DNA of 58,844 nt, taken from contig DSCS01000044.1 of the NCBI GenBank assembly GCA_011048995.1, positions 1-58,844 of the forward strand. The letters are read 5' to 3'. Below the pieces are notes generated by a model, which made no database searches, was not told the origin of the DNA, and saw nothing but the letters and a program-made list of their open reading frames with translations. Source of the stretch: Bacillota bacterium. Its GTDB lineage: Bacteria > Macinerneyibacteriota > Macinerneyibacteria > Macinerneyibacteriales > DSCS01. Both the position numbers and the translations under genes were made by a program. This document shows, piece by piece, positions 1 to 58,844 of this stretch. Numbering within the stretch: position 1 is the first letter of the stretch; the number at the start of each line of letters is the position of its first letter.

Positions 1-440
1 CGTGATATCACTTTCTCAAGGGACTCTCCCGATGTCGTTTCCCCGTCGACTTCTACAATAATATCGCCTGCTGAAAGCCCAAGTCTGTAGGCCGGAGTCC
101 CCTCAATGGGCGAGACAACAACAATGTTATCCCCTTTTTTATCAATACGGATGCCCAGCCCGCCAAAAGAACCTTCAATATCAGTGAGCATATCCCGGCT
201 TTCTTCGGGGGTAAAAAAAGTGGAGTGGGGGTCTAATGCGTCCAGCATTCCTTTGATGGCCTGATAAGACAACTCTTTTTTCTGAAGAACATCGGGATCA
301 ACGTAATATTCCCGGATCATCGTATGAACATCATTGATCATCGCCAGCCCTTTAAAGAAATCACCGGCTGAAAAGACCAGGTTAACTGAAAAAAACAATA
401 ACAACAAAACCGTTAAGGCTAAAAGCGCTTTTTTATACAT
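1..440 (-). CDS. S41 family C-terminal processing peptidase, N-terminal part
   Basis: The gene starts at ATG 440-438 and runs off the left edge, so only about 146 residues are seen. They begin with a Sec-type signal or anchor (MYKKALLALTVLLLLLFFSV). A helical N-terminal region follows, then the first part of a PDZ domain (GGLGIRID, SPIEGTPAYRLGLSAGD, IIVEVDGE). This order is that of CtpA/Prc-type periplasmic serine proteases, which trim or degrade envelope proteins using a Ser-Lys dyad. The dyad lies outside the window, so activity cannot be judged. A GGGAGGAAA Shine-Dalgarno site precedes the start. The gene is divergent from the MutS-like gene. Confidence 0.8.
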   Translation of the reverse strand, partial: MYKKALLALTVLLLLFFSVNLVFSAGDFFKGLAMINDVHTMIREYYVDPDVLQKKELSYQAIKGMLDALDPHSTFFTPEESRDMLTDIEGSFGGLGIRIDKKGDNIVVVSPIEGTPAYRLGLSAGDIIVEVDGETTSGESLEKVIS

Positions 441-458
441 CCTATTTCCTCCCGCCTT

Positions 459-486
459 ATTATAGCTTTGGAACGAAAATATACAA
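459..486 (-). promoter_or_regulatory. Promoter of the S41 peptidase gene
   Basis: On the minus strand, TTGTAT and TATAAT are separated by 16 bp. The -10 box ends about 18 bp before the ATG at 440. Pattern match only. Confidence 0.55.
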
Positions 487-528
487 GCCCAATTAAAAGC
501 AGACACCATCGGGACAGCGCCTTTTCTC

Positions 529-556
529 TTGTCCTCCTGATTCCCCTTTGTATAAT
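529..556 (+). promoter_or_regulatory. Promoter of the MutS-like gene
   Basis: TTGTCC and TATAAT are separated by 16 bp, and the -10 box is 23 bp upstream of the GTG start at 580. It lies back to back with the S41 promoter. Confidence 0.55.
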
Positions 557-579
557 AGAGGGAGATAAAGGAGGCTTCC

Positions 580-1926
580 GTGTTTTCCGATGCACAGACA
601 TTAAAAGACCTTGAGATCTTCGAATCCTATGACGGCAGCCCGGGTGTCTTCTCCCTTTTTGACTATACGAAAACCGAGGGCGGGAGAGCCTGTCTGCGGG
701 ATTTTTTCCTGAATGAAATCCATACCCCGGAACAACTCAAAAAAAGACAGGACGCGTTCTCTTTTTTTTTAAAACTGGGGCCCGACAAGTCTCCTCCCGT
801 ACATAAAAACCAATTTCTTTTTGTCACACAATACCTGCGGTCCAAACTTCCCATGATCCGGCATAACAGCCCTGCCCACATGGCCGGTATGGGGATCCGC
901 CTTTTTTTCCGTCATAAAGGCACTGGACTTTTCAGTAATTTAGAGTTTATAGCTGAAGGGTTGAACCTGACCCTTTCTTTTATCGGAGCCTTGGGCCAAT
1001 TCGTCTCTCTGGCAGAAAAAGAGCCCCTGCCGGATGAGATTAGGGAGTTGATCGGTGACATCACGGCGTCACTTGCTCCCGCCAAGGTCCATATTCCATC
1101 CCGCATATCTCTTTTACATCCTTTTTTAATCTTAAAAGCCGACCGTTGGCTACGCACCAAAGGGCAATTTCATATTCAGCGGCTTATGGACGCCTATGCT
1201 CGCGTTGATGCCTACTTTTCCGTGGCAGAGGCCATGAAGAGCCATCCCATGTGTTTCCCCCGGGTCGAGGACTCATCCGCTCCCTTTTTCACGGCCAAAG
1301 AGCTTTATCACCCGTTTTTGTCCCACCCCGTCTCTCAAAATATCGATATTTCACAGCGCCATTTTCTTTTTCTCACAGGCCCGAACATGGCCGGAAAGAC
1401 CACCTTTCTCAAAGCAATGGGAATCGCTGTCTGCCTTGGCCGTGCGGGACTGCCTGTTTTTGCCGCCGCATGCCGCATGGATTTTTTTAACGGCCTCTTC
1501 ACCAGCATTAACACAGAAGACAATATCAGGAAAGGATACAGCTATTTTTTCAGCGAAGTGCATCGTGTAAAAGAAGCAGGGGAATATCTTCAGGCACAAA
1601 AAAAGTTCTTTTTTATCTTTGACGAGCTTTTTAAGGGAACAAATGTCAAGGACGCCTATGATGCCTCCCGCCTGGTCATCAAGAAATTCGCCAAGTGGAG
1701 GCAGAATCTTTTCGTTCTCTCTTCCCATTTGATCGAATTGGCCGAAGAAGCCGTAACTCATTCGGCCATTTCTTTTTACTACTTTGAATCCTCTGTTGTT
1801 GACGGGCGCCCGCTTTTCACCTATAAAATAAATGAGGGGATTTCCGCCGAACGTTTAGGGCTCCTCATTTTACAAAACGAAGGGATTCCGGATCTTTTGG
1901 AACCACCGGGATCGCCAAAGGAGTGA
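580..1926 (+). CDS. Short MutS-family ATPase (lacks mismatch-recognition domain)
   Basis: The 448-aa protein ends in a MutS domain V ATPase. The Walker A motif GPNMAGKTTFLKA lies near residue 267 and the Walker B motif FFIFDELFKGT near 345-355. The region before it resembles the MutS core/lever helices. The N-terminal mismatch-binding domain with its Phe-x-Glu motif is absent, as is the MutS2 Smr nuclease domain. At 448 aa it is about half the length of canonical MutS (roughly 850 aa), so classical mismatch repair is unlikely and the real role is unknown. The GTG start at 580 is supported by AAAGGAGG at 568-573. A metallopeptidase gene follows after 4 bp, so the two are probably co-transcribed. 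Confidence 0.8.
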   Translation: MFSDAQTLKDLEIFESYDGSPGVFSLFDYTKTEGGRACLRDFFLNEIHTPEQLKKRQDAFSFFLKLGPDKSPPVHKNQFLFVTQYLRSKLPMIRHNSPAHMAGMGIRLFFRHKGTGLFSNLEFIAEGLNLTLSFIGALGQFVSLAEKEPLPDEIRELIGDITASLAPAKVHIPSRISLLHPFLILKADRWLRTKGQFHIQRLMDAYARVDAYFSVAEAMKSHPMCFPRVEDSSAPFFTAKELYHPFLSHPVSQNIDISQRHFLFLTGPNMAGKTTFLKAMGIAVCLGRAGLPVFAAACRMDFFNGLFTSINTEDNIRKGYSYFFSEVHRVKEAGEYLQAQKKFFFIFDELFKGTNVKDAYDASRLVIKKFAKWRQNLFVLSSHLIELAEEAVTHSAISFYYFESSVVDGRPLFTYKINEGISAERLGLLILQNEGIPDLLEPPGSPKE

Positions 1927-1930
1927 TACC

Positions 1931-2605
1931 ATGTACTTTTATGATTGGACAATGATTCTGCTCATCCCTGCGATGCTGCTTTCCCTTTATGCCCAGTATA
2001 AAGTCAAGTCGGCTTTTTCCCGCTATTCCGGGGTCCGCTCTGCCCAAAACATGAAGGCAGAAGATGTCGCCCGGGATATCCTTATGCGGACAGAAGTGGA
2101 TGTCCCCGTAGAGCGGGTCAGAGGCACACTGACCGACCATTATGATCCCAAAAACAAAGTGCTGCGCCTTTCTGAAGCTGTTTACGGCCAAACAAGTATC
2201 GCCGCCATTGCCGTGGCGGCCCATGAATGCGGCCATGCGGTCCAGGATGCCCGGGATTATTTTCCTCTGAAACTCAGAAACGCTATTGTCCCGGTCAGTT
2301 CCATAGGGTCCAATCTCTCGATACCTCTTGTCCTGGCCGGACTTATCTTCAGCTTTCCTGCCCTGGTCAATATCGGCATCATCCTCTATTCAGCTGCTGT
2401 TTTCTTCACTGTTGTCACCCTGCCGGTTGAATTTGATGCCTCCTACATGGCCTTGCGCATACTTAAAAAAAGATCTTACCTCTCCCAGGATGAGCTCACA
2501 GGAGCAAAAAAGGTTCTCGATGCTGCGGCACTGACTTATGTCGCAGCCACTTTGGCCGCTTTAATGAACCTGCTCAGACTGATTTTGATATCCCGAAGAC
2601 GCTGA
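1931..2605 (+). CDS. YugP-type membrane zinc metallopeptidase
   Basis: The 224-aa protein carries HECGH at residues 98-102, the zinc-binding HExxH-type motif of the Zn_peptidase_2 (YugP) family. It has an N-terminal membrane segment, and hydrophobic stretches follow the active site (for example IPLVLAGLIFSF and IGIILYSAAVFF). Other family hallmarks include VRGTLTDHYDP upstream of the motif and PVEFDASYMAL after it. Family members are integral membrane proteases, mostly of unknown substrate. The ATG at 1931 has GGAG at 1919-1922, inside the end of the preceding gene. The window gives no clue to the substrate. Confidence 0.88.
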   Translation: MYFYDWTMILLIPAMLLSLYAQYKVKSAFSRYSGVRSAQNMKAEDVARDILMRTEVDVPVERVRGTLTDHYDPKNKVLRLSEAVYGQTSIAAIAVAAHECGHAVQDARDYFPLKLRNAIVPVSSIGSNLSIPLVLAGLIFSFPALVNIGIILYSAAVFFTVVTLPVEFDASYMALRILKKRSYLSQDELTGAKKVLDAAALTYVAATLAALMNLLRLILISRRR

Positions 2606-2606
2606 T

Positions 2607-2629
2607 AAAAAAGGGGGCGAAAGCCCCCT
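2607..2629 (-). terminator. Intrinsic terminator of the TM1266-type gene
   Basis: A 7-bp GC stem (AGGGGGC / GCCCCCT, loop GAAA, 2612-2629) is followed on the minus strand by six T. It sits just downstream of the stop at 2634. On the plus strand no T tract follows, so it acts mainly on the minus strand. Confidence 0.8.
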
Positions 2630-2633
2630 CCTG

Positions 2634-2891
2634 TCAATACTCAAATAACATGGTCTTGAGCTGAACCCCGTCAATACTCAGAAGTTCTTTTTCTAAGGCA
2701 TCCCATTCCTTTTTCTCTCCGATAAGCTCTAAAAGGACAAACCCTTTTTTGTCACAAAAATCTTCCGAGACTTCATGCATTCCCAACCGTGTCTTGATCG
2801 AACACCCGTATTGTGTCAGGACAGACTGCACTTTGTTCGCTTCCGTGACCCGATCCGTAAGCAAAAGCCCCATGATCATCATTTTTTTCAT
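2634..2891 (-). CDS. Small TM1266-type (iron-only hydrogenase system) regulator
   Basis: The 85-aa protein resembles the TM1266/putative iron-only hydrogenase system regulator family, a NikR-C/ACT-like ferredoxin fold. Visible features are a hydrophobic first strand (MIMGLLLTDR), the central YGCSIKTRLGMHEV segment, and a C-terminal strand after GVQLKTMLF. Family members usually lie beside FeFe-hydrogenase maturation genes. None is nearby here, so that link is by family only. The start has AAGGAGG 6 nt upstream, and the gene has its own promoter and terminator, so it is monocistronic. Confidence 0.65.
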   Translation of the reverse strand: MKKMMIMGLLLTDRVTEANKVQSVLTQYGCSIKTRLGMHEVSEDFCDKKGFVLLELIGEKKEWDALEKELLSIDGVQLKTMLFEY

Positions 2892-2918
2892 AAAACCTCC
2901 TTTTTGCCCATTTTATTG

Positions 2919-2947
2919 ATTCTACCCAAAAGCTGTTTTTTTGTAAA
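2919..2947 (-). promoter_or_regulatory. Promoter of the TM1266-type gene
   Basis: On the minus strand, TTTACA and TAGAAT are separated by 17 bp, with the -10 box 27 bp upstream of the ATG at 2891. Confidence 0.55.
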
Positions 2948-3009
2948 GGTCCTTTTCAGATCACACCGCTGCCGTGAAAAAAACAGTGTCTTTCCAAAAG
3001 AGAAAACCT

Positions 3010-3038
3010 TTGATTCCGGGACATCTTTACCCTATATT
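3010..3038 (+). promoter_or_regulatory. Promoter of the CofE-like gene
   Basis: TTGATT and TATATT are separated by 17 bp; the SD AGGAGG (3051-3056) and the ATG at 3064 follow. Confidence 0.55.
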
Positions 3039-3063
3039 AAGGGGGTTGCAAGGAGGCTGAGAG

Positions 3064-4278
3064 ATGAAACGATTAACCGGAACAGTTGTAAGGGGGATTC
3101 GTGCCCCGATTATCCGACAGGGCGACCCTATAGAAAGAATCGTCACAGAATGTGTCCTGGCTGCGGCAAAGCAGGATCATTTTCCCCTGCGGGACAGCGA
3201 TGTCATCGCAGTGACAGAAGCCGTGGTAGCACGGGCTCAAGGGAATTATGCCACTGCAGACCAGATTGCAGCCGATATACGCAGCAAATTCGGCGAAGGC
3301 CCCCTGGGCGTCGTCTTTCCTATTCTCAGCCGTAACCGTTTTTCTGTCTGCCTCAAAGGCATTGCCCGGGGGACGAAACATATCATTCTCATGCTCAGTT
3401 ATCCGGCCGATGAAGTCGGCAACCATTTGATCGATGCCGGGCTGATCGATGAAAAAAAGATCGACCCCCGAACCCGGCGTTTGACCGATGAGCAGTTCCG
3501 ACACCTTTTCGGCTCTGCAAAACATACGTTTACAGGAGTAAATTATATTGATTATTATAAAGAACTGATCCGGAAAGAAGGATGCAAGGCCGAGATTATT
3601 CTGGCCAACGATTGCCGGGCGATTCTTGATTATACCCCGGATGTCCTCTATTGCGATATTCATACACGCAGTGAAACCAAAAGACTGTTGACTGAAGCCG
3701 GTGCGCGAAAATGTTTCGGACTGGATTCTATCCTTTCGGCCCCTTCCGAGGGAAGCGGTTATCATGAAGAGTACGGGCTTTTGGGGAGCAACAAAGCCAC
3801 GGAAGAGTCCGTCAAACTTTTCCCCAGAGACAATCAGGCTGTCGTTGACCGTATTCGCGATCTTGTTTTCCAAAAAACAGGAAAAAAAGTAGAAGTGATG
3901 GTTTACGGAGACGGCGCCTTTAAAGACCCTGTAGGCAAAATCTGGGAATTGGCCGATCCGGTTGTTTCTCCGGGTTATACTTCGGGATTAGAGGGACAGC
4001 CCAATGAAGTTAAACTCAAATACCTGGCTGACAATCGTTTTTCTCATCTGAAAGGACCTGAGCTTCATCAGGCCGTCGCCTCCTTCATACGGGACAAAGA
4101 GACGGACCTGAGAGGAGACATGGCTGCCCAAGGGACAACACCAAGAAAACTGACAGACCTTATCGGCTCTCTTTGCGACCTGACATCAGGCAGTGGAGAT
4201 AAAGGAACCCCTATCGTCCTTGTCCAGGGATATTTTGATAACTTTTCCGATGAGTCCTGCACAGCTGCCGAAGAGTAG
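3064..4278 (+). CDS. Coenzyme F420-0:L-glutamate ligase-like (CofE family) protein
   Basis: The 404-aa protein matches the CofE/F420_ligase fold: an N-terminal GIRAPIIRQGD, the DVIAVTEAVVARAQGN segment, NDCRAILDYTPDV in the middle, and a metal/nucleotide-binding region with VMVYGDGAFKDPVGKIWELA. CofE adds L-glutamate to F420-0 using GTP. This long form occurs in many anaerobes with no evident F420 pathway, so the real substrate may be another gamma-glutamylated acceptor. The ATG at 3064 is preceded by AGGAGG. truA follows after 9 bp and is probably in the same operon. Fold assignment is firm; the exact reaction is not. Confidence 0.75.
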   Translation: MKRLTGTVVRGIRAPIIRQGDPIERIVTECVLAAAKQDHFPLRDSDVIAVTEAVVARAQGNYATADQIAADIRSKFGEGPLGVVFPILSRNRFSVCLKGIARGTKHIILMLSYPADEVGNHLIDAGLIDEKKIDPRTRRLTDEQFRHLFGSAKHTFTGVNYIDYYKELIRKEGCKAEIILANDCRAILDYTPDVLYCDIHTRSETKRLLTEAGARKCFGLDSILSAPSEGSGYHEEYGLLGSNKATEESVKLFPRDNQAVVDRIRDLVFQKTGKKVEVMVYGDGAFKDPVGKIWELADPVVSPGYTSGLEGQPNEVKLKYLADNRFSHLKGPELHQAVASFIRDKETDLRGDMAAQGTTPRKLTDLIGSLCDLTSGSGDKGTPIVLVQGYFDNFSDESCTAAEE

Positions 4279-4287
4279 GGGACCCGC

Positions 4288-5073
4288 ATGACACAGGGAA
4301 GAGAAAAAGGGAAACACCCGCTCTATTCATATAAAGCAAAAGCAGCCTATGACGGAACAGCCTATAAAGGGTGGCAGCTGCAAAAAAAAGGGATCCCCAC
4401 TGTCCAGGGAAAGATCGAAGAAGCGTTAAGCGGGATCTTTGATGTGGAGAGGGTCAAGGTTCAGGGGGCCAGCCGCACGGATTCAGGGGTGCACGCTTTA
4501 GGACAGATGATACAGTTCAGAACCTCAAAAAATATACCGCTTTACAATCTCCTTCGGGGGGTCAACTCCGCCCTTCCTGCAGATATCCGTATCCTTGATA
4601 TGGAATATGCTGACCCTTCCTTTCACCCTATCTTTTCTGCTTTCGGAAAACATTATTCTTATACCTTCATTTATCCTGACAATCCATTGAAAAACCGTTA
4701 TGCTTACACCCTTGACGCTCCCGTCGACATTATCCGAATGGAGAAAGCCCTCTCCCTTTTTACAGGAGAAAAAGATTTCTCTGCTTTCCGTAACATGGCC
4801 AGCCGGGATCCTGAAAAATCCCCGGTATGCCATATCCGTTCTTTTTTTATGGAACACACCCCGGGAACCTACATTTTTCATATTAAAGGGAACCGCTTCC
4901 TTTATAATATGATACGTATTGTAATGGGCACATTGCTTGGTTTAGGGCAGGGGAAAATCAATGAAGAGGAGATTCTTAAAGCCTTTAAAACGGGAGACAG
5001 AAAACTGATCGGAAAGACACTGGCCCCGGAAGGATTGGTGTTGGAAGAAGTCTATTACAACGATGACTATTGA
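4288..5073 (+). CDS. truA: tRNA pseudouridine(38-40) synthase TruA
   Basis: The protein isomerises uridines 38-40 in the anticodon arm of tRNAs. The 261-aa sequence has the family hallmarks AAYDGTAYKGWQ near the N-terminus and GASRTDSGVHALGQ with the catalytic Asp at residue 65. A second half contains FLYNMIRIVMGTLLGLG, the usual RNA-binding and dimer region. The first dozen residues are longer than typical, so an internal start is possible, but no better ATG/SD pair is seen. Its 3' end overlaps the convergent rex gene by 7 bp. Confidence 0.95.
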   Translation: MTQGREKGKHPLYSYKAKAAYDGTAYKGWQLQKKGIPTVQGKIEEALSGIFDVERVKVQGASRTDSGVHALGQMIQFRTSKNIPLYNLLRGVNSALPADIRILDMEYADPSFHPIFSAFGKHYSYTFIYPDNPLKNRYAYTLDAPVDIIRMEKALSLFTGEKDFSAFRNMASRDPEKSPVCHIRSFFMEHTPGTYIFHIKGNRFLYNMIRIVMGTLLGLGQGKINEEEILKAFKTGDRKLIGKTLAPEGLVLEEVYYNDDY

Positions 5074-5735
5074 ATCTTCTTAATAATGACTTTGTTTGTT
5101 TTTTTCTTTTCAAACTGTTTCATAAAATGAGAAATAAATGAAAAACTTTCTGCCAGGTTTTCATCCTGGACAAAAATATCTTCGGGAACAAGAAGCCGCA
5201 GCGGCGCAAAATTCCACACAGCTTTGATACCCGCTGCAATCATCATATCGACAACACTTTGAGCCGAGGATTCAGGAGTCGTGATAATGCCAATACGGAT
5301 GTTGTGTTTAGGAACAAAGGATTTCATTTTTGACAAAGGCTGAACAGTGACTTTCCCGATTTTCTTTCCGATCTCCTCTTCACTGACGTCAAACAGCCCG
5401 ATGATCCTCAGTCCGTAATCCTCAAAGCCTTTGTAAGCGGCAATAGCCTTTCCCAGATGCCCTGTTCCCACCAACAAAGCCTCATTGAGGTTAAAATAAC
5501 CCAAATAATGGGCCAAAGTGTTGCGCAGCTCTCCTGCATTATACCCTACCCGAGGTTTGCCGCCGATGTCAAGGTACATCATATCACGTCGCACCTGGGA
5601 ATCATCCATGCTAAGGCATTCGGACAAATAGACGGAAGAGATATAAAGCTCATTATATTTATTTAAAAAGGAACTGGCCACCTGATAGTATTTCGGAAAT
5701 CTTTCCAATGTCGGCCTGGGGATCTGCTTTTCCAT
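5067..5735 (-). CDS. rex: Redox-sensing transcriptional repressor Rex
   Basis: Rex senses the NADH/NAD+ ratio and represses fermentation and respiration genes. The N-terminal winged helix is visible (SQVRRDMMYLD, residues about 50-60). It is followed by a Rossmann domain with the NAD-binding loop VGTGHLGKAI and the C-terminal domain-swap helix. The start chosen is ATG 5735-5733 (MEKQIPRPTLERF) because AAAGGAGGACT lies just upstream. An upstream in-frame ATG would add nine residues (through GGL) and lacks a comparable site. Length (222 aa) is normal. A Rex presence fits a fermentative lifestyle. I found no clear Rex operator in this window. Confidence 0.95.
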   Translation of the reverse strand: MEKQIPRPTLERFPKYYQVASSFLNKYNELYISSVYLSECLSMDDSQVRRDMMYLDIGGKPRVGYNAGELRNTLAHYLGYFNLNEALLVGTGHLGKAIAAYKGFEDYGLRIIGLFDVSEEEIGKKIGKVTVQPLSKMKSFVPKHNIRIGIITTPESSAQSVVDMMIAAGIKAVWNFAPLRLLVPEDIFVQDENLAESFSFISHFMKQFEKKKTNKVIIKKIQ

Positions 5736-5768
5736 TAGTCCTCCTTTCGTGCTTGGGTTCACGATAGT

Positions 5769-5796
5769 ATTATAGCGGATAACTGTCTGTTTTCAA
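5769..5796 (-). promoter_or_regulatory. Promoter of rex
   Basis: On the minus strand, TTGAAA and TATAAT are separated by 16 bp. The -35 box overlaps the uvrC stop codon, so rex can be transcribed independently of uvrC. Confidence 0.6.
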
Positions 5797-7541
5797 AGGG
5801 TTTTTAGATATTTTTTTATTTTGCGGGCTGTCAAAGGGCCGACTCCCGGAACTTTTGTCAAAGTATCCTCTCCGGCACGGCGCACCCCCTCCATATTTCC
5901 AAAAAAACTCATGATAAGATCCGCCTTTTTTTTCCCGAGCCCCGGGATCTCCTCAAGAGGGTTCTGCAGATTTTTCTTCCTCTTTTTTCTCCGGTTATAA
6001 CCGATGGTGAACCGGTGTACTTCATCGCGGGCCTTCATCAATAAAAGCCGGGCACGCATATGCCCCCGTATATCAAGGCATTCCCCGGATTCCCCGATCA
6101 CGCTCTCTTCGGCTTTGGCCAGCCCCAAAACAGGGATATGAAGCCCGAGCCGGCTCAATGCTTCGATGGCAGCATGCACCTGGCCTGTACCACCGTCTAT
6201 CAAGACAAGGTCAGGATACTCCCCTTTCCGATAACGGCGTTCCACAATCTCGCCGATCATTCGAAAATCGTCAGGGTGCTGCCCCTCCAGGGAAAAAGAG
6301 CGGTAAAGCCCTTTTTCAAATCCCCGGCGGCTCAGGCGTATACAACCGCCGGTAAATTGCTCTCCTCCGTAATTAGAAATATCAAATGCATCTAAACAAT
6401 TCAGCGGGGCTTTTTCAATAAGATATTCCAAATCGTCAAAATAAAGGCCGGGATCGGCAAGAAAGTGTTTCCGTAAAAGAAACTGTGCATTTTCTTCACA
6501 TCGGGAGACCATGCGGGATTCCTCTTCCTTTTGCGGCTTACGGATTTGAATCCGATGTCCTTCTTTGTTTTGGAAAAAACGCTCCAGTTCCTTTTCGTCA
6601 TCAAGGCTGCGATTGACTAATACAAGAGAGGGAACAGTGGGCTGAGATTCATAGTGCAACTGAAGAAAGGCCTTCAAAACCTGTCCCGGGAGTTGATTGC
6701 TTTCAAAAAGATCCCCGGACTGCTCTACGACCTTTCCCTCCCGCATAGAAAGAAGATAGACTGCATAGAGACTTCCCACGGAAGCAAGGGCTACAGCATC
6801 ATGGCTCTTCCCTTCCGCAGACTCCATATCGGGCATAAAAAGAATCTGTTTCAGCCCTAAAAGCTGCTCACGGCATTGAGCAGCCTTTTCAAATTCTAAC
6901 TTCAAAGCACGTTGGCGCATCTCTTTTTCAATACGCTGAAACAATTCTTTTCCCCGTCCTCTGAGAAGATCCCTGATTGCAGCCACATTCATTTTATACT
7001 CTTCCGGGGAAATTTTATCTTCACAAGGCCCCGGGCAACGCCCCAAATGATACTGCAGGCAGACACGTTTCGGCATTCTTCGGCAATGGCGGTACGGAAA
7101 GACAGACCTCACCCGTGACAGAAGAGATTTGACGGATGTAATCGAGGTAAACGGGCCAAAATAACGGGCTCCATCGTCTTTTACTGTCCGGGCAACAAAA
7201 ACGGACGGATACTTTTCCGGGCTGATTCTGATATAGGGATAGGACTTTCCGTCCTTTAAGTCGACATTGTAATGGGGCTGGTTCTCTTTGATCAGGTTAT
7301 TCTCCAGGACAAAAGCATCCGCCTCTGAGGCCACGACCACATACTCCACATCACAGACATAATGCATCATCACTCTTTTACGGTATTCCAGCCCTTTTTC
7401 ATTAAGGTAGGAACGCAAACGCGTGTTTAAATTTTTGGCTTTTCCCACATAAAGAACCGTTCCCTCCTCATCTTTGAATAAATAAACACCGGGGAGGGAG
7501 GGAGCCTGTCGGATGATCCGGATGACTTTTTCAGAGATCAT
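5793..7541 (-). CDS. uvrC: UvrABC excinuclease subunit C
   Basis: UvrC makes both incisions in nucleotide excision repair with UvrA and UvrB. The 582-aa protein has the GIY-YIG nuclease at the N-terminus (GVYLFKDEEGTVLYVGKAKN), a cysteine cluster CLQYHLGRCPGPCE, and a UVR motif around residues 200-235. A central RNase H-like nuclease domain follows (DAFDISNYGGEQFTGG, LVLIDGGTGQVHAA). Tandem HhH motifs close the protein (EIPGLGKKKADLIMSFFG, KVPGVGPLTARKIKKYL). Start and upstream stop share ATGA with the aminotransferase gene, so translation is coupled. Confidence 0.97.
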   Translation of the reverse strand: MISEKVIRIIRQAPSLPGVYLFKDEEGTVLYVGKAKNLNTRLRSYLNEKGLEYRKRVMMHYVCDVEYVVVASEADAFVLENNLIKENQPHYNVDLKDGKSYPYIRISPEKYPSVFVARTVKDDGARYFGPFTSITSVKSLLSRVRSVFPYRHCRRMPKRVCLQYHLGRCPGPCEDKISPEEYKMNVAAIRDLLRGRGKELFQRIEKEMRQRALKLEFEKAAQCREQLLGLKQILFMPDMESAEGKSHDAVALASVGSLYAVYLLSMREGKVVEQSGDLFESNQLPGQVLKAFLQLHYESQPTVPSLVLVNRSLDDEKELERFFQNKEGHRIQIRKPQKEEESRMVSRCEENAQFLLRKHFLADPGLYFDDLEYLIEKAPLNCLDAFDISNYGGEQFTGGCIRLSRRGFEKGLYRSFSLEGQHPDDFRMIGEIVERRYRKGEYPDLVLIDGGTGQVHAAIEALSRLGLHIPVLGLAKAEESVIGESGECLDIRGHMRARLLLMKARDEVHRFTIGYNRRKKRKKNLQNPLEEIPGLGKKKADLIMSFFGNMEGVRRAGEDTLTKVPGVGPLTARKIKKYLKTL

Positions 7542-8755
7542 AAGGCAAAATGAAATTTTTCGGATAACCGGTTAAGGGCCCGGGCTGTTGTACGGGCCTG
7601 CTCGGCTGTCATTGAGCATAAAGCCACCCGAAGCCCTTTATTGAGAGGAATCAGGAATATATTCTCTTCTTTCAGTGTTTCACAATGGCCTGCTGCATCG
7701 TCACACTGAACCGCCGCGAAAAACCCGTCATCGTGGGGCATGGCCAGCGAAGGCTTCAATTCATGAAAAAAGGCACATCCCCGCTCTTTGAGTACCCTCC
7801 GCCAATTTCCGATCTCTTCTCTATATTTTCGTATCATCGATTTATCCTCGTAAAGAGCCGCTAAAAGAAGCTGCCCGGTGGAAGAGACACTGCCGTGAAT
7901 CCCCCGGTTGGAAAGAAGCATCATATGCCTGAACTCATCTAAAGGTTCCCGGCTCTGATGAATCGCAAATAAAGCGGCTGTCCGCAATCCGTATTTGGCA
8001 AAACCTTTTGATATGCTGTAATCGACCAGAGCGAGAGTGTTGGTTTTTAAACGGCTGAGCAAAGAAAAAAGCCTTTTCTTCTCTCTTGGGGCATATTCTA
8101 TATAGGCAACATCCAAAAAAAGAATAACCGGGTGGGCGATCTCATTGCATAAATCAATAAGATACTCCATCTCCTTGTGTGTCATCGAATACCCTGTGGG
8201 ATTATGAGCCGGTGTATTGATCAAAAGGAAAAGTGTGCTCTGCTCACACGCCAATTCCTTCATCGTCTGTTCCAGAACCTCCCAATCAGGGCCGCCTTGA
8301 GACAACAGAGGGAATGTCTTCACTTTCCGGCCGGCCTCTTTGGCAATGCCGTCATAGGGCCCCCAATGCCAGTCTGTTGTCAGAATAAAGTCTCCGGGTT
8401 CAGTATAGTTGACGAGGGCATGATGAATCCCCGCCAATCCTCCGGACATCACAACACCCTCAATATGCCTTTCGGGGCGAAACTCCTCAAAACAGAAATG
8501 CTCGGCAGCCTTAAGAAAAGAGGGGTAGCCTCCCATCGGTGCATAAGAGGATTGGGCCGCAATATCCAGATTCCGATGAATTTCATCGACAGACGGAAAT
8601 GTCACCAGCTTTCCCCTTTCGTCCAGCAATGCGCCGATCGTAGCGTTGATGACCTTTTCTCCCCCAGGCTGAGCGGCACGCTCCCTGGCTTGGGCATTAT
8701 TGATAAAAATAATATCGTTGAAGACAAGACCCTTTTTTGATTGAGCAGAAAACAT
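7538..8755 (-). CDS. Class I/II PLP-dependent aminotransferase
   Basis: The 405-aa fold-type I aminotransferase has the PLP Schiff-base lysine in DYSISKGFAKYGLRTA (near residue 245-260). The Asn of NTPAHNPTGYS and the Asp of ILFLDVAYIEY contact PLP and ring nitrogen. An N-terminal INATIGALLDERGKL stretch and GGLAGIHHAL resemble aromatic or aspartate aminotransferases of the Iγ group. The amino donor cannot be predicted. The start has AAGGAGG, and the gene overlaps uvrC by 4 bp. The tRNA-Leu gene lies 32 bp upstream on the same strand. Confidence 0.85.
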   Translation of the reverse strand: MFSAQSKKGLVFNDIIFINNAQARERAAQPGGEKVINATIGALLDERGKLVTFPSVDEIHRNLDIAAQSSYAPMGGYPSFLKAAEHFCFEEFRPERHIEGVVMSGGLAGIHHALVNYTEPGDFILTTDWHWGPYDGIAKEAGRKVKTFPLLSQGGPDWEVLEQTMKELACEQSTLFLLINTPAHNPTGYSMTHKEMEYLIDLCNEIAHPVILFLDVAYIEYAPREKKRLFSLLSRLKTNTLALVDYSISKGFAKYGLRTAALFAIHQSREPLDEFRHMMLLSNRGIHGSVSSTGQLLLAALYEDKSMIRKYREEIGNWRRVLKERGCAFFHELKPSLAMPHDDGFFAAVQCDDAAGHCETLKEENIFLIPLNKGLRVALCSMTAEQARTTARALNRLSEKFHFAL

Positions 8756-8787
8756 GGAGGACCCTCCTTAAAAATCAGTGATAAGAA

Positions 8788-8872
8788 TGCCCGGGAGGGG
8801 ATTCGAACCCCTACAGGCGAGCTGCCCACTAGATCCTGAATCTAGCGCGTCTACCAATTCCGCCACCCGGGC
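8788..8872 (-). tRNA. tRNA-Leu (anticodon CAG)
   Basis: On the minus strand, GCCCGGG pairs with CCCGGGC as the acceptor stem. The D arm is GCGGAATTGGTAGACGC. The anticodon stem-loop is CTAGA-TTCAGGA-TCTAG, giving anticodon CAG. A long class II variable arm (GGGCAGCTCGCC) and the T arm AGGGGTTCGAATCCCCT follow. The discriminator base is A (8788) and CCA is not encoded, so it must be added afterwards. The long variable arm and discriminator A fit leucine. Confidence 0.97.
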
Positions 8873-8887
8873 TGCAGAACCAAGCCG

Positions 8888-8915
8888 AGTATAATCTAAC
8901 CTTTGGGAAATTCAA
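8888..8915 (-). promoter_or_regulatory. Promoter of tRNA-Leu
   Basis: On the minus strand, TTGAAT and TATACT are separated by 16 bp, and the mature tRNA 5' end starts 15 bp after the -10 box. Confidence 0.65.
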
Positions 8916-8937
8916 GAAAAAAAACAGGAGGATTCTT

Positions 8938-9669
8938 CTACAGAGATAAAATATCCGCCAATTCGCCGACGGTATTGATCCCCATGCCCTCTGAGCCGGG
9001 CGTAAAAAGGAGAGATGAAAACCCGTATTCTGCCGGCTTTCTGACATCGTTTACGTCATCATTTCCGATAAACAGAGCTTCTGAGGGAGAGAGCCCGAGA
9101 GCCGCTGTCTTGGCTGCCAATGTCCGATAGAAAAGAGGATCCGGCTTCCCGGCTCCGATCTCATAAGAAAGGGCGAAAAGAGAGGGTATAAAAGCATCAG
9201 GAAAAAGTCCGGGATAGGCTTCTTTGAGAAATTCAAGGGTATAAAACTGTGAGTTGGATCCAAGGCCCATATAAATATCCTTTCCGGAAATCCGGGAAAG
9301 CAGGGCCGCCATACCCGTCACAGGCACCACCGGATTGACCGCCTTTTCAAAAAGCAGGGCTCCACGGATAAGGCGGGTCTTATCAATATTCATCCCGTAA
9401 AACCGTTGAAAAAAATCCTGCCAAAGGAGGAGGATATCGATCTCAGGGAAAACCATTCCCTGATGGCGGCGTTTTCTTTCATGCTGCTCTTGAATAAGCT
9501 CAAAATAATGTCGAATATCCTCGTCAGGAGACGGGTGAAATGAAATAAACCCGGCCCAGGCTTCAAAGCCGCGGGTCAAAATACGGTTTTTATCGGCCTC
9601 CGGGGGAATCGCCCCTTCAGGAGAAAGGAGAAGCGTCCCGTAAATATCCCAAATAAGTGCTTTATACAC
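8938..9669 (-). CDS. HAD-superfamily hydrolase
   Basis: The 243-aa protein has HAD motif I as WDIYGTLL (residues 8-15). The usual second Asp is replaced by Tyr, as in haloacid dehalogenase-like members (DxYGT). Motif II is in GLGSNSQ, the lysine is in GAGKPDPLFY, and motif IV is FIGNDDVNDV. Its start overlaps the glycosyltransferase stop by 8 bp, so it is the last gene of the solute operon. A phosphatase acting on a sugar-phosphoglycerate would fit the context. The DxY motif instead suggests a dehalogenase or phosphonatase-like subgroup, so the substrate is open. Confidence 0.75.
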   Translation of the reverse strand: MYKALIWDIYGTLLLSPEGAIPPEADKNRILTRGFEAWAGFISFHPSPDEDIRHYFELIQEQHERKRRHQGMVFPEIDILLLWQDFFQRFYGMNIDKTRLIRGALLFEKAVNPVVPVTGMAALLSRISGKDIYMGLGSNSQFYTLEFLKEAYPGLFPDAFIPSLFALSYEIGAGKPDPLFYRTLAAKTAALGLSPSEALFIGNDDVNDVRKPAEYGFSSLLFTPGSEGMGINTVGELADILSL

Positions 9670-10927
9670 CGTTTACTCCAAAAAAAGACGCCAGCAGTGA
9701 TTTTAAATCCCGGCGCAAGATGTCAAAAGAAAAATGCGCTTTCCCCAGCCGGAAGTTCACATCCGACATCATCACCCTGTATTCTTCATCGTTCATCACT
9801 TTTTTCACGTGTTCCACCACCTCATCAGAGATGAAACCGTCCATTGAGACAGTTCTGAAGCCTTTCGGCTCGATATCCGCAATAAAAATAGAGTAGCGGT
9901 TAACTAAAATGGGCTTCTTAAAATAAATAGCTTCTAAAAACGCGTTCCCGAATCCCTCAAAAGAGGACGGGTAGGTGACAAAATCCACATAAGGATAGAC
10001 ATCCCAGATCGTGTAGATCCGCTCCCATCCCTGCCGGTATTGGTTCGGGTCATGCAATTTATTGTTGATAAAATAGATGTCAATACCCTGATTCTTAGCA
10101 AAGTTGATAATACGATTATAATACTCCAGGCCTTCGTCTGATGAAGAATGAGTAATAACAAGCTTAATACGGGGGTCTTGCAGCCTCCTGACCAGTTCAA
10201 CGGCATGTTCAATGCCTTTTCGGGCAACAATACGCGTTGGCTGAAGAAAAATGATATCATCCTCACTGAACCCGAAATCTTCTAAAAAAGCCTCTCTTCC
10301 TGCCCCGTTCGAAGGCATTCCCCTGGAAAAATCAAGGACATTGGGAATAACGATGGACGAGAGCCCTTTCCGAGCCGCCAGCTCTGTTTGAGCGATTGTG
10401 TTGATCACAACATGTTTCACAGAGGGAAGACTCGGAGGGAATGCCATAGAAAGATAATCACCGGCAGCATTATGAAGATAACGGTCTCTTTCCCAGGAAA
10501 AATCATGGTGATGGGCAATCACGGGGATCGCTGTCTCAGCGATGATCTCCGTAATCGCAACACCCAGGGGAATGTTCATCGGGATACTCAGGCAATTTTC
10601 TGCAATCAGCATTTCTAAGCTATACTTCTCGATAAACTCATAAAGCCGTTTTTTAATAGTGTCTTTTACTTCATGGATCATAGCTGTAATATGAGGGCTT
10701 CTTTTATAAGTTCTTGAGATCGAACTCTTGATCTCATCAATATCCAGCGATTGGAAATGGGCTTCGGGGCAAAGCATGCTTTTGTCGAGGTCTTTATCCA
10801 ATTCGCCTCCGAACCAGAATATTTCATTTCCCATCTCTTCTAAGACATGAGCCCATTTGACGGCCTCTAAAGATACGCCGTCCAGGCCCGAAAACCGGGT
10901 ACCGACAAAACCCATTCTCTTTTTCAT
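9662..10927 (-). CDS. GT4-type glycosyltransferase, possibly mannosylglucosylglycerate-type
   Basis: The 421-aa GT-B enzyme starts with MGFVGTRFSGLDGVSLEAVK, a glycine-rich acceptor-site loop. Its donor-site region has PTRIVARKGIEHAVELVRRL and FEGFGNAFLEAIYFKKP, the E-x7-E motif of retaining GT4 enzymes. The N-terminal pattern recalls enzymes that add a second sugar to glucosylglycerate (MggS-type), but I base this on recall and on its place in an operon with gpgS. It overlaps both neighbours (8 bp downstream, 4 bp upstream), so it is translationally coupled. The fold is certain; the acceptor is inferred. Confidence 0.78.
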   Translation of the reverse strand: MKKRMGFVGTRFSGLDGVSLEAVKWAHVLEEMGNEIFWFGGELDKDLDKSMLCPEAHFQSLDIDEIKSSISRTYKRSPHITAMIHEVKDTIKKRLYEFIEKYSLEMLIAENCLSIPMNIPLGVAITEIIAETAIPVIAHHHDFSWERDRYLHNAAGDYLSMAFPPSLPSVKHVVINTIAQTELAARKGLSSIVIPNVLDFSRGMPSNGAGREAFLEDFGFSEDDIIFLQPTRIVARKGIEHAVELVRRLQDPRIKLVITHSSSDEGLEYYNRIINFAKNQGIDIYFINNKLHDPNQYRQGWERIYTIWDVYPYVDFVTYPSSFEGFGNAFLEAIYFKKPILVNRYSIFIADIEPKGFRTVSMDGFISDEVVEHVKKVMNDEEYRVMMSDVNFRLGKAHFSFDILRRDLKSLLASFFGVNGV

Positions 10928-12426
10928 TCTTCTTCTCCTTTATAGCTGAGCAGTAATTTCATGTTCTCCGGGATTAAAAAGCGGTCCAAAATCAATTCCG
11001 AATCGACGGAAAAAGAGTTCGTTTCGCCTGTCACAGTGAACATAGATTGCAAGACATTGCCCAGCCGGCCGGCATAAGCCTCTTGAGAAAAGGACTGCAA
11101 ATCGATTCCCTGTCCGCGGAAATCTCCGGCAAATAATAGCATTCGGTCCTTCAAGCCCCCGAGAGATTCTCTCATCAGTTCACGCTTTTCCCTCTCTTTA
11201 AGAATAGCCTGCTGCTGCAAAACGTCAAGGCAGGAAAAATCCACATTATCTTTTTCCAAAAGAGGGATCATCTTTTCAGCGGCATGCCGACGTTTTTGAT
11301 GCGGAAGGGGAAGGGCGTAAAGAGCCGCTTCATAAGCCTGCAGCAGAGCCGGCCGATCGATCAGCCGGGCCGGGACCGGCACTGTTTCATAAAGGGATTC
11401 CCGGGTTAATTGGGGGAAATCATCCATAACACTCAGGGCCCGGGCCCAAAAATTACTTCCTCTCTGTTTGGCTTCCAAAAAAAAGAGTCCGAAGCCTTCC
11501 ATAACAGATGTGGACAGAGTCAAGTCAGCCCCTGATAAGACCCAGGGGAAGGATTCCGGGAAAGCCCGGGAGAGAGCCCAGCCTCCCCGGAAAAAAGGCT
11601 CCCGGGCTACGGCAGCCACAACTCTTTCGTACGGACGCTCCGGCTCCGAATTCGCCGGGAGAGTCACAATAAGGTTACATTGCCCGATAAAGGAGAGCAG
11701 AAAGGCTTCCAATACATTTTTCCGACGTATGGTTCTCACAGGATAAACCAACAGCGGAGCCTTGTCGTCATAACGGAAACCGGCACTCAAAACAAATTTT
11801 CGGACTTTTTCCCGCGCTTTTTGTTTGTTTTCTCCCATCATCGGCCCGGAAGAAGTAACACTGTTAGGAAGGTAAAAAAGGCGCTCATCCGGAACACCGG
11901 CTTCTTTTAAAAAAGCGTGGTCTCTCTTGTTGATAGCCGCGTAAAACACCCGGGGAGAGATCGGATACCACGCAGGGGCATATTGCTTCAAAAATTGATA
12001 ATTGCTCCATCTCCCGCATTCCGGGAAATCATGGATCTGCAGAAGCAAAGGAGACTCCCCCTCCCGGCTGAATTCTTCTACCGCCGCTGTCAGGGCGGGG
12101 TTTTTCCCCAAATGATGGTTATGCATCCAGAAAAGGGTATTCTTTTTATCCAGTTTACCGAATACTTTTCGCAGAGCCGCTTTTTCTTTCTCAAAAAGGG
12201 CAGAGCTGTAATATGCCGGATCGCGATATCCTATCTCCGGGATATCACAAAAGCGGACATTCTTTTTTTCAGCAAGAGTTCCCAGGCCGGTCACACCCAT
12301 GGATCTGTCACAGCAGAGTATAAACTCATACCGGTTTCCCAGGGAATTGATCATATTGCGGACAACCGATGTCACGCCTCCGGGAAGATAATGATAATGA
12401 CCGATGACAATACGCCGCAAACCCAT
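10924..12426 (-). CDS. GT-B glycosyltransferase
   Basis: A retaining glycosyltransferase of about 500 aa. The N-terminus carries IVIGHYHYLPGGVTSVV, a glycine-rich acceptor loop. The C-terminal half has VYPVRTIRRKNVLEAFLLS and VMEGFGLFFLEAKQRG, the E-x7-E-like donor motif. The tail of about 100 residues is helical and charged. I chose ATG 12426 because it lies 1 bp after the gpgS stop and gives the usual short N-terminus. An in-frame GTG at 12453 would add nine residues and overlap gpgS by 26 bp; neither has a strong SD. The gene lies between gpgS and the second glycosyltransferase. The product is unknown. Confidence 0.75.
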   Translation of the reverse strand: MGLRRIVIGHYHYLPGGVTSVVRNMINSLGNRYEFILCCDRSMGVTGLGTLAEKKNVRFCDIPEIGYRDPAYYSSALFEKEKAALRKVFGKLDKKNTLFWMHNHHLGKNPALTAAVEEFSREGESPLLLQIHDFPECGRWSNYQFLKQYAPAWYPISPRVFYAAINKRDHAFLKEAGVPDERLFYLPNSVTSSGPMMGENKQKAREKVRKFVLSAGFRYDDKAPLLVYPVRTIRRKNVLEAFLLSFIGQCNLIVTLPANSEPERPYERVVAAVAREPFFRGGWALSRAFPESFPWVLSGADLTLSTSVMEGFGLFFLEAKQRGSNFWARALSVMDDFPQLTRESLYETVPVPARLIDRPALLQAYEAALYALPLPHQKRRHAAEKMIPLLEKDNVDFSCLDVLQQQAILKEREKRELMRESLGGLKDRMLLFAGDFRGQGIDLQSFSQEAYAGRLGNVLQSMFTVTGETNSFSVDSELILDRFLIPENMKLLLSYKGEEE

Positions 12427-12427
12427 C

Positions 12428-13399
12428 TTATTGATCTTTTTTAAACTGCTCACGATACTCTTTTATGGTAATCATCGGGGGACGTTCTAAAGGAGTCATC
12501 GCTGTCTTCTCCGCAACATGCCGGTTGTTTTCAACATTCAGCGCAATATGCTCGGTATTGGCCTCTTCCAAAAGGGAGAGCTTTTGATATTGCTCCAACC
12601 GGGTTAAAACAGTATTCAAAAGGGCAAATGACATCCGGCTTAACGCCCGGAGGTCCTGATTGCGATGTATGCGCATATCCAGGTCGACCTGTCCCAGTAC
12701 CGACGTTCCTCTCATTTTATAGATATCAAGAAGATGGCCGATCTCCACCCCGTATCCCACAGAGAAAGAGAGCTGCTCCAGTAATTCCCGACGGCCGGCA
12801 TACTCTCCGCTCAGAGGCTGGATCAAGGAAGCCAGTTCCGGGAAAAACGTCGAAAAGACAGGCCGGGTGAAGATCTCTGTCACGCGTCCCCCTCCTGAGC
12901 GGCGCAGCTCCTTTTCCCCCGAAATAGGCCGCTCATAAAAGGCCTTCACATACTCCAGCTGATGATGGTTGAGCAATGCCCCCAAAAGCCCGTAGACGAA
13001 TTTCGGGTGAATATTATTGATATCAGCATCGATCCATACAATGATATCCCCTTTGAGGACATAAAGGCTTTTCCAGAGATTTTCACCTTTTCCGCGGAAT
13101 CGGCCGTATTGAGGAAGGATCTGTGATGCGATATAGACGTTGGCTCCGAACTCAGCGGCTATTTCGCGTGTCCGGTCTGTGGAATCAGAATCGATGACGG
13201 CGATCTCATCTAAAAGCGGATGTCTGTTGATTAGTTCATTCTTAATAATGAGGATCTCCTTGCCGATCGTCCTTTCTTCATTAAGAGTGGGAAAAGCCAA
13301 AGAGATCTTCAAGCCTTGAGCCTCTTTTAACTCCACCAGTTTTTTGATGTCCTGAAAATCGGAATGATGAAAGGTATTGTTCAGGATATGATCTTTCAC
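12428..13399 (-). CDS. gpgS: Glucosyl-3-phosphoglycerate synthase
   Basis: GpgS (GT81) transfers glucose from an NDP-glucose donor to 3-phosphoglycerate, the first step of glucosylglycerate synthesis. The 323-aa sequence shows SLAFPTLNEERTIGKEI at the nucleotide site and IDSDSTDRT. The acceptor/lid region is YGRFRGKGENLWKSLYVLKG, followed by the metal-binding DxD-type WIDADINNIHPKFVYG. Further family blocks are YVKAFYERPI, GGGRVTEI, QPLSGEYAGRR and GYGVEIGHLLD. Length is normal. It overlaps the upstream M20-like gene by ATGA. It anchors the interpretation of the operon as compatible-solute biosynthesis. Confidence 0.9.
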   Translation of the reverse strand: MKDHILNNTFHHSDFQDIKKLVELKEAQGLKISLAFPTLNEERTIGKEILIIKNELINRHPLLDEIAVIDSDSTDRTREIAAEFGANVYIASQILPQYGRFRGKGENLWKSLYVLKGDIIVWIDADINNIHPKFVYGLLGALLNHHQLEYVKAFYERPISGEKELRRSGGGRVTEIFTRPVFSTFFPELASLIQPLSGEYAGRRELLEQLSFSVGYGVEIGHLLDIYKMRGTSVLGQVDLDMRIHRNQDLRALSRMSFALLNTVLTRLEQYQKLSLLEEANTEHIALNVENNRHVAEKTAMTPLERPPMITIKEYREQFKKDQ

Positions 13400-14571
13400 C
13401 CGTCTTCGCCTCCCTTCTGTCCTGTCAAACAGTTTTCGGTCACTGTGATGACTGAAAGAAGGACCTTTAATCCTGTCACTAAGGGTTTTATTTCGATATA
13501 TTCCTCTTCCAAAGCTACTTCTCCCTTTGTCATCCCCAAAGAGAGCGCGGGTATTCCCCGTGAAAGCATAATTGTTGCCTCATCATTGATAAGCCCCAAT
13601 TTTGTTTTGACATTATTGGCTTTCTGTATCCCGATGGCCTTCTGAAGAAACGGATGGTTTTCCATCATGGTATTGGACGGAATATGGACCACATCTTTCA
13701 CTTCGATATCGGTCCTCAATTCTTTTGACAGTTTGGCCACAGTGGCATCCACGACATTTTTCGCAAATTCCAGGTTTCGGTTATCATGAGCCATAATATC
13801 CAGCCGCATCATGGCCTTATTGGGGATTTTATGCAGCTTCATATTACTGGTCAAATTGGAAATGTTAATAAATACACCGGATTTCCCGGGCCAACCGATA
13901 CTTTTCAAGCGGGAGGCCAATTCAGTCAGGACATCCATAGCCGAAACGGCGTCGACTTGTTTAATGGGGTCGCTCCATTCCATAAGCGGTGTCTTAGACC
14001 GTATATCCAATGTGTATTCTCCCACAGAGCGATATCCGATCTCTCCCAGAGAGATGCCGTTGATCTCAAGAGCAGCTGCGATATGATGCCTGTGTTTTTC
14101 AACGAAACTTTCCAATGCCAGAAAACGGCCTTCCAGCTCAGGCGGAGGAGAAAAGAGAAAGAGAATGTTCATTCCCAAAGAAACATTCTCCTTTTTCAGA
14201 AGATGAAGCAGATTCAATAAAACAGCCGAAGCCAAAGCGCTTTCAGCAATACCGGCTCCGTATGCCTTTTGGGATGACAGTTCAATAAAACGGTCAGCAA
14301 TGGAGAATTTATTTCTGTGAAGCTGGACAAAAAGCAAAAGGCTTTTTTCAATAATATCCCGAGAGGCATTGAGATGAACCGATATGTTTCCCGTATCATC
14401 GACCTCATAATCATCGACTCCCAATTCCTCAAGCTTATGAGTAATGAACTCAAGCTCCTGCTGCCTGCCCCGGGCTTCATAAGCGGTCTGATTGAACATT
14501 ATCGCGTCGCTCAAAATAGAATCCCGGAGGCGGCTTAGCTGCATCGTAAGTTTATTGATCATTTCCTGCAT
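13396..14571 (-). CDS. M20-like peptidase fold protein with degenerate metal site
   Basis: The 391-aa protein follows the M20/M28 layout: a catalytic domain split by a dimerisation (lid) domain around residues 190-310 (KSGVFINISNLTSN, KAMMRLDIMAHDNR). Canonical metal ligands seem altered. The HxD motif appears as LHRNKF, the G-x-G-x-x-D block as GAGIAESALAS, and the Glu pair as PPPELEGRF. It may therefore be a hydrolase with unusual metal binding, or a non-catalytic member. It is the first gene of the five-gene solute operon, with SD GGGAGGTAGG before ATG 14571. Its role there is unknown. Confidence 0.65.
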   Translation of the reverse strand: MQEMINKLTMQLSRLRDSILSDAIMFNQTAYEARGRQQELEFITHKLEELGVDDYEVDDTGNISVHLNASRDIIEKSLLLFVQLHRNKFSIADRFIELSSQKAYGAGIAESALASAVLLNLLHLLKKENVSLGMNILFLFSPPPELEGRFLALESFVEKHRHHIAAALEINGISLGEIGYRSVGEYTLDIRSKTPLMEWSDPIKQVDAVSAMDVLTELASRLKSIGWPGKSGVFINISNLTSNMKLHKIPNKAMMRLDIMAHDNRNLEFAKNVVDATVAKLSKELRTDIEVKDVVHIPSNTMMENHPFLQKAIGIQKANNVKTKLGLINDEATIMLSRGIPALSLGMTKGEVALEEEYIEIKPLVTGLKVLLSVITVTENCLTGQKGGEDG

Positions 14572-14673
14572 AACCTACCTCCCATCCCACATGATAATGG
14601 AAAAGTGCCGGAAATGCAAACTCTTCCTTTCCCGGCTCTGATCATTCCTTTTGGCTGTTATGTGTAATTCCCC

Positions 14674-14702
14674 TTGATTAAGAGGCGAACCCTTGCTATC
14701 AT
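14674..14702 (+). promoter_or_regulatory. Promoter of the HU gene
   Basis: TTGATT and TATCAT are separated by 17 bp, 37 bp upstream of the ATG at 14740. Confidence 0.55.
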
Positions 14703-14739
14703 ATGATTTAAGTTCTTATTCAATGAAAGGAGTTTGGTT

Positions 14740-15012
14740 ATGAAAAAAGATGAGTTTATCGCAAAACTTGCGGAGAAGCACGGACTGTCCAAAAAGAAAG
14801 CCGGAGAGATCGTCAATGGTGTTTTTGATGAGATCTCTGATGTGTTGAAAAAAGATGATAAGATCAGTTTCTTGAATTTCGGCACCTTTAAGGTCTCCCA
14901 CAGAGCTGCCCGGACGGCCCGGAATCCACAGACCAAAGCAACGATCCAGGTCCCGGCCCGCAAAGTCCCTGCTTTCAAAGCAGGAAAATCTCTTAAAGAA
15001 AAATTGAATTAA
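14740..15012 (+). CDS. HU-family nucleoid DNA-binding protein
   Basis: The 90-aa basic protein matches HU/IHF: an N-terminal helix (KDEFIAKLAEKHGLSKKKAG), the GTFKVSHRAARTARNP arm region, and a C-terminal KVPAFKAGKSLKEKL. HU bends and compacts DNA as a dimer. In the arm, ARTARNPQTKATIQVPA retains the Arg-Asn-Pro tip that intercalates DNA. I chose ATG 14740, 7 nt after AAAGGAG (14726-14732). A TTG two codons upstream is only 1 nt from the SD. It is monocistronic, with a strong hairpin after the stop. Confidence 0.95.
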   Translation: MKKDEFIAKLAEKHGLSKKKAGEIVNGVFDEISDVLKKDDKISFLNFGTFKVSHRAARTARNPQTKATIQVPARKVPAFKAGKSLKEKLN

Positions 15013-15017
15013 ACCCT

Positions 15018-15048
15018 TTTTCCGGAGGGGGTCTCCCCCTCCGGAAAA
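15018..15048 (+). terminator. Strong hairpin after the HU gene
   Basis: A 14-bp perfect inverted repeat (TTTTCCGGAGGGGG / CCCCCTCCGGAAAA, loop TCT) starts 6 bp after the HU stop. The T run precedes rather than follows the stem on the plus strand. It is therefore not a textbook Rho-independent terminator, though it may still pause polymerase or protect the 3' end. Confidence 0.55.
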
Positions 15049-15051
15049 TGA

Positions 15052-15079
15052 TTGCCGTACAACTATCCCATGTTATAAT
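15052..15079 (+). promoter_or_regulatory. Promoter of purN
   Basis: TTGCCG and TATAAT are separated by 16 bp; the ATG follows 15 bp after the -10 box, leaving a very short leader with a GGGGG site. Confidence 0.55.
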
Positions 15080-15094
15080 GCCGTCGGGGGTAAT

Positions 15095-15727
15095 ATGAAA
15101 AAAAAAGTCGCAGTCTTATTATCCGGAAGCGGGAGAACTCTTGAAAACCTTATTGCCGCCTTTGGACAGGAAATATCCCTCGGCCCGGTGATTTCATCCC
15201 GGAAAAAGGCCCGGGGAGTCAGCGTCGCCGTGGAACACGGACTGCCGGCTTATATCGTTCCCCGTTCCTCTTATGAAACAGACGAGTCCTTCTCTGCTGA
15301 TATCAACACGATTATCCGGGACCATCAACCGGATCTCATTCTTTTAGCGGGCTTTCTTTCTTTTTGGCATTATCCTGAAGAATACGAAAGCCGTATCATC
15401 AATATTCACCCCGCTTTGATCCCCGCCTTTTCCGGGAAAGGGTATTACGGGATGAATGTTCACAATGCTGTTTATGAAAAAGGAGTCAAAGTCACCGGAT
15501 GCACCGTTCATTTTGTCGACCGTCTTTATGATCACGGGCCGATCATCCTCCAGAAATGGTGTCCTGTGGAGGATGACGATACCCCGGAGTCGATCTCCAA
15601 AAAAGTATTCGAACTGGAATGTCAGGCCTATCCCGAAGCTGTTCGCCTCATTTTAGATGACCGCCTCCGTCGCCGGGGACAGCGTATCCTCATTCAAAAA
15701 GCAGACGTGAAGAATGAAGCGTTTTAA
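15095..15727 (+). CDS. purN: Phosphoribosylglycinamide formyltransferase
   Basis: PurN transfers a formyl group from 10-formyl-tetrahydrofolate to GAR in purine synthesis. The 210-aa protein has the substrate loop LLSGSGRTLENL and AGFLSFW. The catalytic Asn-His segment is INIHPALIPAFSGKGYYG, with the Asp in DHGPIILQ. This order and length (about 200 aa) are typical. GRT at the phosphate loop replaces the more usual GSN, a modest variation. The next gene overlaps its 3' end by 14 bp. Confidence 0.92.
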   Translation: MKKKVAVLLSGSGRTLENLIAAFGQEISLGPVISSRKKARGVSVAVEHGLPAYIVPRSSYETDESFSADINTIIRDHQPDLILLAGFLSFWHYPEEYESRIINIHPALIPAFSGKGYYGMNVHNAVYEKGVKVTGCTVHFVDRLYDHGPIILQKWCPVEDDDTPESISKKVFELECQAYPEAVRLILDDRLRRRGQRILIQKADVKNEAF

Positions 15728-16382
15728 ACAGCATCTTATCAGCCTTGTCGGCTTTTTCTGTATCATTTTTTTAGCCCTTCTTCTGGCGCGCCCGAGGCTT
15801 GAACAGCGTTTTAAAAAGTCCCTTAAGCGCGAAGACCGCCTTCTTCAAACCGGCCATATCATCGAAAAATTCTTTTTTTCTCATACCGACTGGGAAAAAG
15901 GATTCAACGGAGCGACAGGCCATTCCAGAATTACTTTCACGGGACCCGATGGGCATGAAGGCAAATTATACATCTATGCTCATTCGATCCAGGATTTTAC
16001 CGATTACAGCTTTTTTCAGGAATTTTTTGAGTTTCAGCTTAAAATATTTTCCGTTAAAGGCGGATATAAAGCGACGATCATCGACGGCTACCGGATAGGA
16101 GATACATTATCCGGACTGCTTTTGGATGAAGAGATCCCTCTGGGTCCCATCACAATCCGAATCCGGCTTTCTCGTAGCAATTTCTCCTCAGGAGACGAAT
16201 GGCTTCCCGAGACAATTGTGGAATTTCTTTTGGGTGACACCTCTTTCTCTCCCCTGACGCTCTCGACGAAGACAGTTTATCAATGGAACCCTGACCATGA
16301 AAAAATTCTCTGGCTGGGACAATACAACATAAAAGAGGACCATTTTACTGTGCGCAATCAATTCAGAGAGGATCTTTTTTGA
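15714..16382 (+). CDS. Membrane-anchored protein of unknown function
   Basis: I do not recognise this 222-aa protein. One hydrophobic segment near the N-terminus (ISLVGFFCIIFLALLLA) follows a basic MKRFKQH, so it is probably anchored in the inner membrane or exported. The rest is rich in beta-strand-like and aromatic stretches (FFQEFFEFQLKIF, ITIRIRLSRS), suggesting an envelope domain. It overlaps purN by 14 bp and the aldolase by 4 bp (TTGA), so it belongs to their operon. The SD is weak (GTGAAGA); the overlap favours translational coupling. Confidence 0.6.
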   Translation: MKRFKQHLISLVGFFCIIFLALLLARPRLEQRFKKSLKREDRLLQTGHIIEKFFFSHTDWEKGFNGATGHSRITFTGPDGHEGKLYIYAHSIQDFTDYSFFQEFFEFQLKIFSVKGGYKATIIDGYRIGDTLSGLLLDEEIPLGPITIRIRLSRSNFSSGDEWLPETIVEFLLGDTSFSPLTLSTKTVYQWNPDHEKILWLGQYNIKEDHFTVRNQFREDLF

Positions 16383-17041
16383 AACACGATGTGAAAGAAA
16401 AAAAGGCTTTGATCCAAGCTGCGTTAGAAATATTTCATCAGGGATTTGTCCGTGGGACCTGGGGAAATATCAGCGCCCTCCTTCCGAAAGGGCGTCTGCT
16501 CATTACCCCGTCGGGAGTCGACTACACCCGTCTTCGCCCGCGGGATATCAGTCTTATCCAACGAAAGACAGGGAATCTTCTTTCCGGACTGCCGCCTTCT
16601 TCAGAGCTTCCCTTGCATTTGAAGATCTATGATGAATCCTCCCTGACAAGCGCTTTGGTTCATATCCATTCCCCGGCCCTTTCGGCTATCTCTGTTTTAG
16701 GGGTGTCCGTCCCGGTTCTGACAGAAGATCAGGCGATGATCATCGGCGGGGAGATCCAGACGGCTCCTTACGCTTCTCCCGGAAGCGTTCAATTGGCAGA
16801 ACAAGCCGCAGGCCTCTTTAAAAATGTTTCCGGATGCCTGCTGGCTCATCACGGATATATCGGAGGGGGACGCTCTTTGCGGGAGGCCTTGACAAATTGC
16901 TTCATCGCAGAAAAAAGCGCTCAAATCTACCTTTCCCTTCTTCCTGTCCAAAAAGAGATCCTTCCGCTTCCTCCGGATGAAGTCCGGTCTCTTCGGAACG
17001 CCTACTTTAATTACCGGCCCGCTGATAGAATCGGCAGATAA
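16379..17041 (+). CDS. Class II aldolase/adducin family protein
   Basis: The 220-aa protein has the zinc-dependent class II aldolase/epimerase fold. Visible are RGTWGNISA and ITPSGVDYTRL for phosphate binding, the catalytic Glu in SSELPLHLKIY, and metal ligands in ALVHIHSPAL and LLAHHGYI. Members include fuculose-phosphate aldolase, ribulose-5-phosphate epimerase and methylthioribulose-phosphate dehydratase; which applies here is unclear. The TTG start (16379) overlaps the previous stop and has AGAGGA 8 nt upstream. A GTG at 16391 is a weaker alternative. Confidence 0.85.
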   Translation: MKHDVKEKKALIQAALEIFHQGFVRGTWGNISALLPKGRLLITPSGVDYTRLRPRDISLIQRKTGNLLSGLPPSSELPLHLKIYDESSLTSALVHIHSPALSAISVLGVSVPVLTEDQAMIIGGEIQTAPYASPGSVQLAEQAAGLFKNVSGCLLAHHGYIGGGRSLREALTNCFIAEKSAQIYLSLLPVQKEILPLPPDEVRSLRNAYFNYRPADRIGR

Positions 17042-17062
17042 AGGGGCGGCGATACCGCCCCT
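17042..17062. terminator. Hairpin between convergent genes
   Basis: An 8-bp stem (AGGGGCGG / CCGCCCCT, loop CGATA) overlaps or abuts both stop codons of convergent genes. T runs on either side are short, so it may be a weak bidirectional terminator. Confidence 0.55.
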
Positions 17063-17068
17063 GCCCAT

Positions 17069-19444
17069 TTAAAGATGATTATTGAGCCAAAGGATCATTT
17101 CGGCCAGTACATGCAATTTAGATTCCCGTGCTGAATAGCCGTGTCCTTCGCCCGGCAGAAGGACGAAACGCGCCACTCCGCCGTTCCCTTTGACGGCATC
17201 GAACATACGTTCTGATTGAAGCGGGAAAGTTCCCGAGTTCGGATCCAGCTCTCCGTGGATCAATAACAGAGGCTCCTGTATCTGATGCGCGTACATAAAG
17301 GGAGAGACTCTGAAATAAAAATCAGCGGCCTCCCATAAAGTCCTCTCCTCGCTCTGAAAACCGAAAGGAGTCAATGTGCGATTATAGGCTCCGCTGCGGG
17401 CGATCCCCGCCCGGCAAATATCGCTGTGAGCCAGGACATTCGCTGTCATAAAAGCGCCATAACTATGTCCTCCGATAGCCACTCTTTCAGGATCGGCAAT
17501 CCCTCTCTCGGCGAGATAATCGACTGCAGCGCGCACACTGTCCACCGTCTGTTCAATAAAAGTATCATTGACCGTTTTCGCATCACCCACAATAGGAATA
17601 GAAGCATCATACAAAACCGCATATCCGGCCATGGCTAAATATAGGGGAGAATCCCCCCATATCCGGGTAAACCGGTGAGGCGAATAATCCGCCTGTCCGG
17701 CCGTCGAAGAATCTCTGTATTCTTCGGGATAAGCCCAGATAAACAAGGGCAACGGCTTGTCCCCCTGATAGCCCGGAGGCAAATAAAGAGTTCCGGAAAG
17801 ATCGATTCCGTCCTTACGCTCATAGCGGACGGGCTCTTTTTTCAAAGAAATCAGTCCTTCATAAGGATCCGGATAATCGGACAACGGTTCCATTGTACCG
17901 CTGTCTGTGTGAAAAAGATAGTAATTACGCGGTTTATCAGATGTTTCAGATGCGATCACAATGGTATCAAAGTCTTTTCCCAGAAGCGCCAGAGGTGTTT
18001 CATGATACCCTTCACGGGAGCGGTAAAGATACTCTTTCTCTCCGCTTTCCAGATCATACCGGGCCACAAAGGGGCGATTTCCTTCAGGGGTCGCTCCTTT
18101 TGTGTTGATAAAAAAAAGAGCTCCTTCGTTCTTGACAAAAACATTCCCGCCACCCCGGCGAACAGTAACAAGATCTCCTAAACTGTTATAGATATCTCTG
18201 ATGCTCTGGTCGATAATCACTTTTTCGATCTGCCGCTCCCTGTGAACATAGGCTGCACTGAACCACAGTTTTTTCCTGTTAAACTCATAGACCACATACT
18301 CAGGGTCCTCTTCACCCCATGTTATCCCGGAAAAGCGTTCCCGAATTTGTGTCAGGAGAATTGGAGCCTCCTTCATAGGAGACTCTGCCATAAGAACCTG
18401 ATCCCGAAAGGCGGCTTCTCTCTCAGGGTCTCCGCCATCCAAGGCTTCAACCCAAACAAGAGTATGCGGAGAAGTCGGTTTCCAATGATAGCTGCGGGGA
18501 CCCTCATAAGTCCCTCCCATGGGAATGTTCTCCTGTAGCGGACGTTTATGAAGGAGCCTTGTCTTCCCGGACGCCATTTCAAAGACTTTGAAATGACGGG
18601 GAAAATAGTACCAGGGAACTTTATAGGAGTAGGGGCTGACGATCTCTGAATAGAAAAGATATTTCCCGTCTGGCGAAAGTGCCGCATCATCGATGATTCC
18701 GTTTATTCCTGTTTTTTTAATGCATTTGGTCACCGGATCCGCAAGCACGAGTTCAGAAGTGAAATAATAATCAAATTGTTTTTCATCGAAGGGGTTTTTC
18801 AATAAATTTTGGTATGTCCTGACAACACTTCTCTCCCCTTTTGCTTCCTGAATAACCGGACTGTCCGGTATCGGCGAAGGAGTAGGAAGAGCGGGACGTT
18901 TGCGGGGAATCGCTCTGATAAGGAGCTTCCCCCCGCCGGACCATTGAACAGCATCATCCCCAAAGACTGTATTGACTTTGATTCCTTTCAGCGGATAAGT
19001 TTTCCCTGACTTGGTATCCGTCAGCATAACCTCTACGTCTTCATCTGTCTGTACCAAGACAGCCAAAAACGTCCCGTCCGGATGTAAGCTTAGTTTTCGG
19101 ACAGTTCCCCCTTTCGGAAAAGCAGGTGTCACCGACGTATGGTCCCCATACCGGTAAATGGAATACCTGACAATGGGATTCAAATCCCGTCGGCCGTTCA
19201 AAACCGGAGAAATACGCACCCCGGCCAGCGGGAGTGTCTCTTCGATGACATCTTTAAGAGCCGGGTAAGGCCTGATCCGGTACTCCAAAGCGATGTCCTT
19301 CCCTGTCTCAAAGATCATATAATCCGCAGGATAGGCATCAAAAACTCTGATGATATCTTCAGGCGGCTGCAAGTACCCCTCCGCTATTCCTCCTTTTTGC
19401 AAAAGAAAAAGCAGTGCTATGAAGAAAAGAAAACGTCTAAACAA
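17069..19444 (-). CDS. Secreted S9 family prolyl oligopeptidase-type peptidase
   Basis: The roughly 790-aa protein has a signal peptide (FLFFIALLFLLQKGG), an N-terminal beta-propeller, and a C-terminal alpha/beta hydrolase. The catalytic serine is in GHSYGAFM (about residue 661), the Asp in LIHGELDPNSG, and the His in GEGHGYSARES. The early PPEDIIRVFDAYP block resembles the S9D glutamyl-peptidase group, which degrades peptides outside the cytoplasm. The start is TTG 19444: the SD GGAGGTGATC lies 8 nt upstream and an earlier GTG at 19453 falls inside that SD. It is downstream of a thioredoxin-like gene and may be in its operon. Confidence 0.9.
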   Translation of the reverse strand: MFRRFLFFIALLFLLQKGGIAEGYLQPPEDIIRVFDAYPADYMIFETGKDIALEYRIRPYPALKDVIEETLPLAGVRISPVLNGRRDLNPIVRYSIYRYGDHTSVTPAFPKGGTVRKLSLHPDGTFLAVLVQTDEDVEVMLTDTKSGKTYPLKGIKVNTVFGDDAVQWSGGGKLLIRAIPRKRPALPTPSPIPDSPVIQEAKGERSVVRTYQNLLKNPFDEKQFDYYFTSELVLADPVTKCIKKTGINGIIDDAALSPDGKYLFYSEIVSPYSYKVPWYYFPRHFKVFEMASGKTRLLHKRPLQENIPMGGTYEGPRSYHWKPTSPHTLVWVEALDGGDPEREAAFRDQVLMAESPMKEAPILLTQIRERFSGITWGEEDPEYVVYEFNRKKLWFSAAYVHRERQIEKVIIDQSIRDIYNSLGDLVTVRRGGGNVFVKNEGALFFINTKGATPEGNRPFVARYDLESGEKEYLYRSREGYHETPLALLGKDFDTIVIASETSDKPRNYYLFHTDSGTMEPLSDYPDPYEGLISLKKEPVRYERKDGIDLSGTLYLPPGYQGDKPLPLFIWAYPEEYRDSSTAGQADYSPHRFTRIWGDSPLYLAMAGYAVLYDASIPIVGDAKTVNDTFIEQTVDSVRAAVDYLAERGIADPERVAIGGHSYGAFMTANVLAHSDICRAGIARSGAYNRTLTPFGFQSEERTLWEAADFYFRVSPFMYAHQIQEPLLLIHGELDPNSGTFPLQSERMFDAVKGNGGVARFVLLPGEGHGYSARESKLHVLAEMILWLNNHL

Positions 19445-19459
19445 CTTGATCACCTCCGC

Positions 19460-20701
19460 TTATTCTTCATTCAATAAATACTGGGCCTGAAAGTAAAGCT
19501 TCTTATACAGCCCGGGTTCGAATCCATTATGAACAAATCGGATATTGCCTTTACGGTCCAGGACAAAAAGGGCGGGAATGGTTTGCACCCCGTAAGCAGC
19601 AGCAGTCCCGGCCTGATCTAAAAAAACAGGGAAAGAGATCTTTTTATCCCTGATAAAACCGGGAACCTTCTCCCAAGTGTCCGGGCCATCCACTGATACA
19701 GCCAAAATCTCTACCCCTTTTGAATGAAACGCTTCATAAAAGGATTGCAGAATGGGCATCTCCTGTTGACATGGTCCGCACCAAGTGGCCCAAAAATCGA
19801 TTAAACAGACTCTCCCACAATAATCGGATACCGCAACCGTATTCCCGTCAAGGTCCGTCAATTCAAATTTCGGAGCCGGCTGCCTTTTTATCTCCCCCTG
19901 CAGGGCTTCTTTCCTCATAACCTGCTCAGCTTCCGCTTTGATCTTATTTTTTACGGCTACAGACTGCCAATCCCCGGCTTGTTTTCCCTCAAGACGCGAA
20001 AGGGCCCTTTCGATATCAGAACTTTCAAAAAAAGCGTAATAACGGGCATACAAAAAGGACTCCCAGGCCTCCTGCGTACGTCCGAGCCTTTCCAGGACAA
20101 GTCCGTGATGATAGCGGATATTTGCGTCGGCGGGGTTCAAAGAGACCGCCTGTTCCAGCCAGGGAAGAGCTTTTTCATCATTCATATCCCGATAATACGC
20201 ATATCCGATCGTATCCCGTATACCGGCTTCAAATTCTATTTTAATATCTTCCCATTGTCCGGGATCCACACCCCGAGGCGCTCCTTTGACAGAAAGAAAA
20301 TATTCCAGGGCCTTTTCTCCCCAGGAGATAGCCTCTTTAGTATATTTTAAACTTTCAGCCAAAATATAGGCGGCTTCATTGGCGGCCTGAGCTTTGTCAA
20401 TAGGATCTCTTTCTTCCAGAGCCAGAAAATAATCAGGCAGCATCCTTTCCACTGCATCATAATCTTCCAACTCATGCAGGGTCGCCATGGAGATGCGGTA
20501 AACATACAGAACACCTTGGCGGGAAATATCATCTCTTTTGAAATAGCCTTCGATCAGTTCCCGACGGATCTCCGGAGATTCCGTTTCATAGATCTCTTTG
20601 ATCATAGACATTTCATCGGGCTGATCAATGTCTGAATTTTCTCCGTAAACAGGAAATAATAGAACCATAAACAACATAAAAAACAGGAATTGTCTTTTCA
20701 T
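19460..20701 (-). CDS. Secreted TlpA-like thioredoxin with TPR-like N-terminal region
   Basis: The 413-aa protein begins with a signal peptide (MKRQFLFFMLFMVLLFPVYG). A helical region of about 250 residues includes a TPR-like segment (ADANIRYHHGLVLERLGRTQ). The C-terminal TlpA/ResA thioredoxin domain has LIDFWATWCGPCQQEM (CGPC about residues 307-310). The cis-Pro loop is GVQTIPALFVLD. Such proteins reduce disulfides in the periplasm. SD AAAGGAGG precedes the ATG. The S9 peptidase gene follows with a 15-bp gap. Confidence 0.85.
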   Translation of the reverse strand: MKRQFLFFMLFMVLLFPVYGENSDIDQPDEMSMIKEIYETESPEIRRELIEGYFKRDDISRQGVLYVYRISMATLHELEDYDAVERMLPDYFLALEERDPIDKAQAANEAAYILAESLKYTKEAISWGEKALEYFLSVKGAPRGVDPGQWEDIKIEFEAGIRDTIGYAYYRDMNDEKALPWLEQAVSLNPADANIRYHHGLVLERLGRTQEAWESFLYARYYAFFESSDIERALSRLEGKQAGDWQSVAVKNKIKAEAEQVMRKEALQGEIKRQPAPKFELTDLDGNTVAVSDYCGRVCLIDFWATWCGPCQQEMPILQSFYEAFHSKGVEILAVSVDGPDTWEKVPGFIRDKKISFPVFLDQAGTAAAYGVQTIPALFVLDRKGNIRFVHNGFEPGLYKKLYFQAQYLLNEE

Positions 20702-20775
20702 TTTTCCTCCTTTGCTCTTTAAAACAATAGCATATTATTTCTGTTCCCGTAAGACAAAGCTCTTTTTCTTTACCG

Positions 20776-20804
20776 TTGACCCCGGAGCTCCTTCTCTTTA
20801 TAAT
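20776..20804 (+). promoter_or_regulatory. Promoter of plsX
   Basis: TTGACC and TATAAT are separated by 17 bp, 17 bp before the ATG at 20822. Confidence 0.7.
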
Positions 20805-20821
20805 AAAAAAGAGGTGGTTTT

Positions 20822-21829
20822 ATGAAAACGATTATTTTAGATGCCATGGGCAGCGATTCCCGCCCTAACTCCGAAATATTAGGTGCTTTATCCGCACTTA
20901 AAGAAATAAAAGACATCACGATTCTTCTGGTCGGTAACGAGAAAAAGATCCGCTCTAAATTAGAAGGATTTCCTTTTGACCGTAAACGGCTGCAGATCAT
21001 TCACGCAGAACAGGATGTTCAAATGTCAGAGTCTCCCGTCAAAGCTTTGAAAGAAAAAAAAGAATCATCCATGGCCGTCGGCCTGACCCTTCTCAAATCC
21101 GGAAAAGGCGATGCCTTCATCAGCGCAGGAAATACCGGAGCCGTGATGGCCCATTCTCTGATGCTGATCGGCCGAATACCCGGTATTCAACGGCCCACCA
21201 TTGCAACGACCATTCCGACACTTTACGGAGAGACCCTGTTAGTGGATTCCGGAGCTAATGCCGATTGTAAGGCCGCGCAACTTGCCCAATTCGCCGTTAT
21301 GGGGGATATTTATGCTAAACTTGTCCTGGACAGGAAAACCCCGAAAATCGGCCTTCTCAGCAACGGGGAAGAACCCGAAAAAGGCAATGAACTCACAAAG
21401 AAAGCCCATACCCTGATCAAAAAAGCCTCTTTTCTCAATTTTGTGGGCAATGTCGAAGGCCGGGATATTCTGACGGGAGAAGTTGACATCGTGGTCTGTG
21501 ACGGCTTTACCGGAAACATTGTTTTGAAAACGGTAGAAAGCCTTTTTAAATTCCTTTACAGAGTGTTCAAACAGGAGATCTCCCGCTCCCTTTTGGCAAA
21601 AATCGGCATTCTCTTTCTTATCCCGACTTTAAAAAAACTGATGAAGAAAATGGACTACGCTGAATACGGGACGGCCCCCTTACTCGGCATTCGAAAACCG
21701 ATTATGGTCTGTCACGGGAGCTCAAATCAAAAAGCCATCAAGAATGCCATTACTTTTACCCATAAATATCTGCAAAAGGATTTCAATAAAGCCCTGAGCC
21801 GGGAAATCGATAAGCTTAAAGAAGTGTGA
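20822..21829 (+). CDS. plsX: Phosphate acyltransferase PlsX
   Basis: PlsX converts acyl-ACP to acyl-phosphate for phosphatidic acid synthesis. The 335-aa protein shows LDAMGSDSRPNSEILGA at the start, DAFISAGNTGAVMA, DSGANADCKAAQL, VDIVVCDGFTGNIVLK and GTAPLLGIRKPIMVCHGSS, all family hallmarks. Length is normal. SD GAGG precedes the ATG. It often sits with fabH and acpP, but not here. It is convergent with, and only 6 bp from, a lipoprotein gene. Confidence 0.95.
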   Translation: MKTIILDAMGSDSRPNSEILGALSALKEIKDITILLVGNEKKIRSKLEGFPFDRKRLQIIHAEQDVQMSESPVKALKEKKESSMAVGLTLLKSGKGDAFISAGNTGAVMAHSLMLIGRIPGIQRPTIATTIPTLYGETLLVDSGANADCKAAQLAQFAVMGDIYAKLVLDRKTPKIGLLSNGEEPEKGNELTKKAHTLIKKASFLNFVGNVEGRDILTGEVDIVVCDGFTGNIVLKTVESLFKFLYRVFKQEISRSLLAKIGILFLIPTLKKLMKKMDYAEYGTAPLLGIRKPIMVCHGSSNQKAIKNAITFTHKYLQKDFNKALSREIDKLKEV

Positions 21830-21835
21830 TTTTTG

Positions 21836-24049
21836 CTATTTTTCACTCAGAAGAAGATCCCTCAAAGTACGAATATGATCTCTCAGATGGGGCTCTTCTG
21901 CAGAGTCAGGGTCTATCCGTTCGATAAAGGAACGGGCCAAAGCTTCATCCTCCAGATATCTGTAATAAATATATGATAGCGCATAAAGCAGACGGGCATT
22001 ATCCGGGGATTTTTCCAATGCCTCACGATAAGCGAAAACCGCCTCCGGATAAAAACCTCCCTCCAGATAAAGCAGCCCCGCCTTCTCCCAGTCCGTCTCG
22101 GAGGACGCAAAAATCTGAATAAGGGAATTGATCACCGGGATCATCTTTTCAGTTGAGACTCCTTCGTCGACTTTTTTTAACAAAAAATCCATGGGTTCTT
22201 TTGTTTTGGAAGGAGTCCCCCCCACGGCGAATGTTTCATTCGATCCCATACGGATATCGTCCTGTTCAGTGTGAAACCTTATATTTACGCCGATGGTATA
22301 GATAATGAGCGAATTAAATGTGGTATCAGGATTCCGGTAGGTAATGACTACATTTCTCCCGTCTTCTCCTGCCTTATCAAACTCAAAAAAATCCTCGATC
22401 ACTTCAGGCATCTTCGAAATATTCAAAAGGGTGATCTGCTCTGTGGCAGGCTGAAAATCAGCCAGAAGGGCTTTAGCCGGTTTTTCATATTCATCATAGG
22501 GATCCCAGAGATAGAGCAATGTATGCTGGCCGACATTTAAGGAAGTAATCACATAATCGGCTAAAACATTTTTTGAAGCGATATATTGCTCTTTCCAGAC
22601 AGGATTGGGATCGGAAAGATCCAGGGTGTACCCCATAAAATTGTTGATATTTCCGTCTTTTCCCCCCAATAAAGCAATATGATTATAGCGGGAAAAATCC
22701 AAGACAGCATACCCGCTGATCTGGGGGAGCCACCCTTTAATGTCGATAGAATCAACTAATATTTTATCCTTTTGCCGCATTTCAGCCACAAAAACAGTCT
22801 CGACACCGGAAAAATAATACAGCTTTCTGTTATGCATAAAGAGACGCTCAGGGATCAGCCGTGGAAGAGAGTCCCCTTCCAAAAGAATGGAATCCCAGGA
22901 AAAATCTCTGCTGTTGAGTGTAAACCACTCCTTCTTTTCACCGTTTATAAAAAGCCATCTCTTATTGATACTGTCCCAGCGGGTCAGGGGATAATCTTCG
23001 ATTCCCTCAGGAGGCATAGCGGCATTAACCTTTTCCCAAACATCTTTAGACAGTTGATAGATATCAAACGTGTCCGTATAAAGATAGTGATTCTTCCCGT
23101 CTGTCAAAAACCCTTTCCAATCCGGCGGCAGATCCTTATAAGAGACACGGGTGTTTCTCACCATCACCAGAGCATTATCTGCGCTTTGTGATGTTTTTTG
23201 TGATGAAAGAGCATCAAGTTTTAACAGGGTTAATTTTCCTTCATAAAGACGTCTCTGCCTGATAAACGAGCGAAACAACCCTTTGAGTAAATAACCCCTC
23301 TCTGTTATATCCAATTGATCCAATTCTCCCAAATACTTATTGAACTCCGCTTCAGGAAGGTTTCTGTCCAGCAAAGCAACAAACGCATTGTAACGCTGAT
23401 GCATCTCTTCGCTTAAATAGGGGAGAAATGACGGGTCGCTCGTCATAAGGAAAAAAAGACGCGCTAAAGAATGAGACCGTGCTCTTTCTTCAAATTGCCC
23501 GAAAAGCGACTCCACCTGAGGCTTCCGACCCAAAGCAAGAGCTGAATATAATGCAATCTCACGCCCGAAATCGTCATCAGTCCCAAATTCCTCGGCCATC
23601 TCTTCCAATTCATCAGAATAATCAAGGAGAAAAAGCAATTTGGCATAGGCCAGATCGATTTCACGGGAATGGGAAACCGTTTTGATCCTTTCATAGAGAT
23701 GATACGCTTCCTGATATTCTTCTTGCTCAATATGGACAAAAAACAGCCTGTTAAGAGCCTTTTTTTCATACTCCTTTCGACTGTCTTGAGCGAGCAGCCT
23801 GCGGTAAAGAGGGAGGGCTTTTCCCGCCTCTCCGGTCCGCTCATAGATTTGAGCTTTTAAGAAAAGGGCATCATCATGAAGAGAGCGATATTTCTCACGA
23901 GAGAGTATTTTATCGCATTTTTCCAAAGAGCTTTCATAATCACCCTCTTTATAATATTTTTTGGCATTGTAAAATGTATTATAATACCCACAGGATCCAA
24001 AGAAAAGAAAACTGAGAAACAGCAGGAGAAACGCGTTTTTCTTTTTCAT
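21836..24049 (-). CDS. Large TPR-containing lipoprotein
   Basis: The 737-aa protein has a signal peptide ending in a lipobox (LFFGSC, Cys at residue 20), so it is probably attached to the outer membrane. After the Cys, [20 protein letters not shown] starts an array of TPR-like repeats covering roughly residues 25-290. A central beta-rich region of unknown type follows (many aromatic Gly/Asp turns, residues about 290-600). Near the C-terminus another TPR pair occurs ([20 protein letters not shown]). Function is unknown; BamD-like or gliding-type assembly roles are speculation. It overlaps metK by 4 bp. Confidence 0.78.
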
Positions 24050-25227
24050 AAGTTTTTGAGGATATCCTCGGTCATATCGGTCTGCTCCCAGGTAAATTCC
24101 GGAAGATTGCGTCCAAAATGGCCATACGAGGCCGTCTTTTTATAAATGGGCCGTTTCAGATCCAGACGGTCAATAATAGCTGCCGGGCGGAAGTCAAAGA
24201 CTTTTTTCAGGCAAGCCGCAATTTTTTCATCAGAAAACCGGCCTGTCCCGAATTGGTAGACCATAACAGATACGGGCTCAGCCACTCCTATGGCATAAGC
24301 CAATTGGACTTCCACCATTTTGGCCAATCCTGCAGCAACGATATTTTTTGCAACATAACGGGCGGCATAAGCAGCCGACCGGTCGACTTTTGAGGGATCT
24401 TTTCCCGAAAAGGCTCCGCCGCCGTGAGCCCCCATCCCTCCGTAGGTATCGACGATAATCTTCCTCCCTGTGAGTCCCGTATCCGCCTTCGGCCCTCCGT
24501 CCACGAAAAGCCCGGTCGGATTAATATGAATAATGACATCGTCAAATTCCACTTTTTTCTCTTCCCATTCTTCTTGAAGGATCGGTTGGATAATAACTTT
24601 TTTAACTTCACGACGAAGCTCTTCCTGCTCGATTCCGGGATCATGCTGAGTCGAGAGGACAACGGTATTCACCTTTTTTGCCGTGAACCCGTCATATTCT
24701 ATTGTTACCTGAGTCTTCCCGTCAGGGCGCAGAAAATCTAATAACCCCTTCTTTCTGACTTCGGCAAGCCGGCGGGATAATTTATGAGCATAATAGATCG
24801 GCAACGGCATAAGAGCCGGCGTCTCATCATCGGCATACCCGAACATCAGCCCCTGGTCGCCGGCCCCCTGCTCCAAATGTTTTTCCCGGTTGACGCCTCG
24901 GGCAATATCTCCTGACTGCTCATCAATGGAAGTGAGAACCGCACAGGTGTTATAATCAAATCCGTAATCCGCGCTGGTGTATCCGATCTCTTTTATCGTT
25001 TTACGGACAACACTTGGAATATCGACATAAGCATTACGGCTGGAGATCTCACCGGAGATCATCGTCAGCCCGGTGGTCACCAAAGTCTCACAGGCGACAT
25101 GAGCTTCAGGGTCCTGAGCAAGCATCTCATCCAATATTGCGTCCGAAACCTGGTCGGCGACTTTATCAGGATGCCCTTCGGTTACTGATTCGGAAGTAAA
25201 CAGATATTGTCCTTTTGGTTTTTTCAT
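24046..25227 (-). CDS. metK: S-adenosylmethionine synthetase
   Basis: MetK makes SAM from methionine and ATP. The 393-aa protein has [24 protein letters not shown] being the ATP-binding motif. The flexible loop region [12 protein letters not shown] and the P-loop-like [20 protein letters not shown] follow. Length and motif spacing are typical. SD AAAGGAGG precedes the ATG. It lies 24 bp downstream of a nucleotidyltransferase, with no SAM riboswitch visible, so expression probably follows the operon. Confidence 0.97.
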
Positions 25228-25251
25228 TCTTCAGCCTCCTTTATGCCTCTT

Positions 25252-26238
25252 TCAGGATCCTATTTGCGTATCCGGCCCTGTATTGTATCGGGACAATTCA
25301 CCTTTCAAGCAGCTTTTCGTCCCGATAATGCTTTGCTGAGCCGCCACATTCTCGACATAGGCTTCATCATAAATAATGGCGTCCCGGATGACGGCATTTT
25401 GTATCGTCACATTGCACCCGACGGAAACATAAGGGCCCAAGACGGCTCCCCGGATAACAGATCCTTCTCCGACAAACACAGGCTCGACAAACACAGTATC
25501 CGGATATTTTTGTTTCCGTTGGCACGGCCTTTGTTCCAATAAAAACCGGTTTGTTGCTAATAATGTCTCAAGGGTACCGCAGTCAAACCAATTGTCAACA
25601 TGAAAGGGTTTCATTTTGACTCCTTGCTGCAACATATGATTGAGAGCATCGGTAATTTGATATTCATTTTTTGTCTTGATATTTTCATCCACGAGATATT
25701 GCAAAGCGTCAAAAAGAGCCTCCCCTTCCCGTATATAGTAAACACCCATAAGAGCCAGATTGCTGGGGGGAATTTCCGGTTTCTCCACAAGGCTTGAAAT
25801 CATCTCCCCTTTCAATTCAACGACCCCGAAACGCCGGGGATCTTCCACATGGCGGACCCCCAGAGAAGAGCAGCCCTGTTTTACCATGGCCGGAACATCC
25901 ATATCCACAATGGTATCCCCGAGAATGATAAAAAGGTCACGGGCCTCTTCGTCAGAAGAGCGCGCTTTTAAAACAGCATGCCCCAGGCCGAGCATCTCTT
26001 TTTGTTCCACAAAACGCAGCGGAATCCCGGGATAGGCCTCTTTTACCCAGGCCGTTAGAATCTCTTTTTTATAACCCACAATAATCACGATTTCGTCAAA
26101 CTTTAAATCCCGTATCACACGGTCAATAATATGGCCGATAATAGGCCTCCCGGCCACTTGAAGCATCGCCTTCGGGATGACATGGGTATGCGGCCGCAAG
26201 CGTTTGCCGATCCCGGCTGCAGGAATGATAACCTTCAT
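25252..26238 (-). CDS. Sugar-phosphate nucleotidyltransferase
   Basis: The 328-aa protein begins with IIPAAGIGKRLRPHTHVIPK, the pyrophosphorylase signature of UTP/dTTP glucose-1-phosphate transferases. Further blocks are DEIVIIVGYKKE, LFIILGDTIVDMD, VEKPEIPPSN and NWFDCGTLETLL. A short left-handed beta-helix tail follows (VFVGEGSVIRGAVLGPYVSV). The substrate cannot be fixed from sequence. It lies immediately after the lipid kinase in the lipid operon, so it might activate a head-group sugar. SD GGAGGAGA precedes the ATG. Confidence 0.82.
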   Translation of the reverse strand: MKVIIPAAGIGKRLRPHTHVIPKAMLQVAGRPIIGHIIDRVIRDLKFDEIVIIVGYKKEILTAWVKEAYPGIPLRFVEQKEMLGLGHAVLKARSSDEEARDLFIILGDTIVDMDVPAMVKQGCSSLGVRHVEDPRRFGVVELKGEMISSLVEKPEIPPSNLALMGVYYIREGEALFDALQYLVDENIKTKNEYQITDALNHMLQQGVKMKPFHVDNWFDCGTLETLLATNRFLLEQRPCQRKQKYPDTVFVEPVFVGEGSVIRGAVLGPYVSVGCNVTIQNAVIRDAIIYDEAYVENVAAQQSIIGTKSCLKGELSRYNTGPDTQIGS

Positions 26239-26250
26239 CCGATCTCCTCC

Positions 26251-27129
26251 TCAAACGAGTATTTTAACAGCTTTAGGACATATGGCTATTTCAACTGACT
26301 CGATCTCACCCTCTGCGACATCTCCGTCGACCTGAGACGGGGCCCGCTTTGTAGAGAGTTTAACCTTGGGGACCTGATGATATTCCACATCCTGTCCGTT
26401 GATATGAGTCCCCCTTAACACATCGATAGCAAAAGAGATCGACTTCAACACTCCTTTTTCTTTAAAAATACAGACATCCAAAAGCCCGTCATCCATTTTC
26501 GCTAAAGGAGTCATGCTGTAAGGCCCCCCGTAAAACGAGGCATTGCCCACGACTACGAAATATCCTTTCTTGGGTTCAGTCCCGTCAAGGAAGTCGATAA
26601 AAACGGGCTCGGGTTTATAGGTAAAAAGAGTGGAGAACCCTGCCAGGACATACGCATAGCGGCCGATAATCTTTTTGAGATTGAAATCGACTTTGCTGAT
26701 CGTATGAGCATCAAAACCGTAGCTGACCATCAGCCCGAAGTAATTGTCCCCGATTTTCCCGACATCGTAGGCCTTCGGCTCAGCAAAATTGGCCAAATAG
26801 TACGCTGCTTCAAAGGGGTTTATAGGGATACTGAGTTCCATGGCCAAAACATTGGTCGTTCCCACAGGAATGATGCCTAAAGGCATATCGGTCCCTGCAA
26901 ATTCATTGATCGCCAAATTGACCGTCCCGTCCCCGCCGCAAATATAGACATAATCGACTTCACCGGCAGCTTCCTTCAGTGCCGAAACGATCTCATCCCG
27001 GGTCCGGACAATATCAACATCAACGGCAAATTTATTATTCCCCAAAATATACATGACCTTGGGCAGATACTCTTCCAGATGACGTTGCCCTGAATCAGGG
27101 TTTGCGATCAGTTTTATTCTTTTTTTCAT
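26251..27129 (-). CDS. Diacylglycerol/sphingosine kinase-family lipid kinase
   Basis: The 292-aa protein has the DAGK catalytic fold: LIANPDSGQRH at the start, YICGGDGTVNLAINEF (the GGDGT nucleotide-binding signature), and PLGIIPVGTTNVLAMEL. The C-terminal beta-sandwich follows (VVGNASFYGGPYSMTPLAKM, DGLLDVCIF, SQVDGDVAEG). Such kinases phosphorylate diacylglycerol, ceramide or sphingoid bases. Placed 2 bp after the SPT-like gene, a ceramide or sphingoid-base kinase is plausible but unproven. Confidence 0.88.
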   Translation of the reverse strand: MKKRIKLIANPDSGQRHLEEYLPKVMYILGNNKFAVDVDIVRTRDEIVSALKEAAGEVDYVYICGGDGTVNLAINEFAGTDMPLGIIPVGTTNVLAMELSIPINPFEAAYYLANFAEPKAYDVGKIGDNYFGLMVSYGFDAHTISKVDFNLKKIIGRYAYVLAGFSTLFTYKPEPVFIDFLDGTEPKKGYFVVVGNASFYGGPYSMTPLAKMDDGLLDVCIFKEKGVLKSISFAIDVLRGTHINGQDVEYHQVPKVKLSTKRAPSQVDGDVAEGEIESVEIAICPKAVKILV

Positions 27130-27131
27130 GC

Positions 27132-28313
27132 CTATATAATACCTAACTGTTTTCCCGCTTCTTCGAATTTTTCCAGTGCGTATTGCAGTTCATCTTTTTT
27201 ATGAGTCGCCATAAAACTGGTCCTTATAAGAGCCTGCCCTTTTGGAACAGCCGGAGAAACCGTGGGATTGACGAAGATGTTAGCTTCTTCCAACATCTTC
27301 CACATCCGGAAACACTGGTAATCGTCTCCGACAATAACAGGAATAATCGGCGTTTCCGCATGCCCGGTATCAAACCCGAGTTTTTTGAACTCCTCTAACA
27401 TAAAGCGGGTATTGTCCCACAGCTTTTCAATCCGCTCCGGCTCTTTTTCCATGACTTCCAAGGCTCCCATAACAGAACCCGCCGATCCCGGGGGAAGTGA
27501 TGCACTGAAAATAAGAGACCGTGCATTATGTTTGATAAAATCGATGATTTTCTCATCGCCGGCCACAAATCCGCCTACAGAGGCCAATGATTTCGAAAAG
27601 GTCCCCACAACAAGGTCCGCCTTTTCTGTCAACCCGAAATGTTTGGCCGTCCCCCCGCCGTCTGCCGATAAAACTCCGACTGAATGGGCATCGTCGACGA
27701 TCAGCCGCGCCCCGTACTTTTCGGCCAAAAAAGTGATAGCCGGCAAATTGGCTATATCTCCGTCCATTGAGAAGATCCCGTCAGTGACAATAACCTTGGG
27801 ATGGTTTTTGTGCAGTTTAAGAAGACGCTCCAAATGATTCATGTCAGCATGATTATAGCGCACCATTTTCCCGAATGACATTTTAATGCCGTCTAAAATG
27901 CTGGCATGGTCTAATTTATCTGTGAGGATGATATCATTTTTTCCACTGGCCACAGCAGAGATAGCTCCCAGGTTGGCCTGATATCCTGTGGCGAAGACAA
28001 GAGAAGCCTCTTTTCCCACTAATGCCGCCAATCGCTCCTCCAGTTCCAAATGAATATCCAGCGTTCCATTGAGAAACCGTGAGCCGGCACATCCTGTGCC
28101 GTACTTCTCGATCGCTTTAATGGCTCTCTTTTTAACATAAGGATGATTTGTCAGCCCCAAATAACTGTTGGATCCTAACATCAGGACTTTATGCCCGTTC
28201 ATCATGACTTTGGTATCCTGATCCGATTGAATGATACGGAAATAGGGGTAAATCCCGGCCTCCCGGGCCTTGTCAGCCAAATCATACAAATAGGCTTTTT
28301 CAAAGATGTCCAT
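27132..28313 (-). CDS. Alpha-oxoamine synthase, probable serine palmitoyltransferase
   Basis: The 393-aa PLP enzyme condenses an acyl thioester with an amino acid. Motifs are LGSNSYLGLTNHP, GTGCAGSRFLNGTLDIHLEL, the His of DKLDHASILDG, DDAHSVGVL, and the PLP lysine in GTFSKSLASVGGFV. Kbl, BioF and HemA share these. The closest pattern I recall is the bacterial SPT-like group, and the neighbours (GNAT, epimerase, lipid kinase) match a sphingolipid gene set. SD AAGGAG precedes the ATG. Kbl remains the main alternative, but no threonine dehydrogenase gene is nearby. Confidence 0.82.
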   Translation of the reverse strand: MDIFEKAYLYDLADKAREAGIYPYFRIIQSDQDTKVMMNGHKVLMLGSNSYLGLTNHPYVKKRAIKAIEKYGTGCAGSRFLNGTLDIHLELEERLAALVGKEASLVFATGYQANLGAISAVASGKNDIILTDKLDHASILDGIKMSFGKMVRYNHADMNHLERLLKLHKNHPKVIVTDGIFSMDGDIANLPAITFLAEKYGARLIVDDAHSVGVLSADGGGTAKHFGLTEKADLVVGTFSKSLASVGGFVAGDEKIIDFIKHNARSLIFSASLPPGSAGSVMGALEVMEKEPERIEKLWDNTRFMLEEFKKLGFDTGHAETPIIPVIVGDDYQCFRMWKMLEEANIFVNPTVSPAVPKGQALIRTSFMATHKKDELQYALEKFEEAGKQLGII

Positions 28314-28355
28314 AATGCTCCTTCCACCCTTAACGGGTCTATTCTAAGTTAAATT

Positions 28356-29345
28356 TCAACTGCTGCAAGGATTATTTATTCCGTAGATTGCAGCAACACC
28401 CTTTTTCAATGAATAATACGGTTCCATTCCCATACGCCCGAAATCGTTTCTCTCATAACCCCAATCTGCATTGATCTCTCTTACTTTTTCCCTGTTTAAT
28501 ATCTTGTTTTTTCCGAATTTTTCATTCAGAAAAGCGACGGCGTAAGCCAGCGGATAGGGAATGTGAAGGGCCAGAACATGTTTTCTCCCGAAAACGGAGG
28601 CCGCTTCTTTGTACAAACTCTTCTGTGTCAATATTTCTCCTCCATGTATGTGGTAGACGGGATCCTTCTGAGGCGGGCTGTTTAACGCTCTAACAGCAAA
28701 ACGGGCCAGATCCCGGGCATAAACAAGCGTAATCCTCTTTTCTTTCCACCCGATAAGAGGAGCCAGCCCCTTTTTTGCCCATTCAAAGGTCATTTTCACA
28801 TCTTCATCCCGGGACCCGTAAACGGCCGGCGGACGCACAATGATGATGTGAGTCGAGGGATCATCAAGATAGGGCCAATGAAGCGCTTCTCCCTCTAATT
28901 TAGATCTCCCGTATCGGGATATGGGCTTGCACCTATCCCGTCTTGAGGGATTATCTCCGGGGCGGGCGCAGGGGCCGGCCACAGCCAAAGAGCTCATGTA
29001 CAGGTAAGCCTTTATCCGTTCTCTGTGCTCTAAGTAAAGGTTCAGCATCATTTCAGCCATATCCCGGTTGACACGGTCAAAGATCTCAAAGCGGGGCGCC
29101 TGTGTGACCCCTGCTAAATGAAGAAGAAAACGGCAACGCGGGATATGAGGTGCCAAAGTCGACGGGTCTGAAAAATCAACAACGGCGAAATCGACCCCTT
29201 TTGATTTTAAATAGGCCGTATTGCTGCTTTTTCGGACAAGACAAAGAACCCGCGCCTGAGGCTCTGTTTCCACTATCTCATCAACGACATGCGACCCCAC
29301 AAAACCTGTGGCGCCGGTCAAACAATAATCATAATCCCATTTCAT
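28356..29345 (-). CDS. NAD-dependent epimerase/dehydratase, CerR-like reductase candidate
   Basis: The 329-aa extended SDR has the Rossmann motif TGATGFVGSHV at residues 9-19, a YxxxK pair in ISRYGRSKLEGEAL, and RPPAVYGSRDEDVK. CerR in Caulobacter is an epimerase/dehydratase that reduces 3-oxo-ceramide, and this gene sits between SPT-like and GNAT genes, as that role needs. It overlaps the GNAT gene by 17 bp. A nucleotide-sugar epimerase is the alternative. The hydrophobic C-terminal half (IPYPLAYAVAFLNEKFG) fits a membrane-associated lipid substrate. Confidence 0.78.
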   Translation of the reverse strand: MKWDYDYCLTGATGFVGSHVVDEIVETEPQARVLCLVRKSSNTAYLKSKGVDFAVVDFSDPSTLAPHIPRCRFLLHLAGVTQAPRFEIFDRVNRDMAEMMLNLYLEHRERIKAYLYMSSLAVAGPCARPGDNPSRRDRCKPISRYGRSKLEGEALHWPYLDDPSTHIIIVRPPAVYGSRDEDVKMTFEWAKKGLAPLIGWKEKRITLVYARDLARFAVRALNSPPQKDPVYHIHGGEILTQKSLYKEAASVFGRKHVLALHIPYPLAYAVAFLNEKFGKNKILNREKVREINADWGYERNDFGRMGMEPYYSLKKGVAAIYGINNPCSS

Positions 29346-30441
29346 AAATTCGAAACCTCTTATATAGCTTTGCCCCCATGTTTTCCAACTCCCGGTTCAT
29401 CAGGTCATTACTCTCCAAAATCCATCCCAAATCGGCAAACCGATATCCCCTTTTCCCGCCTTCCTGAATCATGCGGGCGATGAGAAGAAGTTCCAGCCCT
29501 TGTTTCCTGAATTCGGGGGCCACTCCGAGAATCAGAGTCCTGACCATGTCAATTTGTTTCCCTGCCTTACGGGCCTTGAAAACCCCGGTGAGGGTCACCT
29601 TTCCCTTCAGGACTTTAAGCACCCGGTTCAAGTCGGGAAGGCTCACAGACGCCCCGATGGGTTTTCCGTCTTTTAATAAAAGAAAAGCCAATCCCGGTTC
29701 CAGGACCCCTTTCAGCTCTAAAGCCAAATGGTCCAACTCCTCGGGTGTCATGGGGACAAAGCCCCAATTCTTTTCCCATGAACTGTTGTACACGGCTTTA
29801 AAGGACTCCAAAATTTGAAAGACATTCCTTTTTGTAATCGGGATCAGGGAGCATTCGTGGCGCTTCCTGACAGCTTCAGCCAAACGCAGGATCCGTTTTG
29901 CCCCTGCAATTCTTGCATCATAAAGATATGAATAGAGATCCATCGCCTTTTTCAACCCGAAATCCTCTGCACGCCGGGGGTAGTACGCCGGGTTATACGG
30001 CATCATAATCACCGGATCCCGCTCGAATCCGTCGATCAGCATGCCGCAGCTGTCATTCGTCGAAAAATTGACGGGCCCTCTTAATGCCGTCATTCCATTT
30101 TGACGGCCATAATCTGAGACAGCGGTCAATAGAGCAAAAGAGATCTCTTCCTCATATTCCGCTTCGAAAAATCCGAAAAAGCAAATCTTTTCATTATGAA
30201 AACCGTTATGTCTGTCATTTATAATGGCGGCAATCCGCCCGCAAGGACAGCCATCCCGGTAGGCCAAAAACAGTTCCACCGCCGCATGCCGGTAAAAAGG
30301 GTTTTTTTGGGGGTTGAATGTATCATATTCTGATTTTAAAAGAGGAGGAACCCAATGGGGATCATTGTTGTAGAGAACAAAGGGCAGGTTGACAAATGTT
30401 TTCAGGTCTTTTTTATTCTCGACTCTTTGTACTTGGATCAT
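29329..30441 (-). CDS. Large GNAT-like acyltransferase, ceramide synthase (bCerS) candidate
   Basis: The 370-aa protein is a GNAT-superfamily member much longer than usual. The N-terminal part shows YNNDPHWVPPLLKSE, NPFYRHAAVELFLAYRDG and GPVNFSTNDSCGMLIDG. The C-terminal acetyltransferase core is ILGVAPEFRKQGLELLLIAR, with ESNDLMNRELENMG near the end. This layout is that of the YghO-like proteins found beside bacterial SPT genes. A Caulobacter member (bCerS) N-acylates 3-ketosphinganine. SD AAGGGGA precedes ATG 30441. Assignment rests on layout and neighbours, not on seen acyl-CoA specificity. Confidence 0.8.
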   Translation of the reverse strand: MIQVQRVENKKDLKTFVNLPFVLYNNDPHWVPPLLKSEYDTFNPQKNPFYRHAAVELFLAYRDGCPCGRIAAIINDRHNGFHNEKICFFGFFEAEYEEEISFALLTAVSDYGRQNGMTALRGPVNFSTNDSCGMLIDGFERDPVIMMPYNPAYYPRRAEDFGLKKAMDLYSYLYDARIAGAKRILRLAEAVRKRHECSLIPITKRNVFQILESFKAVYNSSWEKNWGFVPMTPEELDHLALELKGVLEPGLAFLLLKDGKPIGASVSLPDLNRVLKVLKGKVTLTGVFKARKAGKQIDMVRTLILGVAPEFRKQGLELLLIARMIQEGGKRGYRFADLGWILESNDLMNRELENMGAKLYKRFRIYEMGL

Positions 30442-30832
30442 GCACCGTCCCCTTTCTTGCTAAAAGCACATACAAGCCCACCGTTAAAAATTCAACACAG
30501 TAATCTAAAAGAAAAACAGCGAAGATTCCCCCGGAAATCCTCCGCATAAAAAAAAGATAGACGAGCAGAGATGCAAAGACCTTATTTAGAATCGGAATGC
30601 GTTTCAAAATTACTTTTTCAACAAAAAGCCCTGCAAAAGAAAGACCTGTCATCATCGCCCACCAGGGATCATAAAAGATAAAAAGACATAACGAGGCCAG
30701 AATAACAAGGATTACAGCAATAATATGCGTTAAACGGCTTTTTTTAAAAAAATAAAAATAGATATTAAAGACAAAATGAAATATAAAAAATGGCGCCAAA
30801 ACGCTGATAATATGAAAATAATCGTTCATCAT
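30413..30832 (-). CDS. Small multi-pass membrane protein
   Basis: The 139-aa protein is very hydrophobic, with about four membrane segments (IISVLAPFFIFHFVFNIYFY, IIAVILVILASLCLFIF, VFASLLVYLFF, IFAVFLLDYCVEFLTVGLYV) and a basic loop (KRIPILNK). I recognise no family. It is the first gene of the sphingolipid-type operon and overlaps the GNAT gene by 29 bp, so a membrane-lipid role is plausible. The predicted transcript leader is only about 9 nt with no clear SD. Start ATG 30832 or 30829. Confidence 0.6.
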   Translation of the reverse strand: MMNDYFHIISVLAPFFIFHFVFNIYFYFFKKSRLTHIIAVILVILASLCLFIFYDPWWAMMTGLSFAGLFVEKVILKRIPILNKVFASLLVYLFFMRRISGGIFAVFLLDYCVEFLTVGLYVLLARKGTVHDPSTKSRE

Positions 30833-30847
30833 AATCCGGTAAGCCCG

Positions 30848-30876
30848 ATTATACGGGAGGGGAAGAGCATCGTCAA
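30848..30876 (-). promoter_or_regulatory. Promoter of the ceramide-type lipid operon
   Basis: On the minus strand, TTGACG and TATAAT are separated by 17 bp. The predicted start site is about 9 nt before the ATG at 30832. The promoter lies just downstream of the SDR gene stop, separating the two transcripts. Confidence 0.7.
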
Positions 30877-30890
30877 GACAACTTTTGTTC

Positions 30891-31733
30891 TCATTCCTCC
30901 GCCCGCCCCTTCCCGGCTCTTGTCAGGGACGATTTGACGAGAAAATCCCAAAGTAACGCTCCGCCCCAACGCCTCAAAGCGATAAAGAGGCGAGCATGAA
31001 CAGGAAAGACATACCGCCGACGGGGATACCGGGACAAAGCGGCTTTAAGGATTATCTGAGCCGCTTTCACAGGGGTAAGCCCGCGCTTGTAAAAGGACCG
31101 AAACAAAGCGTTTATCCGTGTATACTGAAGAGCATAAGACCTTTCACCCGAGCGTTCTCCCATTTCACCCATAGCACGCTGAGGCCAACGGGTACCCACG
31201 GCTCCCGGCTCGACAAGAATGACTTTTATACCAAGCGGAGACAATTCCTGACGCAGACAATCACTGAACCCTTCCATGGCATGCTTGGATGCGTGATACC
31301 AGCTGCCCAGAGGGAAAGAGACAATACCGGCCATGGATGAGACATTGATGATTCGTCCCGCTTTCTGCCCACGCATAGAGGGCAAAACCGCCCGGATCAT
31401 TTCGGCCGCGCCAAAAAGGTTCACATCAAATTGATTCCGAGCTTCTTCTAAAGAGACATCCTCAACAGCGCCGTAAAGTCCGAATCCGGCGTTGTTAAGC
31501 AGAACATCCACCCGACCTTCCTGTCCCAACACCTGCTCAATGAAGGAGCGGGCGGCAATGATATCAGAAAGGTCAAAAGCGGCAACAGAGATTCCTTCTT
31601 TTTCCAGTTCCCTGAGTTTTTCCCGGTTTCGGCCGCAACCGTAAACCGACCACCCTTTACGGGCGAACAACAAGGCGGACTGATATCCTATCCCTGAAGT
31701 CGCACCGGTAAGGACAAGCACTCTTTTCTTCAA
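30891..31733 (-). CDS. Short-chain dehydrogenase/reductase
   Basis: The 280-aa classical SDR has TGATSGIGYQSA for NAD(P) binding, NNAGFGLYG, the catalytic Ser in INVSSMAGI and the YxxxK as WYHASKHAMEG. The N-terminal loop GCGRNREKL suggests NADPH. It follows a TetR gene by 16 bp and precedes the lipid operon, so a 3-ketosphinganine or acyl reductase role is possible. The C-terminal hydrophobic extension (HARLFIALRRWGGALLWDFL) fits membrane association. The start is TTG 31733, with GGAG about 9 nt upstream. Confidence 0.85.
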   Translation of the reverse strand: MKKRVLVLTGATSGIGYQSALLFARKGWSVYGCGRNREKLRELEKEGISVAAFDLSDIIAARSFIEQVLGQEGRVDVLLNNAGFGLYGAVEDVSLEEARNQFDVNLFGAAEMIRAVLPSMRGQKAGRIINVSSMAGIVSFPLGSWYHASKHAMEGFSDCLRQELSPLGIKVILVEPGAVGTRWPQRAMGEMGERSGERSYALQYTRINALFRSFYKRGLTPVKAAQIILKAALSRYPRRRYVFPVHARLFIALRRWGGALLWDFLVKSSLTRAGKGRAEE

Positions 31734-31749
31734 TATGGAACTCCGGGGA

Positions 31750-32337
31750 CTACGTGTTAAGAAGCTTTAACTGTTTATAGTTCAAAGCCTTTTTGAAAGT
31801 ATCCTTAAGAGAGAGACTTCCGGTCTTAATCCACAGCATCATATAGCCTTCAAAAAGAACAATCAATTCTCCGGCCTCCTCATCAGGGTCCATAAAGGGG
31901 CGAAGACGGCCCGCTTCTTTCTCTTTTTTGAGCACAGATGCCATCTTCTGATGTATTTCCCTGTATCGTGCTTCTAAAGTCTTTAAGACAAGCGGTGTTT
32001 CTCTCTTCCCCTGAATGATCATATGGAGAAAACCCGCATCATAATCCTTCTCATTGAAAAAATCCACCGTCGCACAATAAAGAGACACCAAGTGGCGGCA
32101 TAACCCCTCGATATTTTCAATATTTTCGGGGATAAGGTCTTCATAGCGGGAGTAGATCTTTCGCAAAAAGAGATCGACTGTCTTAAGAAAGAGGTCCTCT
32201 TTTCCGGTATAATGATAATACAGGCTTCCTTTGGTAATTTCCAATGTATCTGTGATATTTTTTATAGAAACCCCTTCATACCCTTCCCGGAGGAAAAGAT
32301 CCAAAGCGACTTCAGCTATTTCCTTACGTGTCGGCAT
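31750..32337 (-). CDS. TetR/AcrR family regulator
   Basis: The 195-aa protein has the N-terminal TetR helix-turn-helix (EVALDLFLREGYEGVSIKNI, ITKGSLYYHYTGKEDLF). A helical ligand/dimer domain follows. It is divergent from a MATE exporter and co-directional with an SDR, a usual arrangement for efflux control. The ATG at 32337 is predicted to be at the transcription start, so the mRNA may be leaderless; no SD is seen. It probably represses its own gene and the exporter. Confidence 0.9.
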   Translation of the reverse strand: MPTRKEIAEVALDLFLREGYEGVSIKNITDTLEITKGSLYYHYTGKEDLFLKTVDLFLRKIYSRYEDLIPENIENIEGLCRHLVSLYCATVDFFNEKDYDAGFLHMIIQGKRETPLVLKTLEARYREIHQKMASVLKKEKEAGRLRPFMDPDEEAGELIVLFEGYMMLWIKTGSLSLKDTFKKALNYKQLKLLNT

Positions 32338-32343
32338 TCGGGT

Positions 32344-32371
32344 ATTATAATCGATTTTGATAATGATTCAA
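32344..32371 (-). promoter_or_regulatory. Promoter of the tetR-SDR operon, leaderless
   Basis: On the minus strand, TTGAAT and TATAAT are separated by 16 bp. The -10 box ends only 6 nt before the ATG, so the start site is likely the A of the ATG. It overlaps the divergent MATE promoter. Confidence 0.65.
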
Positions 32372-32384
32372 GTTTTTTTATAGT
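32357..32384 (+). promoter_or_regulatory. Possible promoter of the MATE gene
   Basis: TTGATA and TATAGT are separated by 16 bp. The -35 boxes of this promoter and the tetR promoter overlap face to face, a good place for a TetR operator. No strong dyad was found. Confidence 0.4.
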
Positions 32385-32445
32385 TTGCGTCTTTTTTTAT
32401 AGTCCAAAAAAAATGTGTGGTTATACTCGTGGAAAAAGGATCCGG

Positions 32446-33792
32446 ATGAAAGCTTTTGGCTTATGGCATAAACTTTTTCTTATTGCAGCTCCCATAGCGC
32501 TGCAAAACCTTGTCTTCAGCTCCATCAACTTCGCCGATGTCTTTATGATCGGCAAATTGGGCCCTGCCAACATCGCCGGGGCGGGCATTGCAAATCAGAT
32601 CTATTTTCTTTTTTGCCTTACCCTTTTCGGCATTAACAGCGGAGCCGCCATTTTTATCGCCCAATTTTGGGGCCAGGGACAACACGGGTCTATTCATAAA
32701 AGCATCGGATTGGCCTTAACACTCAGTCAGGGGGCGGCTCTCCTTTTTTTCTGTTTTGCTTTTTTTTCCCCCGGGCGGCTGATCGTCCTCTATTCTCCGG
32801 ACCCGGAAGTCATTTCAGCGGGAGCCTCTTACCTGAAAATCGTCTCTACAAGCTATTTTGTAACGGCTTTTTCCTTCAGCCTTTCCATAGCATTGCGGGC
32901 CATCGCCCGTCCCTTCGTCTCCCTTTATTCCAGTCTTCTCTCATTGGCAGTCAATGTCTTTTTTAACTATACCCTGATATTCGGCCACTGGGGCTTTCCA
33001 AAACTTGGGCTTCCCGGAGCGGCCATTGCCACAGTCATCGCCCGTACATTGGAAGTGGGACTTCTCTTCCTGCTCATCCGCAGACATCATCTCCCGGTAT
33101 GGGCTCCCTTAAAGGAGATGCTCTCATTCCGTCGTCCTTTTGTGATCAAAGTCTTAGCCGTTTCAATTCCGGTTATGCTTAACGAGATCTTCTGGTCGGT
33201 GGGAATCACTTTTTACAATGTTATTTATGCCCGGATGGGGACTTTGGCTATTGCCAGCGTCCAGATCGAAAACAGCATTGAGCGGATCGCCTTCGTCTTT
33301 TTTGTCGGAATCGGAGCAGCCACCGCCACTTTAGTAGGCCATTCTATAGGAGAAGGATATTGGAAAAAGACAAGAATAATAGCAGCCAAACTCGCCCGGT
33401 TTTCTTTTTTATCGGGAGCTTTTTTGGGAGGGGTCCTGGTTCTGGCCGCTCCGGCTCTTATCGGGCTTTTCGATATCTCTTCTCTTGTACGGGAGAATGC
33501 TGTCTTTCTCCTTCGCCTTTACGGCTTCATCCTCCCTTTCCGCGCCTACAATGTAATCAATGTCATAGGTGTCTTCCGGGGGGGCGGAGATACAAAATAC
33601 TGTCTTTTTGTGGACTTGGCCGCTCTGTGGCTTGTGGGGCTTCCTGCCGCTTTTACTGCGGGACTGATTCTAAAACTGTCTCTTCCTGTTGTCTTCCTCT
33701 GCGCCGGGCTGGAAGAGATCATCAAGTCTTTTTTAGTCTTTTATCGTCATCGGTCAGGGAAATGGATTCATTCATTGTCCTCTCCGGAGTAA
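32446..33792 (+). CDS. MATE family multidrug exporter
   Basis: The 448-aa protein (ATG 32446, AAGGA 5 nt upstream) has about twelve membrane helices in two halves. The family's early block is SSINFADVFMIGKLGPANIA. The second half repeats the pattern around GPANIA-like and QIENSIERIAFVFFVGIGAA. MATE proteins expel cationic drugs or metabolites using Na+ or H+ gradients. A much longer upstream reading frame exists but has no SD or homology. The divergent TetR gene is probably its regulator. Its 3' end overlaps the convergent MRJP-like gene by 25 bp. Confidence 0.9.
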   Translation: MKAFGLWHKLFLIAAPIALQNLVFSSINFADVFMIGKLGPANIAGAGIANQIYFLFCLTLFGINSGAAIFIAQFWGQGQHGSIHKSIGLALTLSQGAALLFFCFAFFSPGRLIVLYSPDPEVISAGASYLKIVSTSYFVTAFSFSLSIALRAIARPFVSLYSSLLSLAVNVFFNYTLIFGHWGFPKLGLPGAAIATVIARTLEVGLLFLLIRRHHLPVWAPLKEMLSFRRPFVIKVLAVSIPVMLNEIFWSVGITFYNVIYARMGTLAIASVQIENSIERIAFVFFVGIGAATATLVGHSIGEGYWKKTRIIAAKLARFSFLSGAFLGGVLVLAAPALIGLFDISSLVRENAVFLLRLYGFILPFRAYNVINVIGVFRGGGDTKYCLFVDLAALWLVGLPAAFTAGLILKLSLPVVFLCAGLEEIIKSFLVFYRHRSGKWIHSLSSPE

Positions 33793-34826
33793 TCCTTTAC
33801 CCGATAGAGCTGATAAAATCCTTTGGAGGACGGAGAACGGTGAATATTGGAGGCTGTCACATAAAGGGATGAGCCGGCTGAAGCCAAAGAATCCGGCCAG
33901 GCTATGTTCAGATCTTCAAAAAGCGGGGTGATTGTCTTTGAGGAAGAGACCTTCCATATGCGTCCTGCTTCAACTCCTGTCAGATAGAGATTCCCTTTTT
34001 TGTCAAAGAGCATCCCGTCGGAGGCCGGGATAATCGCCCAAGGCTCCGGAACAAATCCGCAGAGAGAAACAAAACACCCCGGGAGAAAAAAAGCCTGCAC
34101 CGGAACACGGTAAAGAGTATGCCCCGAAAGGGCTGAAAAATAAAGGTAATGCTCTCTTTCATCCAGAGCTATCCCGTTGACATGGCTGGTAATCTTGAAA
34201 TAACGCCCCTCTACAGCCAGTCCGGATGTTTCCGACAGAAGAGCCGGGTGATGATTGAAAAAGCGCACAGAACTATTATTTTTCAGATCGACGACGATGA
34301 TCGCTCCCGCACCTGAATCTGAAAGATACGCATATTGATTTGCCGCATCAAGGCAAAAATCATTAAAATAAGACGCTTTCCTGTAGACATCTTCCGGAAA
34401 ACGGTATTCCCGGATAAACTCCCGGGTTTCTGTATCTACGGCAATCAGACGGGGTCCGGGAAGGCGTACCCCCTTGAAATCGGGATTCGCATTATCCAGT
34501 ATCCAGAGAATTCCGTCTTTTCCGGCTTTAATGCTTTGTACGTTGATAAAATGAAGCTTCTCCCCTGTTTCCCCGTCAAACGGGGCAAAGGGGCGGACAT
34601 CTCCCTGAATGACTTCCCCTAAAGAGAATGAAAAATTTATGCCCCAGGCAGGAAAGGAGACAAAAAGACGCCTTTCCGGCGTCACAGCCACACCTGTCCA
34701 TTGGGACCGGTTTTGCACTACCAGTTCAGGGGATTGCCCTAAAAGGGGGAAAGCCCAAAAGAAAAGAAAGAAAAACAGGACCCCGGAGTACTTGCCGCGC
34801 CCGTTAAAGCCCGTCAGGAAGAGCAT
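33768..34826 (-). CDS. Secreted Yellow/major royal jelly protein-like beta-propeller
   Basis: The 352-aa protein has a signal peptide (hydrophobic VLFFFLFFWAFPLLG after a basic stretch). The body resembles bacterial MRJP/Yellow family propellers: ERRLFVSFPAWG, INVQSIKAGKDGILWILDNA, FCLDAANQYAYLSDSGAGAI, LDEREHYLYFSALSGHTLYR and LYLTGVEAGRIWKV. Family functions in bacteria are unknown. It overlaps the DUF952 gene by 23 bp (start) and the MATE gene by 25 bp (end). The start ATG 34826 is inside the previous gene; coupling is likely. Confidence 0.78.
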   Translation of the reverse strand: MLFLTGFNGRGKYSGVLFFFLFFWAFPLLGQSPELVVQNRSQWTGVAVTPERRLFVSFPAWGINFSFSLGEVIQGDVRPFAPFDGETGEKLHFINVQSIKAGKDGILWILDNANPDFKGVRLPGPRLIAVDTETREFIREYRFPEDVYRKASYFNDFCLDAANQYAYLSDSGAGAIIVVDLKNNSSVRFFNHHPALLSETSGLAVEGRYFKITSHVNGIALDEREHYLYFSALSGHTLYRVPVQAFFLPGCFVSLCGFVPEPWAIIPASDGMLFDKKGNLYLTGVEAGRIWKVSSSKTITPLFEDLNIAWPDSLASAGSSLYVTASNIHRSPSSKGFYQLYRVKDYSGEDNE

Positions 34827-35136
34827 ATCCCTGATTTCCGGGGACCCACTCGATCACACGGATAATCGCTTCTTTGTTCACAGGGCCGTAAATATGGAAA
34901 AAGGATTCATTCATTCCGTAAAGGTCCTCTTCCACGACTTTGGAGGTCAGCTTCGTCTCATCAATGCACAGAAGAATAATTTTTTCGACTCCCAGATAAT
35001 TATCATTGGCCACTTTTAAAAGCTGATCCTTTTTCAGGCAATGAATAAATCCTTCCCACTCCATGGTAGGAGTCTTATATTCTTCATCCCCTTTCACGGC
35101 CTCATAGATCTCAGGCGTCACAATATGATAGATCAT
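34804..35136 (-). CDS. DUF952 family protein
   Basis: The 110-aa protein matches DUF952: MIYHIVTPEIYEAV at the start, EWEGFIHCLKKDQLLKVAND, IILLCIDETKLTSKVVEED, and FFHIYGPVNKEAIIRV near the end. The family is of unknown biochemical function. SD AAGGAG precedes the ATG. It is translated just ahead of the MRJP-like gene and overlaps it. The 170 bp between this gene and the upstream YhcH-type gene show no gene; a TATAAT at about 35200 might be its promoter. Confidence 0.8.
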   Translation of the reverse strand: MIYHIVTPEIYEAVKGDEEYKTPTMEWEGFIHCLKKDQLLKVANDNYLGVEKIILLCIDETKLTSKVVEEDLYGMNESFFHIYGPVNKEAIIRVIEWVPGNQGYALPDGL

Positions 35137-35308
35137 AGCGTCGTCTCCTTGCTTTAACCGGACTTCTCAACACTCCATTATTATGTTACATCAAATCAGA
35201 GTATTATAAAAGGAAAATTTCGCCGAAAAAAACCACGCTTCCTTCAGGCCGCAGGGATTCTTTGCTGCCTATCGATCGTCATCTGTTGAGCTCCCTTGCC
35301 GTGTGCGC

Positions 35309-35785
35309 TCAGTTCTCCTTTGCTTTAAGACGGAAATACTCTACAGGTATCTTGATGACGATTTTTTTCACAGGTCTTTTCCCTCTTATCTTCAGGCCGG
35401 GCATATGCCCTTCTTCGGGGGAAAGAAGAATAAAATAATTCTCGGGGAAGAGAAAATAATCCCCTCTTCCCCGATAAAACACGATATCTTTGCCCTCATC
35501 ATACGGAATTTCTTCTGTCAGGCCTTTTACAGGAGACCATCCGAACGATTCTTTTCCCGATGCCAGAAACTGCAGATCATAGTAGAGGCGATGGGCTTCC
35601 CATAAGCCTCTTTTTTTTTCGGGAATATAACGGGAAACCAATGCCTTGGCCCCATTCTCCCCTAATGAGCACACTCCATCCTCCGGAAAATGACGTACGG
35701 ACTCCGCAAGAAAATCATACATAAGCGCCCCGTCCTTCATGCCGGCAAAATAAATGTGCCAATTTCCAAGATGATCCATTATCAT
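35309..35785 (-). CDS. YhcH/YjgK/YiaL (TabA-like, DUF386) family protein
   Basis: The 158-aa protein has the cupin-like DUF386 pattern: WEAHRLYYDLQFLASGKE, followed by DYFLFPENYFILLSPEEGHM and a C-terminal KKIVIKIPVEYF. E. coli TabA of this family influences biofilm and toxin responses; others may act on sugar acids. His and Glu residues of the metal site appear conserved (E-x-H-x-x-Y, PEEGHMPG). SD AAGGAG lies 6 nt before ATG 35785. Function here is unassigned. Confidence 0.85.
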   Translation of the reverse strand: MIMDHLGNWHIYFAGMKDGALMYDFLAESVRHFPEDGVCSLGENGAKALVSRYIPEKKRGLWEAHRLYYDLQFLASGKESFGWSPVKGLTEEIPYDEGKDIVFYRGRGDYFLFPENYFILLSPEEGHMPGLKIRGKRPVKKIVIKIPVEYFRLKAKEN

Positions 35786-35803
35786 GATTGCTCCTTTTTC
35801 TCC

Positions 35804-35831
35804 ATTTTATCCCATTACATAAACATGGCAA
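35804..35831 (-). promoter_or_regulatory. Promoter of the YhcH-type gene
   Basis: On the minus strand, TTGCCA and TAAAAT are separated by 16 bp, 18 bp before the ATG. Confidence 0.5.
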
Positions 35832-35889
35832 GCCTCTGTTTGAAACCATTCTGCCTTTTCTTCTGTCTTGTAGATAAAAAGGAGGCTTT

Positions 35890-36938
35890 ATGCAGAATAA
35901 GACACTTTTTGGCTGTTTGTCATCGCCGTATTTTTCTCGGGTTGCGCTGATCACCGCCGTGACGGATCCTGGGAAGGAGCGGCCGTAGCTTCGACATTCA
36001 CTTTTGAAACCGCTAATCAGCAAAATTGTTATCAGACAGCGGGAGTTTATGAAAATGAGATCTACTACCTTCAAAGTTTCAGTGACCGCTTTTCTCTGCA
36101 ATTTCTTTCTGCTGAAGGAAAGGCTCTTCGCTCTATCACCGTCCCCCGTGGAAACGGGCCGGGGGAAGCCCGACAGACCATTGGTGTCCGGGTCATTGAC
36201 GGAAAGGTCTATTGGGCCGATCTGGCCTTGAGCCGGCTCACGGTCTTCTCCCTGGACGGAGAATATATCGACCAGATCGACTTCAATGAAGAGACAGGTT
36301 TCATAGCGGCTTTTGACGTGGCAGGGGATCTTCTCTATTTTCATAGCCTGAACAAGACCTACATCGGTGTCATCGACCTTGCTACCGGAAAACTTTTACG
36401 AAGTGTCCCCCATCCCATTCAGGGCGTTCCCCAGCCGGGAGACAAAGTCCCGGGCGGAGTTCTTCGTATTGATCCCTATACGGGAAATATTCTCGTAGGC
36501 AAAGTATGCCAGCCTTATCTCATTGAAGTCTGGTCCCCTCATCTGGAAAAAATCGATGAACTGGCCTACCCTCTGGAAAAAAAGCACAAGGACCTCACCT
36601 ACCTGCCCAACATCAATGTTCATGGGGATATGCTCATCAGCTCTCTGATCATCACGGAATCAGCGATCTATGTCCCCCGCATCAGTTTTCGGTTTGAAGT
36701 CAAAGGCAACATGACGGAGACTCCTGCTTATCCCATGGAGGTCGTCAGATTCGATAAGCAATCCAAATCAATCCGCGTCTATTCCCTTGACTCGGCTTCT
36801 CCTGCTCAAGGGATCTTTTACCTTCTCGGTGTGCTTGAGGGAAAACTCGCCGTCATGCACTACGGCCCGTTAGAGAATGAACAAGAAAAGGCTCCCTGGA
36901 CCTTTAACGGATATCTCCTGGATATCATCCTCCCATAG
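35890..36938 (+). pseudogene. 6-bladed beta-propeller lipoprotein, frameshifted at a T tract
   Basis: A start (ATG 35890) with a strong AAAAAGGAGG site encodes only MQNKTLFGCL and then an out-of-frame peptide. If the run of five T at 35906-35910 had six, the frame would read MQNKTL-FWLFVIAVFFSGC, a perfect lipoprotein signal, and continue to the stop at 36938 as a 349-aa protein. The downstream part shows a 6-bladed propeller pattern (ITVPRGNGPGEARQTIG, VYWADLALSRLTVFSLDGEY). No ATG/GTG/TTG exists in the correct frame near the lipobox. It is a mutated gene, a phase-variable gene in the OFF state, or a sequencing error. Confidence 0.8.
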
Positions 36939-36941
36939 CCC

Positions 36942-36974
36942 ATCAAGAGGGGGGGGTTCCCCCCCTCTTGATTT
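36942..36974 (+). terminator. Intrinsic terminator after the beta-propeller gene
   Basis: A 14-bp perfect stem (ATCAAGAGGGGGGG / CCCCCCCTCTTGAT, loop GTT) is followed by TTTCT. It starts 3 bp after the stop and is the strongest stem seen in the window. Confidence 0.85.
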
Positions 36975-36995
36975 CTCCGCATGCTTCTGTATAAT
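36968..36995 (+). promoter_or_regulatory. Promoter of the ferredoxin-AOR operon
   Basis: TTGATT and TATAAT are separated by 16 bp. The -35 box is the 3' arm end of the upstream terminator, so the two elements share DNA. Confidence 0.55.
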
Positions 36996-37015
36996 GGATG
37001 ATGGAGGTCTGTCTT

Positions 37016-37432
37016 GTGAGAATTAAACTGTCCGTCGAAAACACTCAGCTCTGTGTGGGATGCCAACTGTGTATGTATGCCTGTTCCAGACGTTCGGGAA
37101 ACGGCGGACTGGGACTCTCGGCTATCAGTGTGCGCTCTTCAGGAGGCATGAGCAAAGGGTTTACCATCGTCGTCTGCCGCTGCTGCGAAGACGCTCCTTG
37201 CGTGGAAGCCTGCCCTGAAAAAGCTTTGATCCAAATCAAAACAGGGGGAATACGCCTTCTGAAAGACAAATGCACAGGCTGCGGACTCTGCCGTGACGCC
37301 TGTATCATCGGGGCCGTCTTCTGGGACTCTGTGAACCGGCAGCCTAATATCTGCGTCCAGTGCGGCCAATGCGCCCTCTTCTGTCCCCATCATGTCCTTG
37401 CGCTGACAAAAAGTGAGGAGAAGACGCCATGA
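37016..37432 (+). CDS. 4Fe-4S ferredoxin-type electron-transfer subunit
   Basis: The 138-aa protein has several cysteine motifs: CVGCQLCMYAC, CRCCEDAPCVEAC, CTGCGLCRDAC and CVQCGQCALFC, enough for four clusters of the HycB/DmsB type. It probably passes electrons for the aldehyde oxidoreductase, whose gene starts in its stop codon (ATGA). The GTG start at 37016 is 8 nt after GGAGG (37003-37007); ATG codons at 36998/37001 overlap that SD and are rejected. Confidence 0.88.
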   Translation: MRIKLSVENTQLCVGCQLCMYACSRRSGNGGLGLSAISVRSSGGMSKGFTIVVCRCCEDAPCVEACPEKALIQIKTGGIRLLKDKCTGCGLCRDACIIGAVFWDSVNRQPNICVQCGQCALFCPHHVLALTKSEEKTP

Positions 37433-39183
37433 AGACGCTTCGCCGGGTCCTCATCGCCGATTTGTGCGCACAATCCTTTCATGTGGAAGAACGCCCGGAT
37501 CTCTTTTCTGAATACATCGGAGGAGCCGGAGTCTCCTCGGCTCTTCTCAAAGAATATCAGGGCTGTTCCCCTGAAGGCCCTGCAATCTTTGCCGTAGGGC
37601 CCTTTACAGCCCTTTTTCCCATGGCTTCCAAGACAGTGGCTTCCTTTATATCCCCCCTGACGGGTAATTACGGAGAAAGCCACGCCGGCGGACGCAGTGC
37701 CGTCTCTTTACGCATGGCCGGATACGGAGCTCTCGTCGTACTTGGCCAGGCTCCTTTCCCTCAATATCTTGTTGTAGATGAGGAGGGAGTCCGTTTTGAA
37801 GACGCCCGCTCCTTGTGGGGGATGAAAAACTGCTCCACACCGGCACGGATCATGCGTGAAAAGGAGGGGGGTGCAGGCTTACGCTCCATTTTGCGCATCG
37901 GCCCCGCCGGGGAGAATGGGGTCGCTTACGCCTCCGTGACAACAGAGACCTATCGGCATTTCGGACGAATGGGGCTGGGAGCTGTCTTCGGCAAAAAAAA
38001 ACTTAAAGGGATCGTCTTGAAAGGGGCCCGTGAGACCCCTGTCTCAGAACCGGCTCTTTACAAAACTCTGTATAATGAACTTTATACACAGATGGCCTCT
38101 TCCGATCTCATGAAAAAATATCACGACCTCGGGACTCCGGCCAACATCCTCCCTCTGCATGAGATGGGAGGCCTGCCTGTTTGTAATCTGAAACAAAGAA
38201 CCCTGAGTCCTGACGAAGCGACAAACCTGTCAGGGGAACATTTCGCCGCCCGTTTCCTGAACCGTCGGCTGGCCTGCTCCCATTGCCCGGTAGCCTGCAT
38301 CCATCTGGCGGCTTTACGCCTTGAAGCCCCGTCAGAGCCCTATTTTTATCAGACCTCTTATGTCTCCTACGACTATGAGCTTTTGTATGCCCTGGGGTCG
38401 ATGATCGGAGTTACCGATGCTCAGAATGTTCTCCGCTTGATCGACCGTGTGGAACAATACGGCATGGACGCCATCAGTACAGGGGTAATATTAGCCTGGA
38501 TGACAGAGGCATATGAAAAGGATTTCCTCCCACACGATTTATTCGGAGAAGAGATCCCCAGATGGGGCCATACAGAAGCCTATCTATCCCTCATCGACAA
38601 GATCTGCTTTGATCCGGCGCCCTTTTTTGAAACAGCCCGGAAAGGGTGTGCCGCTTTGTCTGAAACATACGGCGGAAAAGACTTTGCTCTTGTCTTCGGC
38701 AAAAATGAGATGCCGGGATATCATACCGGAATCGGTGCTCATCTCGGGTTTCTTTTGGGCATCCGCCACAGCCATCTGGACAATGCCGGCTATGCTTTGG
38801 ATCAGAAACAGGACAGAGAGGTCTTCTCGTCACCCGATCATCTCGCCCGCGCCCTTTTAAGGGAAGAAGCCTTCCGTCATATTCTCTCTTCTCTTGTCGT
38901 CTGTTTTTTTGCCCGCAATATCTTTGCTCCCGACAAAATCTTACAGCTTTCACAGTCCATAAACATCTCTCTTCCGGATGATCTCCTTCAGAAAGGGCTG
39001 GATCTTTACCGCGCGAAACTCTCCTTCAAAGAAGAACTGGGATTCCGATGGGAGGAGTTGTCTCTTCCCCTCCGTGTGTGTGTTGCAAAGACTCCCGGAA
39101 TACAACCTGACCCGGATTTTGCCCATAAAACACTTGCCGCCGCTCGGGGGTTTCTTAACGATTCTTCTTTTAGCCTCTCCTAA
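37429..39183 (+). CDS. Aldehyde:ferredoxin oxidoreductase (AOR family)
   Basis: The 584-aa protein belongs to the tungsten/molybdenum-pterin AOR family, which oxidises aldehydes to acids and reduces ferredoxin. The cofactor domain shows EYIGGAGVSSALLKEY, GNYGESHAGGRSAVSLRMAG, and GPAGENGVAYASV. The 4Fe-4S ligands are in CSHCPVACIH (Cys283, 286, 290) with a fourth Cys near SSLVVCFFAR. It is slightly short of the usual 600-620 aa. The ferredoxin-like gene upstream overlaps by 4 bp and is its likely partner. Aldehyde substrate unknown. Confidence 0.9.
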   Translation: MKTLRRVLIADLCAQSFHVEERPDLFSEYIGGAGVSSALLKEYQGCSPEGPAIFAVGPFTALFPMASKTVASFISPLTGNYGESHAGGRSAVSLRMAGYGALVVLGQAPFPQYLVVDEEGVRFEDARSLWGMKNCSTPARIMREKEGGAGLRSILRIGPAGENGVAYASVTTETYRHFGRMGLGAVFGKKKLKGIVLKGARETPVSEPALYKTLYNELYTQMASSDLMKKYHDLGTPANILPLHEMGGLPVCNLKQRTLSPDEATNLSGEHFAARFLNRRLACSHCPVACIHLAALRLEAPSEPYFYQTSYVSYDYELLYALGSMIGVTDAQNVLRLIDRVEQYGMDAISTGVILAWMTEAYEKDFLPHDLFGEEIPRWGHTEAYLSLIDKICFDPAPFFETARKGCAALSETYGGKDFALVFGKNEMPGYHTGIGAHLGFLLGIRHSHLDNAGYALDQKQDREVFSSPDHLARALLREEAFRHILSSLVVCFFARNIFAPDKILQLSQSINISLPDDLLQKGLDLYRAKLSFKEELGFRWEELSLPLRVCVAKTPGIQPDPDFAHKTLAAARGFLNDSSFSLS

Positions 39184-39203
39184 AGTGAAACTTTTTCCTG
39201 CAC

Positions 39204-39300
39204 ATGCGGGTCCCATATTTCTAACCGTGAAATGGGGTGTTACATGATTTTCATAGCTATATAAACTTATTTCCGAACACACGAATACAAGGAGGTTTAT
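39204..39300 (+). promoter_or_regulatory. Leader with short uORFs and an SD-sequestering hairpin before the ABC-F gene
   Basis: Two six-codon ORFs occur. One reads MRVPYF (39204-39224). The other reads MIFIAI (39244-39264) and has a GGGGTG SD 6 nt upstream. The stop codon of the second begins a stem: ATAAACTT (39261-39268) pairs with AGGTTTAT (39293-39300), 8 bp with one G-T pair, covering part of the ABC-F SD GGAGG at 39291-39295. An upstream stem (CCCA-TTTC / GAAATGGG, 39212-39236) masks the second uORF's SD. A stalled ribosome on the second uORF would open the main SD, as in known leader-peptide attenuators. Inference, untested. Confidence 0.5.
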
Positions 39301-39301
39301 T

Positions 39302-40885
39302 ATGGCTATGATATCATTTCACGGGATCTCTTTTTCTTATACAATGCCCTATCATCCTGTCTTTGAAGAGTTGACAATGTCAATAGATACCGATTGGAAA
39401 ACAGGGCTTGTCGGCCGAAACGGGCGGGGAAAGACGACTTTTCTGAATCTTTTGCTTCGATCACTAAAACCCCAGAAGGGAACGCTGTCCGTTCCCGAAG
39501 GGTTGTCCCCTGTTCTCTTTCCCTTTCCTGTTTCCGCCCCCGAACGCGATGCCCGTATTATTATCAAAGAGAATATCGCCCCTTTTTCCCGCTTGGAAAA
39601 GACCATGGAAGAGTGCCTCAGTGAAAGCAGTGAAAAATCGCTGGAAAAGTACGGAGAAATCCATTCCCGTTACACCCGGCATAACGGCTACGGGATCGAC
39701 GCCCTCCTTCTGAAGGAGGCCGCTCTTTTAAATATAGACGAAGAACTCCTAAGCAGGCCTTATTCGACTCTCAGCGGGGGAGAACAGACGAAATGCCAGA
39801 TCCTTTCCCTCTTTCTTCATCCTGCGCCTTTTCCCCTTATCGACGAACCAACCAATCATCTGGACCTTAACGGCCGTCAACTGGTTGCGCATTATCTCCG
39901 GTCTCGCCCCAAAGGGTTTTTGTTGGTCTCTCATGACCGCTCTTTTTTAGACGAATCTATCGATCATGTGCTTGCCCTCAATCGCAAAGACAACCGTCTT
40001 TATCATGGAAACTATTCTGTGTATCATGAAGAAAAGAGAAAAGAGGATGAAGAAGAGTTGTCCCGTAACATGCACCTGCACAAAGAGATCACTCGTCTGG
40101 CCACATCATCCCGGCAAAAAGAAAACTGGAGCAAGAAAAAAGAGAAGGAAAAAGTCGGCAGCGGGGATAAAGGAGCGGTAGGAGCACAAGCCGCCAGGCT
40201 TATGAAACGATCCCTGATCATCCGCCGAAGGGCCCTCCGGCATAGGGAAGAAAAGGAAAAACTTCTTAAAAACCTGGAAATTTCTTACTCTTTGAAATTG
40301 AACGTTTCTTCATCCCTTCCCTGTCATATTCTTACCGTTTCTGATCTTTCTGTCTCCTACGGGAATAATCTTGTCTTCTCCGGCATCTCTTTTTCACTAA
40401 GGCGGGGAGAACGTCTTGCCCTTACAGGGCCTAACGGTGCAGGGAAGACCTCTCTTTTAAAAGCGGTTTTGGGAGAGATCCCTTACTCAGGGACAATCCG
40501 CCGTCCCGCCCATATCCCTGTTTCCGTCGCCTCCCAGCATCCTGTCTGGAATCAGGGATCTCTTAAAGAATTGGTAAAATCCGCCGATTTAGACGAGACT
40601 CTTTTCCGAAATGTCCTGGGTATTTTAGGCGTCTCGGGAGAGATCTTTCATCGGCCACTGGAAACATTCAGTCTGGGAGAATTAAAAAAAGTCGAAATGA
40701 GCCGCAGCCTTTGCCGGGAAGCCGGGTTGTTTGTCTGGGACGAACCATTAAACTATTTGGACATCGTCTCCCGCGAACAGATCGAGGAAGCCGTTTCTCT
40801 TTTTCAGCCTACCATTATTTTTATCGAACATGACAAGGCTTTTGTCGAAAAATGCGCAACGGATGCTTTATTGTTAAAGCTTTGA
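39302..40885 (+). CDS. ABC-F ribosome-protection protein, Lsa-like
   Basis: The 527-aa protein has two ATP-binding domains and no membrane segments. The first has DTDWKTGLVGRNGRGKTTFL, LSGGEQTKCQ and LIDEPTNHLDL. The second has GPNGAGKTSLLKAVLG, FSLGELKKVEMSRSL and VWDEPLNYLDIVS. A charged linker of about 80 residues (rich in Lys, Glu, Arg) lies between, as in antibiotic-resistance ABC-F proteins. The N-terminal WKxGLxGRNGRGKTT is close to the Lsa/Vga group that displaces lincosamides, pleuromutilins or streptogramins. SD GGAGG precedes the ATG. Which drug is protected against is not known. Confidence 0.85.
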   Translation: MAMISFHGISFSYTMPYHPVFEELTMSIDTDWKTGLVGRNGRGKTTFLNLLLRSLKPQKGTLSVPEGLSPVLFPFPVSAPERDARIIIKENIAPFSRLEKTMEECLSESSEKSLEKYGEIHSRYTRHNGYGIDALLLKEAALLNIDEELLSRPYSTLSGGEQTKCQILSLFLHPAPFPLIDEPTNHLDLNGRQLVAHYLRSRPKGFLLVSHDRSFLDESIDHVLALNRKDNRLYHGNYSVYHEEKRKEDEEELSRNMHLHKEITRLATSSRQKENWSKKKEKEKVGSGDKGAVGAQAARLMKRSLIIRRRALRHREEKEKLLKNLEISYSLKLNVSSSLPCHILTVSDLSVSYGNNLVFSGISFSLRRGERLALTGPNGAGKTSLLKAVLGEIPYSGTIRRPAHIPVSVASQHPVWNQGSLKELVKSADLDETLFRNVLGILGVSGEIFHRPLETFSLGELKKVEMSRSLCREAGLFVWDEPLNYLDIVSREQIEEAVSLFQPTIIFIEHDKAFVEKCATDALLLKL

Positions 40886-40990
40886 TTTATTCTTTTGAAC
40901 AGGAAGGTGAACATCTACGGTTTTGAATATCAATTGCTATGTTGACAAATACATCCCTGATATCCGGCTTGCTTTCCGCCTCGAGCTGAC

Positions 40991-41019
40991 TTGACAAAAA
41001 GCATGTTTTCGCCTATAAT
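40991..41019 (+). promoter_or_regulatory. Consensus promoter of the MFS gene
   Basis: Exact TTGACA and TATAAT boxes separated by 17 bp, 20 bp before the TTG start. The rest of the 154-bp gap after the ABC-F gene holds no other feature I can support. Confidence 0.85.
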
Positions 41020-41039
41020 TCGGTTAACGAAAGGATAAT

Positions 41040-42284
41040 TTGAGCGAATATATTCAAGCTTTTAAACTTATTTCAAAAAATGCCAAACTTTTTCTTCTGG
41101 GGGGCATCTTTAACGGAATAGGGATGTCCGTGTTCCGCCTTCTCTTCAACCTTTATTTGAAAGAAGGAGGGATGGGAGAGGGAAATATCGGAACGATTCT
41201 TTCGGCTCGCTCACTGGGAGCTGCCGTCATTGCTTTGCCTGTCGCGCTTCTTCTCCGAAAAGTCCATGCGAAATACATCCTCGTAGCCGCAACTTTTCTG
41301 GCTTCTTTTTTTTATGCTCTTCAGGTTTATACAGGAGAATTATACTTTATCATCGTCTTTGCGTTTTTTGCCCATATGTTTTTTATGATCTACCGGCTGG
41401 TCTCAGCGCCTTTTTTTATGCAAAATAGCACACCAAAAGAGCGGATCTATCTTTTCAGTCTCCATTCGGCTGTCTTTGTCGTCTCCCAGTTTGCAGGGAA
41501 TATTATCGGCGGCAATCTCCCCCATTTTTTTATGAATACTCATATCGCCGGCTCCCTTCTCCAGGCTTATGAAATCACGCTTTATGCTTCTATAGGAGCA
41601 ACAATGGCCTCCCTTTTTCCCTATCTGGGTATCAGGGAAAAACCGATTCCTGCTACAGAAAATACCCTTTTTGCCGAATTGAAAAGTTACAATTGGGGGC
41701 GTATCATCCGTCTGGTCATTCCCCGCTTTCTCGTGGGGATGGGTGCCGGCCTCATTATTCCCTTTATGAATCTCTATTTTCGCAATGATTTCGGGCTGGG
41801 ATCAGCCACTATCGGCCTTTACTTTTCTATTCTTCAGGTCTTCATGTTTATAGGGATGATGAGCGCCCCTTTTATTGCCCGGCGCATAGGAATGGTCAAC
41901 GGCATCGTCCTGACCCAGCTTCTTTCTCTCCCCTTTATGCTGATTATGGCCTTGACAGACCATCTTCCCCTGGCTGTCGGTGCCTTTTTTATCCGGACCA
42001 CCCTTATGAATATGAATCAGCCCCTGAACCGAAATTTCGCCTTGGAAATCATGCGTAAGGAGGAACAGCCGATGACTCATTCTATCACAATGATCGCGTG
42101 GAATCTCTCATGGATGGTCAGTGCCTTTATCGGGGGACGTATCATTGAAGCCCATTCTTTTAAATACTCCTTCTTTGTTACCATTATCTTCTATATTTTC
42201 TCGACATTAGCGTACTATTTTCTTTTCCGTTCTTTTTCTTCCATCGGGAAAGCCGATTCAACAGAGAAACAATTATTCTCCTAA
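41040..42284 (+). CDS. Major facilitator superfamily transporter
   Basis: The 414-aa protein has about twelve membrane helices. The first half shows FLLGGIFNGIGMSVFRLLFN and a loop-2/3-like GTILSARSLGAAVIALP. The second half has GMGAGLIIPFMNLYFRNDFG and ARRIGMVNGIVLTQLLSLP. It is a drug/metabolite-type MFS of unknown substrate. The TTG start follows AAAGGA. It has its own consensus promoter, so it is probably independent of the ABC-F gene. Confidence 0.85.
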   Translation: MSEYIQAFKLISKNAKLFLLGGIFNGIGMSVFRLLFNLYLKEGGMGEGNIGTILSARSLGAAVIALPVALLLRKVHAKYILVAATFLASFFYALQVYTGELYFIIVFAFFAHMFFMIYRLVSAPFFMQNSTPKERIYLFSLHSAVFVVSQFAGNIIGGNLPHFFMNTHIAGSLLQAYEITLYASIGATMASLFPYLGIREKPIPATENTLFAELKSYNWGRIIRLVIPRFLVGMGAGLIIPFMNLYFRNDFGLGSATIGLYFSILQVFMFIGMMSAPFIARRIGMVNGIVLTQLLSLPFMLIMALTDHLPLAVGAFFIRTTLMNMNQPLNRNFALEIMRKEEQPMTHSITMIAWNLSWMVSAFIGGRIIEAHSFKYSFFVTIIFYIFSTLAYYFLFRSFSSIGKADSTEKQLFS

Positions 42285-42288
42285 TCCT

Positions 42289-42317
42289 TTGACAACACCG
42301 TATCTTTTTGTTAATGT
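42289..42317 (+). promoter_or_regulatory. Promoter of thiC
   Basis: TTGACA and TAATGT are separated by 17 bp, just upstream of the TPP aptamer. Confidence 0.65.
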
Positions 42318-42448
42318 GACACCGCAGGGGTGGTAGAATTACCTGAGATCATACCCTTTGAACCTGATACAGTTCATACTGTCGTAGGGAGCTCATCATC
42401 TTTATTTTCATCATCTTCATCCCTGCAGAGAAAAGAAAGGATGGAGAT
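42318..42448 (+). promoter_or_regulatory. TPP riboswitch with SD-sequestering expression platform
   Basis: The aptamer (about 42318-42393) has the THI-box elements: CAGGGGTG, CTGAGA (42343-42348), ACCCTTTGAACCTGAT (42353-42368) and CGTAGGGA (42383-42390). Downstream, ATCTTCATCC (42413-42422) pairs with GGATGGAGAT (42439-42448), a 10-bp stem that covers the thiC SD. A competing stem pairs GTAGGGA (42384-42390, inside the aptamer) with TCCCTGC (42420-42426). With TPP bound the aptamer keeps GTAGGGA, and the SD stem can form and block thiC translation. Confidence 0.93.
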
Positions 42449-42450
42449 AT

Positions 42451-43713
42451 ATGACACAGTTACAAGCAGCTCAAAAAGGACATATGACACCCGAAATGGA
42501 AATCGTCGCCCGGGAAGAGGAACTTTCTCCCGAAAACCTGCGCTCCCTGGTCAAAGAGGGGCGCGTCGTCATCCCCGCGAATTTGAATCATAAAGGGCTA
42601 CACCCTTTTGGCATCGGTTCTCCGTTAAGGATCAAAGTCAATGCCAATATCGGGACTTCTCCCCAAAACACGGATCTCGACATGGAATTGGCAAAGATCA
42701 AAGTCATTGAATCCTTAGGGGCTGAAGCTCTTATGGATTTGAGTATTGCCGGTGATTTGGACAAGATCCGCCAGGCTGTGATCAAGTCCACATCTCTTAT
42801 GGTCGGAACCGTTCCTATTTATCAAGTCTTAACAGAAAGAACCGACGATGTCGCCTCAATCAGCCCTGAAATGATTTTGGAGACTATAGAGCGACACGGA
42901 AAACAGGGCGTGGATTTTATTACAGTCCACTGCGGCCTGAAACAAGAAGCTCTGCCCCTGCTTGACAAAAGAGTTATGGGAATAGTCAGCCGCGGCGGCT
43001 CTTTTCTGGCGAAATGGATGACAGTCCGAAATGAAGAAAATCCCCTTTACACTCATTTTGATCAATTATGTGACATCGCCCGCACCTATGACATGACATT
43101 GAGCTTAGGTGACGGACTTCGGCCGGGAGCGGTTCATGATGCCACGGACGCCGCCCAGCTCCATGAACTCAAAGTCCTGGGAGAACTTGTTTTACGGGCC
43201 CGCAAAGCCGGAGTGCAGGTCATGGTAGAAGGGCCGGGACATGTCCCGATGTGCGATGTCCAAAAAAATATGGAATTACAACAGGAGTGGTGCCACGGGG
43301 CCCCTTTCTATGTTTTAGGACCCCTGACTATTGACAGCGCCCCCGGTTATGATCATATTGTCGGTGCTATCGGCGGAGCCTGGGCCGCCTATCATGGAGC
43401 CTCCTTTCTCTGTTATGTGACTCCGGCTGAGCATCTGCGCCTCCCGGGCCCCTCAGATGTGCGGGAAGGAGTCATCGCCTCAAAAATCGCAGCCCGCAGC
43501 GCCGATATGGCTTTGGGGATCCCTTCCGCATTACGGCGTGAAGAAGAAATGTCCCAAAAAAGGCACAGCTTTGATTGGGAGGGAATGTTTGCGTTAGCTG
43601 TCGATCCTGTTAAACCTCGCTTGTACAGAGAAAAAAGCACTCATGTCTCGGAGGAGGAGTGTTCCATGTGCGGGGAATTCTGTGCTCTGAAGATGCATCA
43701 GCAGGATAAGTAG
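42451..43713 (+). CDS. thiC: Phosphomethylpyrimidine synthase ThiC
   Basis: ThiC, a radical SAM enzyme, makes HMP-phosphate from AIR for thiamin. The 420-aa short form has the core blocks GSPLRIKVNANIGTS, LGDGLRPGAVHDATDAAQ, MVEGPGHVPMCDV, and the C-terminal cluster motif CSMCGEFCALKMHQ. The SD GGAG lies in the riboswitch-controlled hairpin. Other thiamin genes are not adjacent. It is the only gene in this window with a visible metabolite-sensing leader. Confidence 0.97.
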   Translation: MTQLQAAQKGHMTPEMEIVAREEELSPENLRSLVKEGRVVIPANLNHKGLHPFGIGSPLRIKVNANIGTSPQNTDLDMELAKIKVIESLGAEALMDLSIAGDLDKIRQAVIKSTSLMVGTVPIYQVLTERTDDVASISPEMILETIERHGKQGVDFITVHCGLKQEALPLLDKRVMGIVSRGGSFLAKWMTVRNEENPLYTHFDQLCDIARTYDMTLSLGDGLRPGAVHDATDAAQLHELKVLGELVLRARKAGVQVMVEGPGHVPMCDVQKNMELQQEWCHGAPFYVLGPLTIDSAPGYDHIVGAIGGAWAAYHGASFLCYVTPAEHLRLPGPSDVREGVIASKIAARSADMALGIPSALRREEEMSQKRHSFDWEGMFALAVDPVKPRLYREKSTHVSEEECSMCGEFCALKMHQQDK

Positions 43714-43724
43714 CTCCTTTCTTC

Positions 43725-43752
43725 TTGACACGAAAAAGAAGAGTGTTATATT
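43725..43752 (+). promoter_or_regulatory. Promoter of the CGGC gene
   Basis: TTGACA and TATATT are separated by 16 bp, 40 bp before the ATG at 43793. Confidence 0.65.
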
Positions 43753-43792
43753 GGGGTAAATTAGCCCGGGCAAACATTTCAAGGAGGAAATC

Positions 43793-44230
43793 ATGAAGAT
43801 AGGAATTTTTATTTGCCATCGATATCATACCTGTGCCGGAGGCAAATGTTTTCGAGCCGCTTTCAATCGGGATGGGGCCTTCAGTATTTATCCCCCCGAT
43901 GAGGCCCTGGAGATTGTAGGTTACACCACATGCGGTGGCTGTCCGGGCGGCAATGTGGAATATGCTCCTGCCGAAATGATCAAGAACGGCGCCGAAGCCA
44001 TTCATCTGGCGACAGGCCTTATCGTCGGATACCCTCCCTGCCCTCGTATTAAAGCTTTTCGATCTTTTATTGAAGAAAAATATAAAATCCCCGTGATCAT
44101 TGGGACTCATCCTATTCCTCAAAAATACTACACAACTCATACGGCTCTCGGAACATGGAAAGGGAAAGAGTGGAAAAACCTTATCGCGCCCACTCTAAGC
44201 GATGAAAAGACACGACTGGCCTACGATTGA
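43793..44230 (+). CDS. CGGC domain protein
   Basis: The 145-aa protein has cysteine-rich motifs: CAGGKCFRA near residue 14, GYTTCGGCPGGNVEYA near 45, and YPPCPRIKAF around residue 80. This is the CGGC domain, of unknown function but thought to bind metal or redox cofactors. SD AAGGAGG precedes the ATG. A radical SAM gene follows after 9 bp and is probably co-transcribed, so a metallo-cofactor role is plausible. Confidence 0.85.
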   Translation: MKIGIFICHRYHTCAGGKCFRAAFNRDGAFSIYPPDEALEIVGYTTCGGCPGGNVEYAPAEMIKNGAEAIHLATGLIVGYPPCPRIKAFRSFIEEKYKIPVIIGTHPIPQKYYTTHTALGTWKGKEWKNLIAPTLSDEKTRLAYD

Positions 44231-44239
44231 GATGATAAG

Positions 44240-45196
44240 ATGAAAATCTTCGGACCTGTTCCGTCCCGCCGTTTGGGACGCAGCTTGGGCATTAATAACA
44301 TTCCCCCCAAGATCTGCACTCTCTCTTGTGTTTATTGTCAATTAGGACGTTCGTTAAAAATGACCTCAGAAAGGCAGCGTTTTTTTCTCCCTGAGGAACT
44401 CAAAAAGGAAACCAGAGCCAAGATAGAAGAATCCCAAGCCAAAAACGAACATATCGATTACCTTACAGTCGTTCCCGACGGAGAACCGACCTTGGATATT
44501 CATCTCGGCCAACTTCTCGAAGGGTTGAACACGACGGGGATCAAAACCGCCGTTATTACCAACAGCACCCTTATCGACAGAGACGATGTCCGGGCTGATC
44601 TCTTAAAGGCCTCCTGGGTCTCCGTAAAAGTTGATGCCGCGGCTGAAGCCGTATGGCGAAATGTCGACCGTCCCCTGAAGTCTCTCGACTATGAAGGAAT
44701 CAAAGAGGGGCTTCTTCTTTTCAGCCGTGAATTTACCGGAACATTGGCAACAGAGACGATGCTTGTGCAAGAGGTGAACGACTCATCAGAACACCTCCGG
44801 GAAACAGCTGCCTTCATCGCCCTTCTCAAGCCTTCCATCAGTTATCTCAGCATCCCGACACGCCCCCCGGCTGAAAGTTGGGCTATCCCTCCTGACGAAC
44901 CTGTGATCAATGAAGCTTTCCATATTTTTTCCGAAGCCGGCCTTCCCTGTGAATATCTCATCGGCTACGAGGGAAATCAGTTTTCCCGCACCGGTGATGC
45001 GATCCAAGACCTTTTAAGCATCACTTCTGTCCACCCCATGCGTGAAGATGCCGTTCGTCACCTCATCACGGAGTCAGGATTAGAGTGGGACTCTGTTGAA
45101 ACACTTGTCCGCCGTGGAATGTTAACGCAGGCCGTCTACGGAGATCACACATTTTTCGTACGGTCTTTCAAAAAGCCTTCTTTCACTGAAAAGTGA
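44240..45196 (+). CDS. Radical SAM protein (COG0731-like)
   Basis: The 318-aa protein has the cluster motif CTLSCVYCQLG (Cys-x3-Cys-x2-Cys), preceded by GPVPSRRLGRSLGINNIP, a distinctive block of this subgroup. VVPDGEPTLD is the GGE-like motif binding SAM. The C-terminal part (VETLVRRGMLTQAVYGDHTF) may be a winged-helix-like RNA- or substrate-binding tail. COG0731 members modify wyosine-type tRNA bases in archaea, but most bacterial ones are uncharacterised. The gene lies with CGGC. Confidence 0.85.
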   Translation: MKIFGPVPSRRLGRSLGINNIPPKICTLSCVYCQLGRSLKMTSERQRFFLPEELKKETRAKIEESQAKNEHIDYLTVVPDGEPTLDIHLGQLLEGLNTTGIKTAVITNSTLIDRDDVRADLLKASWVSVKVDAAAEAVWRNVDRPLKSLDYEGIKEGLLLFSREFTGTLATETMLVQEVNDSSEHLRETAAFIALLKPSISYLSIPTRPPAESWAIPPDEPVINEAFHIFSEAGLPCEYLIGYEGNQFSRTGDAIQDLLSITSVHPMREDAVRHLITESGLEWDSVETLVRRGMLTQAVYGDHTFFVRSFKKPSFTEK

Positions 45197-45209
45197 ACGC
45201 TGTTTTTTT
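45182..45209 (+). terminator. Weak terminator after the radical SAM gene
   Basis: A 6-bp stem (TTCACT / AGTGAA, loop GAAA) overlaps the stop region and is followed, after CGCTG, by seven T. The stem is short, so it is a weak candidate. Confidence 0.4.
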
Positions 45210-45227
45210 GACGGATAATGAAATCTC

Positions 45228-45255
45228 TTGACATGCCTCTGATATTTCGTATATT
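45228..45255 (+). promoter_or_regulatory. Upstream promoter of the aro operon (P1)
   Basis: TTGACA and TATATT are separated by 16 bp, about 108 bp before aroF. No attenuator or Trp-rich leader peptide was seen between P1 and aroF. Confidence 0.65.
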
Positions 45256-45310
45256 GAAACATAAAAGCGGCAAATAATGCTTTCATTTTTTTTACAAAGA
45301 ATAAAAAAGC

Positions 45311-45339
45311 TTAAAATAAGTTTATTACTCCCTTATAAT
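45311..45339 (+). promoter_or_regulatory. Second promoter of the aro operon (P2)
   Basis: TTAAAA and TATAAT are separated by 17 bp, 24 bp before the ATG at 45364. Tandem to P1. Confidence 0.55.
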
Positions 45340-45363
45340 CCCGGACAAAGGAGAGGAGCGGTT

Positions 45364-46200
45364 ATGAAAGGGTTGAAACTGAGCCTGAAAACAGAACAGC
45401 TGACAAGAACCCTTGTCCCGATACATAATCTGATGATAGGGCGCGATTTAGCACTTATTGCAGGCCCGTGCAGCGTTGAAAATGAGCATCAGACCATCGA
45501 AACGGCTTTGCGCGTGAAAAAAGCCGGGGCCAATATTTTTCGCGGCGGAGCTTTTAAGCCACGGACCTCCCCTTATTCTTTCCAGGGACTCGGATTAAGC
45601 GGCTTGAAAATTCTCAGCAAAGCCCGCGAAGAAACCGGCCTCCCTATCGTCACAGAGATTTTGGATCCCCGGGACACTTATTGGGTTGCGGAATATGCCG
45701 ACATTCTGCAAATCGGCGCCCGGAATATTCAAAACTTTCCTCTTCTTAAAGAAGCGGGAAAATGCGGGAAACCGATCCTTCTGAAACGGGGTATGCAGAC
45801 CACATTGGCGGAGTGGCTTTACAGCGCAGAATATATTTTATCCGAAGGAAATCCTCATGTTATCCTTTGTGAGCGGGGTAGCCGTACTTTTCAGACTTTT
45901 TGCCGCAACACTTTAGACCTCAGCATTGTCGCGGCGGTAAAGGAAATATCCCACCTTCCCGTTATTGTCGATCCGTCTCACGGCACCGGCCGCCCCGACC
46001 TGATTCCTCCGATGTGCTTAGCAGCGATCGCCGCCGGAGCCGACGGCATTATGGTTGAAGTCCACTATAATCCCGATGAAGCCATTTGTGACAAAGACCA
46101 AGCCCTTTTACCTGATACATTCGGGGAAATTGCCCTGAGGTCTGTGGCTCTTCGGGCTTTTTTAACTTCTGATGATTATCAATCCGGATCAAGTTTATGA
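45364..46200 (+). CDS. aroF: 3-deoxy-7-phosphoheptulonate synthase (type I-beta)
   Basis: First step of the shikimate pathway: condenses PEP and erythrose-4-phosphate. The 278-aa protein has LIAGPCSVENEHQT, FRGGAFKPRTSPYSFQGLG, LQIGARNIQNF, LLKRGM and VDPSHGTGRPDLI, marking the I-beta subgroup of Thermotoga/Bacillus type. A fused chorismate mutase or ferredoxin-like regulatory domain is absent, so feedback control by that route is unlikely. I chose ATG 45364 with SD AAAGGAGAGG; an upstream in-frame ATG at 45277 has no SD. It overlaps aroB by ATGA. Confidence 0.93.
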   Translation: MKGLKLSLKTEQLTRTLVPIHNLMIGRDLALIAGPCSVENEHQTIETALRVKKAGANIFRGGAFKPRTSPYSFQGLGLSGLKILSKAREETGLPIVTEILDPRDTYWVAEYADILQIGARNIQNFPLLKEAGKCGKPILLKRGMQTTLAEWLYSAEYILSEGNPHVILCERGSRTFQTFCRNTLDLSIVAAVKEISHLPVIVDPSHGTGRPDLIPPMCLAAIAAGADGIMVEVHYNPDEAICDKDQALLPDTFGEIALRSVALRAFLTSDDYQSGSSL

Positions 46201-47231
46201 AAAATACTTTCCGTTTTGCGACACACGAAAAAACACGTCTTTTTGTCAACACATCCTTTGCCGAATGGCCCTCTTTGTCAAGCGGGAAAAAGACTCTTTT
46301 CATTACTGACAACAATGTTTTTTCTTTTTATAAAAACCGTTTCCCTTTAGACTCCACCCTGGTGCTGGACCCCGGGGAAATCCATAAAAATATGCAGACA
46401 ATAGAAAGGATATACCACTTTCTTTTTGAAAAGAAGGCCGACCGGTCTACTCACCTTATAGGCGTCGGCGGTGGCGTCATTACCGACCTCACTGGATTTG
46501 CCGCTTCGACCTTTTACAGAGGTCTTTCTTTTGGATTTTTTCCTACGACATTACTGGCTTCTGTCGATGCCGCTTTGGGAGGGAAAAACGGCTTTAACCT
46601 TGATCATTTCAAAAACTCTGTCGGAACGATCCGGCAACCTGATTTTGTTGCCGTAGACCTTTCATTTCTCTCGACCTTAAATGAGGGGGAGTGGAACTCC
46701 GCTTTTGCGGAAATCATAAAACACGGGGCCATTGCCTCCCCGTCTTATCTCAAATACCTTGAACGCCACGTTTGTGAAGCCCTTTCACGGTCTCCTTCCG
46801 TTATTAAACATATTATTGAAAAGTCCATCCGCATAAAAATGGCTGTTGTCCTGAAAGATAAAGAGGAAAATAATCTTCGAAAACATCTGAATTTCGGCCA
46901 CACGTTCGGTCATGCGTTAGAACATCTGGAAGGGATCAGGCACGGAGAAGCTGTCGCCCGCGGCATGGCTGTTGCCGCTCGCCTTTCTTTTCAATTGGGA
47001 TTTATGTCCGAAAACGACATGGCTTCTTTTCTCTCCCTTATCCGGATGTTCCGTCTTCCTGTAGACCCGCTTCCCCCGGACATTTCTTTCAAGGAAGCTC
47101 TGCTGAAAGACAAGAAAAAAGAAAACGACAATTTGGATCTTATACTTCTTAAAAGATTGGGGCAAAGTTTCATCTATTCTATGCCCCTGGACGCCATTGA
47201 AAGGACTCTCCGTGATCTGCACAGTCGTTAA
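46197..47231 (+). CDS. aroB: 3-dehydroquinate synthase
   Basis: Second shikimate step; needs NAD+ and a divalent metal. The 344-aa protein has GVGGGVITDLTGFAASTFYR, PTTLLASVDAALGGKNGFN, FAEIIKHGAIA and the metal His in LNFGHTFGHALE and GIRHGEAVARG. Length is close to the family's. Overlaps aroF by 4 bp and ends inside the aroD start region. Confidence 0.95.
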   Translation: MKNTFRFATHEKTRLFVNTSFAEWPSLSSGKKTLFITDNNVFSFYKNRFPLDSTLVLDPGEIHKNMQTIERIYHFLFEKKADRSTHLIGVGGGVITDLTGFAASTFYRGLSFGFFPTTLLASVDAALGGKNGFNLDHFKNSVGTIRQPDFVAVDLSFLSTLNEGEWNSAFAEIIKHGAIASPSYLKYLERHVCEALSRSPSVIKHIIEKSIRIKMAVVLKDKEENNLRKHLNFGHTFGHALEHLEGIRHGEAVARGMAVAARLSFQLGFMSENDMASFLSLIRMFRLPVDPLPPDISFKEALLKDKKKENDNLDLILLKRLGQSFIYSMPLDAIERTLRDLHSR

Positions 47232-47892
47232 AGAAAAGACTCTTCCCCAAACACTTTCTCTTATAAAAAAGGCTCTTTTCGCTGAGATCCGTCTGGATCT
47301 CTCCTCTTATACAAAAGATGAAACAGCTGTTATTTTTTCTTCTCATCCCCGCCTTATTGCCACCTATCGGAGCAGTGATTCTGTTTCGGATGAAACCAGG
47401 ACGGCAGCTCTTCTTCACGCCGTGAAGCACGGAGCGTGGGCCGTTGATCTGGATCTATCAGATTCGTTTTTTTTAAAAGAAAAAATTAAAAGAGAACTCT
47501 CCTTGGGCTCAGGGCAGCTGATGCTTTCTTATCACAATTACGAAACGACTCCTTCATCCGCCTGCCTCGAAGAGATCATAACACGATGCTCCGCAGAAGG
47601 CGCAACTTTGATCAAAATAGTCACAACGGCTCATTCACGTGAAGAAGTTTTGCGGATTCTGTCCCTTTACAGGTTTTCTCTTATTCCTCCTGCTCGATTG
47701 ATAACATTTGCTATGGGAGCTCCCGGCCGTATATCGCGCCTGGCTGCCCCTTTTCTCGGAGCTCCTTTCACTTATGCGGCAGCAGATCCCTCTTGCAAAA
47801 CCGCTCCGGGACAATTGACCTATGATGAATTGAAACAGATCTATTCTATTCTTTTACCGCGTTTTTCAGAAAAAGAGGCCGACAACATATGA
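47212..47892 (+). CDS. aroD: Type I 3-dehydroquinate dehydratase
   Basis: Third shikimate step via a Schiff-base lysine. The 226-aa protein has EIRLDLSSY early, the catalytic His in LMLSYHNYETT, the lysine in GATLIKIVTTAHS, and FAMGAPGRISRLAAPFLGAP plus GQLTYDEL near the C-terminus. I prefer GTG 47212 over TTG 47197, because AAAGGA lies 6 nt before the GTG. The gene overlaps aroB by 20 bp and aroA by 4 bp. No fused AroE domain. Confidence 0.9.
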   Translation: MICTVVKEKTLPQTLSLIKKALFAEIRLDLSSYTKDETAVIFSSHPRLIATYRSSDSVSDETRTAALLHAVKHGAWAVDLDLSDSFFLKEKIKRELSLGSGQLMLSYHNYETTPSSACLEEIITRCSAEGATLIKIVTTAHSREEVLRILSLYRFSLIPPARLITFAMGAPGRISRLAAPFLGAPFTYAAADPSCKTAPGQLTYDELKQIYSILLPRFSEKEADNI

Positions 47893-49142
47893 ATCTGACC
47901 GCATCCCCCTCTCAGCTCACCGGCACCATCCCGGCTCCGCCTTCAAAAAGCCTCTCCCTTCGCGCATTGGGAGCGGCTTTTCTCTCCCGTAAAAAAGCAT
48001 TCCTCAAAAATATTTCTTCTTGTGCTGACGTCAAAAATGCGCTCATCAGCCTTAAAGAACTCGGGCTTCATATAGAGCATATTAATGACAGCACTCTTAT
48101 TCTACATCCACAATCCTCCGTGGAAAACAATATCCTTTCCTGCGGAGAATCCGGGCTTTGGCTTCGTATGATGGCACCCATTCTTTCTCTTTCCAATCAA
48201 CCCTATGTTTTAAAAGGCGCCGGTTCACTCTGCGAAAGGCCTGTTCAGATGCTCATCGACCCGTTACAAAATGCCGGCGTTTTTGTTGATTCCCGACAAG
48301 GTTTCCCCCCTATCACTCTCCGCGGGCCTCTTCACCCCGGCACCATTCATTTGAGCGGAAAAGAGACATCGCAATTCTTAACGGGGCTTCTCATGGCACT
48401 TCCTCTTCTATCCGGTCCCTCCCGTATTATTGTCGACGAACTCAACAGCCGCCCGTATATTGATATGACGCTCTCTTTTTTGGATCATTTCGGTATTTCT
48501 GTCGAAAATCAGCGCTATCAGGAATTTATTATCCGGGGGAATCAGCAATATCAGCCTGTGGACTTTACAGTGGAAGGCGACTGGAGCGGGGCGGCCTTTT
48601 TTTTAGTCGCCGGGGCCTTCGCCGGCCCGGTGACAGTCACCGGATTGAACCCCGATTCTTCACAAGGTGACAAAGCTATCCTGAAAGCTCTCCGCCTTGC
48701 CGGAGCCCGCGTCATAAGCGAAGATGGAAACGTGACCGTTTTGCGGGGAAACCCGAAACCTTTTGAGTTCGACGCCGTTCATACCCCTGACCTTTTCCCC
48801 CCTTTGGCCGTTTTAGCTCACTTCTCTCCCGGGATAAGCTCTATAAAAGGAGTGTCACGTCTTTTTCATAAAGAAAGTAACCGGGCTACAGCATTACAAA
48901 ACCTTTTCCGTTCTTTAGGGCTCTCTCTTATAATCAAGGATGACGTGATGCTCGTTCAGGGCGGAATTCCTCAAGGCGGCACAGTTTCTTCCTTTAACGA
49001 TCATCGAATGGCGATGTCCGCCGCCCTCTTAGGCCTTGGGGGCCGTTCGGCTGTATCTCTTATCGGAGCCGAAGCCGTAGAGAAGAGTTATCCTGAGTTT
49101 TTTGATCATATCAGACAATTGGGAGGCAAGATCTATGAATAG
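47889..49142 (+). CDS. aroA: 3-phosphoshikimate 1-carboxyvinyltransferase (divergent EPSP synthase)
   Basis: Makes EPSP from shikimate-3-phosphate and PEP; the target of glyphosate. The 417-aa protein has the two-domain repeat and blocks PPSKSLSLRALGAAFLS, LSGKETSQFLTGLLMALP, VEGDWSGAAFFLVAGA, HKESNRATALQNLF and FNDHRMAMSAALLGLG. The usual NAGTAMRP loop is CGESGLWLRMM (residues 84-94), and the SxSHR motif is SLSLR. Both changes lie at substrate-contact or glyphosate-linked positions. ATGA overlap with aroD; 8-bp overlap with aroC. Confidence 0.9.
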   Translation: MNLTASPSQLTGTIPAPPSKSLSLRALGAAFLSRKKAFLKNISSCADVKNALISLKELGLHIEHINDSTLILHPQSSVENNILSCGESGLWLRMMAPILSLSNQPYVLKGAGSLCERPVQMLIDPLQNAGVFVDSRQGFPPITLRGPLHPGTIHLSGKETSQFLTGLLMALPLLSGPSRIIVDELNSRPYIDMTLSFLDHFGISVENQRYQEFIIRGNQQYQPVDFTVEGDWSGAAFFLVAGAFAGPVTVTGLNPDSSQGDKAILKALRLAGARVISEDGNVTVLRGNPKPFEFDAVHTPDLFPPLAVLAHFSPGISSIKGVSRLFHKESNRATALQNLFRSLGLSLIIKDDVMLVQGGIPQGGTVSSFNDHRMAMSAALLGLGGRSAVSLIGAEAVEKSYPEFFDHIRQLGGKIYE

Positions 49143-50103
49143 CTTCGGACAATATTTCCGAGTCACTCTTTTCGGCGAAAGCCATGGCCCCATCGTCGGC
49201 GTTCTTTTAGACGGCGTTCGGCCCGGCATAAAACTTTCTGAAGACGATTTTAGCGAAGACCTTAAAAGACGCCGCCCGGGAGCAATCGGGACCACACCGC
49301 GAAAAGAAGAGGACCGCCCTCTCATTCAAAGCGGCCTTTATCAGGGGATGACCACAGGGGCTCCCCTTCTTATTCTTTTTTCCAACCGTAATATGAAAAG
49401 CGGAGATTATGAATCCTTAAAAAATTTTCCCCGCCCGGGGCATGCTGATTTTACCGCACAAGTCAAATATAAAGGATATCATGACCCCAGAGGCGGCGGC
49501 GTATTTTCGGGCCGGCTGACACTGGGGCTTGTCGCTGCCGGTGTTGTCGCCAAAAAGATCATCGCTCCGATGATGATTCAAGCACGCCTTATTCAAGCCG
49601 GAGGCTCTTCAGACATCAAGAAAAATGTCAAATTGGCCCGGGAAGCAAAAGACTCCGTAGGCGGCCTCATTGAATGCCGGGGCGAATCGATTCCGTGCGG
49701 GTTGGGATCTCCCTTTTTCAATTCGGTAGAATCTCTCATTGCACACGCCGTTTTCTCCATTCCGGGAATCAAAGGAATTGAATTCGGATCCGGTTTTCAA
49801 AGTATAACGATGAAAGGCTCCCAACATAATGACCCTTACATTGATACACAAGGAAAAACAAAAAGCAATCACTCCGGCGGAATCAGCGGCGGTATTACAA
49901 ACGGTAACCCCCTTCTCTTCCGAGCCGCCGTCAAACCCACACCCAGCATCTCCCAAGCCCAACATACGATGAACTGGTCCACAGGTCAAATCGAAAAACT
50001 TGAAATCACAGGCCGCCATGATACCTGTTTTGCTCTCCGTGTCCCTGTGATTATTGAAGCCGTTACCGCCATGGTTTTGGCAGACCTTATAAATAATAAT
50101 TAA
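49135..50103 (+). CDS. aroC: Chorismate synthase
   Basis: Last step to chorismate; uses reduced FMN. The 322-aa protein has FGQYFRVTLFGESHGPIVGV, RRRPGAIGTTPRKEEDRPL, FPRPGHADFTAQVKYKGYHD and RGGGVFSGRLTLGLVAAG. I chose ATG 49135, 8 nt after GGGAGG; it overlaps aroA by 8 bp (ATGAATAG). A longer frame from 49102 lacks an SD. The family is usually 350-390 aa, so this is a compact member. Confidence 0.95.
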   Translation: MNSFGQYFRVTLFGESHGPIVGVLLDGVRPGIKLSEDDFSEDLKRRRPGAIGTTPRKEEDRPLIQSGLYQGMTTGAPLLILFSNRNMKSGDYESLKNFPRPGHADFTAQVKYKGYHDPRGGGVFSGRLTLGLVAAGVVAKKIIAPMMIQARLIQAGGSSDIKKNVKLAREAKDSVGGLIECRGESIPCGLGSPFFNSVESLIAHAVFSIPGIKGIEFGSGFQSITMKGSQHNDPYIDTQGKTKSNHSGGISGGITNGNPLLFRAAVKPTPSISQAQHTMNWSTGQIEKLEITGRHDTCFALRVPVIIEAVTAMVLADLINNN

Positions 50104-50118
50104 AATCTCAAAAACACC

Positions 50119-50146
50119 TTGACATTCATATCTTAGCTGTTACTAT
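50119..50146 (+). promoter_or_regulatory. Promoter of the trp operon
   Basis: TTGACA and TACTAT are separated by 16 bp, 41 bp before trpE. The 85-bp gap has no room for a classical trp leader and attenuator. Confidence 0.6.
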
Positions 50147-50187
50147 ACACAAGAACGTTACTATAAAAAGAAACAGCGAGGTTTTTT

Positions 50188-51663
50188 ATGGATTTTTTAG
50201 AAACACGGCCCGGAAAGGCTCTTTCCATCCGGCCGCTTTACTCTCTGCACAAATCCTTTTCTGCAGACACAGAAACGCCGATATCTCTTTTCTTGAAACT
50301 CAGCGGTGAACATCTCCTCGAGTCTGTTGAAAAAGGGGAATATACAGGACGTTACAGCGTTATCACAAAAGGGGCATTGTCCCGTATTACTTTAAACGGG
50401 GCCACTCTGACAATCACTGAAATAGACAATGGCAAAGAAAAGGTTCTTCTTTTTGATAAACAAAAAGACCCTTTTTTAGGCATCAAAGAATATATGAAAA
50501 AGCTTGGCGTATCCGAATCACCCCCTCAACCCTTTTTTACCGGAGGCCTCTTGGGATTTCTTGGTTTTGAAGCTGTGCAATACTTTGAAAAGGTTCCCGT
50601 TCATCAGGATCATACGTCGGATATCCCGGATGCGATGATGATTGTCCCTGAAAACGTCATTGTCTATGATTCTGTGACGCAGACCATTCATATTACAGCC
50701 TGGTCACGATTTAATAACAAGCAAAGAGCCCACAACAATATGAAGGCCCTTTATCACACTTTAAAAGCGGCCTCTCAGAATGATCCGGAACTGCCTTCAT
50801 CTTCGTCTCATCAAGACAGCGCCGAGTTTTTGGTAACTCGAAAACAATTTCTTGAACGTGTTCGGGCCTGCCTCAAGCATATCCATGCCGGAGACGTTAT
50901 ACAAGTTGTTCTCTCTCAGCCCTTCCGCATGAAGACATCACTTTCGCCCTTGTCCCTTTACCGAGCTCTTCGTAAGACCAACCCTTCGCCATACCTGTTC
51001 CTCAATCAATTTCCACACTTTTCCATCATCGGATCTTCACCGGAAACCATGGTTCAAATAAAAGGAGACGAGCTGATATTGCGGCCCATCGCAGGGACCC
51101 GGCCCCGGGGGAAAAGCATAAAAGAGGATAAGATCCTGGCTCAGGAGTTATTGAACGACCCCAAAGAGAGAGCCGAACACCTGATGCTTTTGGACTTAGG
51201 ACGCAACGACCTTGGAAGAGTATCAAAACCCGGTTCCGTTCAAGTTGTTGAACAGATGCATATCGAAAACTATTCCCATGTTATGCATATCGTATCAACG
51301 ATCAAAGGGGTTTTGGAAGCGCCATGGGATGCTTTTGATGTCATCCGCGCCGTTTTCCCTGCGGGCACCCTCTCAGGGGCACCCAAAATCCGAGCTATGG
51401 AGATTATTTATAATCTGGAAAAGCGCAAACGCGGCATATACGGAGGCATGGTCTTTCATCTGGATTTTAACGGAAACATGGATTCCTGCATTACCATACG
51501 CACCATGGTGGCTTCGAACGGTACTGTAACTTTTCAATCAGGAGCAGGGATCGTTGCCGATTCCATTCCTGAGAACGAATACCAGGAAACTCTTTACAAA
51601 AGCCAGGCACTCACCGACGCTGTTTGCCTGGCATCTCAAACTATTACAGAGGAACGCTTATGA
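50188..51663 (+). CDS. trpE: Anthranilate synthase component I
   Basis: Converts chorismate to anthranilate with TrpG ammonia. The 491-aa protein has the tryptophan-feedback motif LLES (SGEHLLESVEKGEYTGR). The chorismate-binding domain follows: YLFLNQFPHFSIIGSSPETM, LRPIAGTRPRGKS, LLDLGRNDLGRVS, FPAGTLSGAPKIRAMEII and IYGGMVFHLDFNGNMDSCI. The SD GAGG precedes the ATG. Overlaps trpGD by ATGA. Confidence 0.95.
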   Translation: MDFLETRPGKALSIRPLYSLHKSFSADTETPISLFLKLSGEHLLESVEKGEYTGRYSVITKGALSRITLNGATLTITEIDNGKEKVLLFDKQKDPFLGIKEYMKKLGVSESPPQPFFTGGLLGFLGFEAVQYFEKVPVHQDHTSDIPDAMMIVPENVIVYDSVTQTIHITAWSRFNNKQRAHNNMKALYHTLKAASQNDPELPSSSSHQDSAEFLVTRKQFLERVRACLKHIHAGDVIQVVLSQPFRMKTSLSPLSLYRALRKTNPSPYLFLNQFPHFSIIGSSPETMVQIKGDELILRPIAGTRPRGKSIKEDKILAQELLNDPKERAEHLMLLDLGRNDLGRVSKPGSVQVVEQMHIENYSHVMHIVSTIKGVLEAPWDAFDVIRAVFPAGTLSGAPKIRAMEIIYNLEKRKRGIYGGMVFHLDFNGNMDSCITIRTMVASNGTVTFQSGAGIVADSIPENEYQETLYKSQALTDAVCLASQTITEERL

Positions 51664-53249
51664 TATTGCTTATCGATAATTATGATTCCTTTACCTATAA
51701 TATTTATCAGTACATCAAAGAAGAGGGATATGAAGTCACTGTTTTAAGAAATGACGCCTTTACTCTTCAAGATATCGATTCCATGGCGCCGACAGCCATT
51801 ATCCTTTCTCCGGGACCGGGGCGTCCCGAGCAAGCCGGCCTTTGCCTGCCGCTTATTCATCATTGTGCCGGACGCATTCCGCTTTTGGGAATATGTCTGG
51901 GGATGCAATGTATCGGAGCGGCTTTCGAATGCCCGATCATACAAACAGACAGACTTTTTCACGGAAAGAACTCAAACATTTTCCATGACAGCAAAGGGCT
52001 TTTCTCCGGGCTCCCCAATCCTTTTTCCGCAACACGGTATCACTCTTTGGCTATTGACAAAGAACATCTCTCTTCTGAAATTGAGATCACAGCCACTTCT
52101 GATGACGGCATTATTATGGGAATTCAGCATAGGCGTTACTCAATCAGCGGTGTACAATTTCATCCGGAATCAATCGGGACAGAACACGGCAAAACAATTT
52201 TGACAAACTTCCTGACAGACAAACTTGAACAAAAGGCCATTGTCACAGCGCTGAAGGCTCTGCACAACGGCCAGACACTTTCACTTCAGGAAGCCCGGCA
52301 TGTCATGGATGAAATAGCCTCTGAATCGGCTACTCCTGCTCAAATTGCCGCTTTTCTTACAGCCATGAACACCCGCTGTGTCACCAGGGAGGAACTCACA
52401 GGATTTGCCGGGGCGATGAGAGACAAAGCCGTCCCGGTTCGTAAACCCCCAAATAAAACGGTTATTGATACTTGCGGCACCGGGGGTGACGGACAATTCA
52501 CATTTAATATATCAACCCTTGCCGCTTTCATCGCAGCAGGAGCAGGACTTTGTGTCGCCAAACACGGGAACCGTTCGGTAACGTCAAGATGCGGCAGTGC
52601 TGATCTTCTAGAGCGGTTAGGCGTTCAGCTGAACATCCCCATTGACAAAATCGAACGATCACTGGAAGAGGTCGGCCTGGCATTCCTTTTTGCCCCGGCC
52701 CTTCACCCTTCCATGAAATATGCAGCCTCGGTTCGCCGTGAAATCGGGATCCCGACCATATTTAATATTCTCGGGCCTTTAACGAATCCGGCACGGGCTG
52801 ATGTACAGATCATCGGAATCTTTCGAAAAGACCTGCAGCAAACGGTCGCACAGTCTCTTCATGAACTCGGAATAAAACGCGGCCTTGTCATTCACGGGGA
52901 TGACGGCATGGATGAAATTACTCTTTCGGCCAAAACCCATTTAATCGAGATAAAGGATGGCTGGATCCGCCTTTCGATTTGTGATCCGGCTTCTTTAGGA
53001 TTTTCCTATGCTTCCCCTAATGAAATGCGGGGCGGCTCATTAAATGAAAACGCAGAAATCGCTTATGCTATCCTAAAGGGGCAGAAGGGGGCTAAACGAA
53101 ACATCGTGGTCCTCAATGCCGCTGCGGCCCTTTATGCGGGAAATGCAGCCGCATCACTTCAGGACGGGGTGCATTTGGCCGAAGATATCCTGGACTCGGG
53201 CAAAGCTTTTCAGAAACTCACTCAACTAGTGGAATACAGCCATGACTGA
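51660..53249 (+). CDS. trpGD: Fused glutamine amidotransferase (TrpG) and anthranilate phosphoribosyltransferase (TrpD)
   Basis: A natural fusion of two trp enzymes (529 aa). The first 190 residues are the amidotransferase: LIDNYDSFTYNIYQYIKEEG, the oxyanion strand LSPGPGRP, the nucleophile Cys79 in LLGICLGMQCIG, and the His-Glu pair in VQFHPESIGTEHG. From about residue 195 is TrpD: DTCGTGGDGQFTFNIST (PRPP loop), AKHGNRSVTSRCGSADLLE, and NILGPLTNPARADVQIIG. ATG 51660 overlaps trpE by ATGA; an upstream in-frame ATG at 51624 is unsupported. Same domain order as in enteric TrpD. Confidence 0.95.
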   Translation: MILLIDNYDSFTYNIYQYIKEEGYEVTVLRNDAFTLQDIDSMAPTAIILSPGPGRPEQAGLCLPLIHHCAGRIPLLGICLGMQCIGAAFECPIIQTDRLFHGKNSNIFHDSKGLFSGLPNPFSATRYHSLAIDKEHLSSEIEITATSDDGIIMGIQHRRYSISGVQFHPESIGTEHGKTILTNFLTDKLEQKAIVTALKALHNGQTLSLQEARHVMDEIASESATPAQIAAFLTAMNTRCVTREELTGFAGAMRDKAVPVRKPPNKTVIDTCGTGGDGQFTFNISTLAAFIAAGAGLCVAKHGNRSVTSRCGSADLLERLGVQLNIPIDKIERSLEEVGLAFLFAPALHPSMKYAASVRREIGIPTIFNILGPLTNPARADVQIIGIFRKDLQQTVAQSLHELGIKRGLVIHGDDGMDEITLSAKTHLIEIKDGWIRLSICDPASLGFSYASPNEMRGGSLNENAEIAYAILKGQKGAKRNIVVLNAAAALYAGNAAASLQDGVHLAEDILDSGKAFQKLTQLVEYSHD

Positions 53250-54630
53250 TCAACATAATATTCTTCAATCTATCACAGCTAAAATCAGATATAAACATGC
53301 CTCTCTTTTTTCAAATTTCTCGGCTCATACTTTCCCCTTATCCCGCCGACGTCCCCCGGGCTCTCTCCCTTCCGGCTTTCTTTTTATCGGAGAGATCAAA
53401 AAAGCTTCCCCCTCTCTCGGATTGCTCCGCTCTGATTTCGACCCGGTTCGCATTGCCAAAGAATATGAACAAGCCGGAGCATCGGCCCTTTCAGTTCTGA
53501 CTGAACCCGATTATTTCCAGGGCTCCCTTGATGACTTGAAACACATCGGTCACAACACATCCCTTCCGCTTTTGAGAAAAGATTTTATTATTCATCCTTA
53601 CCAAATTTATGAATCCTTTAATGCCGGGGCTGATATTATTCTGCTTATCGCCGCCCTTCTTTCAAAAGCAGAATTAAAAAAGCTACACCAGGCCGCCCGC
53701 AATTTAAACTTAAAAACCCTTTTAGAAATCCGTCATCCGGAAGAACTTGACCTTATAAAAGAGATCTCTCCGGATATCGTCGGAATCAATAACCGTGATT
53801 TGAGAACCCTGCGAACCGACATCACCCATTCTCTCGACCTTATCGCATCGGTTCCCGGCCATTTCCCGGTAATCTCCGAATCAGGCATCACTTCACCTGA
53901 ACAGATCTCTCTTCTGCGAAACTACGGTTTTTCCGGAGTGTTGATCGGCACATCCGTCATGACCGCTGAAGACAGAGTATCTTTTATGTCCCATTTGTTT
54001 TCAAGACGACCTGGGATAAAGATCTGCGGACTGACTCATATCGATGATCTTTCTATGGTCAGTGATCAGGGAGCCGATTATGCCGGGTTTATTTTTTATC
54101 CGAACTCCCCCCGTTACATCCGTCCGGAAAACGCCAAAAGAATCATTGATCTTGTGCCGAAAAAAAACCTGAAATATGTGGGTGTTTTTGTCGATGAATC
54201 CCCCCGCGTTATCAATTCTCTTCACGCTCAGCTTGGGTTGGATGTCGCTCAACTTCATGGCAATTACGACAAAGAAAGCCTTTCCCAATTAAAACTTCCT
54301 TTTTGGCAGGCCCGGCAAATCAGGAATATGACCGCACTGCGCCATAACTCTTCCCCTGTTCGGAGCCCTATTCTCATAGATTCCTACTCCCCATACAGGT
54401 ATGGGGGGACAGGGCGCTCTTTATCTCCAAATATTATCCGACAAGCTGTCCGTGCTTTCCCCTCCCTTATAATAGCAGGGGGGATCTCTCCCGAAAATAT
54501 CCATATCCCCCTCTCTTATGACCCTTATGCTATCGATATTAACTCCGGTGTAGAGTGTTCCCCCGGGCGAAAAGATCCTTGCCTCATCAAAAAACTATTT
54601 CAAAAAATAGGAAGCGTTCACAATGCTTAA
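53242..54630 (+). CDS. trpCF: Fused indole-3-glycerol-phosphate synthase (TrpC) and PRA isomerase (TrpF)
   Basis: The 462-aa protein has two TIM barrels. The TrpC half (about 1-255) has FIGEIKKASPSLGLLRSDFD, the lysine in LLRKDFIIHPYQIYES, VGINNRDLRTLRTD, and ISESGITSPEQISLL. The TrpF half (about 256-462) starts with the catalytic Cys in IKICGLTHIDD, has GFIFYPNSPRYI, and the catalytic Asp in AIDINSGVECSPG. The order C-F is as in E. coli TrpC. It overlaps trpGD and trpB by 8 bp each. Confidence 0.95.
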   Translation: MTDQHNILQSITAKIRYKHASLFSNFSAHTFPLSRRRPPGSLPSGFLFIGEIKKASPSLGLLRSDFDPVRIAKEYEQAGASALSVLTEPDYFQGSLDDLKHIGHNTSLPLLRKDFIIHPYQIYESFNAGADIILLIAALLSKAELKKLHQAARNLNLKTLLEIRHPEELDLIKEISPDIVGINNRDLRTLRTDITHSLDLIASVPGHFPVISESGITSPEQISLLRNYGFSGVLIGTSVMTAEDRVSFMSHLFSRRPGIKICGLTHIDDLSMVSDQGADYAGFIFYPNSPRYIRPENAKRIIDLVPKKNLKYVGVFVDESPRVINSLHAQLGLDVAQLHGNYDKESLSQLKLPFWQARQIRNMTALRHNSSPVRSPILIDSYSPYRYGGTGRSLSPNIIRQAVRAFPSLIIAGGISPENIHIPLSYDPYAIDINSGVECSPGRKDPCLIKKLFQKIGSVHNA

Positions 54631-55855
54631 TAAAAACGACGGATATTTCGGCGAATATGGCGGACGCTATGTGCCTGAAATGCTTATTCCCGCTTTAGAG
54701 GAATTAGAAAAGGCATTCTATGCAGCTTCATCTGATCCCTATTTTGCTGAAGAGCTGCATACTCTTTTTTCCGCATACAACAATCGCCCGACCCCTCTAT
54801 CCTTTGCCAAAAACCTGACTGATGAATTAAAGGGCGCCCGCATATTCCTCAAATTAGAAAACCTTAATCATACAGGGGCTCACAAAATCAATAATGCATT
54901 GGGGCAAGCTCTTTTAGCCAGGCGCCTGGGAAAACGGACTCTTATTGCTGAAACCGGAGCCGGCCAACATGGCGTGGCTGTTGCAACAGCAGCGGCCAAA
55001 CTAGGCTTGAAAGCGAAGATATTCATGGGACAACAGGATATGGAGCGTCAATACCCCAATGTCTTTCTGATGAAAACCTTGGGCGCAGATGTTGTATCGG
55101 TACCAATTGGCCAGGCAACATTAAAGGAGGCGGTCAATGCCGCTTTAAAGGATTGGATTCAGACTTTAGATGATGCCCATTATCTGATCGGGTCTGCTGT
55201 CGGACCTCACCCTTATCCCGCCATTGTCAAATATTTTCAATCTGTTATTGGCCGGGAGGCCATTAAGCAATTACAAAAACACCGCATTTCTTATCCTGAT
55301 TTTGCCGTTGCTTGCGTTGGGGGAGGATCAAATGCCATCGGGCTCTTTTCGGCTTTTATTTCAGATCACCGTATCAGACTTATCGGCGTTGAGGCCGGGG
55401 GAAAGGGGAGTAAACCGGGAGATCATGCCCGTCGCTTTAGTTCAAACGGTTCTCCTGGTATTGCGCAGGGCTATCACTCTCTGTTTCTTCAATCGGAAGA
55501 GGGACAACTTTTACCGACACACTCTATCTCAGCCGGCCTTGACTATGCGGGAGTTTCCCCTGAGATCGCTTATCTTTATAAAAATAAACGCGTTGAAATG
55601 ACTTCTGCGACAGATCAAGAGGCCTTAAGCGCCTATAACACTCTTGCGCGTTTGGAAGGTATTATTCCGGCTCTGGAATCAGCTCATGCTCTGGCTTGGG
55701 TGATCAAAAATGCACCCAAAATGAACTCTGACAAAGTCCTTTTGGTCAATATCTCCGGACGTGGAGATAAAGATATCTTTATCACAGCCTGTTACTCCGA
55801 CCCTATGCAATGGAAGGCATTTTTAAAGAGACAATGGAAGGGGCATCATGAGTGA
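54623..55855 (+). CDS. trpB: Tryptophan synthase beta chain
   Basis: The 410-aa PLP enzyme condenses indole with serine. It shows GYFGEYGGRYVPEM at the start, the PLP Lys in LNHTGAHKINNALGQALLA, ETGAGQHGVAVATAAA, and CVGGGSNAIGLFSAF for the phosphate loop. A C-terminal VLLVNISGRGDKDIFI closes it. Length and motifs are typical. Overlaps trpCF and trpA by 8 bp each, so it is coupled to both. Confidence 0.97.
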   Translation: MLNKNDGYFGEYGGRYVPEMLIPALEELEKAFYAASSDPYFAEELHTLFSAYNNRPTPLSFAKNLTDELKGARIFLKLENLNHTGAHKINNALGQALLARRLGKRTLIAETGAGQHGVAVATAAAKLGLKAKIFMGQQDMERQYPNVFLMKTLGADVVSVPIGQATLKEAVNAALKDWIQTLDDAHYLIGSAVGPHPYPAIVKYFQSVIGREAIKQLQKHRISYPDFAVACVGGGSNAIGLFSAFISDHRIRLIGVEAGGKGSKPGDHARRFSSNGSPGIAQGYHSLFLQSEEGQLLPTHSISAGLDYAGVSPEIAYLYKNKRVEMTSATDQEALSAYNTLARLEGIIPALESAHALAWVIKNAPKMNSDKVLLVNISGRGDKDIFITACYSDPMQWKAFLKRQWKGHHE

Positions 55856-56591
55856 AAAACGGATACAATTCATGGCTCATCTTGTCGCCGGCTATCCCGA
55901 TCTTCTGACAACAGAAATAATGATGAAGGGAATCGAAAATGCCGGCGCCGACTCTATTGAACTCCAGATCCCTTTTTCCGATCCCTTAGCAGACGGCCCG
56001 CTTATTTCTTCAGCAAATCATCAGGCGCTCCGCAACGCCATCACACTTAAAGAGATCTTCCGTCTCCTTGACCGCATCGCTCCGTCCCTTCCTATTCCGG
56101 TCTTTCTTATGACATACTCCAATATTGTTTTCCAATGCGGCTCTTCTCGATTCTGTTCTTATTGTAAAAAAGCAGGAATAAAACATTTGATCGTTCCCGA
56201 CCTTCCTTTCGATTCAAAACACGCCCTGCCTCTTGATCTCCTCCAGTCATTTCACATTGATCTTGTTCCCGTTCTCTCTCCGTCCATGTCAAGACAACGA
56301 TTGGACGCGATTCTCTCCTCTCATCCCCGTTATGTCTATACCACATTAAAGACAGGTATCACCGGCCCGGAAGAGGAGATTCAAAATCAAGGGTTCAGAT
56401 TTCTGAAAGAGATACGGGAAAAGGGTGATTTTCGCATCATTGCCGGGTTCGGGCTTCAGTCTCCGTCTCAAATCCATTTTCTTAAAGGATATGCCGATAT
56501 TGCCGTTGTGGGAAGCCACCTGCTTCGTCTATATAATGAATCAGGCTCCGACGCTGTATTTGACTTTATCCGAACATATGCCGACGTATAG
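55848..56591 (+). CDS. trpA: Tryptophan synthase alpha chain
   Basis: The 247-aa TIM barrel cleaves indole-3-glycerol phosphate. Its catalytic Glu and Asp are in SIELQIPFSDPLADGPLI, with AGIKHLIVPDLPFD and YTTLKTGITGPEEEI later. The phosphate site includes AGFGLQSPSQI and VVGSHLLRLY. It is the last gene of the aro-trp block, and the stop is followed by the BlaI promoter without an obvious terminator. Confidence 0.95.
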   Translation: MSEKRIQFMAHLVAGYPDLLTTEIMMKGIENAGADSIELQIPFSDPLADGPLISSANHQALRNAITLKEIFRLLDRIAPSLPIPVFLMTYSNIVFQCGSSRFCSYCKKAGIKHLIVPDLPFDSKHALPLDLLQSFHIDLVPVLSPSMSRQRLDAILSSHPRYVYTTLKTGITGPEEEIQNQGFRFLKEIREKGDFRIIAGFGLQSPSQIHFLKGYADIAVVGSHLLRLYNESGSDAVFDFIRTYADV

Positions 56592-56619
56592 GGGCCACAG
56601 AAAAATAATTCCTGCACCC

Positions 56620-56664
56620 TTGACAAATCAACAGTATATCACTATATTTACTACAGGTGTAGTA
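56620..56664 (+). promoter_or_regulatory. Promoter and BlaI-type dyad operator of the blaI-M56 operon
   Basis: TTGACA (56620-56625) and TATATT (56643-56648) are separated by 17 bp. A perfect inverted repeat, TACTACA-GG-TGTAGTA (56649-56664), directly abuts the -10 box and covers the likely start site. The TACA/TGTA arms match the BlaI/MecI operator style. Binding of the encoded BlaI-like protein would block transcription, giving autorepression. Confidence 0.8.
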
Positions 56665-56690
56665 TTGCTACTTGAGACAAGGAGGTTGTT

Positions 56691-57071
56691 TTGAAGAAAC
56701 AAGGATTGTCGGGAGTTGAATGGAGCATCCTTAATTCTCTCTGGGAGAACAATGAAATGACAGTCAAAGAGGTTCAGGGAAGCATACAGGATCTACAAGA
56801 TAAAGCATATACAACTATTCAAACCTATCTGGAAAGAATGGTTAAATACAAATATCTTAAAAAACGCAAAAGAGGAAGCATCAATTTTTACTATCCTGTT
56901 ATCGACAGGGAATCGATATTAAAGCAGGAAACAACATCTTTTCTGTCAAAAATCTTCAACGGATCTGTAAGCAACCTTGCTGCCTTTTTATTATCCACAG
57001 ACAATATCAGCAAGGAGGATTTAAAAAAACTGAAGTCCATCCTTGCAGAAGAGGAGAAAAAACATGAATGA
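56691..57071 (+). CDS. BlaI/MecI family repressor
   Basis: The 126-aa winged-helix protein has the family N-terminus (LSGVEWSILNSLWENNEMTV), recognition helix region (DKAYTTIQTYLERMVKYKYL), and wing (RKRGSINFYYPVID). The C-terminal helical dimerisation and cleavage region follows (FLLSTDNISKEDLKKLKSIL). The TTG start has GGAGG 5 nt upstream. It overlaps the M56 gene by 8 bp. In beta-lactam systems the partner M56 protease inactivates BlaI; here the signal is unknown. Confidence 0.9.
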   Translation: MKKQGLSGVEWSILNSLWENNEMTVKEVQGSIQDLQDKAYTTIQTYLERMVKYKYLKKRKRGSINFYYPVIDRESILKQETTSFLSKIFNGSVSNLAAFLLSTDNISKEDLKKLKSILAEEEKKHE

Positions 57072-58386
57072 GTTCATTATTCTTTTAAACAGCATCGCCC
57101 ATCAGTGGCTGAAACTACTGACACTGCATATGTTTCAGGCATCGCTTTTCATACTCATCCTCATGATATTTCTTAAAATCCTTCATAATAAGAATAGCCT
57201 GTACCTGTATATCTTATCGCTTCTGGGACTGATAAAGTTGATGATCCCGCCGATTTTCATAAACAGAGCGCCTGGTATCCCCAAGGCAGTGAATACTCCT
57301 CTTGTTTTCATGATGAACAGAGGCTATGAAACAGCAACACCTGCTGTAAACCTGTCCGTTTCGGCAATTTTCTTTTTAGCATGGCTCATGCTCATTCTAT
57401 TCCTGCTGATCCGTTTAACAGTTTCCATCATAACCTATAAGCGGTCGCTGACATGTACACAATGGACCACAGGCACACAACGGTCAAACAGCATTGCCCG
57501 CAAGTATGGCATAAAAAGACAAATACAAGCCTGCACCCTACGTCACCGATACTCGATATTTACTTCCGGGACGATTACTCCGGTAATTTATCTGCCCGAA
57601 GAAGCCCGGCAGTGGGAGGATAATCAGTTAGATGCGATTCTTACACATGAAATCGCACACATAAAGCACTATGATATATTTTTTATTTACTGTCAGAACA
57701 TCATGCAGACCCTATTTTTCTTCAATCCAGCTGTATGGGTTCTTAATGGTGTTATCAACAATTTCAGGGAACGAAAATGCGATGATCTGGCATTGACTGC
57801 ATCTGAGGATTTTAATGCGATTCAATCATACCGGTCTTTCTTGTTTGATATTCTGGAAAAAGCGGTTCAGTCAAACAGCATAAACACATGCACATCTCTA
57901 TTCGGCAATAAGTGGTGGTTATATAGACGGCTCAAGTATCTCAGTATAAAAAAGGAGGTTTTCATGAAAAAAGTGTCCATATTCCAGGTTATCATCATGG
58001 TTGTCTTATCAGTCTTTGTCGTTACAGCCAGCATAACAGCATCCCCGATGGAACAAACAGGAACCACATCGGAGGAGACAGATTCTTCCATTCCGCCAGA
58101 AGATTCTTTCATCCACTATTCGAAAGCTCCGGTTGTCATAACAAGACAGGCTCCGGAATATCCTGAAAAGGCAAAAAAGAAGAAACTTGAGGGTAAGGTT
58201 TCCCTGAAAATTTTTATTAGTAAGGAAGGCCTGGTCCTTAAGGCAGTTCCTGTAAAATCGCCCCACAAGATCCTCACAGATGCAGCGATCAAAGCTGCAA
58301 AAAAGACAACCTTCGAACCTGCTGAAAATAACGGGGAGCCCGTCGGAGTTTGGTACGGACTGAAATATAACTTTACTCTAAAGTAA
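57064..58386 (+). CDS. BlaR1-type M56 membrane metallopeptidase with C-terminal TonB-like domain
   Basis: The 440-aa protein has several N-terminal membrane segments and a cytoplasmic M56 zinc site HEIAH (residues 195-199) in ILTHEIAHIKHYDI. The downstream NFRERKCDDLALTASE carries further metal residues. A last membrane segment precedes a periplasmic C-terminus with the TonB_C motif PEYPEKAKKKKLEGKVSLKI. There is no penicillin-binding sensor domain, which BlaR1 and MecR1 have. It therefore probably senses something else or transduces energy to an outer-membrane partner. ATG 57064 is preceded by GAGGAG and overlaps blaI by 8 bp. Confidence 0.85.
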   Translation: MNEFIILLNSIAHQWLKLLTLHMFQASLFILILMIFLKILHNKNSLYLYILSLLGLIKLMIPPIFINRAPGIPKAVNTPLVFMMNRGYETATPAVNLSVSAIFFLAWLMLILFLLIRLTVSIITYKRSLTCTQWTTGTQRSNSIARKYGIKRQIQACTLRHRYSIFTSGTITPVIYLPEEARQWEDNQLDAILTHEIAHIKHYDIFFIYCQNIMQTLFFFNPAVWVLNGVINNFRERKCDDLALTASEDFNAIQSYRSFLFDILEKAVQSNSINTCTSLFGNKWWLYRRLKYLSIKKEVFMKKVSIFQVIIMVVLSVFVVTASITASPMEQTGTTSEETDSSIPPEDSFIHYSKAPVVITRQAPEYPEKAKKKKLEGKVSLKIFISKEGLVLKAVPVKSPHKILTDAAIKAAKKTTFEPAENNGEPVGVWYGLKYNFTLK

Positions 58387-58396
58387 AAGAATAATT

Positions 58397-58430
58397 TAAG
58401 CGGAATGGGGAACCCATTCCGCTTATTTTC
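58397..58430 (+). terminator. Intrinsic terminator after the M56-TonB gene
   Basis: A 13-bp stem (TAAGCGGAATGGG / CCCATTCCGCTTA, loop GAA) is followed by TTTTC, 10 bp after the stop. Confidence 0.88.
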
Positions 58431-58524
58431 CAGAAGAAAATCACCAATTATTTGTTTTTTCAATGCCAAATCTTACACTTAGCCGTAATCATGCAGCTCA
58501 GATAAGCTGCATATCGACTCGTTG

Positions 58525-58665
58525 TTATTTTCTTATTATCAGCACCATACCCAGATAAATCAAACACGCAATGGAAAGCCAGACCATCAGATCCCCGATG
58601 GTTGAATAAATAGTCCGAGAACCTTTTACCGGAACATCCGAATAAAAAAGCTCACCAGGGGCCCT
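58525..58665 (-). pseudogene. Possible C-terminal remnant of apolipoprotein N-acyltransferase (Lnt)
   Basis: A 46-codon minus-strand frame ends in TAA at 58525. It reads ELFYSDVPVKGSRTIYSTIG then DLMVWLSIACLIYLGMVLII, like the Lnt end where a Tyr-x-Arg-x-Gly-Asp block precedes the last membrane helix. A stop codon lies just upstream in the same frame, and no start or catalytic triad is visible. Upstream sequence to the window edge does not look like Lnt. I take it as a decayed fragment; a short membrane peptide is the alternative. Confidence 0.4.
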
Positions 58666-58760
58666 TTATTATTTCACCATAACCATAATACTAAATACAA
58701 GACGCGACCCCTATAAAAAAACAAGAAATCGTTATCCGGATGCGAAGTCAAACCTTTTTC

Positions 58761-58825
58761 TCCCCCAAAACTTTGATTGCTGTACAGTACGGTTGATACT
58801 AGTTTTAGAGCAAAGTTTTAGGGGA
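58761..58825. repeat. Inverted repeat near the right edge
   Basis: TCCCCCAAAACTTTG (58761-58775) and CAAAGTTTTAGGGGA (58811-58825) are complementary at 14 of 15 positions, 35 bp apart. The rest of the 58431-58844 stretch shows only the Lnt-like remnant and no intact gene. Whether it is a mobile-element end, a hairpin or chance cannot be told here. Confidence 0.4.
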
Positions 58826-58844
58826 GTTTTAAAATAAGAAAAAA

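Follow-up and report, generated by a model that had tools for sequence, protein, structure and literature searches.

Gene Content and Organization of the Locus

The window, meaning the whole stretch of 58,844 nucleotides analyzed here, is one entire contig of a 1.88 Mb genome (99.7% complete) from Candidatus Mcinerneyibacteriota, a phylum represented by three genomes in the genome set, all of which encode a serine palmitoyltransferase (SPT). Open reading frames together with Pfam and NCBIfam matches showed that all genes named in an earlier note on this DNA are open and follow one another on the minus strand in the order proposed there. The features of the locus are as follows:

31750-32337, minus strand: TetR, just upstream of the operon and on the same strand
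30891..31733, minus strand: classical SDR upstream of the promoter, dispensable for the core reading (KdsR model below cut-off)
30848..30876, minus strand: sigma-70-type promoter, TTGACG-17-TATAAT (11/12 matches)
30413..30832, minus strand: small membrane protein, 139 aa, without Pfam or NCBIfam match
29329..30441, minus strand: tandem-GNAT N-acyltransferase of the bCerS/YghO family, predicted ceramide synthase (YghO identity, clade, fold)
28356..29345, minus strand: NAD-dependent epimerase-type reductase of the CerR family, predicted 3-oxo-ceramide reductase (HMM and PDB matches)
27132..28313, minus strand: predicted SPT (3a2b match, tree, AU test, catalytic residues)
26251..27129, minus strand: YegS/DgkB-type lipid kinase, candidate ceramide or sphinganine kinase (PF00781 and PF19279, TIGR00147)
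25252..26238, minus strand: sugar-1-phosphate nucleotidyltransferase with a left-handed beta-helix tail (PF00483, 1.4e-29)
24046..25227, minus strand: metK, S-adenosylmethionine synthetase (TIGR01034, 583 bits, cut-off 309)
21836..24049, minus strand: TPR protein, final gene of the co-directional run (TPR domains; order kept in the phylum)

The operon had been placed at 24046-30876, and its gene order stands; metK (24046-25227), however, lies inside that span and was missing from the accompanying text. The genes do overlap or nearly touch, as had been claimed, with gaps of -29, -17, 42, 2, and 12 nt from the small membrane protein to the nucleotidyltransferase, followed by 24 and -4 nt, the last being the 4 nt overlap between metK and the TPR gene. 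The one good promoter anticipated ahead of the run was likewise recovered. The element at 30876-30848 is the top-ranked of 24 candidates across 11.5 kb, fits the sigma-70 pattern at 11 of 12 positions, and keeps its place in every one of the three phylum genomes, the ATG of the small membrane protein gene following the -10 box after only 15 nt each time.

The complete order (small membrane protein, GNAT, epimerase, SPT, kinase, nucleotidyltransferase, metK, TPR) is identical in 3/3 phylum genomes, with per-gene identities of 26-93% to both other genomes from the small membrane protein through the TPR protein, and its recurrence in both of them argues that the arrangement is not due to chance. 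The nearest named relative is a Candidatus Mcinerneyibacteriota MAG (JAFGWL010000036.1, GNAT 74% identical), followed by Ca. Mcinerneyibacterium aminivorans (VSIX01000092.1, GNAT 47% identical).

Upstream of the promoter, a role as 3-ketosphinganine reductase of the Bacteroides type was weighed for the SDR (30891-31733) and rejected, the KdsR score of the protein being 188 bits against a cut-off of 400; an orthologue-level match to it was not found in the one other phylum genome searched. A TATAAT upstream of TetR (window 32337-32371) ends 6 nt 5′ of the TetR ATG, a spacing that suggests a leaderless TetR transcript. Further away, at window 33768-34826, a gene adjoining that of a MATE transporter encodes a major royal jelly domain protein (PF03022).

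Serine Palmitoyltransferase

In a PDB search, the SPT-like protein matched the solved Sphingobacterium SPT 3a2b with an E-value of 2.8e-137 (461 bits), whereas chains of the Kbl/BioF type scored 1e-101 or weaker. A tree built from 37 proteins split Kbl/BioF, with support of 100/98, from an SPT side of 31 rows to which 3a2b and the Sphingomonas SPT belong, and constraining the window protein into Kbl/BioF was 147 lnL units worse (p-AU 0.0002), in agreement with the earlier description of it as SPT-like. Bacteroidota SPTs share a 12-row clade with it. Among the curated NCBIfam models, the SPT model NF047600 gave 572 bits, which is under its cut-off of 640, yet it is the best model by 147 bits; this cut-off is an annotation threshold rather than a property of the enzyme, and the model's name, SerpalmtaseCFB, points to the SPTs of Bacteroidota.

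Enzymes of the SPT family rely on a PLP lysine, a histidine that stacks on the cofactor, and a catalytic Asp/His pair. Alignment of the active site located all of these in the window protein: the PLP lysine K241 lies within GTFSKS, where Kbl has GTLGK and BioF VTFGK, and H210 and the DHASI and VDDAH motifs are retained.

N-Acyltransferase of the bCerS/YghO Type

No Pfam family matched the GNAT above its cut-off. The protein is 30% identical to E. coli YghO over the full length, and in a quick tree of 53 rows with SH-aLRT support only, it falls within a 49-row starred clade that also holds YghO and the bCerS homologue from Sphingomonas; YghO and a Sphingomonas plasmid set were the references used in place of Caulobacter's own sequences. 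This placement upholds the earlier description of the protein as YghO/bCerS-like. Also in the clade is Pseudomonas veronii YghO, whose gene adjoins an SPT-like gene; the gene for the Sphingomonas homologue, an acyltransferase of Sphingomonas parapaucimobilis, has SPT, ACP, and CerR-like genes a few kb away. An NWGF(V/I)P-type motif is common to the GNAT and YghO/bCerS-type proteins in the alignment, and the structure model (pLDDT 91.9) adopts a tandem-GNAT fold, with tandem GNATs as its top PDB matches.

The genome also has a second GNAT, on contig C19, which was tried as an alternative bCerS and rejected, since it lies outside the YghO/bCerS clade, as does a Prevotella GNAT. In a fourth MAG, L090, which carries the Mcinerneyibacteriota label, the GNAT groups with one from Cloacimonadota, and no SPT was present on the stretch read; a GNAT of another clade with no nearby SPT under this phylum label is a point against the ceramide reading of the operon.

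Reductase and Small Membrane Protein

An HMM built from 31 SPT-linked epimerases, all from outside the host phylum, gave 248 bits for the window protein, 188 for the Sphingomonas CerR homologue, 131 for the best paralogue in the genome (contig C8), and 84 for GalE, so that the epimerase-type protein scores as a CerR-like reductase. NDUFA9 chains are found among its PDB matches, and Caulobacter CerR is related to NDUFA9 (PMC11087976). The Caulobacter enzyme is periplasmic. No signal peptide is evident on reading the N-terminus of the window reductase, MKWDYDYCLTGATGFVGSHV.

The small membrane protein at the head of the operon has four to five predicted helices and a structure model of low confidence (pLDDT 62), and no Pfam or NCBIfam match would assign it a role. 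All clear homologues found (86% and 35% identical) come from within the phylum, with one marginal match elsewhere, making the protein essentially phylum-specific as judged by homology searching. A role as a sphingolipid-specific membrane factor of the phylum, such as a transporter or anchor needed to move 3-oxo-ceramide across the inner membrane, may be proposed for it, although such a role is doubtful. The authors of PMC11087976 had identified no bacterial sphingolipid flippase.

Linkage in Other Phyla and Comparison with Known Systems

The genome collection was scanned with a 6-row GNAT alignment as the query. SPT lies within 10 kb of a bCerS/YghO-type GNAT in at least 43 of the 80 best named loci, and an epimerase is near it on the fetched stretch in at least 39; the 80 loci include two from the host phylum, and many sit on short contigs, which makes these counts lower bounds. 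The linked loci span Zixibacteria, Ignavibacteriota, Nitrospirota, Acidobacteriota, Chloroflexota, and others, and SPT-GNAT-epimerase sets were found in Rubrobacter, Streptomyces, Aureispira, and Sphingomonas. On plasmid 1 of Rubrobacter radiotolerans (L190), a compact set of this kind lies near CRISPR genes and beside a gene of the LTA synthase family. The SPT-bCerS-CerR set has already been published as spread across many phyla (PMC11334938; the set is also described in PMC9386255), and the core of the window operon is thus a member of a known system.

Like the window, Caulobacter crescentus encodes SPT, a GNAT-type N-acyltransferase, an epimerase-type reductase, and a lipid kinase together (PMC9386255, PMC11324152), in the region CC_1152-CC_1165 with SPT as CC_1162, CerR/epi as CC_1164, bCerS/aca as CC_1154, and CpgB as CC_1160. 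The window differs in lacking the AcpR/AasR pair and CpgA/CpgC, in the order of the core genes, in having a kinase that is a candidate, and in additionally holding metK and the nucleotidyltransferase. The clusters of Zixibacteria, Ignavibacteriota, Nitrospirota, Rubrobacter, Streptomyces, and others resemble the window in the adjacency of SPT and this type of GNAT and in a nearby reductase, but on the stretches read they carry no adjacent YegS-type kinase (with rare exceptions), small membrane protein, or metK pair. The Bacteroidales SPT locus (Parabacteroides, Bacteroides) resembles the window in the DAGK-family gene that adjoins SPT; it is unlike the window in its divergent orientation, in the 26-31% identity of its kinase to that of the window, and in having no bCerS or CerR beside SPT.

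Lipid Kinase, Nucleotidyltransferase, and Head-Group Chemistry

The lipid kinase combines PF00781 and PF19279, scores over the cut-off of TIGR00147, belongs to the YegS/BmrU family, and carries a GGDGT motif at about residue 65. Its gene adjoins that of SPT in 3/3 phylum genomes. Bacterial lipid kinases that act on ceramide or sphinganine have been described, namely Caulobacter CpgB and Porphyromonas dhSphK1 (PMC10331486, PMC9045371), and a ceramide or sphinganine kinase is a plausible assignment for the window protein.

For the nucleotidyltransferase, homologues are present in 57 of 145 genomes. Of the 27 best from other phyla, 15 have metK as an adjacent or near neighbor (about 1.5 kb), while none has an SPT, GNAT, or kinase neighbor within about 1.5 kb. 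These neighborhoods point to a sugar-nucleotide enzyme that probably travels with metK, and they speak against the head-group role that had been suggested for it earlier. Many phyla have the nucleotidyltransferase-metK pair (L144-L170), frequently with a SIS-domain protein alongside; beside several of the homologues, this protein resembles phosphoglucose/phosphomannose isomerases by eye.

A dedicated module, in which the nucleotidyltransferase and the kinase would activate a sugar or alcohol phosphate and attach it to ceramide, could nevertheless be drawn from the retention of both genes between SPT and metK throughout the phylum, from the DAGK-family gene at the Bacteroidales SPT locus, and from Caulobacter, where ceramide is decorated by the kinase CpgB and nucleotidyltransferase-like proteins (PMC11324152). 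Besides the company that the nucleotidyltransferase keeps elsewhere, this proposal is countered by the absence of a glycosyltransferase from the operon and by the finding of a single CDP-alcohol phosphotransferase in the genome, a PgsA-PgpA fusion, and we regard it as unlikely.

Proposed Pathway and Alternatives

We consider it very probable that what this operon specifies in Candidatus Mcinerneyibacteriota is the ceramide pathway already known from bacteria. Family, tree, motif, and synteny lend good support to that reading for the predicted core trio of SPT, GNAT, and reductase; the earlier assignment of the three to ceramide families gains from the trees, the HMM, the GNAT motif, the likeness to NDUFA9, and the conserved linkage, with NF047600 remaining below its cut-off. 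The individual steps, their sequence, and the end product are inferred from relatives that have been studied. Briefly, SPT would join L-serine, or possibly alanine, and an acyl thioester to give 3-oxo-sphinganine, which the YghO/bCerS-type GNAT would N-acylate to 3-oxo-ceramide; the CerR-type reductase would then reduce the keto group of the latter to yield dihydroceramide. The lipid kinase would most likely phosphorylate the ceramide product or the free base, and the nucleotidyltransferase and metK are probably a housekeeping pair on the shared transcript. A dedicated ACP or acyl-ACP synthetase, as found in the cluster of Rhodobacteria (PMC9386255), is absent from the operon, which counts against the ceramide reading.

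The product might instead be another SPT-derived lipid, either a 1-deoxyceramide made with alanine or a sulfonolipid made with cysteate. Alanine is an accepted substrate of SPT, and 1-deoxyceramides have been tied to Black Sea bacteria that carry such genes (PMC11334938); the sequence, for its part, offers no reliable readout of the amino acid preference of the enzyme. Cysteate fatty acyltransferase is homologous to the window SPT and matches it at 248 bits, but 3a2b scores far higher at 461 bits and the residues around PLP agree with those of 3a2b, and a product other than serine-based ceramide is accordingly given a low probability. That the SPT-like protein is a Kbl/BioF homologue among unrelated housekeeping genes is highly improbable: it shares their fold family and is matched strongly by the BioF and Kbl models, but the tree and the AU test place it elsewhere, the genome has a distinct Kbl-like protein on contig C38, and the link to bCerS- and CerR-type genes is kept across phyla.

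Membrane Context and Significance

LpxC is present in the genome, PS decarboxylase was not found in the 99.7%-complete draft, and the sole CDP-alcohol phosphotransferase found is PgsA fused to PgpA (334 aa, L135:988-1992), both names having been assigned from reading the sequence. From these genes, the organism is probably a diderm with LPS and without a PS/PE route, as far as the draft genome goes. The lack of a detected PS decarboxylase, together with the fusion as the only CDP-alcohol phosphotransferase, also leads us to infer that sphingolipids could be a major membrane lipid in this organism.

The spread of SPT-bCerS-CerR having been published (PMC11334938), the locus will be a small surprise to the specialist. 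It documents the full predicted ceramide gene set in a further uncultured and little-known phylum, and, with a conserved promoter and the kinase joined to the three core genes in a single operon, it would make a compact unit for heterologous expression.

Follow-up and report, generated by a model that had tools for sequence, protein, structure and literature searches.

A putative leader-peptide translational attenuator in front of an Lsa-like ABC-F gene

In the cat-86 system, the end of the leader lies within one arm of a hairpin, which the stalled ribosome opens directly. ABC-F genes are established targets of attenuation by upstream open reading frames (uORFs) (PMC9226507, PMC10201436, PMC10314930, PMC12421871). 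Short uORFs precede cplR (MRI), vmlR (MIN) and lsaA (MAGN), which are ABC-F genes of the lincosamide/pleuromutilin/streptogramin A type, as the gene studied here appears to be; induction has been tested for cplR and vmlR, and hairpins that sequester the Shine-Dalgarno (SD) sequence contribute in both (PMC10201436, PMC9226507). The ABC-F gene msr(D) follows the six-codon hydrophobic leader MsrDL (MYLIFM), at whose stop codon erythromycin arrests translation (PMC10314930).

Here we analysed a 58,844-nt stretch of DNA (the window) in which an Lsa-like ABC-F gene follows a 118-nt leader, counted from the AOR stop (39183) to the ABC-F start (39302), and we propose, with a probability of roughly 0.82, that this leader is a leader-peptide translational attenuator. 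The mRNA from 39225 to 39324 is predicted to form one long interrupted hairpin, in which an outer stem would join ABC-F codons 5–8 to the first bases of the uORF SD and the sequence immediately preceding it, and an inner stem would join the 3' part of a six-codon uORF to the start codon of ABC-F, its SD and its codons 2–3. The uORF start codon would sit in the internal loop between the two stems, so that the uORF stays translatable even with the ABC-F start closed off. Drugs that target the peptidyl transferase centre or the exit tunnel would hold a ribosome on the six codons, where it would occupy the 5' arm and free the strong ABC-F SD for initiation. We infer that the leader is transcribed, that the uORF is translated, and that a drug stalls the ribosome there and induces the gene. 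The features of the locus, compared with G001, another species of the window's genus, are as follows.

39212–39236, plus strand: tentative alternative local hairpin, mutually exclusive with stem A
39225–39235, plus strand: 5' arm of the outer stem (stem A), extending into the first bases of the uORF SD; 10 of 11 pairs present in G001
39234–39239, plus strand: uORF SD, GGGGUG (GAGGUG in G001), 4 nt 5' of the AUG; position conserved
39244–39264, plus strand: six-codon uORF MIFIAI-stop (MIIIAG-stop in G001); start, SD and length conserved
39251–39268, plus strand: 5' arm of stem B, in the 3' part and stop codon of the uORF, from folds and duplex shuffles
39289–39296, plus strand: ABC-F SD, AAGGAGGU, an 8-nt match kept in G001
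39293–39311, plus strand: 3' arm of stem B, over the ABC-F AUG, codons 2–3 and a portion of the SD, from folds
39302–40885, plus strand: Lsa-like, ribosomal protection-like ABC-F gene (527 aa), from profile scores
39314–39324, plus strand: 3' arm of stem A, ABC-F codons 5–8, with a matching synonymous change in G001

A sequence-only reading of this DNA had recognized the layout of erm and ABC-F attenuators with two leader ORFs; the layout is supported, but only the second uORF counts, and the stems form one long hairpin rather than an erm-style relay.

The ABC-F product scored 414.5 bits against the NCBIfam model ribo_prot_ABC_F in a profile search, passing the cut-off of 380, and its top family model was ABCF_Lsa_all at 503.3 bits; because the latter score lies below that model's curated NCBIfam cut-off of 750, we class the gene from its profile scores as Lsa-like rather than Lsa proper. 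LsaA (7nhk) was the top match among solved structures, identity to named plasmid Lsa(E) genes was 38.7%, and the product would presumably act as a ribosome protector. The second ABC-F gene of the genome (L002, 31% identical) has no comparable leader on inspection. Elsewhere in the window, a TPP riboswitch (Rfam RF00059, 65.3 bits) lies at 42316–42407 on the plus strand, just 5' of an ORF at 42451 that we take to be thiC.

Searches across the genus, family, order, class and phylum, the last sampled by three genomes, returned G001 as the only gene-bearing relative, and viral contigs yielded neither the ABC-F protein nor the leader pattern. The G001 locus is collinear with ~43 kb of the window, and its ABC-F protein is 67% identical. 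As the sequence-only reading had described, MIFIAI is present with an SD-like motif of its own; the uORF lies 58 nt from the ABC-F start in the window and 59 nt in G001, with a gap of 38 nt between the uORF stop and the ABC-F start. For a control set we took, from both strands of the window, all SD-preceded, ATG-led ORFs of 3–20 codons (n = 39): three of these have a start and SD that align with counterparts in G001, and the MIFIAI/MIIIAG pair alone also keeps its length. MRVPYF (39204–39224), which had been taken for a first leader ORF, is readable and was rejected as a second leader; it appears to be a chance ORF, because it lacks an SD and G001 does not have its start codon.

The 8-bp pairing of 39261–39268 with 39293–39300 over the ABC-F SD, noted earlier from the letters alone, is seen in both sequence and folds, but it is incomplete, as 39251–39261 also pairs with 39301–39311 and locks the AUG. 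Stem A, which the sequence-only reading did not contain, joins CCGUGAAAUGG (39225–39235) to UCAUUUCACGG (39314–39324); it emerges when more coding sequence is folded and is found in the folds of both species. The local hairpin at 39212–39236 that had been said to mask the uORF SD can form (−8.0 kcal/mol in the window, −5.4 kcal/mol in G001, these and all other fold and opening energies being in silico values), but masking would be partial because this hairpin competes with stem A. A AGUGAAACUUU block at the AOR stop (39182–39192) is unchanged in G001, and the GUGAAA within it occurs again at 39227–39232; UUUC at 39218–39221 is able to pair with either copy, and other upstream pairing through these elements is possible.

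Against dinucleotide shuffles, the hairpin at 39240–39310, a sub-window picked post hoc, beat 200 of 200 (z = −4.65), and the fold of 39180–39310 gave z = −2.56; the G001 leader alone gave weak scores (z = −0.48 and −1.47). For the duplex between the uORF segment and the SD/start region, shuffles of the uORF segment that scored equally well made up 0.05% (G000, the window) and 0.95% (G001). Folded independently to minimum energy, the two leaders have 28 base pairs in common. The pair 39233–39316 changed on both sides from U-A to C-G, the coding side being a synonymous Ser TCA to TCG change in ABC-F that matches the leader U to C, and one-sided changes preserve pairing at 39235–39314, 39251–39311, 39258–39304, 39259–39303, 39264–39297 and 39267–39294, SD-side pairs among them. 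G001 lacks the inner pairs 39260–39302 and 39262–39299 and also the outermost pair of stem A. Because only two species of one genus are compared, the covariation is thin, supportive and not proof, and part of the 3' arms is coding sequence or SD and hence constrained regardless of pairing. Nucleotide identity of the leader was dropped as evidence, its 69% not exceeding the 74% of other, crudely defined, intergenic stretches. The sequence-only reading had named the absence of uORF or pairing from relatives as evidence against itself; the uORF and nearly all of the pairing are kept in G001.

Lsa-like ABC-F genes (E below 1e-75) occur in 99 of 396 genomes sampled from the order of a Clostridia genome (G003). 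Their ~100 leaders contain 29 SD-led uORFs of exactly six codons against 0.96 expected from dinucleotide shuffles, a roughly 30-fold excess among leaders that are mutually related (~25 distinct peptides among the six-codon uORFs), and every other uORF length occurs fewer than ten times. In leaders L018–L116 the class often reads [MV]xxISC-stop (also written MxxISC-stop). A looser set of 37, including seven-codon MxxxSC variants, the window and G001, has mostly I, F, L or V at position 4, S (24) or A or T (5) at position 5, and C (27) at position 6. MIFIAI and MIIIAG are likewise SD-led and match the class in length, in the hydrophobic position 4 and in having a small residue (S, A or T) at position 5, but the final C is not matched: they end in AI-stop and AG-stop where the Clostridia consensus is SC-stop. 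Most of the Clostridia six-codon uORFs lie 150–250 nt 5' of the gene, often with a Rho-independent terminator between. In some leaders the SC codons are RNA-paired (in L041, for instance, TTCTTGC pairs with GCAAGAA, as read from the sequence), and RNA constraint is therefore an alternative to peptide sensing.

Two of these leaders, L023 and L025, were rejected as direct uORF:SD locks, uORF occupancy giving no clear drop in opening cost. Two others, L029 and L040, carry six-codon uORFs (VKNTAC-stop and MRNITD-stop) only 53–81 nt before the gene, and uORF occupancy lowers the computed start-opening cost from 14.4 to ~7 in L029 and from 11.3 to ~6 in L040; these are possible parallel translational locks. 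We regard it as conceivable, though on balance unlikely, that a six-codon sensing peptide, M-x-x-[I/F/L/V]-[S/A]-x-stop, is common to Lsa-like ABC-F genes in at least two phyla, wired to terminators in Clostridia and to a compact SD lock here. If so, the small position 5 and a stall at the stop or a late codon would mark it as a defined arrest peptide that responds to peptidyl-transferase drugs, in contrast to a generic start-codon stall. The six-codon leader class itself bears on which drugs are sensed; no description of it for Lsa-like ABC-F genes was found in the literature searched, where the reported LsaA leader is MAGN.

Of 102 Lsa-like leaders, 54 have a terminator by a strict scan, suggesting that transcription attenuation is common among the Clostridia relatives. 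In the window, a terminator scan found no terminator-like site in 38600–39400, and the strict hairpin-plus-T-run scan returned no terminator in the window or G001 leader. Transcription attenuation in the window was rejected on these strict scans, and a weak T-rich site that a looser scan placed at the uORF was unconfirmed. Because no terminator lies between the uORF and ABC-F, output control should be translational, the natural reading here; Rho-dependent termination may also play a part.

The cost of opening the ABC-F landing site from SD to AUG was 18.9 kcal/mol in the window and 17.0 kcal/mol in G001, the highest summed cost among 29 conserved SD-led starts (medians 9.8 and 9.9, respectively), a mechanically compiled list that includes some non-genes. 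With any one uORF codon covered by a footprint the size of a ribosome, this cost fell to 4–7 kcal/mol in the window and 5–8 kcal/mol in G001. The mean unpaired probability of the SD in the window rose from 0.19 to ~0.75 only for stalls at codons 5–7; late stalls therefore free the SD best, and most of the opening cost is already gone with an early stall.

That occupancy at any uORF codon opens the ABC-F start also suits translational coupling, in which ribosomes finishing the uORF, whose stop lies within stem B, would open the stem or re-initiate at ABC-F across the short 38-nt gap, giving steady expression that follows the overall level of translation, with no drug switch. We consider this improbable: the six-codon uORFs of relatives, mostly so much farther from the gene and with a terminator between, fit stalling, and a strong lock on a resistance-type gene fits induction. 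Still less probable is a hairpin that acts without a leader peptide, as an RNA thermometer, a protein or RNase site or a means of low expression, with the uORF incidental. A closed start alone could suffice for such an element, the Rfam search of the leader returned no family matches, which leaves room for unnamed elements, and mean pairing of the ABC-F SD alone is unexceptional (rank 16 of 44 gene starts in the window), the exceptional quantity being the energy needed to open the SD together with the AUG. Yet no other short SD-led ORF of the window is conserved in start, SD and length, and the uORF shares its length class with leaders of homologous genes, both of which count against an incidental role. 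Least credible of all is that uORF and pairing are both non-functional, for which the two-species comparison, the AU-rich stems and the weak G001 z-scores leave some space but against which uORF uniqueness, duplex shuffles, the occupancy effect, the opening cost and the common pairs, taken together, argue.

For the leader-peptide attenuator, several drug classes are candidate inducers. Lincosamides, streptogramin A and pleuromutilins cause a start-codon stall in ABC-F leaders of another group (PMC12421871), and the computed footprint effect suggests that such a stall would already open the lock in the window. For phenicols and oxazolidinones the favoured penultimate residue is alanine, followed by serine or threonine (PMC8987054), and position 5 of the uORF would supply such a residue with codon 6 in the P site. 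Erythromycin, which acts on the equally long MsrDL at its stop codon (PMC10314930), is a further candidate.

The leader combines sequence-level hallmarks of cat/erm-type translational attenuators, namely a conserved SD-led leader ORF, an SD/start hairpin overlapping the uORF and no terminator, and has no Rho-independent terminator of the kind that marks transcriptional ABC-F attenuators (msrD, vmlR, cplR and vga type). The likeness to msr(D) that the sequence-only reading had drawn holds for leader length but not for mechanism, as msr(D) works by transcription termination (PMC10314930); MsrD is moreover a macrolide-type ABC-F, whereas the window gene is Lsa-like. The cplR, vmlR and lsaA leaders have 3–4 codons where this one has six (PMC10201436, PMC9226507), and cplR and vmlR are also terminator-based, whereas sequestration is the only device seen in the window. 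Like the attenuator proposed here, cat-86 and ermC have a short leader ORF, a ribosome as the drug sensor, a resistance-gene SD held in a hairpin and no terminator. The two differ from it in that the target here is an ABC-F gene, the leader has six codons, and the lock adds the start codon and an outer stem reaching into codons 5–8; ermC further uses a relay of alternative stems, none of which is evident in the window. The direct opening by a stalled ribosome that characterizes cat-86 is the mechanism we propose for the window, and cat-86 would on this analogy be the best mechanistic comparison. The type of switch is already known, and what is unusual is its compactness, with a readily testable lock that needs nothing beyond the start site and the uORF, and its occurrence in a barely sampled phylum, to which it would extend uORF control of ABC-F ribosome-protection genes.
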